DNA of 52,893 bases from Bacillota bacterium (GTDB lineage: Bacteria > Bacillota > Negativicutes > CTSoil-072), in the NCBI GenBank assembly GCA_017889545.1, contig JAGFZV010000021.1, positions 1 to 52,893 on the forward strand, given 5' to 3'. The position numbers were made by a program, and so were the translations under genes. The number at the start of each line of letters is the position of its first letter. Positions within the stretch are counted from its first letter, which is position 1. This document shows positions 1-52,893 of the stretch, one piece after another. Under the pieces are notes generated by a model, which saw only the letters and a program-made list of their open reading frames with translations, was not told where the DNA came from and did not search any database.

Positions 1-25
1 CATGTCAACCATCTTTTTTGTGTTT

Positions 26-50
26 GTCGGCCGCGTTTCGGCGACTTTTA
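26..50 (+). terminator. possible weak terminator hairpin at left edge
   Basis: A 7-bp GC-rich stem (gtcg plus ccg pairing with cgg plus cgac, one bulged G) with loop cgttt is followed on the plus strand by tttta. It could end a plus-strand gene lying left of the window. The rest of 1-125 is AT-rich and shows no gene I can support. Confidence 0.25.
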
Positions 51-125
51 TATAGTAACACAGCTCTTCTTTGCTGTCAACGCGTTTCTTCCCTTTTTTA
101 CATTTTTTTAGGATTTTTATCCTTC

Positions 126-174
126 ACACGACCTGTAAGCCCGGCCTCTTAAGGCGAATCTTTACAGGCCGTGT
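126..174 (-). terminator. stem-loop downstream of pxpA
   Basis: A 13-bp inverted repeat, 126-138 against 162-174, has one G-U type mismatch and a small inner stem at 144-155. It starts 18 bases past the pxpA stop. It lacks a clean U tract in the minus direction, so it may be a processing or termination hairpin. Confidence 0.4.
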
Positions 175-191
175 TTGAAATAAGAGCCATT

Positions 192-953
192 TTACCTGCC
201 AAAAGGTTTCAACGTGATATTTTCATTTTCCATTGTTTGACGAATCAACTTAATCATATCAACTGATCCCGGAGTATCGCCGTGAACACAAATTGTTTGC
301 GCCTGTATTGGCACAATCGCACCATCAAATCCTATTACTTGTTTATCTTTTACCATGGATAACACACGGGCCGCTACTGTTTCCAGGTCATGGATCACGG
401 CACCCGCTTGTTTCCGCGAAACTAAAGTCCCCTTGCTGGTATACGCGCGATCAGCAAAAGCCTCCTCAACGTATTTTACACCAACCTCTTTTGCAGCAGA
501 CACCATCTGAGACTTACCCAAACAAAGCATATACAGGTTCTGATCGACCGCTTTAATTGCTTCTGCAATCGCTCTGCCCACGGCAATGTCATCTCCGGCC
601 GCATTATATAATGCTCCATGCGCTTTTACATGTTGAAGAGAAAGTCCTTCTGACCTGCACATTGCCATTAATGCGCCGATTTGATAAATAACGTCGGCTT
701 TAATTTCTTCCACTGAAGCCGCCATAAAACGGCGTCCAAAACCTACTAAATCCGGAAATGATGGGTGAGCGCCGATTGCAACTCCATATTTTTTTGCCAG
801 ACGAACTGTTTTCATCATATTACTGGGATCAGATGCGTGAAAACCACACGCCACATTAATTGAGGTCACGTGCGGCATCGCCTGCTCATCATAACCCAAA
901 TTATAGACTCCAAAGCTTTCTCCCATATCGCAATTCAAGTCAATTGTACTCAT
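192..953 (-). CDS. pxpA: 5-oxoprolinase subunit A (LamB/YcsF family)
   Basis: Subunit A of the ATP-dependent prokaryotic 5-oxoprolinase PxpABC, which opens 5-oxoproline (pyroglutamate) to L-glutamate in the cytoplasm. The 253-residue length fits the LamB/YcsF family. Visible family motifs are LNCDMGES at 6-13, CGFHASDP near 36-43 and HGDTPGSV near 224-231. The start ATG follows a GGTGAG ribosome site and lies 6 bases after the pxpC stop, so the gene is translated from the pxpBC message. It is the last gene of the operon. The family assignment is certain. The substrate is taken from characterised PxpABC and supported here by the adjacent B and C subunits. Confidence 0.95.
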   Translation of the reverse strand: MSTIDLNCDMGESFGVYNLGYDEQAMPHVTSINVACGFHASDPSNMMKTVRLAKKYGVAIGAHPSFPDLVGFGRRFMAASVEEIKADVIYQIGALMAMCRSEGLSLQHVKAHGALYNAAGDDIAVGRAIAEAIKAVDQNLYMLCLGKSQMVSAAKEVGVKYVEEAFADRAYTSKGTLVSRKQAGAVIHDLETVAARVLSMVKDKQVIGFDGAIVPIQAQTICVHGDTPGSVDMIKLIRQTMENENITLKPFGR

Positions 954-959
954 TCACAC

Positions 960-1991
960 TCACCTTTCCTTGATTTTTACGCTGAATTTTCGTCCGTCAA
1001 TAGTTACGTTATATTGTCGAACCTGCTCTTCAAAGGTTCTTGATTTTTCTGCAGTCGAAAAAATCTGTTTTGCTTGACAATAAGTATCTCGTTCAGCACA
1101 AAGGGCTTCAACAGCATCCGCGTCTGTGCACTTTATAAATCTTACTGTATCGCCTGGTTTAGCCTGTGCCAATTTAGTCAGGTCAGGGCCGATGACAGTG
1201 CCAATTTTGGTGTAACCGCCCGTAGTCGCCCGGTCAGACATCATGACAATCGGCATACCATGCGCGGGTACTTGAATGGCCCCTTGGCATAAAGCATCAG
1301 ATACAATATCCGCTTTTCCAATATGTTGGATTTTAGGTCCATCCAATCGGTACCCCATGCGGTCCGCTTCACTGGAAATCGTATAAGAACTGTTAAATAA
1401 GGTTTCGATTCCTTCTGCAGTGAATAGATCGTCCTGCGGACCCAGCAAAACACGAAGACGGATCTCTGTTTCATAACGAGGAACCAGTTGAGCCGGTAAC
1501 TCCCGAACAGTTCCGCATAATCCCTGATAATCGTCGATTTGCAAGACGTCTCCAGCTTGCAGAGCTCTCCCTTTAAAGCCGCCAATAATAGCGCGAGTGT
1601 ATGTTGAACGGCTTCCCATCACAACGGGCACATCAATCCCGCCCTGAACAGCCAGATAGGCTCGACAACCGGATAGTGCGTAAGAAAATACCAACTCGCT
1701 TCCTTTTGCAACCTGAACAGCTTGCCAGGGCCGAAGCTCGGTTCCATTTAACAACGCGCCCATATCTGCTCCACACACAGCAATCTGAGTCGAAACATTG
1801 AACCGGAATGTACCGCCCAGCATCGTCATTTCCAAAACAGCTGCCTCGCAATCATTGTCCACTAACAGGTTTGCCAAACAATACGCATATCTGTCCATTG
1901 CGCCGGCGACCGACATGCCATACGCCTGATAACCCCAACGACCGCTATCTTGAACCGTAGTGAACATCCCCGGTTTTACTACCGTGATCAT
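960..1991 (-). CDS. pxpC: 5-oxoprolinase subunit C (AHS2/KipA family)
   Basis: Large subunit of 5-oxoprolinase, AHS2 domain family, often misnamed biotin-dependent carboxyltransferase or allophanate hydrolase subunit 2. The 343 residues cover the whole family domain, starting with the typical N-terminus that contains GMFTTVQDSGRWGYQ (about 8-22). Its ATG overlaps the pxpB stop by 4 bases (ATGA, 1988-1991), the usual sign of translational coupling of two subunits. No biotin carboxylase or urea-amidolyase partner is nearby, while pxpA follows at once, so the 5-oxoprolinase role is much likelier than allophanate hydrolysis. Confidence 0.94.
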   Translation of the reverse strand: MITVVKPGMFTTVQDSGRWGYQAYGMSVAGAMDRYAYCLANLLVDNDCEAAVLEMTMLGGTFRFNVSTQIAVCGADMGALLNGTELRPWQAVQVAKGSELVFSYALSGCRAYLAVQGGIDVPVVMGSRSTYTRAIIGGFKGRALQAGDVLQIDDYQGLCGTVRELPAQLVPRYETEIRLRVLLGPQDDLFTAEGIETLFNSSYTISSEADRMGYRLDGPKIQHIGKADIVSDALCQGAIQVPAHGMPIVMMSDRATTGGYTKIGTVIGPDLTKLAQAKPGDTVRFIKCTDADAVEALCAERDTYCQAKQIFSTAEKSRTFEEQVRQYNVTIDGRKFSVKIKER

Positions 1992-2737
1992 ATGGCACCG
2001 CCCCCTTTAACGTGAATATGAGTGACAGGACTATATGTTCCGGCGTCAACCTGTCGATTGATTTCATGATATTCTTCTTCTGTAATTGCTTTAAACTGCA
2101 AATATTGCCCTGCATCAAATAAAAATGGGTTCGAAGCCTGCGGATTGAAAGCTTTAATCGGCGTCCGTCCTATTAACCGCCAGCCGCCAGGGCTCTCCAT
2201 AGGATAAAATCCGGTCTGACTCCCAGCAATTCCCACTGACCCAGCCGGTATTTTAATCCGTGGTTTTTCCAGTCGGGGAGTCGCAATTCGTTCAGACATC
2301 CCTCCCAAGTATGGGAATCCCGGAGTAAATCCGATCATGTACACCTGATAGGGATCCGAAGTGTGAATTTTGATGACTTCTTCCGGTGATAAACCATTAT
2401 GCCGCGCTACAAAATCAAGATCCGGGCCAAAGTCACCCCCATAACAAACCGGAATCATCACAATTTGCTTCTGATCTTGTTCCGACAAGCAATTTTCCGT
2501 TTTCTTCAACATCGTTTCGATTTGCCGGATCAAATTCGCCCGAGTAATTCGCATAGGATTAAAATATACTAATAAAGATCGATAAGTCGGAACAATCTCG
2601 AAGATTGCATCACCAATTTCCATGTTTAGTAATTTTGCCGTTTGGTGAACACGGTTATTAATTGCGCTGTCAATTGTCTGACCAAATTCAACAACTAAAC
2701 CTTGTTCGCCGGCCGGCAGCATTCTTATTCCACTCAT
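1988..2737 (-). CDS. pxpB: 5-oxoprolinase subunit B (AHS1/KipI family)
   Basis: AHS1-domain subunit of 5-oxoprolinase. The Bacillus homologue KipI was first described as an inhibitor of the sporulation kinase KinA. The 249 residues carry the family signatures GFTPGFPYLGGM (136-147) and SPGGWRLIGRTP (182-193). It forms a complex with PxpC, and the two genes overlap by 4 bases. It lies about 70 bases downstream of a strong hairpin (2807-2850) that follows the NRAMP-like gene, so pxpBCA may be expressed differently from the upstream part of the cluster. The order B-C-A beside an NRAMP-like gene resembles the Bacillus ycsF-ycsG-kipI-kipA region. Confidence 0.94.
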   Translation of the reverse strand: MSGIRMLPAGEQGLVVEFGQTIDSAINNRVHQTAKLLNMEIGDAIFEIVPTYRSLLVYFNPMRITRANLIRQIETMLKKTENCLSEQDQKQIVMIPVCYGGDFGPDLDFVARHNGLSPEEVIKIHTSDPYQVYMIGFTPGFPYLGGMSERIATPRLEKPRIKIPAGSVGIAGSQTGFYPMESPGGWRLIGRTPIKAFNPQASNPFLFDAGQYLQFKAITEEEYHEINRQVDAGTYSPVTHIHVKGGGAI

Positions 2738-2806
2738 GAGACCACCTCACAATCTTTGTTTTCCATGATGAAATAATCGATCCCATCATTGTCGGACGAG
2801 GGAAAA

Positions 2807-2850
2807 CCGCCACGGGTATTGAGCATGCAAACATGCTCAATACCTGGCGG
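2807..2850 (-). terminator. long intergenic terminator-like hairpin between NRAMP gene and pxpB
   Basis: A 19-bp stem pairs 2807-2827 with 2832-2850, with a two-base bulge and loop caaa. In the minus direction it is followed by tttt and then ccc. It sits after the NRAMP-like gene and before pxpB, where it should lower or gate read-through into pxpBCA. Confidence 0.65.
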
Positions 2851-2916
2851 CTTAGCTTTAAGACCAGTATACATTTGACATGAGATAAAAAATCAACTTC
2901 TAACCATATTATAACC

Positions 2917-4140
2917 TTATTTCCACAATGCCGCTATCCCTGTCAGCGAAGTAGCGCCCGCATAAGCGGTAACCATTACAGCCAAGACACCAAAGACAAT
3001 TAACCATGTTGGGTGATGATAATCACCGACAATTTTTTTATTTCTGCACGCGAGCAGCATGGTGCCTAAAGTAATCGGCAAAATTAAGCCGTTGAGAGAG
3101 CCGACAATAACCAATACAGCCACCGGTCTGCCTACAAGAACAAACACAACTGTTGAAATAATAATAAATAACATGATCCAATAAGAATTGTATTTGTCAA
3201 CCGTTTTAAAAAACGACCGCAAAAAAGAAACACTGGTGTAGGCCGCGCCGACTACAGAAGTAATCGCAGCTGACCACAATACAATTCCAAAGAATTTATA
3301 ACCCATTGCTCCGGCCGCATGCTGGAAAACGGATGCAGGCGGGTTGCTTTTTGCCAACACAGCTCCCCCCGAAACAACGCCGAGAACAGCCAAAAAAAGA
3401 ATAACCCGCATAATAGCCGTGATAACGATTCCAGTAATAGAACTTTTATTAACCTGGTTCAAATTTTCCTGACCAACAATACCGGCATCCAAAAGACGAT
3501 GTCCGCCGGCGAACGTGATATAACCGCCGACTGTGCCACCGACAAGAGTAATCATCGGCAGCATCAAAGAACCATAATCCGCCGGAAACAAAGATTTCGT
3601 CGCGGCCTCTGCATAGGGCGGATTGGCAACCAGCATTACATAAGCCGTCAGCAAAATCATGAGTCCGCCGAGTACTTTTGCAACCATATCCATCGCTAAG
3701 CCAGCTTCTTTCGAAGCAAAAATCCCTAAAGCAATCACGCAAGAAATGATAGCGCCCGTTGTGTCGGAGATCCCAAACAACACATTCATTCCGAGACCGG
3801 CGCCAGCAATATTGCCGATATTAAAGGCCAAACCACCCATAACAATCAGAAGTGCAACAAGATAACCAAGTCCGGGAAATACCATATTCGCTACGTCTTG
3901 TCCGCGCATGCGGCTCATAGTAATAACCCGCCAAACGTTCAGCTGAGCCCCGATGTCAATAATAACCGAAGCCAAAATTGCAAAGGCAAAATTAGCCTTG
4001 AACTGATCGGTGAAAACTGTCGTTTGTGTGAGAAAACCCGGTCCAATCGCTGACGTTGCCATGATAAAGGCCGCACCTAAAAGCACCGACCAGTTTGTTT
4101 TTCTTGCAATCCCAGGTTTAGTAATCATCGGATTTGCCAT
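2917..4140 (-). CDS. NRAMP-family membrane transporter (YcsG-like)
   Basis: Polytopic membrane protein of about 407 residues with some 11 hydrophobic segments. It belongs to the NRAMP-like branch that accompanies 5-oxoprolinase genes (YcsG-type). The N-terminal region has the helix-break sequence ATSAIGPGFLTQTT, where canonical NRAMPs have the metal-binding DPGN motif. Here that motif is absent, which argues against Mn/Fe transport. Uptake of 5-oxoproline or a related small organic molecule is inferred from context only. The ATG at 4140 has a GAGGGGG ribosome site 6-8 bases upstream. A 5-residue-longer frame would start inside that site. The gene lies 56 bases after the nitrilase-like gene in the same direction. 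Confidence 0.85.
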   Translation of the reverse strand: MANPMITKPGIARKTNWSVLLGAAFIMATSAIGPGFLTQTTVFTDQFKANFAFAILASVIIDIGAQLNVWRVITMSRMRGQDVANMVFPGLGYLVALLIVMGGLAFNIGNIAGAGLGMNVLFGISDTTGAIISCVIALGIFASKEAGLAMDMVAKVLGGLMILLTAYVMLVANPPYAEAATKSLFPADYGSLMLPMITLVGGTVGGYITFAGGHRLLDAGIVGQENLNQVNKSSITGIVITAIMRVILFLAVLGVVSGGAVLAKSNPPASVFQHAAGAMGYKFFGIVLWSAAITSVVGAAYTSVSFLRSFFKTVDKYNSYWIMLFIIISTVVFVLVGRPVAVLVIVGSLNGLILPITLGTMLLACRNKKIVGDYHHPTWLIVFGVLAVMVTAYAGATSLTGIAALWK

Positions 4141-4196
4141 AGTATACCCCCTCATATTTTTCCCATTAGAAAATTACCGTTTTCCTCCTTTAGCAG

Positions 4197-4994
4197 CTAA
4201 CAGCCTAGTTTGTACACAGCAGGAACCCGATCCTTGAAAACCGGCATTTTTGCACGTACCTGCCGTACCAGTTCAATATCCAATTCTACCGTAAAAATTT
4301 CCTCTTCGCTACCTGCTTCATAAAGAATGTCGCCCCAGGGATCGATTACCATGGAGTGTCCGGGGAAGTCGTTGTTCGGATCCTTGCCTACGCGGTTCGC
4401 ACTCACCACGTACATTTGATTTTCAATAGCCCGCGCAACCAGCAACGCCCGCCAATGCGCCAAACGGCTTGATGGCCATTGTGCCGGAACGAATAATATT
4501 TCTGCACCCTTAACGGCCAGAGACCGGATGAGTTCAGGAAATCTCAGATCATAACAAATAATGGATCCGCATGAAATAGAATCAAGTGTAAATAAATTTA
4601 ATTCAGATCCCGGAGAAATAAACCGGTTTTCGTCCATTAACCCAATTAAATGAATCTTACTGTAGGCAGCAACTGCTTCACCTGAACGGTTGATTACATA
4701 AGTGGTATTGTAAGCATTTCCGTTGCGTATGTCTGCAATCGATCCAGCTACCATATTGACGCCATTTTGGGCTGCAAACTCTTTTAACGGCGGAATGGAA
4801 GGGGTGCCGTCCCGGTCGGCGATATCCTGCAGTCGAGTCAAATCATAACAGGTATTCCACATCTCAGGCCAAATTATCGCATCTGGTTTTTCTTGCAGAG
4901 CGCTCTGCAATGCAATCAACATTTTAGACAGATTAGCACTGGGATCACCGAAAACTAAATCCGTTTGCAAAACCGTAACCCGAAGTTTTTTCAT
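4197..4994 (-). CDS. carbon-nitrogen hydrolase (nitrilase superfamily amidase)
   Basis: 265-residue cytoplasmic amidohydrolase of the nitrilase superfamily. The catalytic triad is visible as Glu44 (in WPEMW), Lys113 (in YSKIHL) and Cys147 (in ICYDLRFPE). The CYDLRFPE form is shared with omega-amidase/YafV-like members, which remove an amide from alpha-keto acid amides, but the exact substrate cannot be read from sequence. The start codon overlaps the preceding stop by one base (TAATG at 4994), so it is coupled to the DUF2848 gene. Its position ahead of pxpBCA suggests a role in amide or cyclic-amide nitrogen salvage. Confidence 0.9.
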   Translation of the reverse strand: MKKLRVTVLQTDLVFGDPSANLSKMLIALQSALQEKPDAIIWPEMWNTCYDLTRLQDIADRDGTPSIPPLKEFAAQNGVNMVAGSIADIRNGNAYNTTYVINRSGEAVAAYSKIHLIGLMDENRFISPGSELNLFTLDSISCGSIICYDLRFPELIRSLAVKGAEILFVPAQWPSSRLAHWRALLVARAIENQMYVVSANRVGKDPNNDFPGHSMVIDPWGDILYEAGSEEEIFTVELDIELVRQVRAKMPVFKDRVPAVYKLGC

Positions 4995-5695
4995 TATTTT
5001 ATTCCTTCTTTCAAAACGGAAACTGAATATCGATGAGTCAATGAACGCTTCAAGATGGGATCAAACATCTCTATTTCATATTCATCAGCAAAAATCAGCA
5101 TCTTGCCAACCGTATTAATCGTTCCGGAAAAAAATACACAGTTATTCAGATTTCCGATACCAATGCGGTCAAAAATTGGCAGCCAGTCTTCCGGGCGCAT
5201 CATCGCTCCGACCGTAGCATCCTGATACAAAACACGTTCCCCATTTTTTGTTACCCAGCATCTTAATTGGATATCATCCCAATGGTCCTTAACTTCATCA
5301 TAGAGCCAGGCATTTGGGGCTATAATATCAGGACATGCCTGCTTTGATTTGGCGACACTATAATTTTCCAATTCCCGGTCAGTATGGTCACTGGCGACAG
5401 TTACATAAGCCTTTCCGGATTGCCACAACATCGCATACTCAATTTCACCGGATGTTTCCTCGTTTTGAACCTGAATTTCAGCAGAACTGGTCAAATTGTA
5501 ATTTGCAAGGGGATACAAGGTTGGCGTTGTCGTTGGTGCAGGGACGCCAATCTTGGCCAATTCTTCAATGTGTTCCCGAACGCTTTCCTGATTACGGCCT
5601 GCATAACCGCCATTAAAAATATAGCGAACGACCATACCAATTTCATCAGAAGTCCCATCCTTATACTGAACTCTAAGTAAAAGAACATTCTCCAT
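4994..5695 (-). CDS. DUF2848 family protein
   Basis: 233-residue soluble protein resembling DUF2848, a family linked in fold to fumarylacetoacetate hydrolase-like proteins and often found in amide or amino-acid catabolic operons. No catalytic motif can be assigned with certainty. The ATG at 5695 has an AGAGGTG ribosome site 6-8 bases upstream. An upstream GTG (5704) falls inside that site and is rejected. It is the first gene of the minus-strand run ending at pxpA and is divergent from the penicillin-binding protein gene. The family call is fairly secure. The function is unknown. Confidence 0.75.
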   Translation of the reverse strand: MENVLLLRVQYKDGTSDEIGMVVRYIFNGGYAGRNQESVREHIEELAKIGVPAPTTTPTLYPLANYNLTSSAEIQVQNEETSGEIEYAMLWQSGKAYVTVASDHTDRELENYSVAKSKQACPDIIAPNAWLYDEVKDHWDDIQLRCWVTKNGERVLYQDATVGAMMRPEDWLPIFDRIGIGNLNNCVFFSGTINTVGKMLIFADEYEIEMFDPILKRSLTHRYSVSVLKEGIK

Positions 5696-5841
5696 GCTAT
5701 TCACCTCTTCTCAAATAAATTGCTATGCTAATATTTTAATTTCGCTAATCAAGTTTCTTATCCTTCTCCTATTTTTTGAATTATGTGCTATTTTACAATC
5801 AACCAATAATTCAGCGTGTCTTTTCAGTGTAATCATATTCC

Positions 5842-5871
5842 TTAACCTACTGAATATTTTTATGGTATAAT
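5842..5871 (+). promoter_or_regulatory. sigma-A-type promoter of the class A PBP gene
   Basis: An extended -10 element TGGTATAAT lies at 5863-5871, with a weak -35 (TTAACC, 5842-5847) 18 bases upstream. It sits 43 bases before the ATG, which has a strong AAGGAGG site at 5901-5907. Confidence 0.55.
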
Positions 5872-5913
5872 TATGAACATACTTATCGTTTTCATCAATC
5901 AAGGAGGTATCCC

Positions 5914-8016
5914 ATGCAAAGCAATCAGCCCGAAAATGGGCAAAAAAAACCTGAACGGCGTTTAAAAAATAAATATCGCAACATATTTCTAGCGATCATC
6001 GTTCTTGGCATAATGGCTGTCGGAGCAGGGTTAGGTTTTCTTACCGCTACCGTTCAGACTGCACCAGGACTAAAAGGGGAAATTCGCCCTGCCGCTTCCT
6101 CACAAATATATGACGTTCACGGAAAATTAATTACAAATGTCCACTCCGTTGAAAACCGGGTTTTGGTACCCATTCACAAAATTCCTAAAGATCTGCAAAA
6201 TGCTTTTATCGCCGCAGAAGATGTTCGTTTCTATCAGCATGTTGGCATCGATCCCCGCGGAATTCTCCGCGCAATTTGGTCCAACATTACCAACCGGGAA
6301 GTATCGGAAGGCGGCAGTACCATTACTCAGCAATTGGCGAAAAATGCATTGCTGACACAGGAAAGAACATTGAAGCGTAAAATCCAGGAAGCCGTACTGG
6401 CACTTCAGATAGAACGTCAATATAGTAAAACTGAAATTTTGGAAATGTATCTGAACCAAATTTACTTCGGTCAAGGCGCTTATGGAGTGCAGGCAGCTGC
6501 CCAAGTTTACTTCGGTAAAAACGTCGAACAGCTAAATTTGGCTGAATGCGCTATGCTTGCCGGTATTCCTAAAAGTCCTAACTACTATTCGCCAACCAAC
6601 AATTTAAAAGTAGCTAAAGACCGGCAAGCAGTCGTGCTCGATCAAATGGTGAAATACGGTTATTTGGATGCCGCCACTGCTGTACAGGTAAAAAATGAAA
6701 AACTAATTCTCGTCAAAAATACAGGAAAATCCGGTTCCGCTGTCGCTTCTTACTTTATTGACTACGTTACCCAGCAACTGGTCGCAAAATACGGAGCTGA
6801 CGCCGTGTATAAAGAAGGACTGCAAATTTATACCACTCTGGATCTGGATATGCAGAATGCTGCAGAACAGGCGATGACCAACCTTCCCACATACAAAACT
6901 GAAAGTAATGGCATTAAACAGCCACAAGGAGCCCTGGTTGCAATTGATCCTCATACTGGTTATATAAAGGCGATGGTCGGCGGCCGCGGCAATGACCAGT
7001 TCAACCGGGCCGTAATGGCCGAAAGACAGCCCGGCTCCGCATTTAAACCCTTTGTTTATTTGGCAGCGCTCGAAAGCGGCATGACAGCTGCATCTGTTGT
7101 CGATGACAGTCCAATATCGTTCGGTTCCTGGTCACCAGGAAACTATGACGGGAAATTTCATGGACATATGACCTTGCGTAATGCCTTGGAAGATTCCATT
7201 AACGTAATTGCCGTGAAACTGGCTAACCAGGTAGGGTCGGATAAACCTTTATATTACGCTCAGCAAATGGGAATTTCGACTCTGGTTTTGCAAGGCAGCG
7301 TCAGCGACCGAAACCTCGCCTCAGCATTGGGGGGACTCACGCGCGGTGTGACACCGCTTGAAATTGCCAGTGCATATGGCGTCCTCGCCAACCAAGGCGT
7401 TCGTGCAGAACCAATCGCTATTATAAAAGTCGTGGATCGTAATGGCAAAATTCTCGAACAAAACACATCGCATTCCAAGGCCGTCGTTAATGAACGCAGC
7501 GCTTTTATTCTTACTGACATGATGCGCGGCGTAATAACTAGCGGAACTGGAGCCGGCGCCAATATTGGCAGGCCTTCGGCCGGCAAAACAGGAACAACCA
7601 GTGACTATAAAGATGCCTGGTTTGTCGGTTTTACTCCTGATCTCGTCGCCGCAGTATGGATGGGCAACGATAGCGGCGGTAACCTTGACGGAATTACAGG
7701 CGGAGACCTTCCGGCCACAATATGGCGGTCCTTCATGAGTTCCGCTTTGAGCAAAACACCGGCCCGCGACTTTACCGTCCCAAGCGGAATTGTTTCCGTA
7801 TTGATATCCAGTCGCGACGGGTTACTCGTTACTGACCCGAAAAATAAAAACGCTTACTCCGAATACTTTGTCGATGGCACTCAGCCTACTAAATTATCAA
7901 CCGAGGGCGATAAAACCAATAAAAAAACAGATATAAATACTAATACAAAGACACAATCCACACAACCCAAGACTCCGACAACCACCGGCAAAACCGATCC
8001 CGCTAAGAAAAATTAG
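5914..8016 (+). CDS. pbpA: class A penicillin-binding protein (PBP1A-type)
   Basis: 700-residue bifunctional peptidoglycan synthase: membrane-anchored, with its catalytic domains outside the cytoplasmic membrane. Order: cytoplasmic basic tail (1-22), transmembrane helix (about 24-46), GT51 glycosyltransferase domain (about 65-245) with catalytic Glu102 in EDVRFYQHVGIDPRG and the EGGSTITQQLAKN motif (132-144), and transpeptidase domain (about 335-640) with SxxK (Ser375, Lys378), SxN (428-430) and KTG (558-560). The C-terminus (about 655-700) is a Thr/Lys/Asn-rich low-complexity tail. It is transcribed alone from its own promoter and ends at a perfect hairpin shared with mutS2. The pbpA symbol is generic. 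Which PBP1 paralogue this is cannot be decided. Confidence 0.95.
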   Translation: MQSNQPENGQKKPERRLKNKYRNIFLAIIVLGIMAVGAGLGFLTATVQTAPGLKGEIRPAASSQIYDVHGKLITNVHSVENRVLVPIHKIPKDLQNAFIAAEDVRFYQHVGIDPRGILRAIWSNITNREVSEGGSTITQQLAKNALLTQERTLKRKIQEAVLALQIERQYSKTEILEMYLNQIYFGQGAYGVQAAAQVYFGKNVEQLNLAECAMLAGIPKSPNYYSPTNNLKVAKDRQAVVLDQMVKYGYLDAATAVQVKNEKLILVKNTGKSGSAVASYFIDYVTQQLVAKYGADAVYKEGLQIYTTLDLDMQNAAEQAMTNLPTYKTESNGIKQPQGALVAIDPHTGYIKAMVGGRGNDQFNRAVMAERQPGSAFKPFVYLAALESGMTAASVVDDSPISFGSWSPGNYDGKFHGHMTLRNALEDSINVIAVKLANQVGSDKPLYYAQQMGISTLVLQGSVSDRNLASALGGLTRGVTPLEIASAYGVLANQGVRAEPIAIIKVVDRNGKILEQNTSHSKAVVNERSAFILTDMMRGVITSGTGAGANIGRPSAGKTGTTSDYKDAWFVGFTPDLVAAVWMGNDSGGNLDGITGGDLPATIWRSFMSSALSKTPARDFTVPSGIVSVLISSRDGLLVTDPKNKNAYSEYFVDGTQPTKLSTEGDKTNKKTDINTNTKTQSTQPKTPTTTGKTDPAKKN

Positions 8017-8030
8017 TCTCCGTTTAAAAT

Positions 8031-8079
8031 GAATGTGAAAAGTCCACGCATCACAGTGATGCGTGGACTTTTCACATTC
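8031..8079. terminator. bidirectional terminator between PBP gene and mutS2
   Basis: A perfect 23-bp inverted repeat (8031-8053 against 8057-8079) has a 3-base loop and aaaag/ctttt tracts inside the stem. It separates convergent genes, and its right arm includes two bases of the mutS2 stop codon. Confidence 0.85.
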
Positions 8080-10441
8080 AACGCAAAACAGCAACGGAAA
8101 CTCCGTCACCACCTTCATTATATTCCCCAATCTTCACTGCCCGGACTCCGGAATGATTTTGCAGATATTGCCGGACCCCCTTGCGCAACGCGCCGGTTCC
8201 TTTGCCGTGGATCACCAACACCTCATGCAAACCAGCCATGATCGCATCGTCAATGAACTTATCCAGTGTCTGCACAGCTTCGTCAATCGTCATTCCACGA
8301 ATGTCAATTTGTCTTGCCGCTTCCTTCAGTTGAGCGGCACTTAGCTTGCCAACAGATTTTTTGACAGTTTTGGCTGCTCTTTTCTTATCGATTCGACAGT
8401 CAGCAGCAGAAACATTCATTTTTAAAATACCTGCCTGTACCGTCAAGTCGTTAGCTCCTATGGATAAAACAGTTCCGTATTGTCCTAATGTTGCAATGTA
8501 TACTTCATCGCCTATCTTTAGCATCCCCAGATCAACCGGTTTCATATCCTCGCCAACCGACTGCTCCTCCAACCCGGTAAGACCACTCATGCTTTGCTGT
8601 AGTTGTTTGCGAACCTGTTGGATCGCCCGTTGGCGTTGCTTTTCTTCCGTAACGGAAAACTGGTCCTTCAGTTCCCGAATCAATCTTTCTGCTTCTCTCC
8701 GGGTTTGACGGATTAATGCCGCTGCCTCCTCACGAGTTTTGCGCAGCAAATCTTGTTTTTTCTGGTTCCACTCCGATTGTTCCTGCCGAAGGCGGTTAGA
8801 TAACTGTTGTAACTCCAGTTCTTTTGAACGCATGGACGATGTCCGTTCCAAATAACCAATCCGTTGGGTTTCTAATTCCTCCAGAACATTGGCAAATTCC
8901 TTATGTTCACTGCTCATTAATTGCCGCGCACGCCCAATAATCGTTTCCGCCAGCCCTAACCGTTTTGAAATCGCAAAAGCGTTGCTGCTTCCAGGTACGC
9001 CGATCAATAAACGGTACGTCGGACGCAACGTTTGAACATCAAATTCAACACTGCCATTTTCTACGCCGGAACGCGTATATGCAAAAGTCTTTAATTCGCT
9101 GTAATGGGTAGTGGCAATTGTAGCGGCACCAACTTCTTGAAGATACTCCAGCATGGCCATTGCCAAAGCCGCTCCTTCTTCCGGATCGGTTCCCGCCCCG
9201 ATTTCATCAATCAAGACCAAATCGCAATCTGATACCTTCTGCAAAATACGCACAAGGTTTGTCATATGTCCGGAAAAAGTACTCAAACTCTGTTCAATGC
9301 TCTGCTCATCGCCTATATCGGCAAATACGTTCTTAAAAACCGGCATTGCCGAACCGCTCATTGCCGGAATAAATAAACCGGCCTGAGTCATCAGTGCAAA
9401 CAACCCTACCGTTTTTAAGGATACTGTTTTACCCCCGGTATTCGGTCCAGTAATCAAAAGGGTAGAAAATGTTTTTCCAAGTTCAACGTCAATGGGAACT
9501 ACATTTTCTTTGGGGATCAACGGATGCCTTGCCTGCATTAAGCTAACATAACCGTTATTATTGATGACTGGCAATACAGCACTCATTGCAGCAGCTAAAC
9601 GGGATTTCGCAAAAGTAAAATCAAGAAAGGCTAATTGACGTATATTCTCATATATCGGCTGCGCCTCAGCAGCTACCTTCGTCGACAATGCAGTTAAAAG
9701 ACGCAGGACTTCATTTTTTTCCGCAGCCATCAGCTGCTTGATGTCATTGTTCATATTCACCACAGCCATGGGCTCTATAAACAACGTAGCGCCGCTGGCG
9801 GACTGATCATGGACAATTCCCGGAAAATGCTGGCGGTATTCTTGCTTGATTGGAATAACATACCGGTCGCCACGAACAGTGACCAATGTTTCTTGAAAAT
9901 ACTTTTGATACTCTGACGAATGCAAGATATGGTCAACTTTTTCTTTGATCCGGTTTTGAATCAACCGCGTTTCACGACGGATTCTAAGCAATTCGACACT
10001 CGCTTCATCACGAACAGTTCCTTGTTCGCTAATCGTTTGGCTAATCGCATTTTCAAGCGCTGGAAGCGCCTCAATACAAACCGCATTTTGCGATAACAAT
10101 GGCGCCATATCCTGCAACGGATGAAAAAATGTTTTCATCCGTCTGGCAGCGTATAACGTTCCGGCTATCGCTAAAAAATCTGACGGGTCCAGGACAGCGC
10201 CTAATTCCGCTCTTTTCGTGCAAGAACGGATTTCACGGATTCCGCCTAATGGGACCGGAAGAGCCGCCGACAAAATTTGATACGCTTCCGCTGTTTGCAG
10301 CAAACGGTTTCGAACTGACTCCACGTCTGCAGTTGGAGTCAGTTCCATTGCCAATTCCTTACCGACTGTCGAACCGGTAAGTTCTGCCAGCATATCACGA
10401 ATTTTCGTATATTCCAATGTCTTTAATACATTTGAATCCAT
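8078..10441 (-). CDS. mutS2: endonuclease MutS2
   Basis: 787-residue MutS2. In other bacteria it suppresses homologous recombination and/or rescues collided ribosomes, and it does not act in classic mismatch repair. The ATPase domain has Walker A GPNTGGKT (332-339) and Walker B LVLIDEIGAGTDP (408-420). A charged coiled-coil segment follows (about 510-635). The C-terminal Smr nuclease domain starts near 712 with IDIRG and has HGKGTGALR (745-753). The N-terminal mismatch-recognition domain of MutS is absent, as expected for MutS2. The ATG has an AAGGAGA site. The gene follows the U32 peptidase gene by 9 bases, so the two are co-transcribed. Confidence 0.96.
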   Translation of the reverse strand: MDSNVLKTLEYTKIRDMLAELTGSTVGKELAMELTPTADVESVRNRLLQTAEAYQILSAALPVPLGGIREIRSCTKRAELGAVLDPSDFLAIAGTLYAARRMKTFFHPLQDMAPLLSQNAVCIEALPALENAISQTISEQGTVRDEASVELLRIRRETRLIQNRIKEKVDHILHSSEYQKYFQETLVTVRGDRYVIPIKQEYRQHFPGIVHDQSASGATLFIEPMAVVNMNNDIKQLMAAEKNEVLRLLTALSTKVAAEAQPIYENIRQLAFLDFTFAKSRLAAAMSAVLPVINNNGYVSLMQARHPLIPKENVVPIDVELGKTFSTLLITGPNTGGKTVSLKTVGLFALMTQAGLFIPAMSGSAMPVFKNVFADIGDEQSIEQSLSTFSGHMTNLVRILQKVSDCDLVLIDEIGAGTDPEEGAALAMAMLEYLQEVGAATIATTHYSELKTFAYTRSGVENGSVEFDVQTLRPTYRLLIGVPGSSNAFAISKRLGLAETIIGRARQLMSSEHKEFANVLEELETQRIGYLERTSSMRSKELELQQLSNRLRQEQSEWNQKKQDLLRKTREEAAALIRQTRREAERLIRELKDQFSVTEEKQRQRAIQQVRKQLQQSMSGLTGLEEQSVGEDMKPVDLGMLKIGDEVYIATLGQYGTVLSIGANDLTVQAGILKMNVSAADCRIDKKRAAKTVKKSVGKLSAAQLKEAARQIDIRGMTIDEAVQTLDKFIDDAIMAGLHEVLVIHGKGTGALRKGVRQYLQNHSGVRAVKIGEYNEGGDGVSVAVLR

Positions 10442-10450
10442 AGCCTCTCC

Positions 10451-12952
10451 TTACAAAACTCCCCGAAAATAATGTCCGCGGGTAATTCCGGATTGTTCAA
10501 GCCGGTTAATTTCCTTCTCCGCCCAAAATAAATCATCTTTCTTAGAATCCAGTAAATCCCTATATAGACGCGTCACTGAAGCTAACTCTTCTAAATGAAG
10601 CCAATGAGCCTCAATACGTATTCTATCAATCCCGATTTGCGCAAATCGGGATACATGCGGCAACAGGCTGAGCTTTTTTGCATTCAATATATGCATGCGG
10701 CAAAATTGATCAGTAACAACCGGAAAGCGCTCTTTCATTCTGTCCAGCAGCCAATATTGTTTTTCACGGCATATCTGTGCACACTGCCCACCGGCATCTC
10801 CTAAAAAACTGCCTAACAGGCAATACTCAGAGACCATCAAAGGAAAATATCCATAAACCATACATTCCAAAAGAGGTCGTTTCCCTTGGGCCAATACCTC
10901 AAGTTGTGCAAAATTTAATTCCGGTGACAAGGTCAACCCCGCTAATCCTTCTTGTGCAAAAAACTGAACCGCAGCACCATTATACACATTTAACGCATAA
11001 TCTCCGTGCAGAACAAGCTCTGGATATTGTTGCGCCAACTGTAAACTTCCTACATTTGCAACACTGACTGAATCCGGCTGGAGACGGGAAAACAGTTCCA
11101 AATCATTTATCATGCGAGGAATTTGCCACTCTTTTATGATCCGTGGCGTGTTAAAAATAATTTTCTTACCACTCGATTTCGCTAAATCGCACGCTTCAGC
11201 ATATTCGTCGGCGGTAAACTCCCATTTTTCATACGTCTCGCCGCCAAAATAGACTACATCGGCGCCATTATTCAGCGCAATCTTTATTTTGGCAATTGAA
11301 TCAACATTGACACTCAATGTTACAGCTTGTGAAGTTTTTGTTTTTGCGGGACAGATGCCAGCCTCCCGGATTGTATTTTCCAAATTGAAGGCTGGCAAAG
11401 GAGAACGTTGGAAAACTGCTAATCGGGCTTCTTCCACTTTTTCCACGGCACGTCTTCGCGCATCATTCATTTCGCTTACAGGAACCATCAACTCGCCATC
11501 AATCGTGCACGAAAGTTCTTGCAATTGAAAAATTGTATTTCCCAGCCTGCCGATTTGCTTCTCAATAATTCCTTTATCCAAAGGGCGTTTCAACGCCTTC
11601 ACAGCAAGAAAAGATGTTTGTGCCGTCCCACGAAATCCATCTGCATCTTGCATGCTGATCTGCAGGGGTTCTCCCTCTTTAACCCAAACTTCAACAAATA
11701 AAGGAACTCGGTTATGGACGATGGAATCGGCAAAAAAAGTGCGGGCATACTGCGTCAACTTCATATCAAATATTTTAAACACCCGGTCGCTGTTTCGAAC
11801 AAGAGTAGGGACAGATACAGTAACGTTTGTACCGGCGGGAGCAGTGTCGCATGAAAGCCCGTCAATCTGCATTTCGCCAATCGTCACGTTTACCCGACCG
11901 CCAACCTTGACCCAAAACTCAATGATATCACCAATCGCCAGCGGTTCTTCCAAATGGATCATTGCCTGTTTATTCGCTATGTCATAAGAAACGACCCGTC
12001 CGACAAAAACGCCGCGATTATTAGGCCGTCGGTCGCTCATCATCTTACGGCCCTGCTTGCCTAACAAATACGCAGTCGTAAAATCCCGGTTAAAAATCTG
12101 AGCCAGACGTTTTTGATCCCCATCCTCCGGCCGGTATTCCGACTGCTGCAAAAACCGATCAACTGCACGCCGATATGTATCAACAACAATCGCCACATAT
12201 TCAGGGCGCTTCATTCGACCCTCAATTTTAAATGATGCAACCCCTGCATCCAATAACTTTGGTAAAATATCCAATGTGTTCAAATCACGCGGACTCAATA
12301 AATACTCTCCCGCATCCTGCTTTTGAAGCAGTTCGGCCCCCGTTTCATCAACTAATGAATACGGCAGCCGGCAAGGCTGCGCACAGCGTCCGCGATTACC
12401 ACTCCGTCCACCGATCATACTGCTCATCAGACACTGTCCGGAATAACAAACGCATAAAGCCCCATGGATGAATACTTCAATTTCCACGCCGCCATGCCGG
12501 CAAATCATGGCAATCTCCTCTATCGACAACTCCCTCGCCAATACAACGCGTTTGAAACCATGCTTTGCTAAAAACTGCACTCCGGCCAAATTATGAACCG
12601 TCATCTGCGTACTAGCGTGAAGCGGCATATCGGGAACGACTCTGCGAGCCAACGCCGCAGCCCCCATATCCTGCACGATGACTGCATCAACGCCAATGGT
12701 ATATAAATATCGAAGATAGTTTGCGAGCTCTGGCAATTCCGCATTATCAATCAGGGTGTTTACTGTTACATACACGCGTACAAAACGCAAATGAGCAAAT
12801 CGGACAGCTTCCGCCAATTCTTCCGCATTGAAATTTTGTGCCGATGCCCTGGCTCCAAACAATTTTCCGCCAAGATAAACCGCATTAGCACCACTTTCAA
12901 CAGCAGCAACCAAAGCTTCTTGTCCACCTACCGGCGCCAGCAATTCAACCAT
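10451..12952 (-). CDS. U32 family peptidase with DUF3656 region (RlhA-like)
   Basis: 833-residue cytoplasmic protein. The N-terminal half is a TIM-barrel-like U32 domain with the family cysteine cluster C167, C169, C174, C190, C194 (including CVCYSGQCLMSSMIGG) and EGRMKRPEY (about 245-253). A DUF3656-type middle region follows. The C-terminal half contains a second barrel-like unit (GADVVYFGG) with more conserved cysteines. U32 proteins of this build include RlhA, which hydroxylates C2501 of 23S rRNA, so an Fe-S or prephenate-dependent RNA hydroxylase is likelier than a protease. The ATG at 12952 has an AAAGGA site. A TTG 27 bases upstream would add 9 unsupported residues. Confidence 0.9.
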   Translation of the reverse strand: MVELLAPVGGQEALVAAVESGANAVYLGGKLFGARASAQNFNAEELAEAVRFAHLRFVRVYVTVNTLIDNAELPELANYLRYLYTIGVDAVIVQDMGAAALARRVVPDMPLHASTQMTVHNLAGVQFLAKHGFKRVVLARELSIEEIAMICRHGGVEIEVFIHGALCVCYSGQCLMSSMIGGRSGNRGRCAQPCRLPYSLVDETGAELLQKQDAGEYLLSPRDLNTLDILPKLLDAGVASFKIEGRMKRPEYVAIVVDTYRRAVDRFLQQSEYRPEDGDQKRLAQIFNRDFTTAYLLGKQGRKMMSDRRPNNRGVFVGRVVSYDIANKQAMIHLEEPLAIGDIIEFWVKVGGRVNVTIGEMQIDGLSCDTAPAGTNVTVSVPTLVRNSDRVFKIFDMKLTQYARTFFADSIVHNRVPLFVEVWVKEGEPLQISMQDADGFRGTAQTSFLAVKALKRPLDKGIIEKQIGRLGNTIFQLQELSCTIDGELMVPVSEMNDARRRAVEKVEEARLAVFQRSPLPAFNLENTIREAGICPAKTKTSQAVTLSVNVDSIAKIKIALNNGADVVYFGGETYEKWEFTADEYAEACDLAKSSGKKIIFNTPRIIKEWQIPRMINDLELFSRLQPDSVSVANVGSLQLAQQYPELVLHGDYALNVYNGAAVQFFAQEGLAGLTLSPELNFAQLEVLAQGKRPLLECMVYGYFPLMVSEYCLLGSFLGDAGGQCAQICREKQYWLLDRMKERFPVVTDQFCRMHILNAKKLSLLPHVSRFAQIGIDRIRIEAHWLHLEELASVTRLYRDLLDSKKDDLFWAEKEINRLEQSGITRGHYFRGVL

Positions 12953-13037
12953 ATTTTTCAGTCCTTTCCTGAAAAGCAAAACCGTACAACCTTATTTTTG
13001 TATAATATACACATTTTATAAAAAGAGTCTATTCTTG

Positions 13038-13298
13038 TTATTTACACTTCTCATCGTTAATCATTTCCATCAATTCCTGGTAGTCCTTCTCCAAACGCAA
13101 ATATTCTTCAGCAAGGTTGAGTGCGGCCAATACAGCTATTCTTGTTGGTGATAAGCGCGAATTGCTTCTGGCAATTTGCTTCATCCGCTTATCAATAAAC
13201 GCAGCGACTCGAACAATGGTTTCCGGATCATCATCTCCCCGCAACGTATAGGTTTCACCAAAAATTTCAACTATGGCCTTGCCTTTTTGTTTTTCCAT
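13038..13298 (-). CDS. zapA: cell division protein ZapA
   Basis: 86-residue ZapA, which bundles FtsZ filaments at the division site. The order beta-strand-rich N-terminus (VEIFGETYTLRG), helix (DPETIVRVAAFIDKRM) and long C-terminal coiled coil (about 55-86) matches the family. It lies between pheT and the U32/mutS2 pair in the same direction, a common arrangement in Bacillota. An 8-bp inverted repeat (13316-13323 against 13329-13336) is just upstream in the 5' untranslated region. Confidence 0.9.
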   Translation of the reverse strand: MEKQKGKAIVEIFGETYTLRGDDDPETIVRVAAFIDKRMKQIARSNSRLSPTRIAVLAALNLAEEYLRLEKDYQELMEMINDEKCK

Positions 13299-13380
13299 AC
13301 TCCCACCCCCACTTTAATGGTAAGCTGTTTACCATTTCGCTTAAAACATTTATTATTCCTGCCTGCAATAATTACGCACC

Positions 13381-13408
13381 ATAAAAGCAGCCGGTATGAA
13401 CCGGCTGC
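13381..13408 (-). terminator. rho-independent terminator of pheST
   Basis: A perfect 9-bp GC-rich stem (13387-13395 against 13400-13408) with a 4-base loop is followed in the minus direction by tttta. It lies 38 bases past the pheT stop, so zapA-U32-mutS2 should use another promoter or read-through. Confidence 0.8.
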
Positions 13409-13446
13409 CGCTCAAAAGCTATCAAGATACACTAAAGCGACTATTG

Positions 13447-15876
13447 TTATTTACGTAATTTCGCCGCCATTTTTTTATCCAAATAATCAACAATTTTTCC
13501 GTGACATTCGTTGATTTCTTCGTCGGTCAACGTCCGGTCAGGCGAACGGAATGTCAGAGAAAAAGCCAAGCTCCGCATCCCTTCCTCTACCTGCCCGCCA
13601 GTATACACGTCAAACAAAGTTACTGTCTCCAGCCATTCCCCACTATTGACCCGAATTTCATCCAGCACTTCTTCAACAGAAGTCTTGATCGGCAAGGTAA
13701 TCGACAAATCGCGCACAATCGCCGGAAACTTGGGCAACGGAGTATAACGACTGGAAATTTTTACATGTTTAAGCAATTGTGAAACATTCAGTTCGAAAGC
13801 ATATACTTTGCGCGTCAAACCGAAAGCATCAAGAACTTGCGGATGCACTTCACCGACACTGCCTAAAATTTCCCTATCCTTCACAAAAAATCCTGTCTTC
13901 CCAGGATGCATGGATACATTCTGACCAGATACAACTTCATAATCCTTTATACCCAGTCCGTCAAGCAGTATTTCTACTACTCCTTTCGCATCATAAAAGT
14001 CCACCATGTCCCGCGGCCGGTTCCAAGCAAGGCCATAACGCTTGCCGAGCATCGCACCGCAAAGCATTTGCGGTTCTTCTGGCAATTCGGTCAACGGCAA
14101 GGCTACGGGCAAATATACAGCGCCTAACTCATATATGCACATATCTTCATTTTTACGCGCTAAATTACGCCCAATCGTCTCCAAGACCCCACCCAGCAAA
14201 GTAGTGCGCAGTAAAGGAAAATCATCAGTGATCGGATTTAAAACCTGGATCGTCTTTCGCAGAGGATCGTCAGTCGGGAGATTCAATTTATCCAGTGCGG
14301 CAGGATTGGTAAAGCTAAATGACATAACCTCATCAAATCCGTTTCCGGATAAGATATTACGGATATTATCCAGAAGATCTTGTGCCTTGCTTTGTTTTCC
14401 CTGCATCATATAACCTTGAGGCGTGGTTGCAATAATTTTATCAAACCCGTGGATCCGGGCCACTTCTTCGCTGATATCTGCAATTCCGGTCACATCACTT
14501 CGCCAAGTAGGCGCAGTCACAGTCACCTGGTCTCCACTCTTTTCAATAGTAAATTCCAACCGACGAAGTATATCAATCATAACAGACTGCAAAATATCCG
14601 TTCCCAAATGTTTATTAATTTGTTCTGCTGTAAATGTGATCTGTTTTGGCAAACTTACGCCTGGGTATACATCAACAATCCCGGGGCAAACTTTGCATGC
14701 TCCCATTTCTTCCAAAAGCTGCGCAAGCCGATCCAACGCCCTTGTAACATCGGCACGATCCACGCCCCGTTCAAACCGCCCGGAAGCCTCGGAACGCAAT
14801 CCCAAAGCCCTGGAAGTTCGTCGGATAGAAACACCGTTGAATGCTGCCGCCTCGACTAAAACCGTCTTGGTTTGCGGCGTGATTTCAGTGGCAAGCCCAC
14901 CCATGACGCCAGCTAAGCCTACCGCCTGTATTGCATCGGCAATAACCAGCATATCCGGCGTAAGCTGACGTTTTTCGCCGTCCAATGTTAGCAGACGCTC
15001 TCCGGGTCGAGCCTGTCGAGCCATAATTTGCTGCCGCGACAGCATATTATAGTCATATGTATGCATAGGCAACCCAAGTTCAAGCATAACAAAGTTTGCG
15101 ACATCAACTACGTTGCTGATCGAGCGCATCCCAGCTGCTTCTACCCGGTGGCGAAGCCATGCCGGCGATGGACCAACCTTGATATCTTGAAGCACCCTGG
15201 CAGTAAACCTTGAACACATATGCGGATCTTCAATCGAAATCTTTATCAAATTCGCAGCCTGATCTTTCCCCTCTTCCCGCAAGTTAAGCATCGGTTTCTT
15301 GAGAGGATTTCCAGTCAGAACGGAGATTTCCCGTGCCAAGCCCAGCATGCAAAAGCAATCGGCACGGTTGGCCGTCAGCTCAAATTCCAAAACTACATCA
15401 TCGAGACCCAATGCTTCCTTAACGTCCACTCCGACCGGCGTATCTTCCGGCAATACATATATGCCTTCCTTTGCCGCCGGGTGTAGCAATTTCGGATCCA
15501 AGTTCAGTTCGCTGGCCGAGCACAGCATTCCCTGTGATAAGACGCCCCGGAAATCCGTATCAAAAATTTCTTTCCCACCGGGAAGTTTTGCCCCGTTCAA
15601 GGCAACCGGAACAATCTGACCTGCACTCACATTCTGTGCTCCTGTAACAACTTCCAGCACTGTTTTTTCAATTTCGATTTTACAGATCAATAACTTATCT
15701 GCATTCGGATGGTGTTTAACGGACACAATCTTACCTGTCACTACACCTTCAATATTTTCACCCAAATATTCAATTGCCTCTACGGCAACACCGGCCATCG
15801 TCAATTTTTCGGCAATTTCTTCCGGTGTTTCGTCGAATTGCACATAATCCTTTAACCATTTTATCGATGCACGCAT
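13447..15876 (-). CDS. pheT: phenylalanine--tRNA ligase beta subunit
   Basis: 809-residue beta subunit of the (alpha beta)2 PheRS in the cytoplasm. Domains in order are the N-terminal EMAPII-like tRNA-binding OB fold (about 40-150), B3/B4 editing domain (about 210-400), B5 domain (about 405-475), the class II core-like region, and the C-terminal ferredoxin-fold anticodon-binding domain (about 715-808). The length is typical. It lies 80 bases downstream of pheS and shares its T-box control and the terminator at 13381-13408. Confidence 0.97.
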   Translation of the reverse strand: MRASIKWLKDYVQFDETPEEIAEKLTMAGVAVEAIEYLGENIEGVVTGKIVSVKHHPNADKLLICKIEIEKTVLEVVTGAQNVSAGQIVPVALNGAKLPGGKEIFDTDFRGVLSQGMLCSASELNLDPKLLHPAAKEGIYVLPEDTPVGVDVKEALGLDDVVLEFELTANRADCFCMLGLAREISVLTGNPLKKPMLNLREEGKDQAANLIKISIEDPHMCSRFTARVLQDIKVGPSPAWLRHRVEAAGMRSISNVVDVANFVMLELGLPMHTYDYNMLSRQQIMARQARPGERLLTLDGEKRQLTPDMLVIADAIQAVGLAGVMGGLATEITPQTKTVLVEAAAFNGVSIRRTSRALGLRSEASGRFERGVDRADVTRALDRLAQLLEEMGACKVCPGIVDVYPGVSLPKQITFTAEQINKHLGTDILQSVMIDILRRLEFTIEKSGDQVTVTAPTWRSDVTGIADISEEVARIHGFDKIIATTPQGYMMQGKQSKAQDLLDNIRNILSGNGFDEVMSFSFTNPAALDKLNLPTDDPLRKTIQVLNPITDDFPLLRTTLLGGVLETIGRNLARKNEDMCIYELGAVYLPVALPLTELPEEPQMLCGAMLGKRYGLAWNRPRDMVDFYDAKGVVEILLDGLGIKDYEVVSGQNVSMHPGKTGFFVKDREILGSVGEVHPQVLDAFGLTRKVYAFELNVSQLLKHVKISSRYTPLPKFPAIVRDLSITLPIKTSVEEVLDEIRVNSGEWLETVTLFDVYTGGQVEEGMRSLAFSLTFRSPDRTLTDEEINECHGKIVDYLDKKMAAKLRK

Positions 15877-15956
15877 CTTGCTCCCCCTCTAGCCCAACGC
15901 TGTTTAATCCTTCTATTTCTGTTTTTCTAATGACCGTTGTTTTGGCAATTCGGCTT

Positions 15957-16979
15957 TTAGAATTGCCGTAAAAACCGCAAGTCGCTGTCATAAAACAGTC
16001 GTAAATCGTCGATTCCATATACCAGCATGGCAATCCGTTCAATACCCATTCCAAAAGCAAATCCGCTGACAATCGACGGATCGTAATGACTCATCTCCAA
16101 AACACGGGGATGAACCATACCTGAGCCAAGGATCTCAAGCCACCCCGTCCCGGAACATACCCGGCAGCCTTTGCCTGCACACATTACGCAAGAAATATCG
16201 ACTTCAGCACTTGGTTCTGTGAAAGGGAAAAAGCTGGGACGGAAACGAACACGAACACGATTGCCAAAAATTTCATGAATAAATAATTCCAATGTTCCTT
16301 TGAGATCAGCCAAGCTGATTCCCTTGTCAATCACCAGTCCTTCGACTTGATGAAACATTGGCGAGTGAGTCGCGTCATAATCCCGCCGATACACTTTTCC
16401 CGGCGCTATAACACGAACCGGTTTATTGCTTCCTGCCGCCTGCATCGTTCTGACCTGAACCGGGGATGTATGAGTCCTAAGCAATAAATCCTCGGTAATG
16501 TAAAAAGAATCTTGCATATCTCGGGCAGGATGATCTTTCGGCAAGTTTAATGCTTCAAAATTATAATAGTCTGTTTCCACTTCCGGCCCATCCGCAACCA
16601 TAAAGCCCATTCGCATAAATGTTTCTTTGACCCGTTCCAATGTTAATGTCAATGGATGTTTACGGCCGCGGTATATTTTCCGTCCCGGCAAAGTAATATC
16701 AATCTGTTCGGAAGAAAGGCGTTTTTCCATCTCTTCCTGCTTCATCTGGTCGTTTTTTCGCAATAAAAGTTGTTCCAGTTCATTCCGGATATCATTAACA
16801 ATTTGTCCAATCCGCGGACGTTCTTCCGGGCTCAAGGTTCCCATGCCCCGCAAAGCAGCGGTTAAACTTCCTTTTTTACCAAGATATTTTACCTTCAATT
16901 CCGCTAACCGGCCAATGTCCGACACTTGAGACAGCTCTTCAAGTGCGCTTTGGCGCAATTGTTTCAATTGATCTTCCAT
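15957..16979 (-). CDS. pheS: phenylalanine--tRNA ligase alpha subunit
   Basis: 340-residue catalytic alpha subunit of PheRS. An N-terminal coiled coil (about 1-85) binds tRNA. Class II motifs follow: motif 2 region [17 protein letters not shown] and motif 3 [13 protein letters not shown] near the C-terminus. The [12 protein letters not shown] cysteine cluster precedes the TGWLEI strand, as usual in this family. The ATG at 16979 follows AAGGAGGTATAT. The open frame runs 53 codons further upstream through the T-box terminator, and that extension is an artefact. First gene of pheST. Confidence 0.97.
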
Positions 16980-17004
16980 ATATACCTCCTTAAGATTGGG
17001 CATT

Positions 17005-17228
17005 AAAAAAAGACTTATCACCCACCAAGGGGCGAAAGTCTTACTCCCGCGGTACCACCCTAATTTAATACTCTCTTTTCCTATAACGGGGAAAGCCGTC
17101 CAGCCTACACAGAAATTTCTTTCAGCTTGGATACTCAAGAGCGAACTTCAGCTAGGTTCCTTCGGCGCCGCTCTCAATCTCCGGCGGCAATCCTCCCTGT
17201 ATAAAGACATCCTCGCTTACTCTCTCTA
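17005..17228 (-). promoter_or_regulatory. T-box leader (tRNA-Phe sensing) of pheST
   Basis: The minus strand carries the T-box core AGGGTGGTACCGCGGG (17046-17061). It is followed by a terminator stem (17011-17042) and a U run (about 17004-17010) just before pheS. A stem I-like region with GAGAGTAAGCGAG begins near the 5' end, and a candidate specifier TTC (Phe) is at 17143-17145. Uncharged tRNA-Phe should stabilise the antiterminator and switch on pheST. A possible promoter TTGCAA-N18-TATTAC spans 17234-17263. Read-through from the yqzL promoter is also possible. Confidence 0.92.
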
Positions 17229-17254
17229 TCATCGTAATAATAAAGACATCAACA

Positions 17255-17341
17255 TCATTGCAACATTAATTTTTTGTACAATACATAAGCAGCAATAGAA
17301 CCGGTAGCTTCGAATATTCTCCACAAAAACTCTGTATTCAT
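17255..17341 (-). CDS. yqzL: YqzL-family mini-protein
   Basis: A 28-residue ORF reading MNTEFLWRIFEATGS and then IAAYVLYKKLMLQ, which matches the short YqzL family (typical ...WxxFxxTGxIxxYLLYKE...). Function is unknown. The family is conserved in Bacillota and often sits near era/recO or synthetase genes. A GGAGAGGGTGG ribosome site precedes the ATG. A consensus promoter (17398-17426) starts right upstream, and the pheS T-box leader follows. It is too short for routine gene calling, and both ends are supported by context. Confidence 0.72.
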   Translation of the reverse strand: MNTEFLWRIFEATGSIAAYVLYKKLMLQ

Positions 17342-17397
17342 AATAGAGAGACCACCCTCTCCGCTTAGCGTTAAATCGCCAATTCTTTGCTAACGAC

Positions 17398-17426
17398 AGT
17401 ATAACATACGGCCTAATAAATTACAA
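17398..17426 (-). promoter_or_regulatory. promoter of yqzL (and possibly pheST)
   Basis: TTGTAA (17421-17426), a 17-base spacer, then TATACT (17398-17403) on the minus strand. The -35 element contains the stop codon of the upstream methylase gene. Confidence 0.7.
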
Positions 17427-18233
17427 GCAGGCACGTCGCTGACGCGCCGCCTCATATAAAAATACTGCAGCGGCAGAAGCCACATTCAACGACTCAGCCT
17501 TTCCATAAATTGGTATCCGCAATTTGCTCTTGGCGGAAACCAGCCATTCATGAGAAACCCCGCTCCCCTCATTACCGAAAACAATGGCCAAAGGTCCAGT
17601 CAAAGCCGCCTCCCAATGCAATAAAGGAGTTTCAAGACAAGCGGCAGCGATTGAAATACCGTGATTTGCAAAGAACACTTGTATGCTTGCTGTTTCGGCA
17701 CCGGTTACTATCGGAAGATGAAAAATCGATCCCATACTTGATCGCAATGTCTTGCCGGAAAAAAGATCGGCACAGCCATTAGTCAAAATAACCCCTGTAC
17801 AGCCAGCCGCATCCGCCGTTCGAATGATCGCACCGACATTGCCCGGATCTTGAACGCAGTCAAGAAGGACAAGAAAGGGCGTTTGATCGGAAATGGTCAA
17901 GTCAGCTAAACAATAATTTTTTCTTTTTACGATAACCATGATTCCCTGTGGATGTTCCGTATCACTAATACGCTCATAGACTGAATCGTTCACTTGAATT
18001 AACCGGCATTTCCGTTTTGCCAAATCAGACAGTATCCGTTTTACTCTATCGCCTTTGGCCGCCTCTCGCGTATATAGACAATGCTGCGCTTCCCAATCAG
18101 ACGTGATGACCTCCTCGGCAAAACGTACGCCTTCGATCGCAAATAGCTCCAGCGCCATACGATATTTTTTTTGTTTTAAAGAAGCTGCCATTTTAATAAA
18201 TGGATTAGTAATACTGTTAATTTCTTCCATCAT
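17421..18233 (-). CDS. TrmH/SpoU-family RNA 2'-O-methyltransferase
   Basis: 270-residue SPOUT-class methylase. An N-terminal L30e-like RNA-binding domain (about 1-100) precedes the knotted SpoU domain with motif 1 (DPGNVGAIIRTADAAG, near 128-143), motif 2 (FGNEGSGVSHE) and motif 3 (IPIYGKAESLNVASAAA). It probably methylates a ribose of 23S rRNA or a tRNA using SAM. The exact nucleotide is not predictable. The ATG overlaps the trkA stop (ATGA), so it is coupled to trkA. A GAGGA site is upstream. The order next to pheS is common in Bacillota. Confidence 0.9.
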   Translation of the reverse strand: MMEEINSITNPFIKMAASLKQKKYRMALELFAIEGVRFAEEVITSDWEAQHCLYTREAAKGDRVKRILSDLAKRKCRLIQVNDSVYERISDTEHPQGIMVIVKRKNYCLADLTISDQTPFLVLLDCVQDPGNVGAIIRTADAAGCTGVILTNGCADLFSGKTLRSSMGSIFHLPIVTGAETASIQVFFANHGISIAAACLETPLLHWEAALTGPLAIVFGNEGSGVSHEWLVSAKSKLRIPIYGKAESLNVASAAAVFLYEAARQRRACL

Positions 18234-18892
18234 TGCAATTCCTCTAACCGCTGGGCACCGACGGAGTCGCCAACAACGATCAAAATATCCTGTGCGAGGA
18301 TCTTTTCATCAGGAAGTGGCGGCACAATCATTTCCTCACCTCGTTTGATCGCCACAACATTAATTCCATAAACAGACCGAAGTTTTGCTTCCGCAAGACT
18401 CTTGCCGATCAGCATCTGCGGCGCGGATACTTCCACAATGCTCACTTCCGGCGATAATTCAATGTAATCCAGAACATTTGGCGCCGCTAAATTATGAGCG
18501 ACTCGCTGTCCCATATCCCGTTCCGGATAGACTACCTGGTCGGCGCCAATTTTTTGCAGCATTTTCCCATGCAGCGTATTGCTCGCCTTGGCAACAATCC
18601 GATTTACGCCCAGATCCTTGAGCAATAGGGTCGTCATCGTATTCGCTTGGATATCTGCGCCAATTGCCACAACCACTGTATCGAAATTGCGGATCCCTAA
18701 TTCCTTTAAAGCGTTTTCATCAGTCGTATCCGCCTGTACGACATGGGTAATGGAATCACTAAATTTCTGCACCTGCTCCGGGTTACTGTCGATCGCCAAT
18801 ACTTCATAGCCCAATTTTAATAATGTCATGGCCACACTGGCTCCAAAACGGCCTAATCCAATCACCGCAAACTGTTTTTCTTTCTTTGCCAT
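18230..18892 (-). CDS. trkA: potassium uptake regulatory subunit TrkA/KtrA
   Basis: 220-residue cytoplasmic gating ring protein of a Trk/Ktr potassium channel. An N-terminal RCK Rossmann domain (GLGRFGASVA near 10-19, acidic residue in AIDSN) binds nucleotide, and an RCK-C domain (about 135-218) binds ligands such as c-di-AMP in relatives. The single RCK unit shows the KtrA type rather than the double-unit E. coli TrkA. The ATG at 18892 follows AGGGGTG. The GTG at 18901 is inside that site. It lies 11 bases after trkH, its membrane partner. Confidence 0.93.
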   Translation of the reverse strand: MAKKEKQFAVIGLGRFGASVAMTLLKLGYEVLAIDSNPEQVQKFSDSITHVVQADTTDENALKELGIRNFDTVVVAIGADIQANTMTTLLLKDLGVNRIVAKASNTLHGKMLQKIGADQVVYPERDMGQRVAHNLAAPNVLDYIELSPEVSIVEVSAPQMLIGKSLAEAKLRSVYGINVVAIKRGEEMIVPPLPDEKILAQDILIVVGDSVGAQRLEELQ

Positions 18893-18903
18893 TGTTTTCA
18901 CCC

Positions 18904-20271
18904 CTACCCGATCATAATTTTCCCTTCCGGATATTGGACCTTACTTTGCTTGCGAGAACGCAGCGCTAACGATAATGCCAATGTTATCGGACCGACCCGG
19001 CCGGCAAACATGGTAATAATCAACCATATTTTCCCATTCAGTGTTAACGTTGGAGTGATTCCGGTCGACAAACCCACTGTTCCGAACGCCGATACCACTT
19101 CGAATAAGATATTCAAAAATGGGGCTTCCTCGGTAATCGTCATTAACATGGTAACAAAAATAACCAGCAAAGAAGCCATGAATGTTATAGAAAACGCCTT
19201 GTAAATTGTCTGTGGATTAATCCGGCGGCTAAACAATTCGGCATCGTTTTTACCTCGCAGCAACGCCCATATGGCAGCAATAAGAATACTGGCTGTAGAA
19301 GTTTTAATACCGCCGCCCGTCGATCCCGGGGAAGCGCCAACAAACATCAAGAGGACAATGAAAAAAATAGTCGCACTTTGCATTTGTCCGATATCGACTG
19401 TATTATAACCGGCAGTGCGTGGCGATACGGACTGAAAATAACTGCTCAACAGCTTGCCTTGCCAGGATAGCTCACCCAAGGTGGCTGGGTTGTTCATTTC
19501 AAAAACCAGAATAACAAGCATCCCAAACAAGATGAGAAAGCCTGAAGAAGATAAAACCACTTTTGTGTGGAGAGAGAGTCCTGATAACCGACGGTTTTGC
19601 CAAATATCATAAATCACAGTAAAGCCAATGCCGCCCAAAATAATCAACAATGAAACTGTCAGGTTAACGATAATATCGTCGACATATCGGGTTAAGCTCT
19701 GAAACCCGCCGAATAAATCAAAACCAGCATTACAGAACGAAGATATTGCATGCCAATACCCAAAATAAATCGCCCGTTCTCCCATCTCGGGATACCATCG
19801 CAAAGCTAATATTGTCCCACCGATAAACTCAATGAGCAATGTTGTCTTAATAATATACCGAGTCAGCCGCACAATGCCTGCAACCGTTAGTTGGTTCAGC
19901 GCTTCCTGCATAATTAACCGTTCTCTGAATTGTATTTTTTTTCCAATCACAAGTGCAATCAACGTTGCCATAGTCATAAAACCTAGTCCGCCGGCTTGGA
20001 TCAACACAATGATAACCGATTGTCCAAATAGTGAGAAGTGAGTTCCCGTGTCCACGACCACCAACCCAGTCACACAAACTGCCGATGTTGAGGTGAACAA
20101 TGCGTCAATAAAATTAGTCCCCTGCCCAGAGGTGGAAGCAATCGGCAAACTCAAGAGTATAGCGCCCGTGAATATCAACCCGGCAAATCCCAAAGCAAGA
20201 ATTTGGTACGGTGTTAGCTTCCATTGGGCAATATCCAATAGGTTGGTAAACTTAGAATAGACTGTTTGCAT
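18904..20271 (-). CDS. trkH: potassium channel subunit TrkH/KtrB
   Basis: 455-residue integral membrane translocation subunit with four M1-P-M2 repeats. The filter-bearing loops can be recognised as TSAVCVTGL, SSFCNAGFDL, SPRTAGYNT and SAFGTVGLSTG, each with the key Gly. It forms the K+ path driven by the membrane gradient and is gated by the adjacent TrkA. The ATG at 20271 has an AGGTGGAG site 8 bases upstream. The alternative GTG at 20283 lies within that site. First gene of the trkH-trkA-methylase unit. Confidence 0.94.
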   Translation of the reverse strand: MQTVYSKFTNLLDIAQWKLTPYQILALGFAGLIFTGAILLSLPIASTSGQGTNFIDALFTSTSAVCVTGLVVVDTGTHFSLFGQSVIIVLIQAGGLGFMTMATLIALVIGKKIQFRERLIMQEALNQLTVAGIVRLTRYIIKTTLLIEFIGGTILALRWYPEMGERAIYFGYWHAISSFCNAGFDLFGGFQSLTRYVDDIIVNLTVSLLIILGGIGFTVIYDIWQNRRLSGLSLHTKVVLSSSGFLILFGMLVILVFEMNNPATLGELSWQGKLLSSYFQSVSPRTAGYNTVDIGQMQSATIFFIVLLMFVGASPGSTGGGIKTSTASILIAAIWALLRGKNDAELFSRRINPQTIYKAFSITFMASLLVIFVTMLMTITEEAPFLNILFEVVSAFGTVGLSTGITPTLTLNGKIWLIITMFAGRVGPITLALSLALRSRKQSKVQYPEGKIMIG

Positions 20272-20353
20272 TAGATACTCCACCTTATTCCTGGTTATAT
20301 AATTTAGTACAATTATAATCCTCGTCCATAAATCCGTCTACAACTTTTTCCAT

Positions 20354-20394
20354 AAAAAAGCACCAACTCACAACAAACTGAGTCAGTGCTTTTT
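20354..20394 (-). terminator. terminator of the class II aldolase gene
   Basis: A 16-bp stem (9 perfect A/T-GC pairs plus 7 with wobbles) is followed by a T-run on the minus strand. It lies between the aldolase stop and trkH. The aaaaagcac/gtgcttttt ends make it work in both directions. Confidence 0.8.
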
Positions 20395-20419
20395 CTAATT
20401 CTATGTCTTGTTTTTCTCT

Positions 20420-21268
20420 TTACATCGCTTTTGAAATACAATCAAAGTATAACATGTATTTTCGCACGGAGTCCTTTACGCCCTTTTTAACAACCGACAT
20501 CAGATGAACATAATTCGCGTTGGGGCTAGTGGTTAATTCCGATTTCAACTTCTCGGCTGCAACCAACGACATATCCGTAGCTATGTTGATCTTTGAGATG
20601 CCAGCTTGTATGGCGTCCCGGTAATCTTCCTTGCGCAATTTCGACCCTCCATGCATGACTAACGGAATAGAAATTTGTGAACTTAACTGACTGAGACGGG
20701 CAAAATCCAATTGAATTTCATTTTTGCAAGCGCCGTGATTTCTGTTTGCGGCAATTGCCAATGCATCAATCTTAGTTTTAGCGACAAAATCAGCAACGAT
20801 ATCCAGTTTGATCAGGTTTTCATCATCACCGGCCTCAGAAGGACGGTAACAATTAATATAGCCCAATTCACCTTCTACAGAAATACCGAGTGAATGGGCT
20901 ATGTTGGAAATTTCTTTCGTGCGTTTCAGATTATCAGTAAGAGACATAGCAGAACCATCAAACATGACAGAAGTGAAGCCCCAGCGAATTGCTTTCATCA
21001 CCCCTTCATAGGTGTGCGCGTGATCTAAATGCAAAGCAACAGGCACCGCACTTTTTTTTGCAGCACACAAAATAGCCGCGCTTAATGTTTCGACATCGAC
21101 AAACTTAAACAACCGCTCAGCGACACCAAGTACGATAGGCGCCTTCAACTCCTCAGCAACTTCACCGACAGCCCCTAGCGTTTCGAAATTAAATACATTG
21201 AATCCTCCGACTGCATACTTGCGTTTTTGTGCATCGTTCAGTATTTCCCGCATACTAACTAAGGCCAA
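20420..21268 (-). CDS. class II ketose-bisphosphate aldolase
   Basis: 282-residue zinc-dependent aldolase of the FbaA/GatY/KbaY family. Metal and substrate residues in place are LHLDHAHT (His80, Asp82, His83), VEGELG (Glu132/134), NHGA (His178) and MHGGS (His206), with KINIATD in the phosphate site. Two spots differ from the usual fructose-bisphosphate enzymes: the GTxHG loop is NRNHG, and GGSG is GGSK. A tagatose or other ketose-bisphosphate, or a deoxyribose-like substrate, therefore cannot be excluded. The start is TTG, with an AAAGGAGGAG site at proper distance; the next ATG is 22 bases from that site. Monocistronic. Confidence 0.85.
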   Translation of the reverse strand: MALVSMREILNDAQKRKYAVGGFNVFNFETLGAVGEVAEELKAPIVLGVAERLFKFVDVETLSAAILCAAKKSAVPVALHLDHAHTYEGVMKAIRWGFTSVMFDGSAMSLTDNLKRTKEISNIAHSLGISVEGELGYINCYRPSEAGDDENLIKLDIVADFVAKTKIDALAIAANRNHGACKNEIQLDFARLSQLSSQISIPLVMHGGSKLRKEDYRDAIQAGISKINIATDMSLVAAEKLKSELTTSPNANYVHLMSVVKKGVKDSVRKYMLYFDCISKAM

Positions 21269-21400
21269 GGTTGAACTCCTCCTTTAAGGTAGTGTTGAGG
21301 CTTATTTTTTAACTATTATAAAATTTCGCTATCTTTCAAAAAATGCCTGCGTAAAGATCATTATTTTTTAAATTTTTTCTGATATTTTTAATTTTAGAAA

Positions 21401-21440
21401 ACCCGGCTTACGCCGGGCTTTTATAGCGTGGCGTAAGCCG
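21401..21440. other. overlapping alternative hairpins upstream of the aldolase gene
   Basis: A local stem (21402-21407 against 21412-21417, loop ttac) is flanked by tttt on both strands. Its sequence cggcttacgcc is also complementary to ggcgtaagccg about 10 bases to the right (near 21431-21441), giving a competing 11-bp pairing. The structure may be a terminator or a small switch. Confidence 0.4.
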
Positions 21441-21481
21441 CTGGTTGCACTTAACTTGAAGGGCTTGACTTTTTATAGCTG

Positions 21482-21551
21482 GTCTTATGTCATAGAAAGT
21501 AGTTATACTTTCTATAAGACTAAAAAACTCCTCGAAAAAAATCGAGGAGTT
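21482..21551 (-). terminator. terminator of infC-rpmI-rplT with a second inverted repeat behind it
   Basis: A 10-bp stem (21526-21535 against 21542-21551) has an A-rich loop and a minus-strand U run at 21522-21526, 34 bases after rplT. Just beyond it lies a 15-bp inverted repeat (21482-21520) with a 5-base bulge. The remainder of 21269-21481 has no gene I can support. It holds the aldolase ribosome site, a TATAAT-like element near 21314-21319 and the hairpins at 21401-21440. Confidence 0.8.
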
Positions 21552-21585
21552 CAAAAAGCGGATTTTATCAAATCATCGCCAATGT

Positions 21586-21972
21586 TTATTTCTTTGCAAG
21601 ATCAACAGATTTTGCGTTTGCCAACTGTCCTTTTGCAAGATCAACCAATTTTGCAAAAGTTGCCATGTCCGCAACAGCCATTTCCGCCATCATTTTGCGG
21701 TTCACTTCAACACCAGCCTGCTTCAGACCATTGATAAACTGGCTGTAAGATAAACCATTAATACGGGAAGCCGCATTAATACGGGCAATCCATAGCTTGC
21801 GAAAATCGCCTTTTTTCTTACGACGGTCATTGCGTGCATAATGCAACGCTTTCATTACCGTTTCATTTGCTTTTTTAAACTGCTTGCTTTTCGCCCCACG
21901 ATATCCTTTGGCAAGCTTTAGAATTTTTTTATGTCTTTTATGTGCAGTAACGCCTTTTTTTACTCTTGGCAT
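21586..21972 (-). CDS. rplT: 50S ribosomal protein L20
   Basis: L20 assembles early on 23S rRNA and in many Bacillota represses its own operon through the leader. The N-terminus [20 protein letters not shown] and the core [14 protein letters not shown] are canonical. At 128 residues it is about 9-10 longer than usual. The extra C-terminus comes from an internal tandem duplication: AKLVDLAK is repeated 13 residues later as AKSVDLAK. The DNA shows 24-bp copies 39 bp apart (21593-21616 and 21632-21655) with 21 identities. Last gene of infC-rpmI-rplT. Confidence 0.96.
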
Positions 21973-22004
21973 GTGTTAGCCCCCTTCAAAGTATATACTG
22001 ATTT

Positions 22005-22202
22005 TTAAGCGTACGGAAGCATCTTCGTCACGCGATCATGATCTGATTTGCTGACTAAAGTGGCTTTTCGTAAATTCCGTTTACGGGAAGGTGATTTTTT
22101 CTCCAGAATATGGCTTTTGAAGGCTTTAGAACGTTTAAATTCACCGCTGCCGGTAACTTTAAAACGTTTGGCGGCACTTCTGCGAGTTTTCATTTTAGGC
22201 AT
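22005..22202 (-). CDS. rpmI: 50S ribosomal protein L35
   Basis: 65-residue basic ribosomal protein with the canonical start [20 protein letters not shown] and the [11 protein letters not shown] centre. It lies 15 bases after infC and 32 bases before rplT, the conserved infC-rpmI-rplT order, and is transcribed from the infC leader. Confidence 0.97.
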
Positions 22203-22217
22203 GATTGCTCCCCCTTT

Positions 22218-22736
22218 TTAGTTGTGTGTTTTAGCTGCCAAAATCATAATCATATTTTTACCTTCCAGCTTTGGTTCACGCTCGATGATAACCATATCTT
22301 TCAATTCGTTGGCCATTCGAACCAAGACCTGTCTCCCAAGTTCGGTATGAGACAGTTCTCTACCCCGAAACATAATTGTTACCTTCACTTTATCGCCATC
22401 ACTGAGGAAGCGCTGCGCATTCTTCAGTTTTACGTCGAAATCATGATCTTCAATATTCGGACGCAGTTTTACTTCTTTGACGGTAACAACTTTTTGTTTT
22501 TTCTTGGCTTCCTTATCCCGTTTTTGCTGTTCGTATTTAAATTTTCCAAAATCCATAATACGACAGACCGGGGGTTTGGCCAACGGCGCTACCTCCACCA
22601 GGTCTAACTGCTGTTCCATTGCCATTCGCAAAGCATCGCGGGTTTGCATAATACCCAATTGCTCATTTGAATCGCTTACGACTCTAACTTCCCTGGCGCG
22701 AATCTCTTCATTGATCTTGAGAGTTTCTTTGCTAAT
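22218..22736 (-). CDS. infC: translation initiation factor IF-3 (AUU start)
   Basis: 172-residue IF-3, which binds the 30S subunit and proofreads start-codon selection. The N-domain (INEEIRAREVRVV), the lysine-rich linker (about 75-95, KYEQQKRDKEAKKKQK) and the C-domain (RPNIEDHDFDVKLK onward) are all present. The start is ATT at 22736, spaced 7 bases from an AGGAGGTG site. The frame extends 28 codons further upstream, but those codons run through the leader terminator. A rare AUU start is the classic autoregulation device of infC: IF-3 rejects its own start codon. First gene of infC-rpmI-rplT. Confidence 0.95.
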   Translation of the reverse strand: MSKETLKINEEIRAREVRVVSDSNEQLGIMQTRDALRMAMEQQLDLVEVAPLAKPPVCRIMDFGKFKYEQQKRDKEAKKKQKVVTVKEVKLRPNIEDHDFDVKLKNAQRFLSDGDKVKVTIMFRGRELSHTELGRQVLVRMANELKDMVIIEREPKLEGKNMIMILAAKTHN

Positions 22737-22905
22737 TGCCGTACACCTCCTATTATATTCGAACATTAATGAAGACAAACAAAAAGCGGATGGTCGCAAC
22801 CATCCGCGAAAACAGCACACTACACTTCAGCTGTATCAACCTCACGAACTGCAGCAGCGTTGTAAGGTGAGAAGCGGATGGCTTCTACTTCAATAATATT
22901 GCTTA
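22737..22905 (-). promoter_or_regulatory. attenuator leader of infC-rpmI-rplT (L20-leader-like)
   Basis: The minus-strand leader holds a terminator: stem 22786-22793 against 22800-22807, followed by ttttt. An upstream copy of its 3' arm (CCATCCGC, 22874-22881) can pair instead with the 5' arm GCGGATGG and so act as antiterminator. That upstream copy also sits in a small local hairpin (GAAGC/GCTTC). Position and logic fit the L20-controlled leader known in Bacillota. The identity of the ligand here is inference. Confidence 0.8.
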
Positions 22906-22908
22906 ATT

Positions 22909-22937
22909 AGTTTAACACCAGACTTTTGAAAAGTCAA
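22909..22937 (-). promoter_or_regulatory. promoter of infC-rpmI-rplT
   Basis: TTGACT (22932-22937), a 17-base spacer, then TAAACT (22909-22914) on the minus strand. The -35 element overlaps the thrS stop codon. Confidence 0.72.
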
Positions 22938-24856
22938 GAACCAACATTCGCTTTTGCAGCTATTTCAGCTAAAACAATGGCTGTAAATTGATCTATGGAT
23001 TGAACCCCAATATCTCCTTTTCCACGCTGCCTGACCGCTACGCTGTCACTTTCCATTTCTTTATCACCAACAACTAATGTGTATGGCGTTTTTTGCAATT
23101 GCGCTTCACGAATTTTATAACCGATTTTTTCATTTCGTTCATCAATCTCTACCCGGATATCTTGCCGCTTCAGCACGGATGCCAGTTTTTTCGCATATGT
23201 GATGTGTCTGTCCGTGATTGGCAATATCATCACCTGCACTGGAGATAACCAAGTTGGAAAAGCACCTGCGTAATGTTCAATCAAGATCCCAATGAAACGT
23301 TCCATGCTTCCGTAGGCTACACGATGAATCATAACCGGGCGGTGTTTCTGCCCGTCTTCGCCGATATAGTTCAAATCAAAATTTTCCGGCATCAGCATAT
23401 CCAATTGTATCGTACCGCACTGCCAGGTGCGACCAATAGAGTCTTGCAAATGGAAGTCAATTTTCGGCCCGTAAAAAGCGCCATCGCCTTCATTTATTTT
23501 ATAGGGCATTTTGGAATCTTCCAGCGCTTCACGCAATGCATTCGTCGCAGTTTCCCACACCTCATCCGATCCCATGGCGCCTTCGGGTTTCGTACTCAAT
23601 TCCGCTCGATAGGTCAGCCCAAACACACTGTAAACTTCGTTAAATAAATCAATAACTCCCTGAATCTCCGTACGTATCTGTGATGGGAGCATAAAGATAT
23701 GAGCATCGTCCTGCGTGAAGCTGCGCACTCGCATCAGTCCGTGCAAAGCGCCTGAAAGTTCATGTCGATGCACTAAACCCAATTCACACGTGCGCAAAGG
23801 CAAATCCCGATAACTATGATGTTTATTGCGATAAACTAAAATTCCGCCCGGGCAGTTCATCGGTTTGACAGCATATCCTTCATTGTCAATTTTTGTAAAG
23901 TACATATTGTCCCGATAATGATCCCAGTGTCCTGATTGCTGCCATAATTTTTGATGAAGAATAATCGGCGTCTTAATTTCTTGATAACCATATTTCAAAT
24001 GCAGTTTTCGCCAAAACGTTTCCAACTCATTGCGAACAACCATTCCCTTCGGATGAAAAAACGGAAATCCGGGGCCTTCTTCCTGGATGCTGAACAAATC
24101 CAGCTCACGGCCCAATTTTCGATGGTCGCGCTTGGCTGCTTCTTCCAGCATTCGCAGATACGCTTCCAGATCAGCCTTCTTCTCAAACGAAGTAGCGTAA
24201 ATGCGCTGCAGCATTTTTCGCTTTTCATCTCCACGCCAATACGCTCCAGCCAAGTTTTGCAACTGGATAGCCTTGACTTTCCCAGTTGAAGACACATGCG
24301 GACCGGCACACAAATCAACAAAATCGCCTTGTCGGTACAAGGAAATTGCAGCGTCTGCCGGCAAATCATCAATCAATTCCAATTTGTAAATTTCGCCTTT
24401 TTCCTGGAAAAGTTTTTTAGCTTCTTCACGACTGACAACGCTGCGTTCAATCGGCAAATCTTCCTTTACGATCTTCTCCATCTCGCCTTGAATTTGAGCC
24501 AAATCTTCCGGAGTGAATGTATGCATGGTATCAAAATCATAATAAAAACCGTTAGCAATCGCCGGCCCAATACCTAGCTTTGCATCATGATACATTCGCT
24601 GCACTGCTTGTGCCAAAATATGCGATGAGCTATGTCTTAGTGCATCTTTCCCTTCCTGATCCTCGAATGTCAGAAATTCAACTGCAGAATCCTTCTCAAG
24701 CTTGGATTGTAAATCAACCAGACGTCCGTCAACTCTTGCTACTAAAGCGGTTTTTGCTAAACTTCGGCTGAGCGAAGCGGCAACTTCCAATAACGTACTA
24801 TTCGCTTCAATCTCCCGCATAGAACCATCCTTCAATGTGACATTCACTTTGCTCAT
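22934..24856 (-). CDS. thrS: threonine--tRNA ligase
   Basis: 640-residue class II ThrRS. Order: TGS domain (about 1-62), editing domain (about 63-225) with HSSSH (75-79) and C183/H187 in DLCAGPH, catalytic core (about 245-535) with MNCPGG (333-338, Cys335 a zinc ligand), the HRHELSGALHGLMRVRSFTQ motif and DDAHIF, then the anticodon-binding domain. All editing and zinc residues seen are intact. The ATG has an AGAGGAGG site. Expression is controlled by the T-box leader at 24877-25131. Confidence 0.98.
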   Translation of the reverse strand: MSKVNVTLKDGSMREIEANSTLLEVAASLSRSLAKTALVARVDGRLVDLQSKLEKDSAVEFLTFEDQEGKDALRHSSSHILAQAVQRMYHDAKLGIGPAIANGFYYDFDTMHTFTPEDLAQIQGEMEKIVKEDLPIERSVVSREEAKKLFQEKGEIYKLELIDDLPADAAISLYRQGDFVDLCAGPHVSSTGKVKAIQLQNLAGAYWRGDEKRKMLQRIYATSFEKKADLEAYLRMLEEAAKRDHRKLGRELDLFSIQEEGPGFPFFHPKGMVVRNELETFWRKLHLKYGYQEIKTPIILHQKLWQQSGHWDHYRDNMYFTKIDNEGYAVKPMNCPGGILVYRNKHHSYRDLPLRTCELGLVHRHELSGALHGLMRVRSFTQDDAHIFMLPSQIRTEIQGVIDLFNEVYSVFGLTYRAELSTKPEGAMGSDEVWETATNALREALEDSKMPYKINEGDGAFYGPKIDFHLQDSIGRTWQCGTIQLDMLMPENFDLNYIGEDGQKHRPVMIHRVAYGSMERFIGILIEHYAGAFPTWLSPVQVMILPITDRHITYAKKLASVLKRQDIRVEIDERNEKIGYKIREAQLQKTPYTLVVGDKEMESDSVAVRQRGKGDIGVQSIDQFTAIVLAEIAAKANVGS

Positions 24857-24876
24857 GCTTACGTTCCTCCTCTATT

Positions 24877-25131
24877 CTAAAAAATAAACTCCCATCCCTT
24901 AGCTAGGGACGAGAGTATTTACCCGCGGTTCCACCCTGATTGGCATAAGCCCATCTCGTATTTTGGTAACGGGACCAACGTCCCGGCACAGCTTACTATT
25001 TTTCAGCCTGCAGTTTAGAGGCGGTAACAAACGGTAATAACGTAAAAGCGTTTCCAGCCTGTGACGCCTTTTCTCTGAACGCATTGAGCCAATTGCCAAG
25101 TCCTCTTCATCACCATTGCAACTATACGTAA
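24877..25131 (-). promoter_or_regulatory. T-box leader (tRNA-Thr sensing) of thrS
   Basis: The T-box core AGGGTGGAACCGCGGG lies at 24921-24936 on the minus strand. A terminator stem (24888-24900 against 24905-24916) and a U-rich run follow. A candidate specifier ACC (Thr) is at 25023-25025 within GTTACCGCC. This is the standard uncharged-tRNA-dependent antitermination switch. Confidence 0.93.
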
Positions 25132-25138
25132 TGAGATC

Positions 25139-25167
25139 ATTATATCTAGGAAGCTACCAGATGTCAA
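25139..25167 (-). promoter_or_regulatory. consensus sigma-A promoter of thrS
   Basis: A perfect TTGACA (25162-25167), a 17-base spacer and a perfect TATAAT (25139-25144) on the minus strand. It places the leader start near 25131. Confidence 0.9.
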
Positions 25168-25198
25168 CCAGCCATCAAAAGAGTTAAGGAAAAAACAG

Positions 25199-25534
25199 TC
25201 AGGAATCAAACCCGTTTTTTTTCATATGACTGTGAATTTCCATCATCCAATCATCCCGTTTTTTGATCAATATCTTAATATTGGTACCGTCATTTCGAAT
25301 GATACGGAGCACATTGGACAATAATCCAAAGGTCTTTTCGGGTCGAATTTCACGAATCTGTGTAAAGGACACTTCTTCAATAAATTTTTGTGTAGCATCA
25401 ACAAGATAGCCAATAAAAACCAATCGATTCGTCGTTAAATAAAACGCACCTGTTAAGTGAGTCGATTCTGTTTGCAAATTGGCCATATCCTTTTTTAATA
25501 TCAATTCATCATCCTTCAAGCGAAAACTATACAT
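25199..25534 (-). CDS. small PH/GRAM-like domain protein
   Basis: 111-residue soluble protein with the strand pattern of a bacterial PH-like/GRAM fold: GAFYLTTNRLVFIGY (about 29-43), then FTQIREIRPEK and LRIIRNDGTNIKILIKKRDDW. Such domains bind lipids or act as protein-interaction modules, and no enzyme motif is visible. The ribosome site AGGAG overlaps the last codons of hydE and the ATG is 5 bases past its stop, so it is coupled to hydE. A role in H-cluster maturation is not implied by the fold. Confidence 0.7.
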   Translation of the reverse strand: MYSFRLKDDELILKKDMANLQTESTHLTGAFYLTTNRLVFIGYLVDATQKFIEEVSFTQIREIRPEKTFGLLSNVLRIIRNDGTNIKILIKKRDDWMMEIHSHMKKNGFDS

Positions 25535-25538
25535 TATA

Positions 25539-26600
25539 TCACTCCTGCTTCATCGCATTTTTCGTCTCAATTTGTTTTCTGGATTTCCGGAAACCATGTC
25601 CAGTCGAAACGGAGCGTCCAATCGATTCGATCTTTCCCGTAATACAAGAGCGACAATGACCGGGAGTATCGTTAATACAAATTTTTCCCGGGTACAAAAC
25701 ATACAACCCTCTATAGTCACCCTCCGTAACATTTGGCATAACTACATTCGCGCCACTCATTAATGCAAGTATCCGCCCTTCCGGGTTCAAAGCTTCCATT
25801 GCCGTCGTAGCCGGGATATTGCTGTCGGGCAAAAGCAGCCTGGTAATCGCCAAGACCTTACGGCTTAAAGGAAAGTTATCACCTTGCGATGCCGCCAACG
25901 GCGTCTGTGGATTAGGAATAAAAGGACCTATACCAATCATGTCGGCATCGATTTCCTGAAAGAATAAAATATCATCAGCAATAGTCTCGAGGCTCTGTCC
26001 AGGCAAGCCGACCATAGAACCGGTTCCGACTTCCCATCCCTGATCTCTGAGGATCTTTAGACATTGCACACGATTTTCCCAGCTCATTCCAGGATCCAAA
26101 TCCTGGTAAAGCTTCCGGTTTGTAGTTTCAATCCGCAGCAAATATCTGTCCGCTCCTGCTTCTCGGTAAGCCCGGTATTCTTCCAATGTTTTTTCACCGA
26201 TACTCAAAGTAACTGCTACGCCCAATTCTTTAATTCGTCGAATAATCTCCTGCATCCGTTCAAGCGTAAAGTAAGGATCTTCACCCGATTGCAAAACAAT
26301 TGTTTTATATCCATATGATGCTGCTTTTTGGGCAAAATCAACAATTTCATCGGGAGTAAGCCGGTAACGGGTAATCGTTTTGTTTTCCCTTCTCAAACCG
26401 CAATACAGACAATTTTGCTGGCAATAATTAGAAAATTCAATCAAGCCACGCAGGTGCACCTCATCACCGACGTAACATTCTCGAACTCTATTAGCAGCAG
26501 CAAACAGTTCTTCGTCGATTGTTGCATCAGACAACAGTTGTACGATTTCTTCCCTTGTTAATTGATGCTTTGTTTCCGCTTTATGGATCAGAGCGTTCAT
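25539..26600 (-). CDS. hydE: [FeFe] hydrogenase maturase HydE (radical SAM)
   Basis: 353-residue radical SAM enzyme that helps build the 2Fe subcluster of [FeFe] hydrogenase. The radical SAM cysteines are C60, C64 and C67 (CQQNCLYC). The optional second cluster site is also present (C308, C316, C319 with C-x7-C-x2-C spacing, as in Thermotoga HydE). IGIGPFIPNPQTPL is the HydE-type barrel motif, which separates it from BioB and PylB. The ATG at 26600 follows AGAGGTGA. An in-frame ATG at 26624 lacks a site. HydF, HydG and the hydrogenase are not nearby, so they must be encoded elsewhere if this is active. Confidence 0.9.
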   Translation of the reverse strand: MNALIHKAETKHQLTREEIVQLLSDATIDEELFAAANRVRECYVGDEVHLRGLIEFSNYCQQNCLYCGLRRENKTITRYRLTPDEIVDFAQKAASYGYKTIVLQSGEDPYFTLERMQEIIRRIKELGVAVTLSIGEKTLEEYRAYREAGADRYLLRIETTNRKLYQDLDPGMSWENRVQCLKILRDQGWEVGTGSMVGLPGQSLETIADDILFFQEIDADMIGIGPFIPNPQTPLAASQGDNFPLSRKVLAITRLLLPDSNIPATTAMEALNPEGRILALMSGANVVMPNVTEGDYRGLYVLYPGKICINDTPGHCRSCITGKIESIGRSVSTGHGFRKSRKQIETKNAMKQE

Positions 26601-26641
26601 TGTCTCACCTCTTCGACTATGCATAGTAAGCTATTCAGGCA

Positions 26642-26698
26642 GTGTTATCAAAAAACTATGACACATTTATATTATATACGGAGGCAAAAAAAACACAA
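26642..26698 (-). promoter_or_regulatory. hydE promoter with downstream inverted repeat
   Basis: TTGTGT (26693-26698), a 16-base spacer and TATAAT (26671-26676) on the minus strand. A 7-bp imperfect inverted repeat (26642-26648 against 26658-26664) lies just past the expected start and could be an operator. Confidence 0.6.
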
Positions 26699-26715
26699 TG
26701 CTATTAAAGAGAAAC

Positions 26716-26765
26716 GGCAAATATTAATAGTTGTTTTTTTGCAATAATAACTATTAATATTTGCC
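26716..26765. repeat. AT-rich 20-bp inverted repeat
   Basis: ggcaaatattaatagtt and its exact complement (17 perfect pairs, about 20 with a wobble) flank a 10-16-base loop. It lies between hydE and the TRAP permease gene. It has no obvious U tail and could be an operator or an mRNA 3'-end structure. Confidence 0.6.
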
Positions 26766-26774
26766 AAACACAGC

Positions 26775-26814
26775 AAATGCGAATAGCCGCCCAGAAGGAC
26801 GGCTATTCGCATTT
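26775..26814 (-). terminator. stem-loop closing the TRAP operon
   Basis: A perfect 15-bp inverted repeat (26775-26789 against 26800-26814) begins 12 bases after the TRAP permease stop. The distal arm ends in ttt on the minus strand. The U tail is short. Confidence 0.6.
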
Positions 26815-26826
26815 ATGAAATAACGA

Positions 26827-28758
26827 TCAAGCTTGCTTCTGCTTTCGTGCTTTTGCCCGTTGAATCAGGTAAATTCCAATCAAAACCGCAACGCCAATCG
26901 CATCCGTCAAAAGACCTGGATCAATAAGCATCAGTCCGGCAAAGAAGGAAACCACCCGTACAAGAGGATGTACATCAGCATACCAGTAACCGATCATCGC
27001 AACACCAAGTCCCCACATTCCGATGATGGAGGAAATGGCCGCCATAACAATTTCCGGTACGGTTGCATTAACCATTAGCAGTACAGGTGAAAATACAAAG
27101 ATATACGGAACCACGAAGGCAGCAATTGCCAGTTTTGAGGCTACTACACCGGTCTTCATAGGATTACCGCCGGAAATGCCTGACGCCGCATACGCTGCCA
27201 AAGCAACCGGCGGAGTAATGTCAGCAATAATACCAAAATAGAAAACAAACATATGCGCAGCCATCACCGGAACAGCCATTTGAATTAAAGCCGGCGCCGC
27301 AATGGTTGAAGTAATAACATAGTTTGCCGTAGTGGGAACACCCATTCCCAAGATCAAAGACGTAATCATCGTGAAGAACATCGCAGGGAGAAGCATCCCG
27401 CCGGCCAAATCAATCAGCCCGCCGGCAAGTTTTAGCCCCACACCGGTTTTTGTAACTACACCGATAATAATACCGGCAGTTGCACAGGCTACCAGAACGC
27501 CAAGCACGCCTTTCGCCCCGTTCTCCAGCCCTTCAATAATCTGGATCGGTTTCATGCGGGTCGATTTTCTAAGTGTGCTGGCAACGATGGTAATAATAAT
27601 TCCCCACAGGGCGGCTTTTGTAGGCGTCTCACCATCGATCAGCAAGTAAAGGATCGCAACCAACGGCAAGGCAAGATGTCCGCGGTTAAAAAATACTTCG
27701 CTCATTTTCGGCAGTTCGTTGCGCGGAATTCCCTTCAGCCCTTTTCGTTTCGCTTCCAAGTGAACAGCGATCCAAATCCCGGTATAATAAAGGAGCGCCG
27801 GGATCGCAGCTGCTTTCACCACATCAAGATACGGAACTCCCATGAACTCAGCCATCAGGAATGCCGCCGCACCCATAACCGGCGGCATAATCTGTCCACC
27901 GGTCGAACCAGCGGCTTCAACTCCACCGGCAAACTCTTTATTATAGCCAAGTTTTTTCATCATCGGAATCGTAAAACTGCCAACACCGACCACATTAGCG
28001 ACCGAACTTCCAGATACTGTACCCATCATGCCGCTGGCTAAAACAGTCACTTTTGCCGGACCGCCGCTGGCCCAGCCGGCAACCGCATTCGCTATATCAA
28101 TAAAAAACTTGCCCAGTCCGGTTGATTCCAAATACGCGCCAAATAAAATGAACAGGAAAATAAAGGTTGAGGATACTCCCAAAGGGATCCCAAAAACCCC
28201 TTCCGTCGTAAAATACAGGTGCGATACCAGATCCTTTGTATCTACCCCGCGATGCGACAGCATGTCCGGCAGATAAGGACCGGCAAGAGCATACAGAATA
28301 AATCCTACTGCCACAATCACCATCGGCTTTCCGACGACCCGGCGGCAGCCTTCCAAAATCAGCAGCACTCCAACAGTCCCAACCACATAATCCAACTCGG
28401 TAACGGTGCCTGCCCGTAAAACTAATTGCTGATAGGTGAAAACAACATATAGAGGAATAGCCGTACCTATAATCGACAATAGTGCATCAAAAGGATGGAC
28501 ACTTTCTCTCGACCAAGAGTGACGGGTTGGATACAATAAAAAAATCAAACACATACCAAAACTCAAATGAATAGCACGCTGCAAATGAGCATCCAAAACG
28601 CCAAAATAGGAAGTATATAATTGAAAAAAAGTAAAGCAGATTGCAATTGCTGATACGAGACGTCCCATAAAACCGGTTAAGATACGTTTATCCGCCTCAG
28701 AATCATATTTCTTCAAAATTTCATCGGCATTAAACTGTTTCTGTTCTTCTAAGTCCAA
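26827..28758 (-). CDS. TRAP transporter fused permease (TAXI type, DctQM)
   Basis: 643-residue polytopic membrane protein in which the small 4-TM (DctQ-like, about 30-180) and large 12-TM (DctM-like, about 190-600) TRAP subunits are fused, typical of TAXI-receptor systems. It couples uptake of an organic anion to a sodium gradient, taking substrate from the receptor encoded upstream. The DctM part has glycine-rich GVGSFTIPMMKKLG and MGVPTTANYVITS segments. The start is TTG with an AAAGGAGAGG site 6 bases upstream. Last gene of receptor-DUF1850-permease. The substrate is unknown. Confidence 0.92.
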   Translation of the reverse strand: MDLEEQKQFNADEILKKYDSEADKRILTGFMGRLVSAIAICFTFFQLYTSYFGVLDAHLQRAIHLSFGMCLIFLLYPTRHSWSRESVHPFDALLSIIGTAIPLYVVFTYQQLVLRAGTVTELDYVVGTVGVLLILEGCRRVVGKPMVIVAVGFILYALAGPYLPDMLSHRGVDTKDLVSHLYFTTEGVFGIPLGVSSTFIFLFILFGAYLESTGLGKFFIDIANAVAGWASGGPAKVTVLASGMMGTVSGSSVANVVGVGSFTIPMMKKLGYNKEFAGGVEAAGSTGGQIMPPVMGAAAFLMAEFMGVPYLDVVKAAAIPALLYYTGIWIAVHLEAKRKGLKGIPRNELPKMSEVFFNRGHLALPLVAILYLLIDGETPTKAALWGIIITIVASTLRKSTRMKPIQIIEGLENGAKGVLGVLVACATAGIIIGVVTKTGVGLKLAGGLIDLAGGMLLPAMFFTMITSLILGMGVPTTANYVITSTIAAPALIQMAVPVMAAHMFVFYFGIIADITPPVALAAYAASGISGGNPMKTGVVASKLAIAAFVVPYIFVFSPVLLMVNATVPEIVMAAISSIIGMWGLGVAMIGYWYADVHPLVRVVSFFAGLMLIDPGLLTDAIGVAVLIGIYLIQRAKARKQKQA

Positions 28759-28790
28759 AAATATCCTCTCCTTTCATAAAAATCAATCTC

Positions 28791-29351
28791 TTATTGCGCC
28801 GCTGAAAAGTGGCTAGGGAAAAACCAAAAATAGTCACGTTGTACATGGATGATAACCAACGCCTGATAATCAAAATATTGATATAGCAGGTAATCCTCTC
28901 CATTATGAAGCAGCGACAAGCGCGCTTCCGACCCTACACGGGCAGGAATTCGTGCAAATTCACGCCGCAAATTAGTCAAGAGAATTTTATTGTCTTTTCG
29001 TTCAAAGGTCCCTTCCTCGGGGAGGAATGGCATACCAACACCATACGATTCAAATTCTGTCGACACAAGAGTAATTTGGCCTTCATTTTCAACAACAAAA
29101 TTTTCCCAGACTGGTGTTTTATGAACAGAATGAATAAAATGCAAACTGAACGTATCGCCTTGAAACGTCGGCAAAAAGAGACTGGCTTGTCCATCGCTCT
29201 CCACTATAATCCGCAGGGGGATGTTTACCCAATAAGCTCCGGCAATCGTTAACACAATAAACAGCACTACCAAGCGTTTGGCGGCGCTGTTTTGTAAAAA
29301 AGTCACCATAACATTGAAGAAAATGCCGGGCCCGAAAAACAGTCCCGGCAT
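28791..29351 (-). CDS. DUF1850 protein of TAXI TRAP operon
   Basis: 186-residue protein with one N-terminal hydrophobic segment (about 27-45) and a beta-rich extracytoplasmic domain with FIHSVHKTPVWENF, the DUF1850 hallmark. DUF1850 genes almost always accompany TAXI TRAP genes, and the role is unknown. The start is uncertain: ATG 29351 has a GGGAG site but begins inside a hairpin (29319-29355). ATG 29309 lies after the hairpin but lacks a clear site. The gene sits between the receptor and permease genes. Confidence 0.8.
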   Translation of the reverse strand: MPGLFFGPGIFFNVMVTFLQNSAAKRLVVLFIVLTIAGAYWVNIPLRIIVESDGQASLFLPTFQGDTFSLHFIHSVHKTPVWENFVVENEGQITLVSTEFESYGVGMPFLPEEGTFERKDNKILLTNLRREFARIPARVGSEARLSLLHNGEDYLLYQYFDYQALVIIHVQRDYFWFFPSHFSAAQ

Positions 29352-29355
29352 TTTC
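29319..29355 (-). promoter_or_regulatory. hairpin overlapping the DUF1850 start
   Basis: A 12-bp stem (29319-29330 against 29344-29355) lies 14 bases after the receptor stop and covers the first codons of DUF1850. It could protect the receptor mRNA and reduce expression of the membrane subunits, as is common for abundant binding proteins. Confidence 0.6.
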
Positions 29356-29369
29356 TTACACTCCCAGTT

Positions 29370-30335
29370 TTATTTTTTGCCATTTTCTTTAAAATATTTT
29401 TCAGCGCCTGGGTGGAGCGGGATCGGCATACCTTCTAATGCAGTTTCTTTGGTAATTCCCTCACCCAATTTATGGGCGGCCTTTAATCGATCAGTATTCG
29501 CATAAATCGCTTTTGTAATTTCATAAACCAAATCCGCGCTCATGCTTTCAGGCACGACCAGCATTGCTTTTACGGCTACGGTTTGAACATCTGCCGTTTG
29601 TCCCGGATACGTATTGGCTTTTACAGTCTGTTTCGCATAAAATGGGTATTTTTTGATCAGTGCATTCGCTTTGTCCGCATCAAAGGAAAGCAAATTCACT
29701 TTCTTTTGGAACGCCAGATCCTGTACTGCTGCAGTCGGATAACCAGCGGTCAAAAAAGCAGCGTCAACATTGCCGTCTTTCAACCCATTAGACGCTTCCG
29801 CATAGGAAAGATATTGAGGAGACAAATCGTTATAAGTGAGGCCATAAACCTCTAATATTTGACGAGCGTTGGCTTCGGTTCCGCTGCCGATAGCACCAAC
29901 AGCCACTTTCTTGCCTCTTAAGTCATTGATTGATTTGATGGAGCTGTTTTCCATAACAACGATTTGAACCGTTTCGTTGTATAAAGTCGACACTCCTCTG
30001 ATCCCATCCACTTTCTTATCCTTGAACATTTCCGCACCATTGAACGCATAATATGCAGTATCATTTTGAACCATACCCAATTCGATCTTTTTGTCTTTCA
30101 GCATATTGATGTTTGCAACAGAAGCTCCCGTAGTCTGTGCAGTGGCATTCATGCCGGGAATCGCTTTGTTCAAAATTTCTGCGATAGCACCGCCCAATGG
30201 ATAATAAACCCCTGCTGTACCACCTGTTGCAATATTGACAAATTGTTTCGCGGGTTTTTTCTCTCCGCCGCCACAGCCGGCCAGTAAGCCAATAACCAAA
30301 ACCGAGCAGAGTAACACACCTAGTAGTTTTTTCAT
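29370..30335 (-). CDS. TAXI-family TRAP solute receptor (lipoprotein)
   Basis: 321-residue extracytoplasmic receptor. The signal peptide MKKLLGVLLCSVLVIGLLAGC ends at a lipobox (LAGC), so it is membrane-anchored by lipidated Cys. The mature part is a two-lobe binding fold of the TAXI family, with the early IATGGTAGVYYPLGG motif and VQNDTAYYAF. TAXI receptors bind dicarboxylates, glutamate or other carboxylates in the few studied cases. The ATG at 30335 follows AGGGGG. A TTG 18 bases upstream would precede the site. First gene of the TRAP operon. Confidence 0.93.
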   Translation of the reverse strand: MKKLLGVLLCSVLVIGLLAGCGGGEKKPAKQFVNIATGGTAGVYYPLGGAIAEILNKAIPGMNATAQTTGASVANINMLKDKKIELGMVQNDTAYYAFNGAEMFKDKKVDGIRGVSTLYNETVQIVVMENSSIKSINDLRGKKVAVGAIGSGTEANARQILEVYGLTYNDLSPQYLSYAEASNGLKDGNVDAAFLTAGYPTAAVQDLAFQKKVNLLSFDADKANALIKKYPFYAKQTVKANTYPGQTADVQTVAVKAMLVVPESMSADLVYEITKAIYANTDRLKAAHKLGEGITKETALEGMPIPLHPGAEKYFKENGKK

Positions 30336-30353
30336 AACGAGCCCCCTTATCAA

Positions 30354-30544
30354 TTTACGGAACCAGAAGCAAAAAGAACTTGCTCTCCAGATCTTTATTT
30401 ATTCCTATATTCCATGAGCGATGCTATTTCCCTTCCCGACAGAAGACTTTTTATGGTTTTTTTTAAAAAAAAATGAATTGCTTTCCATATATTTTTTTGT
30501 AAATTCACATACTATTATTTTTGTATAATTAGGTTTAGACATAA
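30354..30544 (-). other. AT-rich spacer between structured RNA and TRAP receptor gene
   Basis: About 190 bases of AT-rich sequence contain A/T homopolymer blocks near 30460-30475. No ORF with a ribosome site and no clear second promoter was found. It is either the distal leader of the TRAP operon or the region holding its own unrecognised promoter. Confidence 0.4.
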
Positions 30545-30722
30545 TGGAAGGGAGCACTTTTTAAGTGCTCCCTATTCCGATACAATTCACATTGTACGCT
30601 TCACGCTTAACGCGTGTTTAACCCTTCTATATTCAATTGTGGTTCCTCTTTCCGTGCCGTCGTGATGAAACCACCCCCTTATCTTGGGAGAAACACCCTG
30701 TGTTTCAATCATCTTTTCTTTC
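30545..30722 (-). ncRNA. structured RNA: candidate small RNA or riboswitch-like leader
   Basis: Downstream of a strong promoter (30730-30758), about 175 bases contain six consecutive hairpins: 30690-30706 (7 bp), 30674-30690 (5 bp), 30639-30674 (6-7 bp, long loop), 30602-30616 (5 bp), 30581-30596 (6 bp) and 30550-30572 (9 bp, gggagcact against agtgctccc). The last looks like a terminator but has a poor U tail. No ORF fits. I do not recognise a known riboswitch or 6S/SRP/tmRNA consensus in it. It lies 5' of the TRAP receptor gene in the same direction, so leader or independent RNA are both possible. Confidence 0.5.
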
Positions 30723-30729
30723 TGTCTTT

Positions 30730-30758
30730 ATTATAACTTAAATTATCTTAATTTTCAA
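30730..30758 (-). promoter_or_regulatory. strong promoter overlapping the 3' end of the M20 hydrolase gene
   Basis: TTGAAA (30753-30758), a 17-base spacer and a perfect TATAAT (30730-30735) on the minus strand. The -35 contains the stop codon of the upstream gene. It drives the structured RNA region and perhaps the TRAP operon. Confidence 0.78.
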
Positions 30759-32008
30759 GTTATTTTTTGGGCTACCGCCAAAACTGCTCCCAAAAGAAGA
30801 TCCACGCCTTGTTTCAACTGCAAATAATCTGTCCATTCTTCCGGACAATGGCTGCGGCCGCTCTTACTCGGAACAAATATCAAGCCGACTTCCGTTAATC
30901 CAGCCATGACCATCGCATCATGCCCGGCGCCGCTCTGCATCAATTTTGTACTGATACCCCGATCATTGCCTTCAGCCGTTAGAATGTCAATGATCCGAGG
31001 CGTCAACCGCACAGGCGCAATAGCCAATTTACACATCATTGAATAAGAAATTGCCGGATTACGCCGCATCAATAATTTAAGTTCACGTTCGATTCCCCGA
31101 ACGACAAAATTAATGTTCTCTTCTTTCTTCGAACGAATGTCAACAGTACATTCCACATTGCCTGGAACAATATTCGCAGCCCCGGGACGAGCGCTGATTT
31201 TACCAACAGTCGCCACCGTCCCATTGCCTGCACTTTTGGCAAGCCGGCCGATTTTCATAATCAGATCCGCCGCTGCAACCAACGCATCCGCCCTCATATC
31301 CATTGGCGTAGTGCCTGCGTGATCCGGCCTGCCTTGCAGAGTGATCTCCAACTGCGTGATTCCAACTACTATTTCTACTATTCCGACCGAAATGCCCGTG
31401 GCTTCTAAAATCGGTCCTTGTTCAATATGAAGTTCAAAAAATGCCCTCAACTGTCGGGGATCCCGGGCTGCACTGCCGATCAAATCCGGATCAAAACCGA
31501 ATTTGGCCATGGCATGAGCCATGCTGATTCCATCTTTATCGTTATAAGTCATCAACTCTTCCATCGATACTTTTCCCGCCATCGCCCTGCTGCCAAACAA
31601 CCCGCCGCCAAACCGTCCGCCCTCTTCTTCAACCAATGCGATAAACTCAATTGGATGCTCCGTCATCACCTGGTTTTCTTCCAGCACGCGAGCAATTTCC
31701 AATGCAGCGACTACGCCGGCCGGTCCATCAAAAGGACCACCATTCTTGACTGAATCAAAATGGGACCCTACCATCACAACCGGTGCCTGATCATTCTTAC
31801 CGGATCTGCGGCCAACAATGGCGCCGGCAGTATCTTCATACACCATCAGCCCGCATTGTTTCATGCGTTCTTTAATGTATTCCCTTGTCAAACGGTCTTC
31901 ATCCGAAAAGGAAAAACGAGTAACTCCCTGCCCCGGCGTTGCTGTATGCCGGGCCATTACTTCTAAATCTTCTTGTATCCTTTGAACTTTTGATTCTAAG
32001 AACAACAA
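30755..32008 (-). CDS. M20-family Zn amidohydrolase (allantoate / N-carbamoyl amino acid type)
   Basis: 417-residue cytoplasmic hydrolase of the M20C branch that includes allantoate amidohydrolase, N-carbamoyl-L-amino-acid hydrolase and beta-ureidopropionase. Metal-binding residues seen are His83 and Asp94 (GSHFDSVKNGGPFDG), Glu128/129 (VEEEGGRF), His194 (LHIEQGPILE) and a C-terminal His in SGAGHDAM. Which ureido compound it splits cannot be told, as no other purine or pyrimidine catabolic gene is near. The likely start is TTG (32008 or 32005) behind a run of seven G. No ATG fits. It lies 60 bases after sufB in the same direction. Confidence 0.85.
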   Translation of the reverse strand: MLFLESKVQRIQEDLEVMARHTATPGQGVTRFSFSDEDRLTREYIKERMKQCGLMVYEDTAGAIVGRRSGKNDQAPVVMVGSHFDSVKNGGPFDGPAGVVAALEIARVLEENQVMTEHPIEFIALVEEEGGRFGGGLFGSRAMAGKVSMEELMTYNDKDGISMAHAMAKFGFDPDLIGSAARDPRQLRAFFELHIEQGPILEATGISVGIVEIVVGITQLEITLQGRPDHAGTTPMDMRADALVAAADLIMKIGRLAKSAGNGTVATVGKISARPGAANIVPGNVECTVDIRSKKEENINFVVRGIERELKLLMRRNPAISYSMMCKLAIAPVRLTPRIIDILTAEGNDRGISTKLMQSGAGHDAMVMAGLTEVGLIFVPSKSGRSHCPEEWTDYLQLKQGVDLLLGAVLAVAQKIT

Positions 32009-32068
32009 TATGCCCCCCCGATAAAATTTAAATTACACACTGATAAATATGATGTTAGTTTCTCAAAG

Positions 32069-33301
32069 CTAATAAGAAGCGTGGATATCGAACTCACCTA
32101 ATGTTCTCTCAATTTCGTTGGACAAACTTTCCGGCAAACCTTCAATTTTGATGTTCAAAAAGCCCCGGACAATCGTGGCCGCTGCCTCTTCCTCCGTTAG
32201 GCCCCGCCCCATCAGATACTCAATTTCCTCCGGAGCAATCTTGCCCACAGCCGCTTCATGGCTTAATTCCGCATCCCCAACTTGCGCATCCAATTCAGGA
32301 ATAGCATAGATAACGCCTTGTTCGCCCAAAATCAGACCATGGCATTCCAGATGTCCCTTCACGCCAGCCTTATAACCGCCAAGCAGGCCGCGGTTCACAA
32401 TGGTTCCGCCGGTGCTTAACGTACGGGCAATAATTTCCGCTTTAGTGCCTGGCGCTTCCAATAATACTTTTCCACCTACATCAAGTTTTGCTCCCGGCGG
32501 AGCTACAAGAATGGTATTCATGCGCGCTACCGCTCCTTCTCCCACAAGGCGCGTCGCCGGATACATCTGAATATCATGCACTTTTTTCAAACAAATGTAA
32601 TTGGACATGTAAAGTCCGCCTTCTTCCACAATAACGCCGGTACGCGGACGGACGACAACCTCCTCGCCCCAATTGTGAATCATGGAAAAAGTCAGTTTTC
32701 CGCCTTTTTTGACAAAAAACTCACTTACGCCAATATGCACACCGCGTTTTACGTTCGGATCCACTGCACAGCCGGTAATTACATGCAATTCAGCGCCTTC
32801 TTCTACAATAATGACATTATGTACATCCTGGACCACATCATTTTCGCCAATATACAAACAAGCCTGTACCGGATAATCTACTTTTGCTCCCGGCAATGCC
32901 CGGATAAAATAACCGTGTTCATAGTGAAGCACTACACGGGCTGTATATTTATCCGCGTCTGGATTTACCGCGGTCCACATATAGTCTTTGAGCCAGTCAT
33001 GACAAGCCAGCGCAGCATCAATACCCATCACTTCAACGCCAGACGACGACACCGAGCAACTTGTTACAGAATGATCCGTCTGCACATACGTTCCCGCACG
33101 CCCCTGCCCGGCAAGATCTAGCCCGATAGCTTTCATCGTAGTCTGCTGCGGTGCAGAAAAATCAGTTAGATTTTTTACTTGTTCATGTTCCGCTACCTCA
33201 TCTTTGTAAGAAGCAAGATCAATATCCGCGCCATAAACCGCTTTTTTGTCAACTGCGGCTTTCGCTCTTTCCTCTGATGTCTTTTTATTCTTCTCAGTCA
33301 T
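32069..33301 (-). CDS. sufB: SufB/SufD-family Fe-S assembly scaffold
   Basis: 410-residue SufB/D protein. The C-terminal two-thirds is the right-handed beta-helix core typical of the scaffold (repeated VIVEEGAELHV, GVIVEEGGLYM type strands), ending with the SHEAAVGKIAPEEIEYLMGRG segment that holds the conserved SHxAxxG motif. With SufC it forms the ATP-driven complex on which Fe-S clusters are built. The N-terminal part is shorter than in full SufB. The start overlaps the sufC stop by 4 bases. SufS, SufU and a second SufD are absent here, so this looks like a two-gene minimal SUF unit. Confidence 0.88.
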   Translation of the reverse strand: MTEKNKKTSEERAKAAVDKKAVYGADIDLASYKDEVAEHEQVKNLTDFSAPQQTTMKAIGLDLAGQGRAGTYVQTDHSVTSCSVSSSGVEVMGIDAALACHDWLKDYMWTAVNPDADKYTARVVLHYEHGYFIRALPGAKVDYPVQACLYIGENDVVQDVHNVIIVEEGAELHVITGCAVDPNVKRGVHIGVSEFFVKKGGKLTFSMIHNWGEEVVVRPRTGVIVEEGGLYMSNYICLKKVHDIQMYPATRLVGEGAVARMNTILVAPPGAKLDVGGKVLLEAPGTKAEIIARTLSTGGTIVNRGLLGGYKAGVKGHLECHGLILGEQGVIYAIPELDAQVGDAELSHEAAVGKIAPEEIEYLMGRGLTEEEAAATIVRGFLNIKIEGLPESLSNEIERTLGEFDIHASY

Positions 33302-34062
33302 TGAGAGCCGCCCCCTTCCGTTGAACAGCGAATACAGTGTTGATAACCGTATTTGCTAATGCAGTCCAGCATCTCTTGAGGGTTGCCATTGCAGGAAATC
33401 GTTCCACCGTATAACACATGGCCAATATCAGCGGGAACATAATCCAGAATATGACCTGTATGGGTAATGATCAGACCAGCTTTTATTCGCTCGCGACGTT
33501 GCTGAGCGGTAGACAAGTTTTTGCGTTCCAAAATACGGTTTGCCGCTTCACCGACCAATGCAATGTTTTCCAAATCAACTCCCGATTCCGGTTCATCCAG
33601 CATCACAAAATCGGGGTTTTGAGCCATCAACTGTAAAAGCTCTGAACGTTTGATCTCTCCTCCGGAAAACCCTTCATTCGCACTACGATCCAAAAAAGCA
33701 TCCATGTTAACAGCTTTTGCTAATTCTTCAATATTAACGCTGATATCGCCGCGGGCGCAAATAGCAGCCAACTGCCTGAGCGATACGCCTCGCACCGTAG
33801 GCGGACGTTGGATCATGATGCCGATACCAAGTCTTGATCGTGCATCGACCGGCATATCCGTGATATCCTGCCCTTTGAACCAAATCTTTCCTGCCGTAAT
33901 TTTGTAACGATTAAAACCCATGATGGCCCCAAGCAAGGTAGATTTCCCAGACCCGTTAGGACCGAATAGAACGTGAACTTCACCCGGTTTAATATGGAGG
34001 TTGACATCCCGCAGTACGATACGGTCGCCAATATTTACCGCCACATGCTCCATTTTCAGCAC
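33298..34062 (-). CDS. sufC: Fe-S assembly ATPase SufC
   Basis: 254-residue ABC-type ATPase partner of SufB. Walker A is GPNGSGKST (34-42), the signature is FSGGE within EGFSGGEIKRSELL, and Walker B is FVMLDEPESGVDLE, the SufC form. The start is best placed at GTG 34062, 6 bases after an AAGGAGGG site. An in-frame ATG 9 bases later is too far, and longer upstream reading has no site. It is followed by sufB with an ATGA overlap. A promoter and a direct repeat lie upstream. Confidence 0.92.
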   Translation of the reverse strand: MLKMEHVAVNIGDRIVLRDVNLHIKPGEVHVLFGPNGSGKSTLLGAIMGFNRYKITAGKIWFKGQDITDMPVDARSRLGIGIMIQRPPTVRGVSLRQLAAICARGDISVNIEELAKAVNMDAFLDRSANEGFSGGEIKRSELLQLMAQNPDFVMLDEPESGVDLENIALVGEAANRILERKNLSTAQQRRERIKAGLIITHTGHILDYVPADIGHVLYGGTISCNGNPQEMLDCISKYGYQHCIRCSTEGGGSQ

Positions 34063-34125
34063 ATTTATCCCTCCTTTTTTGCTCCGGTCTTCGAAACATC
34101 CTAGAAACGACACTATATACCTGCA

Positions 34126-34172
34126 TTTATTTAGTCTTTATGTTTATTTAGTATATTCTACTGCGAAGTCAA
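34126..34172 (-). promoter_or_regulatory. sufCB promoter with tandem ACTAAATAAA repeats
   Basis: TTGACT (34167-34172) and TAAATA (34145-34150), spaced 16 on the minus strand. ACTAAATAAA occurs twice with 17-bp period (34143-34152 and 34126-34135), overlapping the -10 and the start region. The repeats could bind an Fe-S regulator. Confidence 0.5.
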
Positions 34173-34205
34173 CATTCCTTTAATGAAGCATCCTTTAAGG
34201 AGTAG

Positions 34206-34826
34206 TTATGGCCGGGCTACAATCAGTTTTAATATGTCAAAGAATAAATTTTCAACTGATTCAATATGCAATCCGGCCGCCGTAATATTTTCCATTGTCC
34301 GCCTGTTAATATTTGCTCCTACCAAGTGCAGAGACACGGTGTTTAAACGATCCATAAGCCATCCAACAAGCGGATTTGCACTGCGCATATGTTCCACCAA
34401 AACAATTTTCCCTTCCGGTTTGCACACTCGCCCGATTTCCCGCAGTCCGGCAACCGGATTGGGAACGGAGCAAAAAACGCAGGTCGCGATAACAGAATCA
34501 AACGTTCCATCGGGAAAATCCATGTGTTCTGCATCCATTTCCAGCAATGTTACCGGTACTGGTGACATTGAAACTTTTTTGCGCGCCCGGGCCAGCATGC
34601 CCGGACTGAAGTCAATCCCCGTCACCGTAGAACCGGCAGGATAATACGGGAAATTGGCGCCGGTACCTACTCCGACTTCTAAAATATTGCCGGACACCAG
34701 AGAAAAAGCGCGCCGATGCGTGTCATTTGAACCAACATACGTCATCGCATCAAAAAATGCCGACGTCCGATTATAGCGTTTTTTTATAATTTCAGTTTGT
34801 CCCGAACTCTTGTCGTTTGCCTTCAT
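34206..34826 (-). CDS. class I SAM-dependent methyltransferase
   Basis: 206-residue Rossmann-fold methyltransferase. Motif I is LEVGVGTGANFP (49-60), an acidic residue follows in VTGIDFS, and DAEHMDFPDGTFD and EHMRS are the later motifs. It resembles the PmtA/METTL7-like group acting on lipids or small molecules more than MenG/UbiE, so despite the nearby men genes I do not call it menaquinone methylase. The ATG at 34826 has GGATGGAG upstream. A longer frame to 34919 would overlap the DUF169 gene and is rejected. Confidence 0.83.
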   Translation of the reverse strand: MKANDKSSGQTEIIKKRYNRTSAFFDAMTYVGSNDTHRRAFSLVSGNILEVGVGTGANFPYYPAGSTVTGIDFSPGMLARARKKVSMSPVPVTLLEMDAEHMDFPDGTFDSVIATCVFCSVPNPVAGLREIGRVCKPEGKIVLVEHMRSANPLVGWLMDRLNTVSLHLVGANINRRTMENITAAGLHIESVENLFFDILKLIVARP

Positions 34827-34873
34827 AGATCTCCATCCTTTCGAAGTCGTGCCGACATTCGGAAACCATATTT

Positions 34874-35626
34874 TTATTGAAAAGGTACTCCCGGGATCCG
34901 TTTTGCAACTTTTTGCCATGCTTCTTTATCCAGAAAACTCCCGGGAATATTGCCTTCCATTTCTTTAAATAAAGAAAAAGGTACGCTAAACGACAAAAGA
35001 TCAGCATCAATAACCGGCCGGGCTGAAATATCCGTCATCCCCACGACCGCCCGCGGTTTCTCTTGCGATGACTCGTCACAAGGAATAAGACAAGCGGTTT
35101 GGCAACCGGCTGCAAAAGGAATAATGACATTATCGTTAGTGGGACGACCATAGTTAGCCAGCACGACAAGCGCTGACAACTGGTCCGGATTGACATAAAA
35201 CACAATTATTTTCAACCCATCATCGTCTTGTGCCACATCGGACAATGGCTGAAAAACAACGTATTTTTGCGCTATATCTTTAATCGGCAGACTGTCGGCA
35301 AAACACTGTGCAAATTCCGGTGTTTTCTTATATGCTTCCCCTGCTGGATATCCTTCCCCTCTGCCAGTCGACAAGAAATTTGCAAAACCGCCAGGAAATT
35401 GAGGATACAAATTACCAAACCCCAGACCGATCCCTCCGCCCAGACACCCAAAAGTCTCACGGCTAAAAACAATCGTTTTCCCTTTGGTTGCTGCTGTCAG
35501 CATCGCTGCAACACAGCCCCATTTTTTCTCTGCAAACTCCAACGCATGATCAGGCTTCACGTTTGTAAATAAAATAGCTACCGGAGAATACCGAAGTTTT
35601 AATCGGATTGCAAGCTCACTCTTCAT
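34874..35626 (-). CDS. DUF169 family protein
   Basis: 250-residue protein of the DUF169 family, annotated only by domain. Visible features are the N-terminal RLKLRYSPVAILFTNVKP, Cys in WGCVAAM and TFGCLGGGIGLGFG, and CQTACLIPCDESS. The conserved cysteines suggest a metal or redox role, but none is proven. Some members occur with corrinoid or tetrapyrrole genes. An AGAGGAGGG site precedes the ATG. It lies 47 bases upstream of the methyltransferase gene in the same direction. Confidence 0.75.
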   Translation of the reverse strand: MKSELAIRLKLRYSPVAILFTNVKPDHALEFAEKKWGCVAAMLTAATKGKTIVFSRETFGCLGGGIGLGFGNLYPQFPGGFANFLSTGRGEGYPAGEAYKKTPEFAQCFADSLPIKDIAQKYVVFQPLSDVAQDDDGLKIIVFYVNPDQLSALVVLANYGRPTNDNVIIPFAAGCQTACLIPCDESSQEKPRAVVGMTDISARPVIDADLLSFSVPFSLFKEMEGNIPGSFLDKEAWQKVAKRIPGVPFQ

Positions 35627-35694
35627 AACCGTCCCTCCTCTTTTTTAGCCGTTTCGGCAAACTCAGGATCCGCAAGGATCCCATCTAAAACAAA

Positions 35695-36249
35695 CTAACC
35701 GTCTACCTCTTCCAATCCAGCTGTGTATAAAGCCTCGTAAGTCCTTTTTCCACCGACTGCCCTGCTCTCAAATAACGTAATTTCTGCAACCATCAATTCT
35801 CCCAATTTCTTCGCTCGAATACCGGATAAATCAACAGCGGCAAGTTTGGGATGAGAAATGATCGTCAGATGAGGTGTGAACGGTCTCTTTTCCAAAAGAA
35901 AACCTTTATTTCCAAGCTCAAGATGCAGATCATCTCTCAGTTTGTTCAGTTCACTCAAATCGCCATCAACAGCAGTCCACAAGGTATGAGGCCGCCTAAA
36001 AGACGGAAATACGCCTATCCCGCCGATATTCAATAAAAAAGGCTTGTGTTTGCTTGCCACGCCTGACAATACTTCAATAAGTACAGGCTGCGCTGCACAA
36101 TCTACCTCCCCAAGAAATTCCAGCGTAATATGAAAATTTTCCTGTGATTTGAAAGATCCTCTGACTCCGAGGTTCATTATTTCAGATTGCAAGTCATAAA
36201 GAGCCCGTTTCACTTCGGCAGGCAAATCAATTCCGATAAATACTCTCAT
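35695..36249 (-). CDS. thpR: RNA 2',3'-cyclic phosphodiesterase
   Basis: 184-residue 2H phosphoesterase (LigT/ThpR), which opens 2',3'-cyclic phosphate ends of RNA to 2'-phosphate. Both catalytic HxT motifs are visible: HITLEFLG (about 40-47) and HLTIISH (about 125-131). Two adjacent ATGs follow an AGGGAG site. The second (36249) has the better spacing and gives the usual family start MRVFIGIDLP. Confidence 0.9.
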   Translation of the reverse strand: MRVFIGIDLPAEVKRALYDLQSEIMNLGVRGSFKSQENFHITLEFLGEVDCAAQPVLIEVLSGVASKHKPFLLNIGGIGVFPSFRRPHTLWTAVDGDLSELNKLRDDLHLELGNKGFLLEKRPFTPHLTIISHPKLAAVDLSGIRAKKLGELMVAEITLFESRAVGGKRTYEALYTAGLEEVDG

Positions 36250-36302
36250 CATGGTTCTCCCTAGGCGTTTGAAACGCATATTCAGGATTATAGTTATATT
36301 AT

Positions 36303-36341
36303 AATACTAAGCTACGCAAAATAGCTGCATAGCTTAGTATT
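36303..36341 (-). terminator. stem-loop at the 3' end of the NRDE gene
   Basis: A perfect 12-bp inverted repeat (36303-36314 against 36330-36341) includes the NRDE stop codon. No U tract follows, so it may be a processing structure or a weak terminator of the men operon. Confidence 0.4.
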
Positions 36342-37092
36342 GAATGTCAAATTCATATTTTACATCAATTGTTCCCGGAAATGTTCGTTCCATAAAAATA
36401 ACGTGACCAGCACAATCCTGCAACAACACAGTCGACGAACGAGTGCCGTAATCAGGGCTAACAATAAAAATCGGAGCCAATGCGCGTTCCCATTCTAAAG
36501 ATATCCCGGTTAAAGGAAGCTCGTCATCTGGAGGAGCGGAAACGTCGGAAAGAAGAGAAAACAGATTTTCCCCGCACATCGTTTCGACGTCGGCGAGAGC
36601 TTCTCCCATTCTTTCTTTCGCTGCAGTGACCTTAGGCCAGGGCGTATCAAGCAGATGATTACTGAGTCCATGGATTCCAGGCTTCAATTCTTGCCCTTTG
36701 CCCGTGCGGCTAGAATAATACATTAAACCATGGTTATCCCCGACTAATAAATTAAATCCATTGAAATCTTCACGAATAGGATCAATTTTTTGAAGAAAAT
36801 TCGCCGGAGCGTCGTTGCCGCAGAGAAAATCACGGACAATCTGTCCCCTTGATTTTGCATCCTGACGAGTTGTATTGGGATCGCGATAATTCGTTATTGC
36901 AGCAAAACGTCCGCTTTTTGTAATCCCTAACCAAGTTCCCATCTGATCCAAATCGCGCCCGGCCAGTATATACGGGTATTCCGTCCAAAAAGCTGCTGAA
37001 GCGGTTGGACGTTTGTAATATTCATCCCGATTAGCGGCGATGATAAGCGGAAAACGCGGATGTTTTCGATATGCCAGTACGATTAGACACAT
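36334..37092 (-). CDS. NRDE family protein (TANGO2-like)
   Basis: 252-residue protein with the family-defining start MCLIVLAY and the ANRDEYYKRPT motif (about 19-29). Cys2 would be N-terminal after Met removal, resembling Ntn-type hydrolases. The eukaryotic relative TANGO2 is linked to heme/lipid handling, and the bacterial role is not established. It lies 21 bases after menC in the same direction and is probably co-transcribed with it. Confidence 0.88.
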   Translation of the reverse strand: MCLIVLAYRKHPRFPLIIAANRDEYYKRPTASAAFWTEYPYILAGRDLDQMGTWLGITKSGRFAAITNYRDPNTTRQDAKSRGQIVRDFLCGNDAPANFLQKIDPIREDFNGFNLLVGDNHGLMYYSSRTGKGQELKPGIHGLSNHLLDTPWPKVTAAKERMGEALADVETMCGENLFSLLSDVSAPPDDELPLTGISLEWERALAPIFIVSPDYGTRSSTVLLQDCAGHVIFMERTFPGTIDVKYEFDIQY

Positions 37093-37113
37093 AGTGCTGA
37101 ACCTCTCAATATC

Positions 37114-38220
37114 TCAACGAAATGTTTTTTTGAAAAGCGTTACTTTCCTCAGTTGTTCCAAGTCCACTTCATATCCGATACCCGGTTGATCAGGAACATC
37201 AATTTCCCCTTGGTTTACAACTACTTCCGGTTTAATCAGGTCTCTTTCCCAATATCTTGATGATCCTGACAGATCACCCGGCATTGTAAAATTATCCAAT
37301 GTGGAAAGTGCAATATTATGAGCCCGGCCGATCCCCGTTTCAAACATTCCGCCGCACCATACCGGAATATTCCGGTCCCGGCAAAAATCATTCACCTGTA
37401 TCGTTGCCGAAATCCCACCCAGACGGCTCATTTTCACGCTAACGATCTTGCAGCTGACGAAAGCGGCCGCATTCTTTATATCATCAAAAGTTGCAGCACT
37501 TTCATCCAAGCATACCGGCGTCTTTAGCATAGCCTGCAACTTCGCATGCTCGACCAGATCACCTGCAGCTAACGGCTGCTCAATCATCGCTAGTCCACAT
37601 TGATCTAATTCACATAATATCCGCAAATCAGCGAGACTGTACGAACCATTTGCATCTACCGATATTGGCAACTGCGGAAACGACGCACAGACAGCTTTCA
37701 CAAATTGAATATCTTGACCGGGTTTAATTTTTAGTTTGACCCTCTTATATCCTTCTATTAAATAAGTCTCGACTATTTTTACCGTTTCCTGAACAGTTGA
37801 CTGGATTCCGACGACAACCCCAACTTGTATCCTTTGTTTTGTCCCGCCAAGCACCGTTGCCAACGGAAGATTGAGTCGTTTCGCGTACAAATCCCAGATA
37901 GCGCTTTCCAATCCGGCCTTGGCCATATGATTGCGCTGAACCGGTGCGAACAGCTCAGAGACTTGACGCGGATGCGTAATTTCTCCCTGAAATAATTTGG
38001 GAATTAAAAATTCTTCCATAATGTACAAAACCGTTCGGATTGTCTCTTCCGAATACCAGGGAACCCAAAAAGCGGGAGATTCCCCCCAGCCAACTGTGCC
38101 GTCAGCATCGCTTATTTCCACAAGAACAGAATCTTTATCGCCAATGGTTCCAAAGCTCGTACTAACCGGTGTCTTCAGACGCATTCGCACGTGATGCAAG
38201 GTAATTTGACCGATCTTCAA
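37114..38220 (-). CDS. menC: o-succinylbenzoate synthase (MenC, enolase superfamily)
   Basis: About 368 residues, member of the OSBS/N-acylamino acid racemase branch of the enolase superfamily. It dehydrates SHCHC to o-succinylbenzoate. Catalytic elements are the KxK motif in RVKLKIKPG (about 160-168), metal ligands in SVDANGSY, IEQPLAAGD and CLDESA, and the second Lys in VSVKMSRLGG. The start is uncertain: TTG 38220 sits 6 bases from GGGAGGG, while ATG 38226 is too close to it and ATG 38238 has none. Membership of the men operon supports menaquinone function over racemase or dipeptide epimerase. Confidence 0.9.
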   Translation of the reverse strand: MKIGQITLHHVRMRLKTPVSTSFGTIGDKDSVLVEISDADGTVGWGESPAFWVPWYSEETIRTVLYIMEEFLIPKLFQGEITHPRQVSELFAPVQRNHMAKAGLESAIWDLYAKRLNLPLATVLGGTKQRIQVGVVVGIQSTVQETVKIVETYLIEGYKRVKLKIKPGQDIQFVKAVCASFPQLPISVDANGSYSLADLRILCELDQCGLAMIEQPLAAGDLVEHAKLQAMLKTPVCLDESAATFDDIKNAAAFVSCKIVSVKMSRLGGISATIQVNDFCRDRNIPVWCGGMFETGIGRAHNIALSTLDNFTMPGDLSGSSRYWERDLIKPEVVVNQGEIDVPDQPGIGYEVDLEQLRKVTLFKKTFR

Positions 38221-38244
38221 GTCCATCCCTCCCGGCATTGAACA

Positions 38245-39726
38245 TTATTTCAACCATTCTGCCAATTTTCGTCGCAGCAGCTTGTTTGCGGCATTTCGAG
38301 GGAGTTGCGCCACAAAACAAATTCGCACCGGGCATTTGTAATGAGCCAGCTGTTCTCGGCAAAATGTCCGGATTTCTTCTTCTGTGATTTCTTCAAAGCC
38401 TATTTTTTTGACAACAAAAGCGACAGGAACCTGTCCCCAAGTTTTACTCTCACTGCCTACAACTCCTGCCTCAAGAATTGCAGAATGAGCAAGCAAAACC
38501 GCCTCTACTTCCGCCGGATATACATTTTCTCCGCCAGAGATAATCAGATCACTGCGCCGGTCCAGTACATACAGAAACCCCTCTTCATCAATATAACCCA
38601 AGTCGCCGGTATGAAACCACCCGTCCCGAAAAGCATCGATTTTCTCACTATCACGATGCAAATAACCTTGCGTTACATTCGGACCCCGGACAACAATTTC
38701 GCCCACTTCTCCAGGAACTTTCCGCCCATCTTCGCCTCCAATTTGCAGTTCCGAAGAAAACAGCGTCTTGCCGGCCGAGCCTAGTTTACTATCCATATAT
38801 TCCGGAGATAGCGTAGCAATTTGGGAAGCTGTTTCTGTCAATCCATAGGTTTGATAAACCGGTATTTGCTTTTCCCTGCATGTTTTCAACAGGCTATCAG
38901 GTACCGGCCCGCCCCCCGTCAGCATGCAGCGAAAAGATTCCGGATATCGGTCTTGCCCTAATTCATTCAGCATTCTCGCCAACATGGAACTAACAACAGA
39001 AACAATCGTTACCGCTTCTTCTTGAATGGATTTGTTAACTGCTTTCGGCAAAAATTTTGGCTGGATAATAACAGGAATCCCATAAATCACATTCCGCAAA
39101 ATAATGGATAATCCGCTCATATGAAACAGCGGCACACAAATCAGCCACTTATCATCCATTTGCAGTCCAAGATTCAAAACAGATCCCATTGCACTCCACC
39201 AGTGATTGCCATTGGTTAGCATGACTCCCTTAGGACGGCCTGTGGTCCCTGAGGTGTAGAGAATGGTATGGACAGCATCCAAATCAATCCTGGGCGAAAG
39301 AGAAACGGTTGCTTCCGGCAATTTCTGCAAACAATCATAAGAAAGCGCATTGAGTCCAATAGTGTCAGTTTTCATTGCTTGCACTGTATCGGAAAGTCCA
39401 GCATCATAAATTAACAGCTGGCAGTTGGCATCCTGCAACTGCCAGTTGATTTCCGGCGGAGCAAGACGAATGTTTAACAGCACCGTTATGGCGCCAAGAT
39501 ATTGCAACGCATAAATAATTTGCGGCACCCGAAAACTGTTGTCCAGTAAAACAGCGACGAAATCTCCTTCACGAATTCCCATACCATAGAATCGGCGCGC
39601 AGTTGCCTGAGCGTGATGATTTAAATCCCGGAAAGTCCACGAAACCGCTCCATCGACTAAACAAACACGGTTTGGAGTGAGGAAAGCGCGTTTATCCAGC
39701 CAATTAGGTATTTTTTGATCAGCCAT
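38245..39726 (-). CDS. menE: o-succinylbenzoate--CoA ligase
   Basis: 493-residue adenylate-forming enzyme that activates o-succinylbenzoate to its CoA ester. The ATP-binding loop YTSGTTGRPKGVM, QTYGLTETASQ, the hinge/core motif TGDLGYIDEEGFLYVLDRRSD (split here at the hinge Asp) and a C-terminal catalytic Lys in NKLLRRKL are present. The ATG at 39726 follows AGGAG. An upstream TTG adds 13 residues without a site. It sits after an intergenic hairpin (39750-39784) that separates it from menB. Confidence 0.93.
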   Translation of the reverse strand: MADQKIPNWLDKRAFLTPNRVCLVDGAVSWTFRDLNHHAQATARRFYGMGIREGDFVAVLLDNSFRVPQIIYALQYLGAITVLLNIRLAPPEINWQLQDANCQLLIYDAGLSDTVQAMKTDTIGLNALSYDCLQKLPEATVSLSPRIDLDAVHTILYTSGTTGRPKGVMLTNGNHWWSAMGSVLNLGLQMDDKWLICVPLFHMSGLSIILRNVIYGIPVIIQPKFLPKAVNKSIQEEAVTIVSVVSSMLARMLNELGQDRYPESFRCMLTGGGPVPDSLLKTCREKQIPVYQTYGLTETASQIATLSPEYMDSKLGSAGKTLFSSELQIGGEDGRKVPGEVGEIVVRGPNVTQGYLHRDSEKIDAFRDGWFHTGDLGYIDEEGFLYVLDRRSDLIISGGENVYPAEVEAVLLAHSAILEAGVVGSESKTWGQVPVAFVVKKIGFEEITEEEIRTFCREQLAHYKCPVRICFVAQLPRNAANKLLRRKLAEWLK

Positions 39727-39749
39727 CGATACTGCTCCTATCTTTGTGA

Positions 39750-39784
39750 ATAGCCAGTCAACCAAAAAAAGGTCAACTGGCTAT
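39750..39784 (-). promoter_or_regulatory. intergenic hairpin between menB and menE
   Basis: A 14-bp stem (39750-39763 against 39771-39784) with two mismatched or wobble positions has a loop of seven U in the RNA. It lies 20 bases after menB and may tune the menB/menE ratio or mark an RNA processing site. It is not a canonical terminator. Confidence 0.5.
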
Positions 39785-39803
39785 AACGATTGAACAACCG
39801 CTC

Positions 39804-40619
39804 TCACGGAAAACGGGGAAATTGTTTAAAGTCAGGCGCGCGCTTTTCCTTGAATGCGTCACGGCCTTCCTTGGCTTCCTCTGTCGTGTAGAATAATAAT
39901 GTAGCGTCGCCTGCCAACTGCTGCAGCCCGGCTATACCGTCCGTATCCGCATTAAATGCGGCTTTTAGGAAGCGAAGCGCAGTAGGACTCTGGGAAAGAA
40001 TTTCGCGGCACCATTGTACCGTTTCCTCTTCCAATTTGTCCAAAGGGACCACCGTATTGACCAGACCCATATCCAACGCTTCCTGCGCATTATATTGCCG
40101 GCATAAAAACCAAATTTCACGCGCTTTTTTGTGTCCGACAATTCGCGCCAGGTAACCAGATCCATAACCGGCATCAAAACTTCCGACAGTCGGGCCGGTT
40201 TGGCCGAAAATTGCGTTATCCGCAGCAATCGACAAATCGCAGACAATATGCAACACATGCCCGCCGCCAATCGCATACCCGGCAACCATGGCAATGACAG
40301 GCTTGGGGATGACTCGAATCAGGCGCTGCAAATCCAACACATTTAAACGCGGGATCTGATCTTCTCCCACATAGCCCCCGTGTCCCCTGACCCTTTGATC
40401 TCCGCCGGAACAAAATGCTTTTTCACCTGCGCCGGTTAATATAATGACCCCGACATTACTGTCATCACGCGCACAAGCAAAGGCATCAATTAATTCAAAA
40501 ACGGTTTTCGGCCGAAAAGCATTGCGGACTTCCGGCCTATTGATCGTAATTTTAGCAATTCCTTCATACGTTTCATACAATATATCCTCGTAACTGCGTT
40601 CTGATTTCCATTCGATCAT
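39804..40619 (-). CDS. menB: 1,4-dihydroxy-2-naphthoyl-CoA synthase
   Basis: 271-residue crotonase-fold enzyme that closes the naphthoquinone ring from OSB-CoA. The length and motifs match MenB closely: [13 protein letters not shown] (oxyanion loop), [31 protein letters not shown] with the Gly of bicarbonate-dependent type I MenB, and [22 protein letters not shown] at 40619 with AAGGA upstream. The preceding in-frame TTG lies too near the site. Confidence 0.96.
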
Positions 40620-40649
40620 CGTTTGAATTCCTTTCTTTTTCAATATTGA

Positions 40650-41462
40650 TTAGGTATGCAGTGACAAGAAGTTTTTTACTGCATTTGCAAATTGCATGGG
40701 TTTTTCCAAATGGATCGTATGACCTGCATCCGGTATGATCTGCAAAGTGGAATTCGGGATCATTTCATCCATAGAAACGCCTACCTGACGAAATTTGGCA
40801 TCTTTTTTGCCAACCAGCAAAAGCGTAGGGATGTCTAGTTGTTCCAGACGACTCCATAAAGACTGTTGAACACCGGTTCCCATTCCCCGCAGACTGTTTG
40901 CCAGACCTTGCGGCTTGTTTTGAAAACGCTGCAATCGGACTTCATTTTTTATTTTCTCCGGCAATTGCTGTTGCGTGGCAAACAGATCAAGGTTGGTCCA
41001 CTTCTTGACAAACGCTTCCAAGCCCTGTTCCTCAATAAACGCGGCCAGCGCTTCATCTGACCGGCACCGTGCTTTACGTTCCAAGTCATCTTCAATTCCC
41101 GGAGAACTGCTCTCCAAGATTAACGTTTGGACGCGTTGAGGAAAATGTACTGCGAAATGAAGAGCGCACCTTCCCCCCATGGAATAGCCAAGAAGATTAA
41201 TTTTCCCCAACTGCAAATAATCCAGCACAGATAGCAAATCTTGAACTGCATAATCCATGGAATAACGGGTTGAATCCGCCGGGGCGTCAGAGCGGCCATG
41301 GCCAATCAGATCGATTAAAATGACTTGATACTGATTGCGCAAGAAGGGAACAATCCATTGCCAGCTTGTTGTACTTCCTGTAAACCCATGCAGTAATAGC
41401 AGCGGCGCTCCTTCCCCCTCTATTTCCACATTCAATTGTATCCCATTCACATCGATCAGCAC
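40650..41462 (-). CDS. menH: SHCHC synthase MenH (alpha/beta hydrolase)
   Basis: 270-residue alpha/beta hydrolase that removes pyruvate from SEPHCHC to give SHCHC. The nucleophile is Ser94 in GYSMGG, the acid is in LVGKKDAKF and the His in DAGHTIHLEKP. HGFTGS (25-30) forms the oxyanion region. GTG start at 41462, 7 bases after an AGGAGG site and 11 bases after the menD stop. The longer frame into menD is rejected. Position between menD and menB confirms the role. Confidence 0.93.
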   Translation of the reverse strand: MLIDVNGIQLNVEIEGEGAPLLLLHGFTGSTTSWQWIVPFLRNQYQVILIDLIGHGRSDAPADSTRYSMDYAVQDLLSVLDYLQLGKINLLGYSMGGRCALHFAVHFPQRVQTLILESSSPGIEDDLERKARCRSDEALAAFIEEQGLEAFVKKWTNLDLFATQQQLPEKIKNEVRLQRFQNKPQGLANSLRGMGTGVQQSLWSRLEQLDIPTLLLVGKKDAKFRQVGVSMDEMIPNSTLQIIPDAGHTIHLEKPMQFANAVKNFLSLHT

Positions 41463-41473
41463 AAAAGCGCCTC

Positions 41474-43243
41474 CTAAAAACTCGCAAATGCTGCGCAGAC
41501 GGAACGGGAAACAGCATCCCAAACCTCCCTGTGCATCCGGACATTTTCTTCCCTCTTTGTACAGATCTCAATAACATGCAACCCGTTTGTAGTTAATCCT
41601 TGCTGCAAAGCCTCCCCGAAATCGTTCCAAGAAACAACACGGGTAAATTTCCCTTGGTACATCTCGACTACCGGTTTGAAATCCAAGCCGAGGGGCGTCC
41701 CAAACAGAGTTTCAAAATGGCGCGGCAACTTGGCCTGCGGCAGGAAAGAGAATATTCCGCCTCCGTCATTGTTAATTAAAATAATCGTCGCATTCAATCT
41801 GTGCAATTTAGCGGCAAGCAGTCCGTTTAAATCATGATAAAATGATAAATCTCCGATTACCAGCACTAGAGGAGTTTGAGCTGCCGACACCCCCAAAGCC
41901 GTCGAGACAACGCCGTCTATACCATTTGCGCCCCGGTTCGCCATAATCCGGATATTGCGGTCATTGCAAAAAAAGAATGTATCCAGATCGCGTATCGGCA
42001 TGCTATTGCCTGCAAACAGTGTTGCATCACGAGGTAGATTTTCACACAATTCAAGAAAAACCTGTCCCTCGGAAAGGGCATCATTCTTACCCTGCTTATA
42101 TAACTCTTTTTTCGCAACCTCATTGGCCTTAAACCATTTCTGCGCCCAGCTTGATATGCCTGACTGAAAGGAAATAGTTGCCGGCTCCAACAATTTACCT
42201 AATTCCTGGCAAAACGGAACAGCGCTTGCATAAATCATATCTGCCGCCATTAACGTAGGATCGCGCCATCCCGCATCTTCATCAACGATAATCTGCCGAC
42301 AGGCTGGATTTCTTTTCAAGTACAAAAGAACCGCCTTTGATACAGGCATGGCGCCAAACCGGATCACAACCTCAGGAACAAGCTGATCCAGAACCATTGA
42401 ATCCCGCAAGAAAGAATCGTAAGTTTCAATCACCCATTCCTTGTCATGAGAGCCGCTTCGCACTTGCGAAAGAGGATCGGCAAGCAGCGGATATTGCAGA
42501 CGTTTGGCCAGAGAAACCGCTGCATCGGCAAAAAGCGGATCATCATGCGGACCGCAGATGATTAGTCCCCGCTCGATTTTTTTTAATTGTCCAGCTAATG
42601 TTGCAACTTGTCCTTTCTCAAGAATACGGTTTCCTGTTAAAACCTGAGTGTAACAGGCACCCTGTTTCCGGCCGTCCTCCCAAATAGCTGGGATGGTTAA
42701 CTCCGGCAATAGCGGTTCCCTGAAAGGGAAGTTTAAATGCACAGGACCGCTGGGCCCGCATAACGCAACTGCAGAAGCTCGAACCGCCGCAGTGCGTACA
42801 TATTTTTGCAATTCGGGCGAACGATCCGGCGCAGACATCTCTATAAACAGCTTAACAAATTTGCCAAAGATACCAATCTGGTCAATCGCCTGTGGCGCTC
42901 CGACTTCTCTTAATTCATGCGGCCGGTCTGCTGTCAGGACCAAAAGCGGCACACGAGACTGAAACGCTTCCACAACAGCCGGCATATAATTGGCAACAGC
43001 CGTTCCCGAAGAACACACTAATGCAACTGCCTTCTTTTGCGCCTTTGCAATTCCCATTGCAAAAAAGGCGGCCGATCGTTCATCAATATGCGTCCAGACT
43101 TTCATCTCCGGATGCTCTGCCATCAGCAGAGCCAGCGGAGTAGATCTTGACCCCGGATTGATCACGACCTGATTCACGCCGCACCGGACCAGTTCATCGA
43201 CAAACGCCCCAATGTAGTCCGAAATTACTTTTCCATGGTTCAC
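41474..43243 (-). CDS. menD: SEPHCHC synthase MenD
   Basis: 589-residue thiamine diphosphate enzyme that adds a succinic semialdehyde unit from 2-oxoglutarate to isochorismate. Visible parts are VVINPGSRSTPLA with the activating region near the N-terminus, the TADRPHELREVGAPQAIDQ motif, NRGANGIDG, and the ThDP/Mg site GDLSFYHDLNG with NNDGGGIF. GTG start directly abuts the menF stop (TAA-GTG), 7 bases after AGGAGG. Confidence 0.96.
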   Translation of the reverse strand: MNHGKVISDYIGAFVDELVRCGVNQVVINPGSRSTPLALLMAEHPEMKVWTHIDERSAAFFAMGIAKAQKKAVALVCSSGTAVANYMPAVVEAFQSRVPLLVLTADRPHELREVGAPQAIDQIGIFGKFVKLFIEMSAPDRSPELQKYVRTAAVRASAVALCGPSGPVHLNFPFREPLLPELTIPAIWEDGRKQGACYTQVLTGNRILEKGQVATLAGQLKKIERGLIICGPHDDPLFADAAVSLAKRLQYPLLADPLSQVRSGSHDKEWVIETYDSFLRDSMVLDQLVPEVVIRFGAMPVSKAVLLYLKRNPACRQIIVDEDAGWRDPTLMAADMIYASAVPFCQELGKLLEPATISFQSGISSWAQKWFKANEVAKKELYKQGKNDALSEGQVFLELCENLPRDATLFAGNSMPIRDLDTFFFCNDRNIRIMANRGANGIDGVVSTALGVSAAQTPLVLVIGDLSFYHDLNGLLAAKLHRLNATIILINNDGGGIFSFLPQAKLPRHFETLFGTPLGLDFKPVVEMYQGKFTRVVSWNDFGEALQQGLTTNGLHVIEICTKREENVRMHREVWDAVSRSVCAAFASF

Positions 43244-44674
43244 TTAACTTCCTCCTAAAGCTGAGAGCATGGGCTGAAATTTAATTTGGGTTTCTTCATA
43301 TTCGCTCACCGGATCTGATGTTTCAACAATACCGCAACCCGCGAATAAAGAAACCTCATTTCCGCGCACTAAACCGCAGCGAATAGCCACAATAAATTCT
43401 CCCTCGCCATTGTCATCAACCCAACCGACCGGGCCACCGTACCAACCACGATCAAGTTGTTCCTCTTCCCGAATTTTTTTGATTGCTTCTTTTTGGGGAA
43501 ACCCGCCTAATGCAGGAGAAGGATGCAAATCATCGAGTACAGTAAAAATTGAAGTTCCCGGTCGTGCTTGTCCTTGAAGCAGAGTGCATAGATGATAAAT
43601 ATTTCTTAATGGCTTCAGATGGGGTTCTGTTGGAATTTCCATATTTTCGCAATATTTTTTCAACTTATCACTAAGCATCCTTACAACCAGATTTTGCTCA
43701 TAACGATTCTTTTTATCCTGTAAGAGCGCCTGTCCCAGCATCTCATCTTCTGCCTGATTTTCCCCTCGCTTGATCGAACCTGCCAAACAAGCAGAGAAAT
43801 ATTCATCGCCTTTTCGTTTAATCAAACGTTCCGGTGAAGCACCGATCAAACAATCTCCATGATGGGCAAACGCAAAAATATAACTTCCCGGTTGTCCAGC
43901 ATGCAAGCGCGCTAAAACATCGGTAAGAGAAATTACAGCTTCACTTTGAAGAAAGAGTTCCCTTGCTAATACAACTTTTTCCACTTCCCCTTCGCGGATG
44001 CTCTGAACAATACGTTCCACCATAGCGATCCATTTGTCAGCATCCACTTCTTCGATTGCAAATGAATTGCCCACAGCTGACGGCTGATATTTTTCTTTAC
44101 TTAAAAACCATTCGCATTGACTCAACAGTGTTTTTGCAAGTTCTTCAGGATTTTCACTGCCCTGCAATAAATAGTTGATAGTAGTCCATGCTTTACCGTC
44201 TTTGCGGGTTAAGAGCATCCGCGGGAGATGAAATTCGGCGTTCGCAAAATGACGCCATCTGTCAGATTGCGGCTTTATCGGATCAAAAGCGCCCCCGCCC
44301 AACAATACCAATCCGGTTTGTGCAATCTTACAGCCATTCGAGCGGATGCTATTGTTCTTGATCTCAGCCCATTTTTTTTCGATCCGTGAAAACCGGTCCA
44401 AACCGCTATCATCTATTTTAATAGAGTACGCCGAACCAACACCAACCAGCACAAGATCCTCACTGGCGTCAGACCAATAAACGATCTCTTCTTCATGTCT
44501 TATTTGAGCACTCCGAAAAGAAGCAAGAGGATCAACTGTTCCTGCACAAGCAACATGACTGATTAGAGCGGGTTGCTTCCGTTCCGCACATTGTTTGATC
44601 CCCAGCTGAATAAGGTGATATAATTCCCGTTCTTGAAGTTCCATTTTTTTATAAACTCGCCTCCGCCAGAACAT
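43244..44674 (-). CDS. menF: isochorismate synthase MenF
   Basis: Up to 476 residues, chorismate-binding family. It isomerises chorismate to isochorismate, the first menaquinone step. Catalytic region includes KVVLARE, LIGASPERLIKRKG, CLAGSIKRG, HLCTLLQG, LHPSPALGGFP, RGWYGGPVGW and FAGCGIV with metal-binding Glu residues. First gene of menFDHBEC. Start uncertain: ATG 44674 has AAAAGG 5 bases upstream but inside a small hairpin (acgac/gtcgt), while ATG 44644 is 14-15 bases from a GGAGG. The difference is 10 residues. Confidence 0.94.
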   Translation of the reverse strand: MFWRRRVYKKMELQERELYHLIQLGIKQCAERKQPALISHVACAGTVDPLASFRSAQIRHEEEIVYWSDASEDLVLVGVGSAYSIKIDDSGLDRFSRIEKKWAEIKNNSIRSNGCKIAQTGLVLLGGGAFDPIKPQSDRWRHFANAEFHLPRMLLTRKDGKAWTTINYLLQGSENPEELAKTLLSQCEWFLSKEKYQPSAVGNSFAIEEVDADKWIAMVERIVQSIREGEVEKVVLARELFLQSEAVISLTDVLARLHAGQPGSYIFAFAHHGDCLIGASPERLIKRKGDEYFSACLAGSIKRGENQAEDEMLGQALLQDKKNRYEQNLVVRMLSDKLKKYCENMEIPTEPHLKPLRNIYHLCTLLQGQARPGTSIFTVLDDLHPSPALGGFPQKEAIKKIREEEQLDRGWYGGPVGWVDDNGEGEFIVAIRCGLVRGNEVSLFAGCGIVETSDPVSEYEETQIKFQPMLSALGGS

Positions 44675-44804
44675 TACGACCTTTTAAGTCGTTTGCAATA
44701 AATACGTATCGTAATTTAATTCTTCTCAATAATAAAAATACCTTCTAAAATCGAACCGAAGTCGATAGTTAATTCGGGACCTTATCACTTTCTATTTTCT
44801 TTTC

Positions 44805-44833
44805 TTGACAGTTTTTGCCGAATATTATATATT
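44805..44833 (+). promoter_or_regulatory. promoter of the DUF364 gene
   Basis: Perfect TTGACA (44805-44810), 17-base spacer, TATATT (44828-44833) on the plus strand, 91 bases before the ATG. A GGAG site precedes the ATG. Confidence 0.75.
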
Positions 44834-44865
44834 AATTTTGAACTATATTTCAAAATTAATATATA
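44826..44865. promoter_or_regulatory. perfect 17-bp inverted repeat over the DUF364 promoter (candidate operator)
   Basis: tatatattaattttgaa (44826-44842) and its exact complement (44849-44865) are separated by ctatat. The repeat covers the -10 box and start site, where a bound repressor would block transcription. The core TTTTGAA-N6-TTCAAAA recalls Rex or FNR-like sites, but spacing and bases differ from both. Confidence 0.65.
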
Positions 44866-44923
44866 GATCCTATCTATTTTCTTAGCGAAGAATAATAATT
44901 CTGTCAAAAAGGAGTATTGGCAT

Positions 44924-45655
44924 ATGACACTATTGGAAGAAGCGAAAATCAAACTCTCGCGGCTAATTGAAACACAAAACTGGCCGCAAAATGAAAAAGT
45001 GACGATTGTATCTGCACGCAATCTTACCCCGGAAGAAGCAATCGGAAAACCAGATCGTGATGACTATCCCCTTCTTACAGGTAAAGAAGTCATGATGGAG
45101 GCCCGCCTGCGTAATGGGATCGGCCAGGCCTTTACCGATCAGCCGGGACAATTTGAGGGTACATTGGATGACGTCCTGCATTTGTCGCTGGATAGCAACT
45201 TCCACCGGGCCGTGTTTGTTGCGACCTTAAATGCAGTTATGCGCAATTTGCAAATGATAGACGCAACAGTACACTGCAAAGACAAGGAACCTGCCCTTTG
45301 CGCCAAAGAACTACCCGCCTTTATTGAAAAAAACTATGGCCACCCTAAAATCGCATTTATCGGCTTACAACCTGCCTTCATCGAAGTATTGCATAATGCC
45401 GGCTTTAACTTAAAAGTAACCGATATGAACCCGGATAACATAGGCCAAATTCGTTGTGGAGTTCTCATTGAAAATGCAACGCTTAACGCTCAAAACGCGC
45501 GCTGGGCTGATATTGTCTTATCAACCGGCAGTGTCTTGGTTAATGACACCTACCACGAATTACTGCAGGGAAAACCAGTAATATATTATGGAGTAACGAC
45601 AGCAGGACTGGCAAAATTATTTGATTTTCCACGTTTCTGCCATTGCGGCCGCTGA
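44924..45655 (+). CDS. DUF364 / DUF4213 putative heavy-metal chelation protein
   Basis: 243-residue protein: an N-terminal DUF4213 enolase-N-like part (about 1-95), then a Rossmann-like DUF364 domain (about 115-240) with KIAFIGLQPAFIEVL, VTDMNPDNIGQ and DIVLSTGSVLVNDT. DUF364 is described as a putative heavy-metal chelation domain, and relatives are found with molybdate, iron or corrinoid genes. No reaction is known. It has its own promoter with a candidate operator. Its last 116 bases overlap the convergent modA frame. The C-terminus LFDFPRFCHCGR looks like a natural family end. Confidence 0.82.
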   Translation: MTLLEEAKIKLSRLIETQNWPQNEKVTIVSARNLTPEEAIGKPDRDDYPLLTGKEVMMEARLRNGIGQAFTDQPGQFEGTLDDVLHLSLDSNFHRAVFVATLNAVMRNLQMIDATVHCKDKEPALCAKELPAFIEKNYGHPKIAFIGLQPAFIEVLHNAGFNLKVTDMNPDNIGQIRCGVLIENATLNAQNARWADIVLSTGSVLVNDTYHELLQGKPVIYYGVTTAGLAKLFDFPRFCHCGR

Positions 45656-46454
45656 AAAGCAAGTAAATAAATGGACTAAATCCGTATTTTTGAAAAACAC
45701 GCATTCCTTCCGGACTAACGAGATAATCCAAGAACGTCTCGGCCGCTTGCGATTGTTTGCTGTTTGCAACCACTGCGCCCGGGAAAACAATTGGCGGGTG
45801 CGAGCCTTTCGGCGCAGTCGCGACTACTTTCAGCTTATTGCTGGTTACCGCAACGGTGTAAAACACAACGCCAGCCTCTACATTGCCGGTTTCTACATAA
45901 GACCGAACAGTAATAACATCTTTCGTCTGTACAGCTTTCTCTTTGACACGATCCCAAATCCCCAAAAACTTCATCACATCAATAGCATATTGTCCTGCTG
46001 GTACTGTTTCCGGTGCGCCAATACCAACCCGTTTCACCTCGTCGTTAGCCAAATCTGCAAAACTATGAAGATCTAACCCAGACTCTTTATTCACAATAAG
46101 CACCAGATCATTGCTAACAATATCCCGTCTGGTATTTGCGATAACTAGCTTTTGTTCTACCATGTCATCCATGTTTTTCGCAGCCGCCGTGACAAAGACA
46201 TCGGCCGGAGCTCCCTGACCAATCTGTTTTTGCAGTACTCCTGTAGCCGCAAAATTGTATATTATCTTAACATCCGGATGCTTTGCCTCATATTCTTTCT
46301 GTATGTCGATCAGCACGTCCTTTAACCCAAGTGCGGCAAACACGCTCAATTCTATTTTTTGCGGTGTTGCCTGCTGGGCTGATTTTGGACTGCTGCCGCA
46401 TCCGGTCATACATAACAATAACAGCACAAGCAATATCCCCCAGATTTTTTTCAT
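45540..46454 (-). CDS. modA: ModA-like substrate-binding lipoprotein (orphan)
   Basis: 304 residues, molybdate/tungstate-type periplasmic binding protein. Signal peptide MKKIWGILLVLLLLCMTGC ends in a lipobox. Fold markers are FAALGLKDVLIDI, NFAATGVLQKQIGQGAPADVF and the late VSPEGMRVFQKYGFSP, which is the usual end of ModA. Here the frame continues about 42 residues (hydrophobic, LLSLLHNILLVF) antisense to the end of the DUF364 gene, so the stop may have been lost. No ModB/ModC is adjacent, so transport would need partners elsewhere. ATG 46454 is 9 bases from AGGGGG. The ATG at 46463 is too close. Confidence 0.85.
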   Translation of the reverse strand: MKKIWGILLVLLLLCMTGCGSSPKSAQQATPQKIELSVFAALGLKDVLIDIQKEYEAKHPDVKIIYNFAATGVLQKQIGQGAPADVFVTAAAKNMDDMVEQKLVIANTRRDIVSNDLVLIVNKESGLDLHSFADLANDEVKRVGIGAPETVPAGQYAIDVMKFLGIWDRVKEKAVQTKDVITVRSYVETGNVEAGVVFYTVAVTSNKLKVVATAPKGSHPPIVFPGAVVANSKQSQAAETFLDYLVSPEGMRVFQKYGFSPFIYLLFSGRNGRNVENQIILPVLLSLLHNILLVFPAVIRGRCH

Positions 46455-46626
46455 CTTATACATCCCCCTTCGTTTTCTATTTTTTTATGTAGTTATTTAT
46501 TTTACACTTCATTTAAACAGATATAGTTATAACAAAAATAAACAAAACTTAACTAAAACTAATTATAACCATTAAGCAATTAGTTTGCAATCTGTTTTAT
46601 TCATGAGCCAATCCTGCAAAAAGCAA

Positions 46627-46662
46627 AGCCGGCAAGATAACCAAAAAGTTATCCTACCGGCT
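46627..46662 (-). terminator. terminator downstream of mrp
   Basis: A 15-bp stem (46627-46641 against 46648-46662) with two wobble positions lies 50 bases past the mrp stop. Scattered T runs follow on the minus strand. Confidence 0.6.
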
Positions 46663-46711
46663 CATTTTCTAACGTCTCTAAATTCTATTCAGTTTTTCTT
46701 CGCATTCACAT

Positions 46712-47542
46712 CTACTGTTCGTTTGACAGTTCCTTAAGCAAATTATCGACAATCCCTTGCATGTTTTCTTTCGTACGTGTAGTTAAACTGTCAATAGCTT
46801 GGCCCGCATCACCGGCAGTCACTACGCCAGGATCGATCGGCAATTTGCCCAGGAAAGGGATATTTGCTTCAAGCGCTGTTTTTTCACCGCCGCCGCTTTT
46901 AAATATTTCATGCGTGGAGCCGCAAGACGGACAAACAAAACCACTCATATTTTCAATAATACCCAAGACCGGCATCTTTACAGCCTGACAAAACTGGATG
47001 GATTTACGCACATCCGCCAAAGCAATCTCTTGAGGCGTAGTAACAATAACCGCCTTGCAATCCGTGACAGTCTGAGCCACGGTCAACGGTTCATCGCCGG
47101 TTCCCGGCGGGCTATCAATGATCAGAAAATCCAACGGGCCCCAATTCACATCTGACAAGAATTGTCTTATCATGTTAATCTTGACCGGTCCGCGCCAAAT
47201 TAGTGGAGAATCAGGATCATCCAGCAAACCTTGGATTGATACCACCTTCAAATTATCCGTAAACGAATGAGGTTGAAGCTGCTCTTCAATTATATTCAGT
47301 TTAAGACCAGTCAGCCCAAAAAGTCCGGAAATACTCGGACCGTGCACATCCACGTCAAGCAAGCCGACTTTGTAGCCTTGATTGCTTAAAAATACAGCCA
47401 GATTAGCCGCTACAGTACTCTTCCCGACGCCGCCTTTGCCGCTCATAACCACAATCTTGTGTTTAACTTGCTGCAAAAACTGATTGATTTTTTGGTTTTG
47501 TTCATTGTTTTGAGAAGCTTGTGCTTTTCCCCCACATGCCAT
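46712..47542 (-). CDS. mrp: Mrp/NBP35 family Fe-S carrier ATPase
   Basis: 276-residue deviant Walker-A P-loop ATPase: GKGGVGKST (35-43), DVDVHGPS, IDSPPGTGDE, and the CxxC in FVCPSCGS that holds a bridging Fe-S cluster in a dimer. The N-terminus MACGGKAQ adds a Cys. Members transfer Fe-S clusters or metals to target apoproteins. It lies downstream of DUF134 and DUF1847 genes, a neighbourhood seen with metal-cofactor proteins in anaerobes. Confidence 0.92.
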   Translation of the reverse strand: MACGGKAQASQNNEQNQKINQFLQQVKHKIVVMSGKGGVGKSTVAANLAVFLSNQGYKVGLLDVDVHGPSISGLFGLTGLKLNIIEEQLQPHSFTDNLKVVSIQGLLDDPDSPLIWRGPVKINMIRQFLSDVNWGPLDFLIIDSPPGTGDEPLTVAQTVTDCKAVIVTTPQEIALADVRKSIQFCQAVKMPVLGIIENMSGFVCPSCGSTHEIFKSGGGEKTALEANIPFLGKLPIDPGVVTAGDAGQAIDSLTTRTKENMQGIVDNLLKELSNEQ

Positions 47543-47599
47543 TTAGAAACCCATCTCCTTTTCTTTTCAAAAAATTACTTTCCAATATTCACTTATCTA

Positions 47600-47627
47600 T
47601 TGTTACATTGAATTTTTTCCCCGTCAA
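47600..47627 (-). promoter_or_regulatory. possible promoter of mrp
   Basis: TTGACG (47622-47627), 16-base spacer and TAACAA (47600-47605) on the minus strand, in the gap between the DUF1847 gene and mrp. Confidence 0.45.
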
Positions 47628-47644
47628 TACCATACGCTGACTGC

Positions 47645-48229
47645 TTATTTTTTATTTAATTCAAGACGTTGATTGCGCCACATGCCCGAGTAAACAGCTC
47701 CCAAAGGATTATTGGCCAACAAACGGTCTTTGACTGCCAAAGTAGATACCGGAGCGGTAGAATGACGATTAAAAATCATATCATGACCTACACACAAACC
47801 CACAATAAAATTCAATTCTGTTCCGGCCTCACTCAGTATTTTCGCCTGAACAGCGGGATTGCACATCGCTTCAAATTGATCTGATTCAATTTGTTTCAAG
47901 TCAAAATGATCTTTACCAAAGCCGCAAACCTTGCAGCATACGGAATGCACCGTAAAGAATTTTTGAAAATATTGCGTAATGTACATCGCTTCCTGCGCCA
48001 GACCTAGACAAAAAGCTAATCCAACGGTAGTACAGCCCATCTCTTGAGCAACCTTCACACTCTCTTCCAATCGTGAAAGCTTCATATAATACTGACCTTC
48101 AACATTAGCCGATGCTGTTAGTATCCGGCGATCAGCTTCATCATACGCCGCCTCTATTTCACTATTTTGCAAACCGGGGCAATTCTGACCCTTATAACAT
48201 TCCTTTTTTTTACATAGTGCACACTGCAA
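47645..48229 (-). CDS. DUF1847 cysteine-rich protein
   Basis: 194-residue protein of the DUF1847 family, which is defined only by conserved cysteines. The N-terminus CALCKKKECYKGQNCPG gives four closely spaced Cys (a likely metal site), and more follow in VCCKVCGFGKDHF and GLCVGHDMIF. It probably binds zinc or an Fe-S cluster. The function is unknown. The start is TTG 48229 with AGGAGA 7 bases upstream. The nearby ATGs are out of frame. Confidence 0.8.
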   Translation of the reverse strand: MQCALCKKKECYKGQNCPGLQNSEIEAAYDEADRRILTASANVEGQYYMKLSRLEESVKVAQEMGCTTVGLAFCLGLAQEAMYITQYFQKFFTVHSVCCKVCGFGKDHFDLKQIESDQFEAMCNPAVQAKILSEAGTELNFIVGLCVGHDMIFNRHSTAPVSTLAVKDRLLANNPLGAVYSGMWRNQRLELNKK

Positions 48230-48304
48230 AGCATCATCTCCTGTAATATAACATTATTGTGGCGTGTATTGCAGTTTCATTCACTCAGCAACAATAGTTT
48301 CAGC

Positions 48305-48754
48305 TTAATTTTTCCCATTATCCTCGTCATCACGGCTAACAGTGAACGCCTCACACGCCGGACAAGACAAATCATGACCTCTCTGCCCCGTACCATGAGG
48401 CAAAGTCCAACGATGATTACATGTTTTGCAAGTAAAATTCCGCAAGCCGCTTTTCCCATGACGAGCAAGGCGGAAATTGCCGCCCTCTATTCGCAACGCA
48501 CAGCCTTGCCACAAGGCAGATGCGATTTTTTGGTGCGCCAAATTAGCCATCCGGTTTATGGTTGGCGTAGAAACACCCATACGCTTCGCCGCCTCGGATT
48601 GATCCAATTGTTCAATGTCTATAAGCCGGATCGCTTCCATTTCATCGACTGTCAATACTACCTCTTCCAATCCGCACAACGGAGTACCGGCCGGTTTATA
48701 ATGAGACATGGGCGGCAGCTTTTCAACCATACGCTCTTTGGGCGGACGAGCCAT
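48305..48754 (-). CDS. DUF134 family HTH protein (predicted regulator)
   Basis: 149-residue DNA-binding protein. The N-terminus MARPPKER is typical of DUF134. A sigma-70 region 4-like helix-turn-helix follows (LDQSEAAKRMGVSTPTINRM, about 51-70). The C-terminal zinc-ribbon-like part has CKTCNHRW and CPAC. DUF134 genes are usually next to NifX/NifB-like, Mrp or other metal-cluster genes and are thought to regulate them. ATG 48754. It has its own consensus promoter at 48794-48822. Confidence 0.87.
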   Translation of the reverse strand: MARPPKERMVEKLPPMSHYKPAGTPLCGLEEVVLTVDEMEAIRLIDIEQLDQSEAAKRMGVSTPTINRMANLAHQKIASALWQGCALRIEGGNFRLARHGKSGLRNFTCKTCNHRWTLPHGTGQRGHDLSCPACEAFTVSRDDEDNGKN

Positions 48755-48793
48755 CAATTTTCCCCTTTCTTAAGCGAAATATATTTCATAATT

Positions 48794-48822
48794 AAAATAC
48801 ACTTTTTCCACACGCCTGTCAA
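48794..48822 (-). promoter_or_regulatory. promoter of the DUF134 gene
   Basis: Perfect TTGACA (48817-48822), 17-base spacer, TATTTT (48794-48799) on the minus strand, about 40 bases before the DUF134 start. Confidence 0.72.
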
Positions 48823-48907
48823 CAGATATTTCTCATAAATTCCCCCGAATAAAGCAACTAATGAAATATTGTTGATTAAATCGAAACCGAAAATCAATTC
48901 ACCTAAT

Positions 48908-48937
48908 AAAAAAGAGGCCCACATCGCTGCAAACCTC
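48908..48937 (-). terminator. terminator of the DUF2703 gene
   Basis: A 9-bp stem with several G-U pairs (48914-48922 against 48929-48937) is followed on the minus strand by six T. It lies 65 bases past the DUF2703 stop. Confidence 0.68.
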
Positions 48938-49002
48938 AAAAGTCATCTACCATGCAAAATAGTTCATTCTGTTCTTGTATTGCCTGCTTATAAAGATATT
49001 GT

Positions 49003-49563
49003 CTATTTTTGCTTGTTCTTAGCTGCGAAAAATCGTTTCAGATTCTCTGGAACTTGTTTCGCCGCAGCAACCTTATTCACCCCTTGAGGTTGTCCGTATA
49101 CATGACGAAGAATAGCATCCAATAACATCGCTTTCGGCGGAGTAGTGTATTCTTTCCCCTGCCATACCCAAACTCGACAATCAATATCCTCACCGACAAT
49201 TTCTCCGCAACAGCCGCAAAGACTTTCCTTGAATTCCAACTGGATATCCTGTCCATCCATACGAATAGTCGGAGAACTGATAAAACCAAGTTCCTGCGCC
49301 TGTTTTTCATTCTCAACCAGAATTTTGCGCACTTCAATTTCCCGTCCGGTACTTTTCAAGAGCGCAGATGCTTCCACGATCGCCTCTTCCAAACTCGAAT
49401 CGGTTCCTACGCAACGATCACAAGTAGTCAAATCAATATACATAAATTCTATGAGTATTTTTTGTTTTTTGGCAGGCTCTTGCCCTGCACAGCAACAAGT
49501 TGTCTGATTATCGCTGCCAATATTTTGTCCAGGACAACAACTTGTAGTTTTTTCATCGTTCAT
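49003..49563 (-). CDS. DUF2703 cysteine-rich thioredoxin-like protein
   Basis: 186-residue protein of the DUF2703 family. The N-terminal 30 residues hold two Cys clusters (TSCCPGQ and TTCCCAGQ). The core looks thioredoxin-like, with CxxC at 48-51 in TTCDRC and a cis-Pro-type ISSPTIRMDG segment near 95-104, plus LCGCCGE at 115-121. Such proteins may bind or reduce metals or metalloids. No activity is known. The ATG lies inside the end of the preceding short ORF (11-base overlap), so it is translationally coupled to it, and is read from the promoter at 49865-49893. Confidence 0.8.
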   Translation of the reverse strand: MNDEKTTSCCPGQNIGSDNQTTCCCAGQEPAKKQKILIEFMYIDLTTCDRCVGTDSSLEEAIVEASALLKSTGREIEVRKILVENEKQAQELGFISSPTIRMDGQDIQLEFKESLCGCCGEIVGEDIDCRVWVWQGKEYTTPPKAMLLDAILRHVYGQPQGVNKVAAAKQVPENLKRFFAAKNKQK

Positions 49564-49786
49564 AATGATTACCCCCTGTTATTTTTTCACCGGCAACTAC
49601 CAACCACTTAAAAAAAAGCAATTTTTCTATCTTTATTGTCACTCCCTTGAACATTTCCGATAAACTCGGCAAGTAATAGATACTGATACCATTCATCTCT
49701 ATTCGGTCATAATTGTCAGAAGGCTGGCCCAGTCGCACGGACAGGGGCGGGGTGTTTGACCGCACTTCCGCCGCTTCAAAGCCCAC
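49553..49786 (-). pseudogene. frame-disrupted small ORF, possible CC/Se-motif (seleno)protein relic
   Basis: A GTG-started frame of 77 codons whose C-terminal part (SVRLGQPSDNYDRIEMNG, then IYYLPSLS and LLFFKWLVVAGEK) looks like a real small protein and resembles the end of CC/Se-motif HesB-like proteins as I remember them. The GTG has no ribosome site, and TAG and TAA stops close the frame upstream. In the neighbouring frame the coding sense seems to continue upstream through a UGA (49776-49778) and reads LVERPSGL-UGA-SGGSAVKHPAP. One base removed near 49740 would join both parts. It is thus either a broken gene or has an assembly error. The family call is tentative. Confidence 0.35.
49746..49778 (-). 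other. UGA followed by a SECIS-like hairpin
   Basis: Three bases after the UGA at 49776-49778, GGCGG (49768-49772) pairs with CCGCC (49746-49750), and GTG with CAC inside, closing a loop CGGUCAAA. Bacterial SECIS elements sit at this place and often expose a GGUC-type loop. The 14-base distance to the loop G is slightly short. The region is also GC-richer than its surroundings. Confidence 0.3.
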
Positions 49787-49864
49787 TGGGGCGTTCTACC
49801 AAACTTAAAGGAATACTTCCGACCAGCGATTTGAAAAAGCAACTTTAAACACGAACTACATATG

Positions 49865-49893
49865 ATTATATACGTTTATACTCATAAACGCAA
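49865..49893 (-). promoter_or_regulatory. promoter of the small ORF and DUF2703 gene
   Basis: TTGCGT (49888-49893), 17-base spacer and perfect TATAAT (49865-49870) on the minus strand. A 6-bp inverted repeat cgttta/taaacg (49873-49878 against 49885-49890) lies between them as a candidate operator. The rest of 49787-50012 is AT-rich and holds the plus-strand regulator's upstream region (TTTTAC-type repeats near 49952-49985). Confidence 0.68.
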
Positions 49894-50033
49894 TGGAAAC
49901 AAATATTGGATATAAAACAAGTTCTTTTTCTCAATGAATAAAAATTCACATACTTTTTACAATTGAGACACAATTTTGCTTACACATTTGTTTTATACTT
50001 ATAGATAGATATTTGTTTTCAGGAGGGCATGCC

Positions 50034-50726
50034 ATGAGCAGCCAAACTATACTTATTGTCGATGACGAAGAAAAAATCCGCGAAATCCTGGCCCTCTATT
50101 TTGTAAAGGAAGGCTTTCAGGTGGCGCAAGCAGTTGATGGCGTAGAAGCGATACGCAAAGTAGATCAAGTCAAACCCGATGTGATCATCCTTGATATTAT
50201 GATGCCAGTTCTTGACGGTATCGAGGTTTGTCGACAAATTCGCAAATTTTCCCGAGTACCCATCATCATGCTGTCAGCCCGTGCAGAAGAAGAGGACCGG
50301 ATCGTGGGTCTGGAGCTAGGCGCCGATGATTATATAGCGAAACCTTTCAATCCTCGCGAAGTAGTCGCTCGAGTAAATGCAGTGTTAAGGCGAATTCCCA
50401 ATAACGAATTCACTTCAGCCAACCAGTTGCATTTTCCTGACCTCCATATCAATATTGCTGAATACACCATTACCACACATGGCCGAACGGTGCCGCTGAC
50501 GGCAAAAGAAATGGAATTGCTGTGGTGCCTTGCCTCACGCCCTGGTCAAACATTTTCCCGCGAAATCCTTTTGGAAAAAATCTGGGGCTATACGTATTGC
50601 GGCGAGACTCGCACAATAGACAATCACATCCGCCGCCTTCGGCAAAAAATGGAGGCCAGCGAGACAACGCCGTGGGATATAAAAACGGTCTGGGGCGTAG
50701 GCTACCGGTTTGAGGTGCGAGAATGA
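50034..50726 (+). CDS. OmpR-family response regulator
   Basis: 230-residue two-component regulator. Receiver domain (about 4-118): acidic pair Asp10/Asp11, phospho-acceptor Asp54 in LDIMMPVLDG, Ser81 and Lys103 in AKPFNP. The C-terminal winged helix (about 130-228) has VPLTAKEMELLW, TFSREILLEKIWG and RTIDNHIRRLRQKM. ATG 50034 follows AGGAGGG. It overlaps the kinase gene by 4 bases (ATGA). The partner kinase and the exported DUF2680 protein downstream suggest control of an envelope or metal response. Confidence 0.93.
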   Translation: MSSQTILIVDDEEKIREILALYFVKEGFQVAQAVDGVEAIRKVDQVKPDVIILDIMMPVLDGIEVCRQIRKFSRVPIIMLSARAEEEDRIVGLELGADDYIAKPFNPREVVARVNAVLRRIPNNEFTSANQLHFPDLHINIAEYTITTHGRTVPLTAKEMELLWCLASRPGQTFSREILLEKIWGYTYCGETRTIDNHIRRLRQKMEASETTPWDIKTVWGVGYRFEVRE

Positions 50727-52231
50727 AAAATTCTTTGCAATTCAAATTGCTGATTGGCTTCATGCTGGTTATCAGCTTGACATTAGGCATCGTTTTGGGT
50801 GGAATATCTCTATTTATCAAGGACCAAGTATTGGCTAACAAGCAAAAAGAACTGATGCAAAAAGGAATGGAACTGGCCCAATCCATTCAGGATTATCAAG
50901 CTGCACCCGGAAACCTTGATCGCCTTGGCGACTATTTGACTCATGCAGACCAATATCTGAATGCCCGTATATGGGTGCTGGATCAATCCCGTCAAATAGT
51001 TGCCATGTCTGGCGGACGCATGGCGCCAAACCATTCCCCCGGTTTTAGACCAGGCGGTTATGGCAACATGGGCGGTGGTATGGGGACGCAGGGCATGGGT
51101 GGCATGCGATCACTCATCAGCGATCTGGACCCCGTCTTTTCTGGTCAAGTCATCACAAAAATCATGGAGCAGCCCTACTACGGTGAAAAAATGGTTGTTG
51201 TAGCCGTTCCTATTCAAAAAACTGACGGCAGCGTCAATGGCGCAATACTTTTAAATGCTCCGGTAACCGGCATCAATGAATTCATGCAGCGGATTTATTA
51301 TTATGCCGGTATTGCCGGCATCGTTTCCTTGCTTTTTGCTTTTCTATTGGCAAACCGCATCACACGCACCATCGTACGCCCGCTCAAAGCCATGGAAGAA
51401 GCGACCGAAACAATGGCTAAAGGTGATTATGCCATTCGCGTGGATGCCCACAGCAGCGATGAAGTCGGCCGTCTGGGCCGAGCGATCAACGCACTGGCTC
51501 AAAAACTGGCTATTTACATGGATGACATGGAAAAAGCGGAAAAGCTGCGCCGCGACTTTGTCGCTAATGTTTCCCATGAACTACGCACTCCGCTCACCAT
51601 TATGCGGAGCTACATGGAAGCATTGCTTGATGGGACAACCACCGAACCCACCCAAGTTGAAAAACATCTTCACATCATGCAGGAAGAAACAATCCGCCTG
51701 GAGCATCTGGTAAAAGACTTGCTGGATTTAAGCCGCCTACAAAATGAATCAGCGGCCTGGCATGCAGAACCTATTCCTTTGGCGGACATTGCCGATAGTG
51801 TACTGCACATGATAAAACCGGCCGCAGCACAAAAAAACATTACTCTTCAGCTTGATACCGGTGATTTCGTGCCAACAATCTTTGGAAATGGCGAAAGACT
51901 AACCCAACTCCTGTTGATTTTTCTGGATAATGCTCTTCATCATACCGCCGTTGGCGGACGCATTACGGTATCAGTAAAGAAGACAGCTACTGCAGTTGAA
52001 CTCGCAATAGCTGATACAGGTTCCGGCATTTCGGACGAAGACCTCCCTTATATTTGGGATCGTTTTTATAAAGCAGACAAATCTCATAGCCGGACTGACA
52101 CAGGCGCCGGCTTAGGCTTGGCAATTGCCAAGCAAATTATTGATCGACATAAAGCGAAGGCAGCCGTATGCAGCCAATTGGAGCGAGGCACAACATTCAC
52201 GGTCTATTTCCCGTTGCAACCCAATACGTAA
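50723..52231 (+). CDS. sensor histidine kinase with Met/Gly-rich extracytoplasmic loop
   Basis: 502-residue membrane kinase. TM1 about 8-31; extracytoplasmic sensor about 32-192; TM2 about 193-213; HAMP about 211-265; HisKA with His285 in VSHELRTPL; HATPase_c with Asn403 (FLDNALHH), DTGSGISDED (431-440) and GAGLGLAIAK (461-470). The sensor carries an unusual stretch at 96-128 rich in Gly, Met and His (for example GNMGGGMGTQGMGGM), which suggests direct binding of a soft metal such as copper. That is inference. Translationally coupled to the regulator. Confidence 0.93.
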   Translation: MKNSLQFKLLIGFMLVISLTLGIVLGGISLFIKDQVLANKQKELMQKGMELAQSIQDYQAAPGNLDRLGDYLTHADQYLNARIWVLDQSRQIVAMSGGRMAPNHSPGFRPGGYGNMGGGMGTQGMGGMRSLISDLDPVFSGQVITKIMEQPYYGEKMVVVAVPIQKTDGSVNGAILLNAPVTGINEFMQRIYYYAGIAGIVSLLFAFLLANRITRTIVRPLKAMEEATETMAKGDYAIRVDAHSSDEVGRLGRAINALAQKLAIYMDDMEKAEKLRRDFVANVSHELRTPLTIMRSYMEALLDGTTTEPTQVEKHLHIMQEETIRLEHLVKDLLDLSRLQNESAAWHAEPIPLADIADSVLHMIKPAAAQKNITLQLDTGDFVPTIFGNGERLTQLLLIFLDNALHHTAVGGRITVSVKKTATAVELAIADTGSGISDEDLPYIWDRFYKADKSHSRTDTGAGLGLAIAKQIIDRHKAKAAVCSQLERGTTFTVYFPLQPNT

Positions 52232-52250
52232 ATTTCCATCACGTGTTTTA

Positions 52251-52270
52251 AGTACTCTGAGAGTATTTTT
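52251..52270 (+). terminator. weak terminator after the kinase gene
   Basis: 7-bp stem agtactc/gagtatt with loop tga (one G-U pair), then ttt on the plus strand, 20 bases past the kinase stop. Confidence 0.5.
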
Positions 52271-52273
52271 ACC

Positions 52274-52305
52274 GATTTTACACTTTTGTTACAATCCGGA
52301 CATAC
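52274..52305 (+). promoter_or_regulatory. possible promoter of the DUF2680 gene
   Basis: TTTACA or TTACAC followed 17-18 bases later by CATACT, upstream of the AGGAGG site. Repeated TTTTAC-like words just upstream resemble those ahead of the response regulator gene and may be its binding sites. Confidence 0.4.
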
Positions 52306-52380
52306 TTTAATGACATTTGTCCTTCATACTAAGAATTGTCGGAGGGTTCTCCAACGAACCATAAATAGGAGGTCTTGCAA

Positions 52381-52779
52381 ATGAAAAAAACAATGTCAGT
52401 GGTCCTTGTCGCTTTGCTGGTTCTGGCTTTCGCCGTATCGATGGTCAATGCCGCGCCGCCAGCAACTCAATCATCCCAACTCGCACCTCAGGCAGTCACT
52501 CTAACCGATTCCCAGAAGCAAGAATTGGTTCCTCTCTTCAATCAGATGATGGAAATCAAAAAACAAATTCTACAAAAATACGTCGCTGACGGTGTCATGA
52601 CACAAGCCGACGCCGACCAACGTATCGCTCGGATGCAGGAACGCATGAACGACCGGATGCAAAACGGGTTCGTTGGCGGCCCTGGCAAAGGTAAAGGCCA
52701 TGGTATGATGGGTCATAACCAAGGCAAATGCCCTGGTTATGGCAACGGCCCAATGCAACAGCAACCGGCAGCAAAATAG
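52381..52779 (+). CDS. exported DUF2680 (YckD/Spy-like) small protein
   Basis: 132-residue secreted protein. Signal peptide about 1-24 (cleavage after VNA). The mature part is helical (LTDSQKQELVPLFNQMMEIK, then KYVADGVMTQADADQRIARM), the DUF2680 pattern. The C-terminal 35 residues are Gly/Met/His/Asn-rich (KGKGHGMMGHNQGKCPGYG), a likely metal-binding tail. The ATG has an AGGAGG site. It follows the kinase gene in the same direction and is the probable effector or target of the two-component system. Confidence 0.85.
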   Translation: MKKTMSVVLVALLVLAFAVSMVNAAPPATQSSQLAPQAVTLTDSQKQELVPLFNQMMEIKKQILQKYVADGVMTQADADQRIARMQERMNDRMQNGFVGGPGKGKGHGMMGHNQGKCPGYGNGPMQQQPAAK

Positions 52780-52793
52780 CTCTATAACAAGAA

Positions 52794-52850
52794 GGGGGCT
52801 GTCTCAAAATAGGTTTTAAAACCTGTTTCGGACAGCTCCCTTTCTTTTGG
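52794..52850 (+). terminator. terminator of the DUF2680 gene (IS-end-like sequence)
   Basis: Stem gggggctgtc/gacagctccc (52794-52803 against 52831-52840) with an inner palindrome aggttttaaaacct (52811-52824), followed by tttctttt. The GGCTGTCTCAAAA word also occurs at ends of several insertion sequences, so a mobile-element remnant is possible. Confidence 0.7.
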
Positions 52851-52884
52851 TAGTAAAAAATATGTTAACTTTGTATTTTTTACT
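52851..52884. repeat. AT-rich inverted repeat at right edge
   Basis: agtaaaaaata (52852-52862) pairs with tattttttact (52874-52884) around an 11-base loop. No gene is visible in the remaining bases. Confidence 0.4.
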
Positions 52885-52893
52885 GAACCGGTT

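Follow-up and report, generated by a model that had tools for sequence, protein, structure and literature searches.

A probable stand-alone structured RNA family with a self-occluded ribosome-binding-like site, represented by a copy upstream of a TAXI gene

Results

A recurrent RNA element downstream of an M20 gene

The element at 30545-30758 (minus strand) of the window, by which we mean the whole 52,893-nucleotide stretch analysed here, probably belongs to an undescribed family of structured RNAs that stand alone and occlude their own ribosome-binding site, rather than being a sensor dedicated to the TAXI gene downstream. A stand-alone family is favoured because related RNAs occur in about 24 genomes of nine families, the promoter accompanies 26 of 30 copies, hairpins H4 and H5 covary and the ribosome-binding-like site is kept, and also because the copies have no common neighbour, often face a convergent downstream gene and are missing from TAXI and M20 relatives. 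The promoter, the motif sequences, the pairing and the independence from neighbouring genes were established by comparing sequences between genomes. The sequence-only reading of this DNA had named an independent small RNA as one option, and the recurrence of the promoter, the hairpins and two sequence motifs in nine families without a common downstream gene supports this option. Judged from Rfam and the open-access literature, the family looks undescribed.

Promoter and predicted fold of the window copy

The minus strand carries the promoter TTGAAA-N17-TATAAT at 30758-30730; it agrees with the consensus at 11 of 12 positions and overlaps the stop codon TGA (30757-30755) of the M20 gene, which is of the hydantoinase/carbamoylase type according to NCBIfam and scores above the cut-off of an allantoate amidohydrolase subfamily. 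Judged by the promoter position, transcription is expected to start near 30722-30724 (minus), and the TAXI gene lies on the same strand as the RNA element, about 210 bases downstream. Promoter-like matches in the region as a whole are at chance level (5 versus 4.1 +/- 2.2 expected). The homologues described below carry the same hexamers with a spacer of exactly 17 bases in 26 of 30 copies (27 were counted, less one internal to locus L160), where 0.016 would be expected per 260 bases, and the bases 3' of their -10 hexamer often read AAAGACA; the promoter suggested earlier at the M20 stop is thus confirmed and conserved. In another locus (L104), the region 0-300 bases downstream of an M20 homologue contains in succession a promoter-like TTGACA/TATAAT, a short reading frame and a hairpin that resembles a terminator and has a U-run, possibly representing another small transcript.

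The segment 30545-30722 folds at -56.7 kcal/mol, compared with -36.8 +/- 3.6 for shuffled sequences (z -5.5; 0 of 200 shuffles as good), and six hairpins were predicted, the same number as read from the letters before. Since z is only -2.75 once the last hairpin is removed, H6 holds much, not all, of the folding signal; a 50-nt segment containing H6 gives z -7.1, and the 200 bases from the last hairpin to the TAXI gene show no excess structure (z +0.8). On the minus strand, H1 (30690-30706, GAAACAC-AGG-GUGUUUC) and the weak H2 (30675-30689, UCCC/GGGG) were not found in homologues. An extended Shine-Dalgarno-like site, GGGGGUGGUUUC (30667-30678), is complementary to the 16S 3' end when G-U pairs are counted, and in H3 (30639-30674) part of this site is paired with GGAACCAC just 5' of motif B (CCACAAUUGAAUAUA, 30628-30642), which is conserved and unpaired downstream of CCAC. 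H4 (30602-30616, CACGC/GCGUG) keeps its pairing while its sequence is free, and it is followed by H5 (30580-30597, GUACAAU-GUGA-AUUGUAU) and H6 (30546-30578, inner stem AGGGAGCACUU/AAGUGCUCCCU). The final stem, previously given as 9 bp, is indeed present and measures 11 bp. H6 is terminator-like, and its U-tract in the window is weak (UUCCAUUAU), so that it is absent from the terminator scan list and the 3' end of the window RNA is uncertain.

The Rfam 15 covariance models, including T-box, 6S and the known riboswitches, matched neither the window element nor its counterpart in 18 homologous loci, in agreement with the earlier remark that no known riboswitch class could be recognised at 30545-30758. 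Elsewhere, a T-box leader (RF00230, 100.8 bits) was found at 17025-17241 (minus) of the window, immediately preceding a gene that reads as phenylalanyl-tRNA synthetase alpha chain, and in locus L136 (2503-2610, +) the model of the molybdenum/tungsten (Moco) riboswitch family scores 31.9 bits, below its gathering score of 36.

Homologues in nine families

A plain DNA search among 100 relatives found nothing, and a covariance model from a single sequence was therefore used. This model, R1, was made from the window sequence alone with its predicted fold and was then applied to 380 genomes belonging to the class, which we infer to be Negativicutes from the named relatives of the TAXI protein. R1 matched six genomes of genus g6 (E 1e-6 to 3e-5) and two of g28, and the aligned matches had the same promoter and common blocks; R2 did not confirm two further R1 matches, in L138 and L010, and these were taken as chance. 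R2, for which nine sequences were combined, the window copy among them, matched all eight g6 genomes (E about 1e-20 to 1e-22, values that are not independent for copies in its building set), three of the nine genomes of g28, the window and additional lineages. The exact pattern ACAATTNNATA-N20-50-TACAANNNNNNTTGTA, derived from members already known, was found once each in 15 of 380 genomes, including one match without the other features (L175, rejected as a member), and its reversed control gave 0. A later model, R3, run on 40 selected genomes, added g40 genomes (now five of five) and members in f22, f24 and f19; some additions were weak (E 0.02 to 0.76), with most of the anatomy present on inspection. 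The total thus obtained is about 24 genomes in families f1, f6, f9, f19, f22, f23, f24, f26 and f27. In a 299-genome sample of the phylum, R3 with stricter filters matched only the window itself. The window copy scores modestly (2e-11 with R2 and 4e-6 with R3, both of which include it), and neither a repeat nor a second copy was found in its own genome. Genome G073 has a second copy (L160, 1547-1612 on the RNA strand) that keeps H5 and has a seemingly degraded H6 and promoter; its H3 has turned into a long, nearly perfect stem of about 19 bp.

Covariation in the 3' hairpins

In an alignment of 29 copies, 86% of the H4 and H5 cells were paired, compared with 76% after shuffling, and 45 versus 18 cells were changed on both sides. 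The covariation score, whose size is inflated because the alignment was fitted to the model and the copies are related, reached 0.240 versus 0.116 +/- 0.011 in shuffles (0 of 500 as high), and moving the partners by one to three columns gave at most 0.097; this slide control and independent folds of H4 agree with the result in direction. A lack of covariation in homologues, which the sequence-only reading had regarded as speaking against a functional RNA, was therefore not what we found, H4 and H5 together lying above 500 of 500 shuffles. H4 stays paired in every lineage apart from the main g6 copy, where it is weak or lost. H5 reads GUACAAU/AUUGUAC in the family, with 99.5% of cells paired over 28 distinct sequences and three pairs changed on both sides. 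Reading the GTACAAT palindrome as a DNA operator was not favoured, as the length of its loop is variable (4 to 5 bases) and the palindrome is part of a series of transcribed hairpins.

H6 is a clear terminator with a U-run in several lineages (for example L176, L178, L189 and L193) and is absent from the second g6 copies (g6b), where the RNA continues into a small ORF. These second copies (L161, L162, L163 and L165, about 1630-1830 on the RNA strand) run without H6 into an ORF of about 60 residues, MARE...SDLFS..., which reads as a membrane protein. At the end of L181 (g29), a similar ribosome-binding site follows H6.

The ribosome-binding-like site and its occlusion by H3

Across copies the extended Shine-Dalgarno-like site reads GGGGUGRUUYC, and motif B reads CACAAYNNNATA. 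As a search of the assembly yielded no 16S 3' end, duplex energies were calculated with a generic 16S tail; they were -19.2 kcal/mol for the window site and -13 to -22 for nearly all copies, compared with -8 to -19 kcal/mol for the listed genes of the window. In many copies H3 pairs the site with the bases directly 5' of motif B, and the partner varies by lineage, being AACCAC in the window and in g6, CGCC in L176, and UCAAUGGAA in f22 and f24; in L160 the pairing forms a long, almost perfect stem, and for g28, g40 and g29 a different fold is predicted here. When partners were swapped between lineages, with one copy per lineage, own partners did better than swapped ones (p 8e-5). In L167 (genome G050), tandem repeats of GGGGTGATTCCATTG, each with a short similar ORF behind it, lie about 100-290 bases upstream of the core.

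Short reading frames behind the site

At the usual distance 3' of the site, the codon is UUG or GUG in g40, f22, f24, f19 and g6b; at the same position the window has AUC and the main g6 copy AUU, and a canonical start codon is absent there. The earlier statement that no ORF fits has to be qualified: the element contains a 41-aa ATG ORF (30712-30587, minus), without a match in Pfam or NCBIfam, and many relatives have a tiny ORF behind the site, which the window shares but with AUC at the start. A possible remnant ORF of 19 codons with AUC at its start, read from the sequence and unproven, lies at 30607-30666 (minus).

In g40 a 33-codon frame follows the site, its start alternating between UUG and GUG at constant length. 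Its pN/pS is 0.13-0.91 (mostly 0.3-0.7, median about 0.43), while of the other two frames one is mostly above 1 and the other mixed (0.5 to 1.7), and this pattern supports translation of the peptide in g40. The values for f22 (0.67) and g6b (0.25 to 1.26) are near neutral. Peptides compared between lineages are not alike and motif B is read in different frames, and coding was rejected as a general explanation since frames and peptides are not common to the lineages. The second g6 copies enter a small ORF without a terminator and the g40 ORF appears to be under purifying selection, so some members appear mRNA-like. On the simplest history, the ancestor would have been a dual-function or tiny-ORF RNA; the window and g6 lineages, perhaps also g28 and f27, would have lost the ORF by decay and retained the promoter, motif B, H5 and H6.

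Gene context and the relation to TAXI and M20

Gene names in the surroundings were read by eye from the sequences, with no family search. By these names, the RNA stands between a divergent MarR-type gene and a convergent gene in g6; near a MarR-type gene or hydrogenase genes in g28; directly downstream of a MetQ (NlpA lipoprotein)-type gene on the same strand in f9, f22, f24 and f26, the second g6 copies also being near a MetQ-type gene; before a glycerate-kinase-like gene in f19; and before an I42-inhibitor-like gene in L176. Contexts differ between families, no downstream gene is common to the loci, and several lineages have the next gene encoded on the other strand.

The sequence-only reading had proposed a ligand-sensing leader of the TRAP operon and advised collecting homologous intergenic regions upstream of TAXI operons. 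Eighty loci with close TAXI proteins were collected, and neither blastn nor R1 found a convincing copy of the element among them, the best R1 match being L010 (16.9 bits, E 0.017), which R2 did not confirm. The region upstream of the closest TAXI relative (79% identical) is unrelated to the element, as are those of the next two, and a conserved TAXI-linked leader was rejected. The same holds for an M20-linked element, as M20 relatives do not carry it downstream. The expectation that the element would reveal the TRAP substrate is not borne out.

Discussion

On the model that we propose, the RNA would be transcribed from its own sigma-70 promoter and would present a strong ribosome-binding-like site partly locked in H3, followed by single-stranded motif B, H4, H5 and H6. 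Opening of H3 would expose the site to 30S subunits, and the ancestral outcome of 30S binding may have been translation of a very short ORF. The start codon of the window lineage appears to have eroded to AUC, which makes the RNA itself the more likely active product. Four readings remain, namely a trans-acting RNA, a small mRNA for a peptide, an RNA that binds 30S subunits and a leader read through into TAXI, and for the window we favour the trans-acting RNA.

If the RNA were a small mRNA, it would serve to make a peptide of about 20-35 residues, with the hairpins acting only as control of the ribosome-binding site and as 3' UTR. The UUG or GUG codons at the usual distance in g40, f22, f24, f19 and g6b argue for this, as does the 33-codon g40 ORF with pN/pS mostly 0.3-0.7; however, the peptides differ between lineages, motif B changes frame, f22 and g6b are near neutral, and AUC or AUU stands at the start position in the window or g6, so that we consider it unlikely. 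Preservation of the site where a canonical start codon is missing (the window and g6) may mean instead that the family includes RNAs that encode nothing and base-pair with the 16S rRNA 3' end, H3 switching their binding to 30S; we give this only a small chance.

A cis-acting riboswitch or attenuator, in which a ligand or condition permits transcription through H6 into the TAXI operon, would suit the strand, the distance of about 210 bases, the weak U-tract of H6 and the related RNA directly before a small ORF in g6b and apparently also in g29. Yet none of the close TAXI relatives has the element, other genomes carry it before unrelated or convergent genes, and the interval from H6 to TAXI is without structure, making this the least likely of the four for the family and improbable as an account of the element; the poor U-tract of the last hairpin makes read-through into the operon possible in this one genome. 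That the M20 gene simply ends in ordinary terminator hairpins next to a promoter-like match, both by chance, is scarcely credible: promoter-like matches by themselves are at chance level and the last hairpin supplies much of the folding signal, but homologues away from M20 genes share the promoter, the motifs and the covarying hairpins. We retain the stand-alone RNA family as the best explanation.

Few structured RNAs of Negativicutes appear in the literature searched, and the family adds a well-defined predicted transcription unit with covariation, its unusual feature being the self-occluded ribosome-binding-like site. Open-access literature on small or structured RNAs of this class yielded only motifs tied to other genes, among them the ldh2 and gltD motifs of Negativicutes/Selenomonadales, which lie upstream of Ldh_2 or gltD genes (PMC8632094). 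These two are likewise structured RNA candidates of the same class or its orders, but they have a fixed downstream gene where the present family has none, a distinction drawn from their descriptions (PMC8632094). The T-box leader (RF00230) is also a multi-hairpin RNA, but the element has no T-box match. A parallel in kind may be the general class of dual-function bacterial sRNAs, such as SR1 and SgrS, to which we know of no sequence relation. Like them, the present family would consist of small, structured RNAs transcribed from a promoter of their own, and some relatives also carry a short ORF; it differs in its conserved, extended ribosome-binding-like site, which is occluded by a covarying hairpin.
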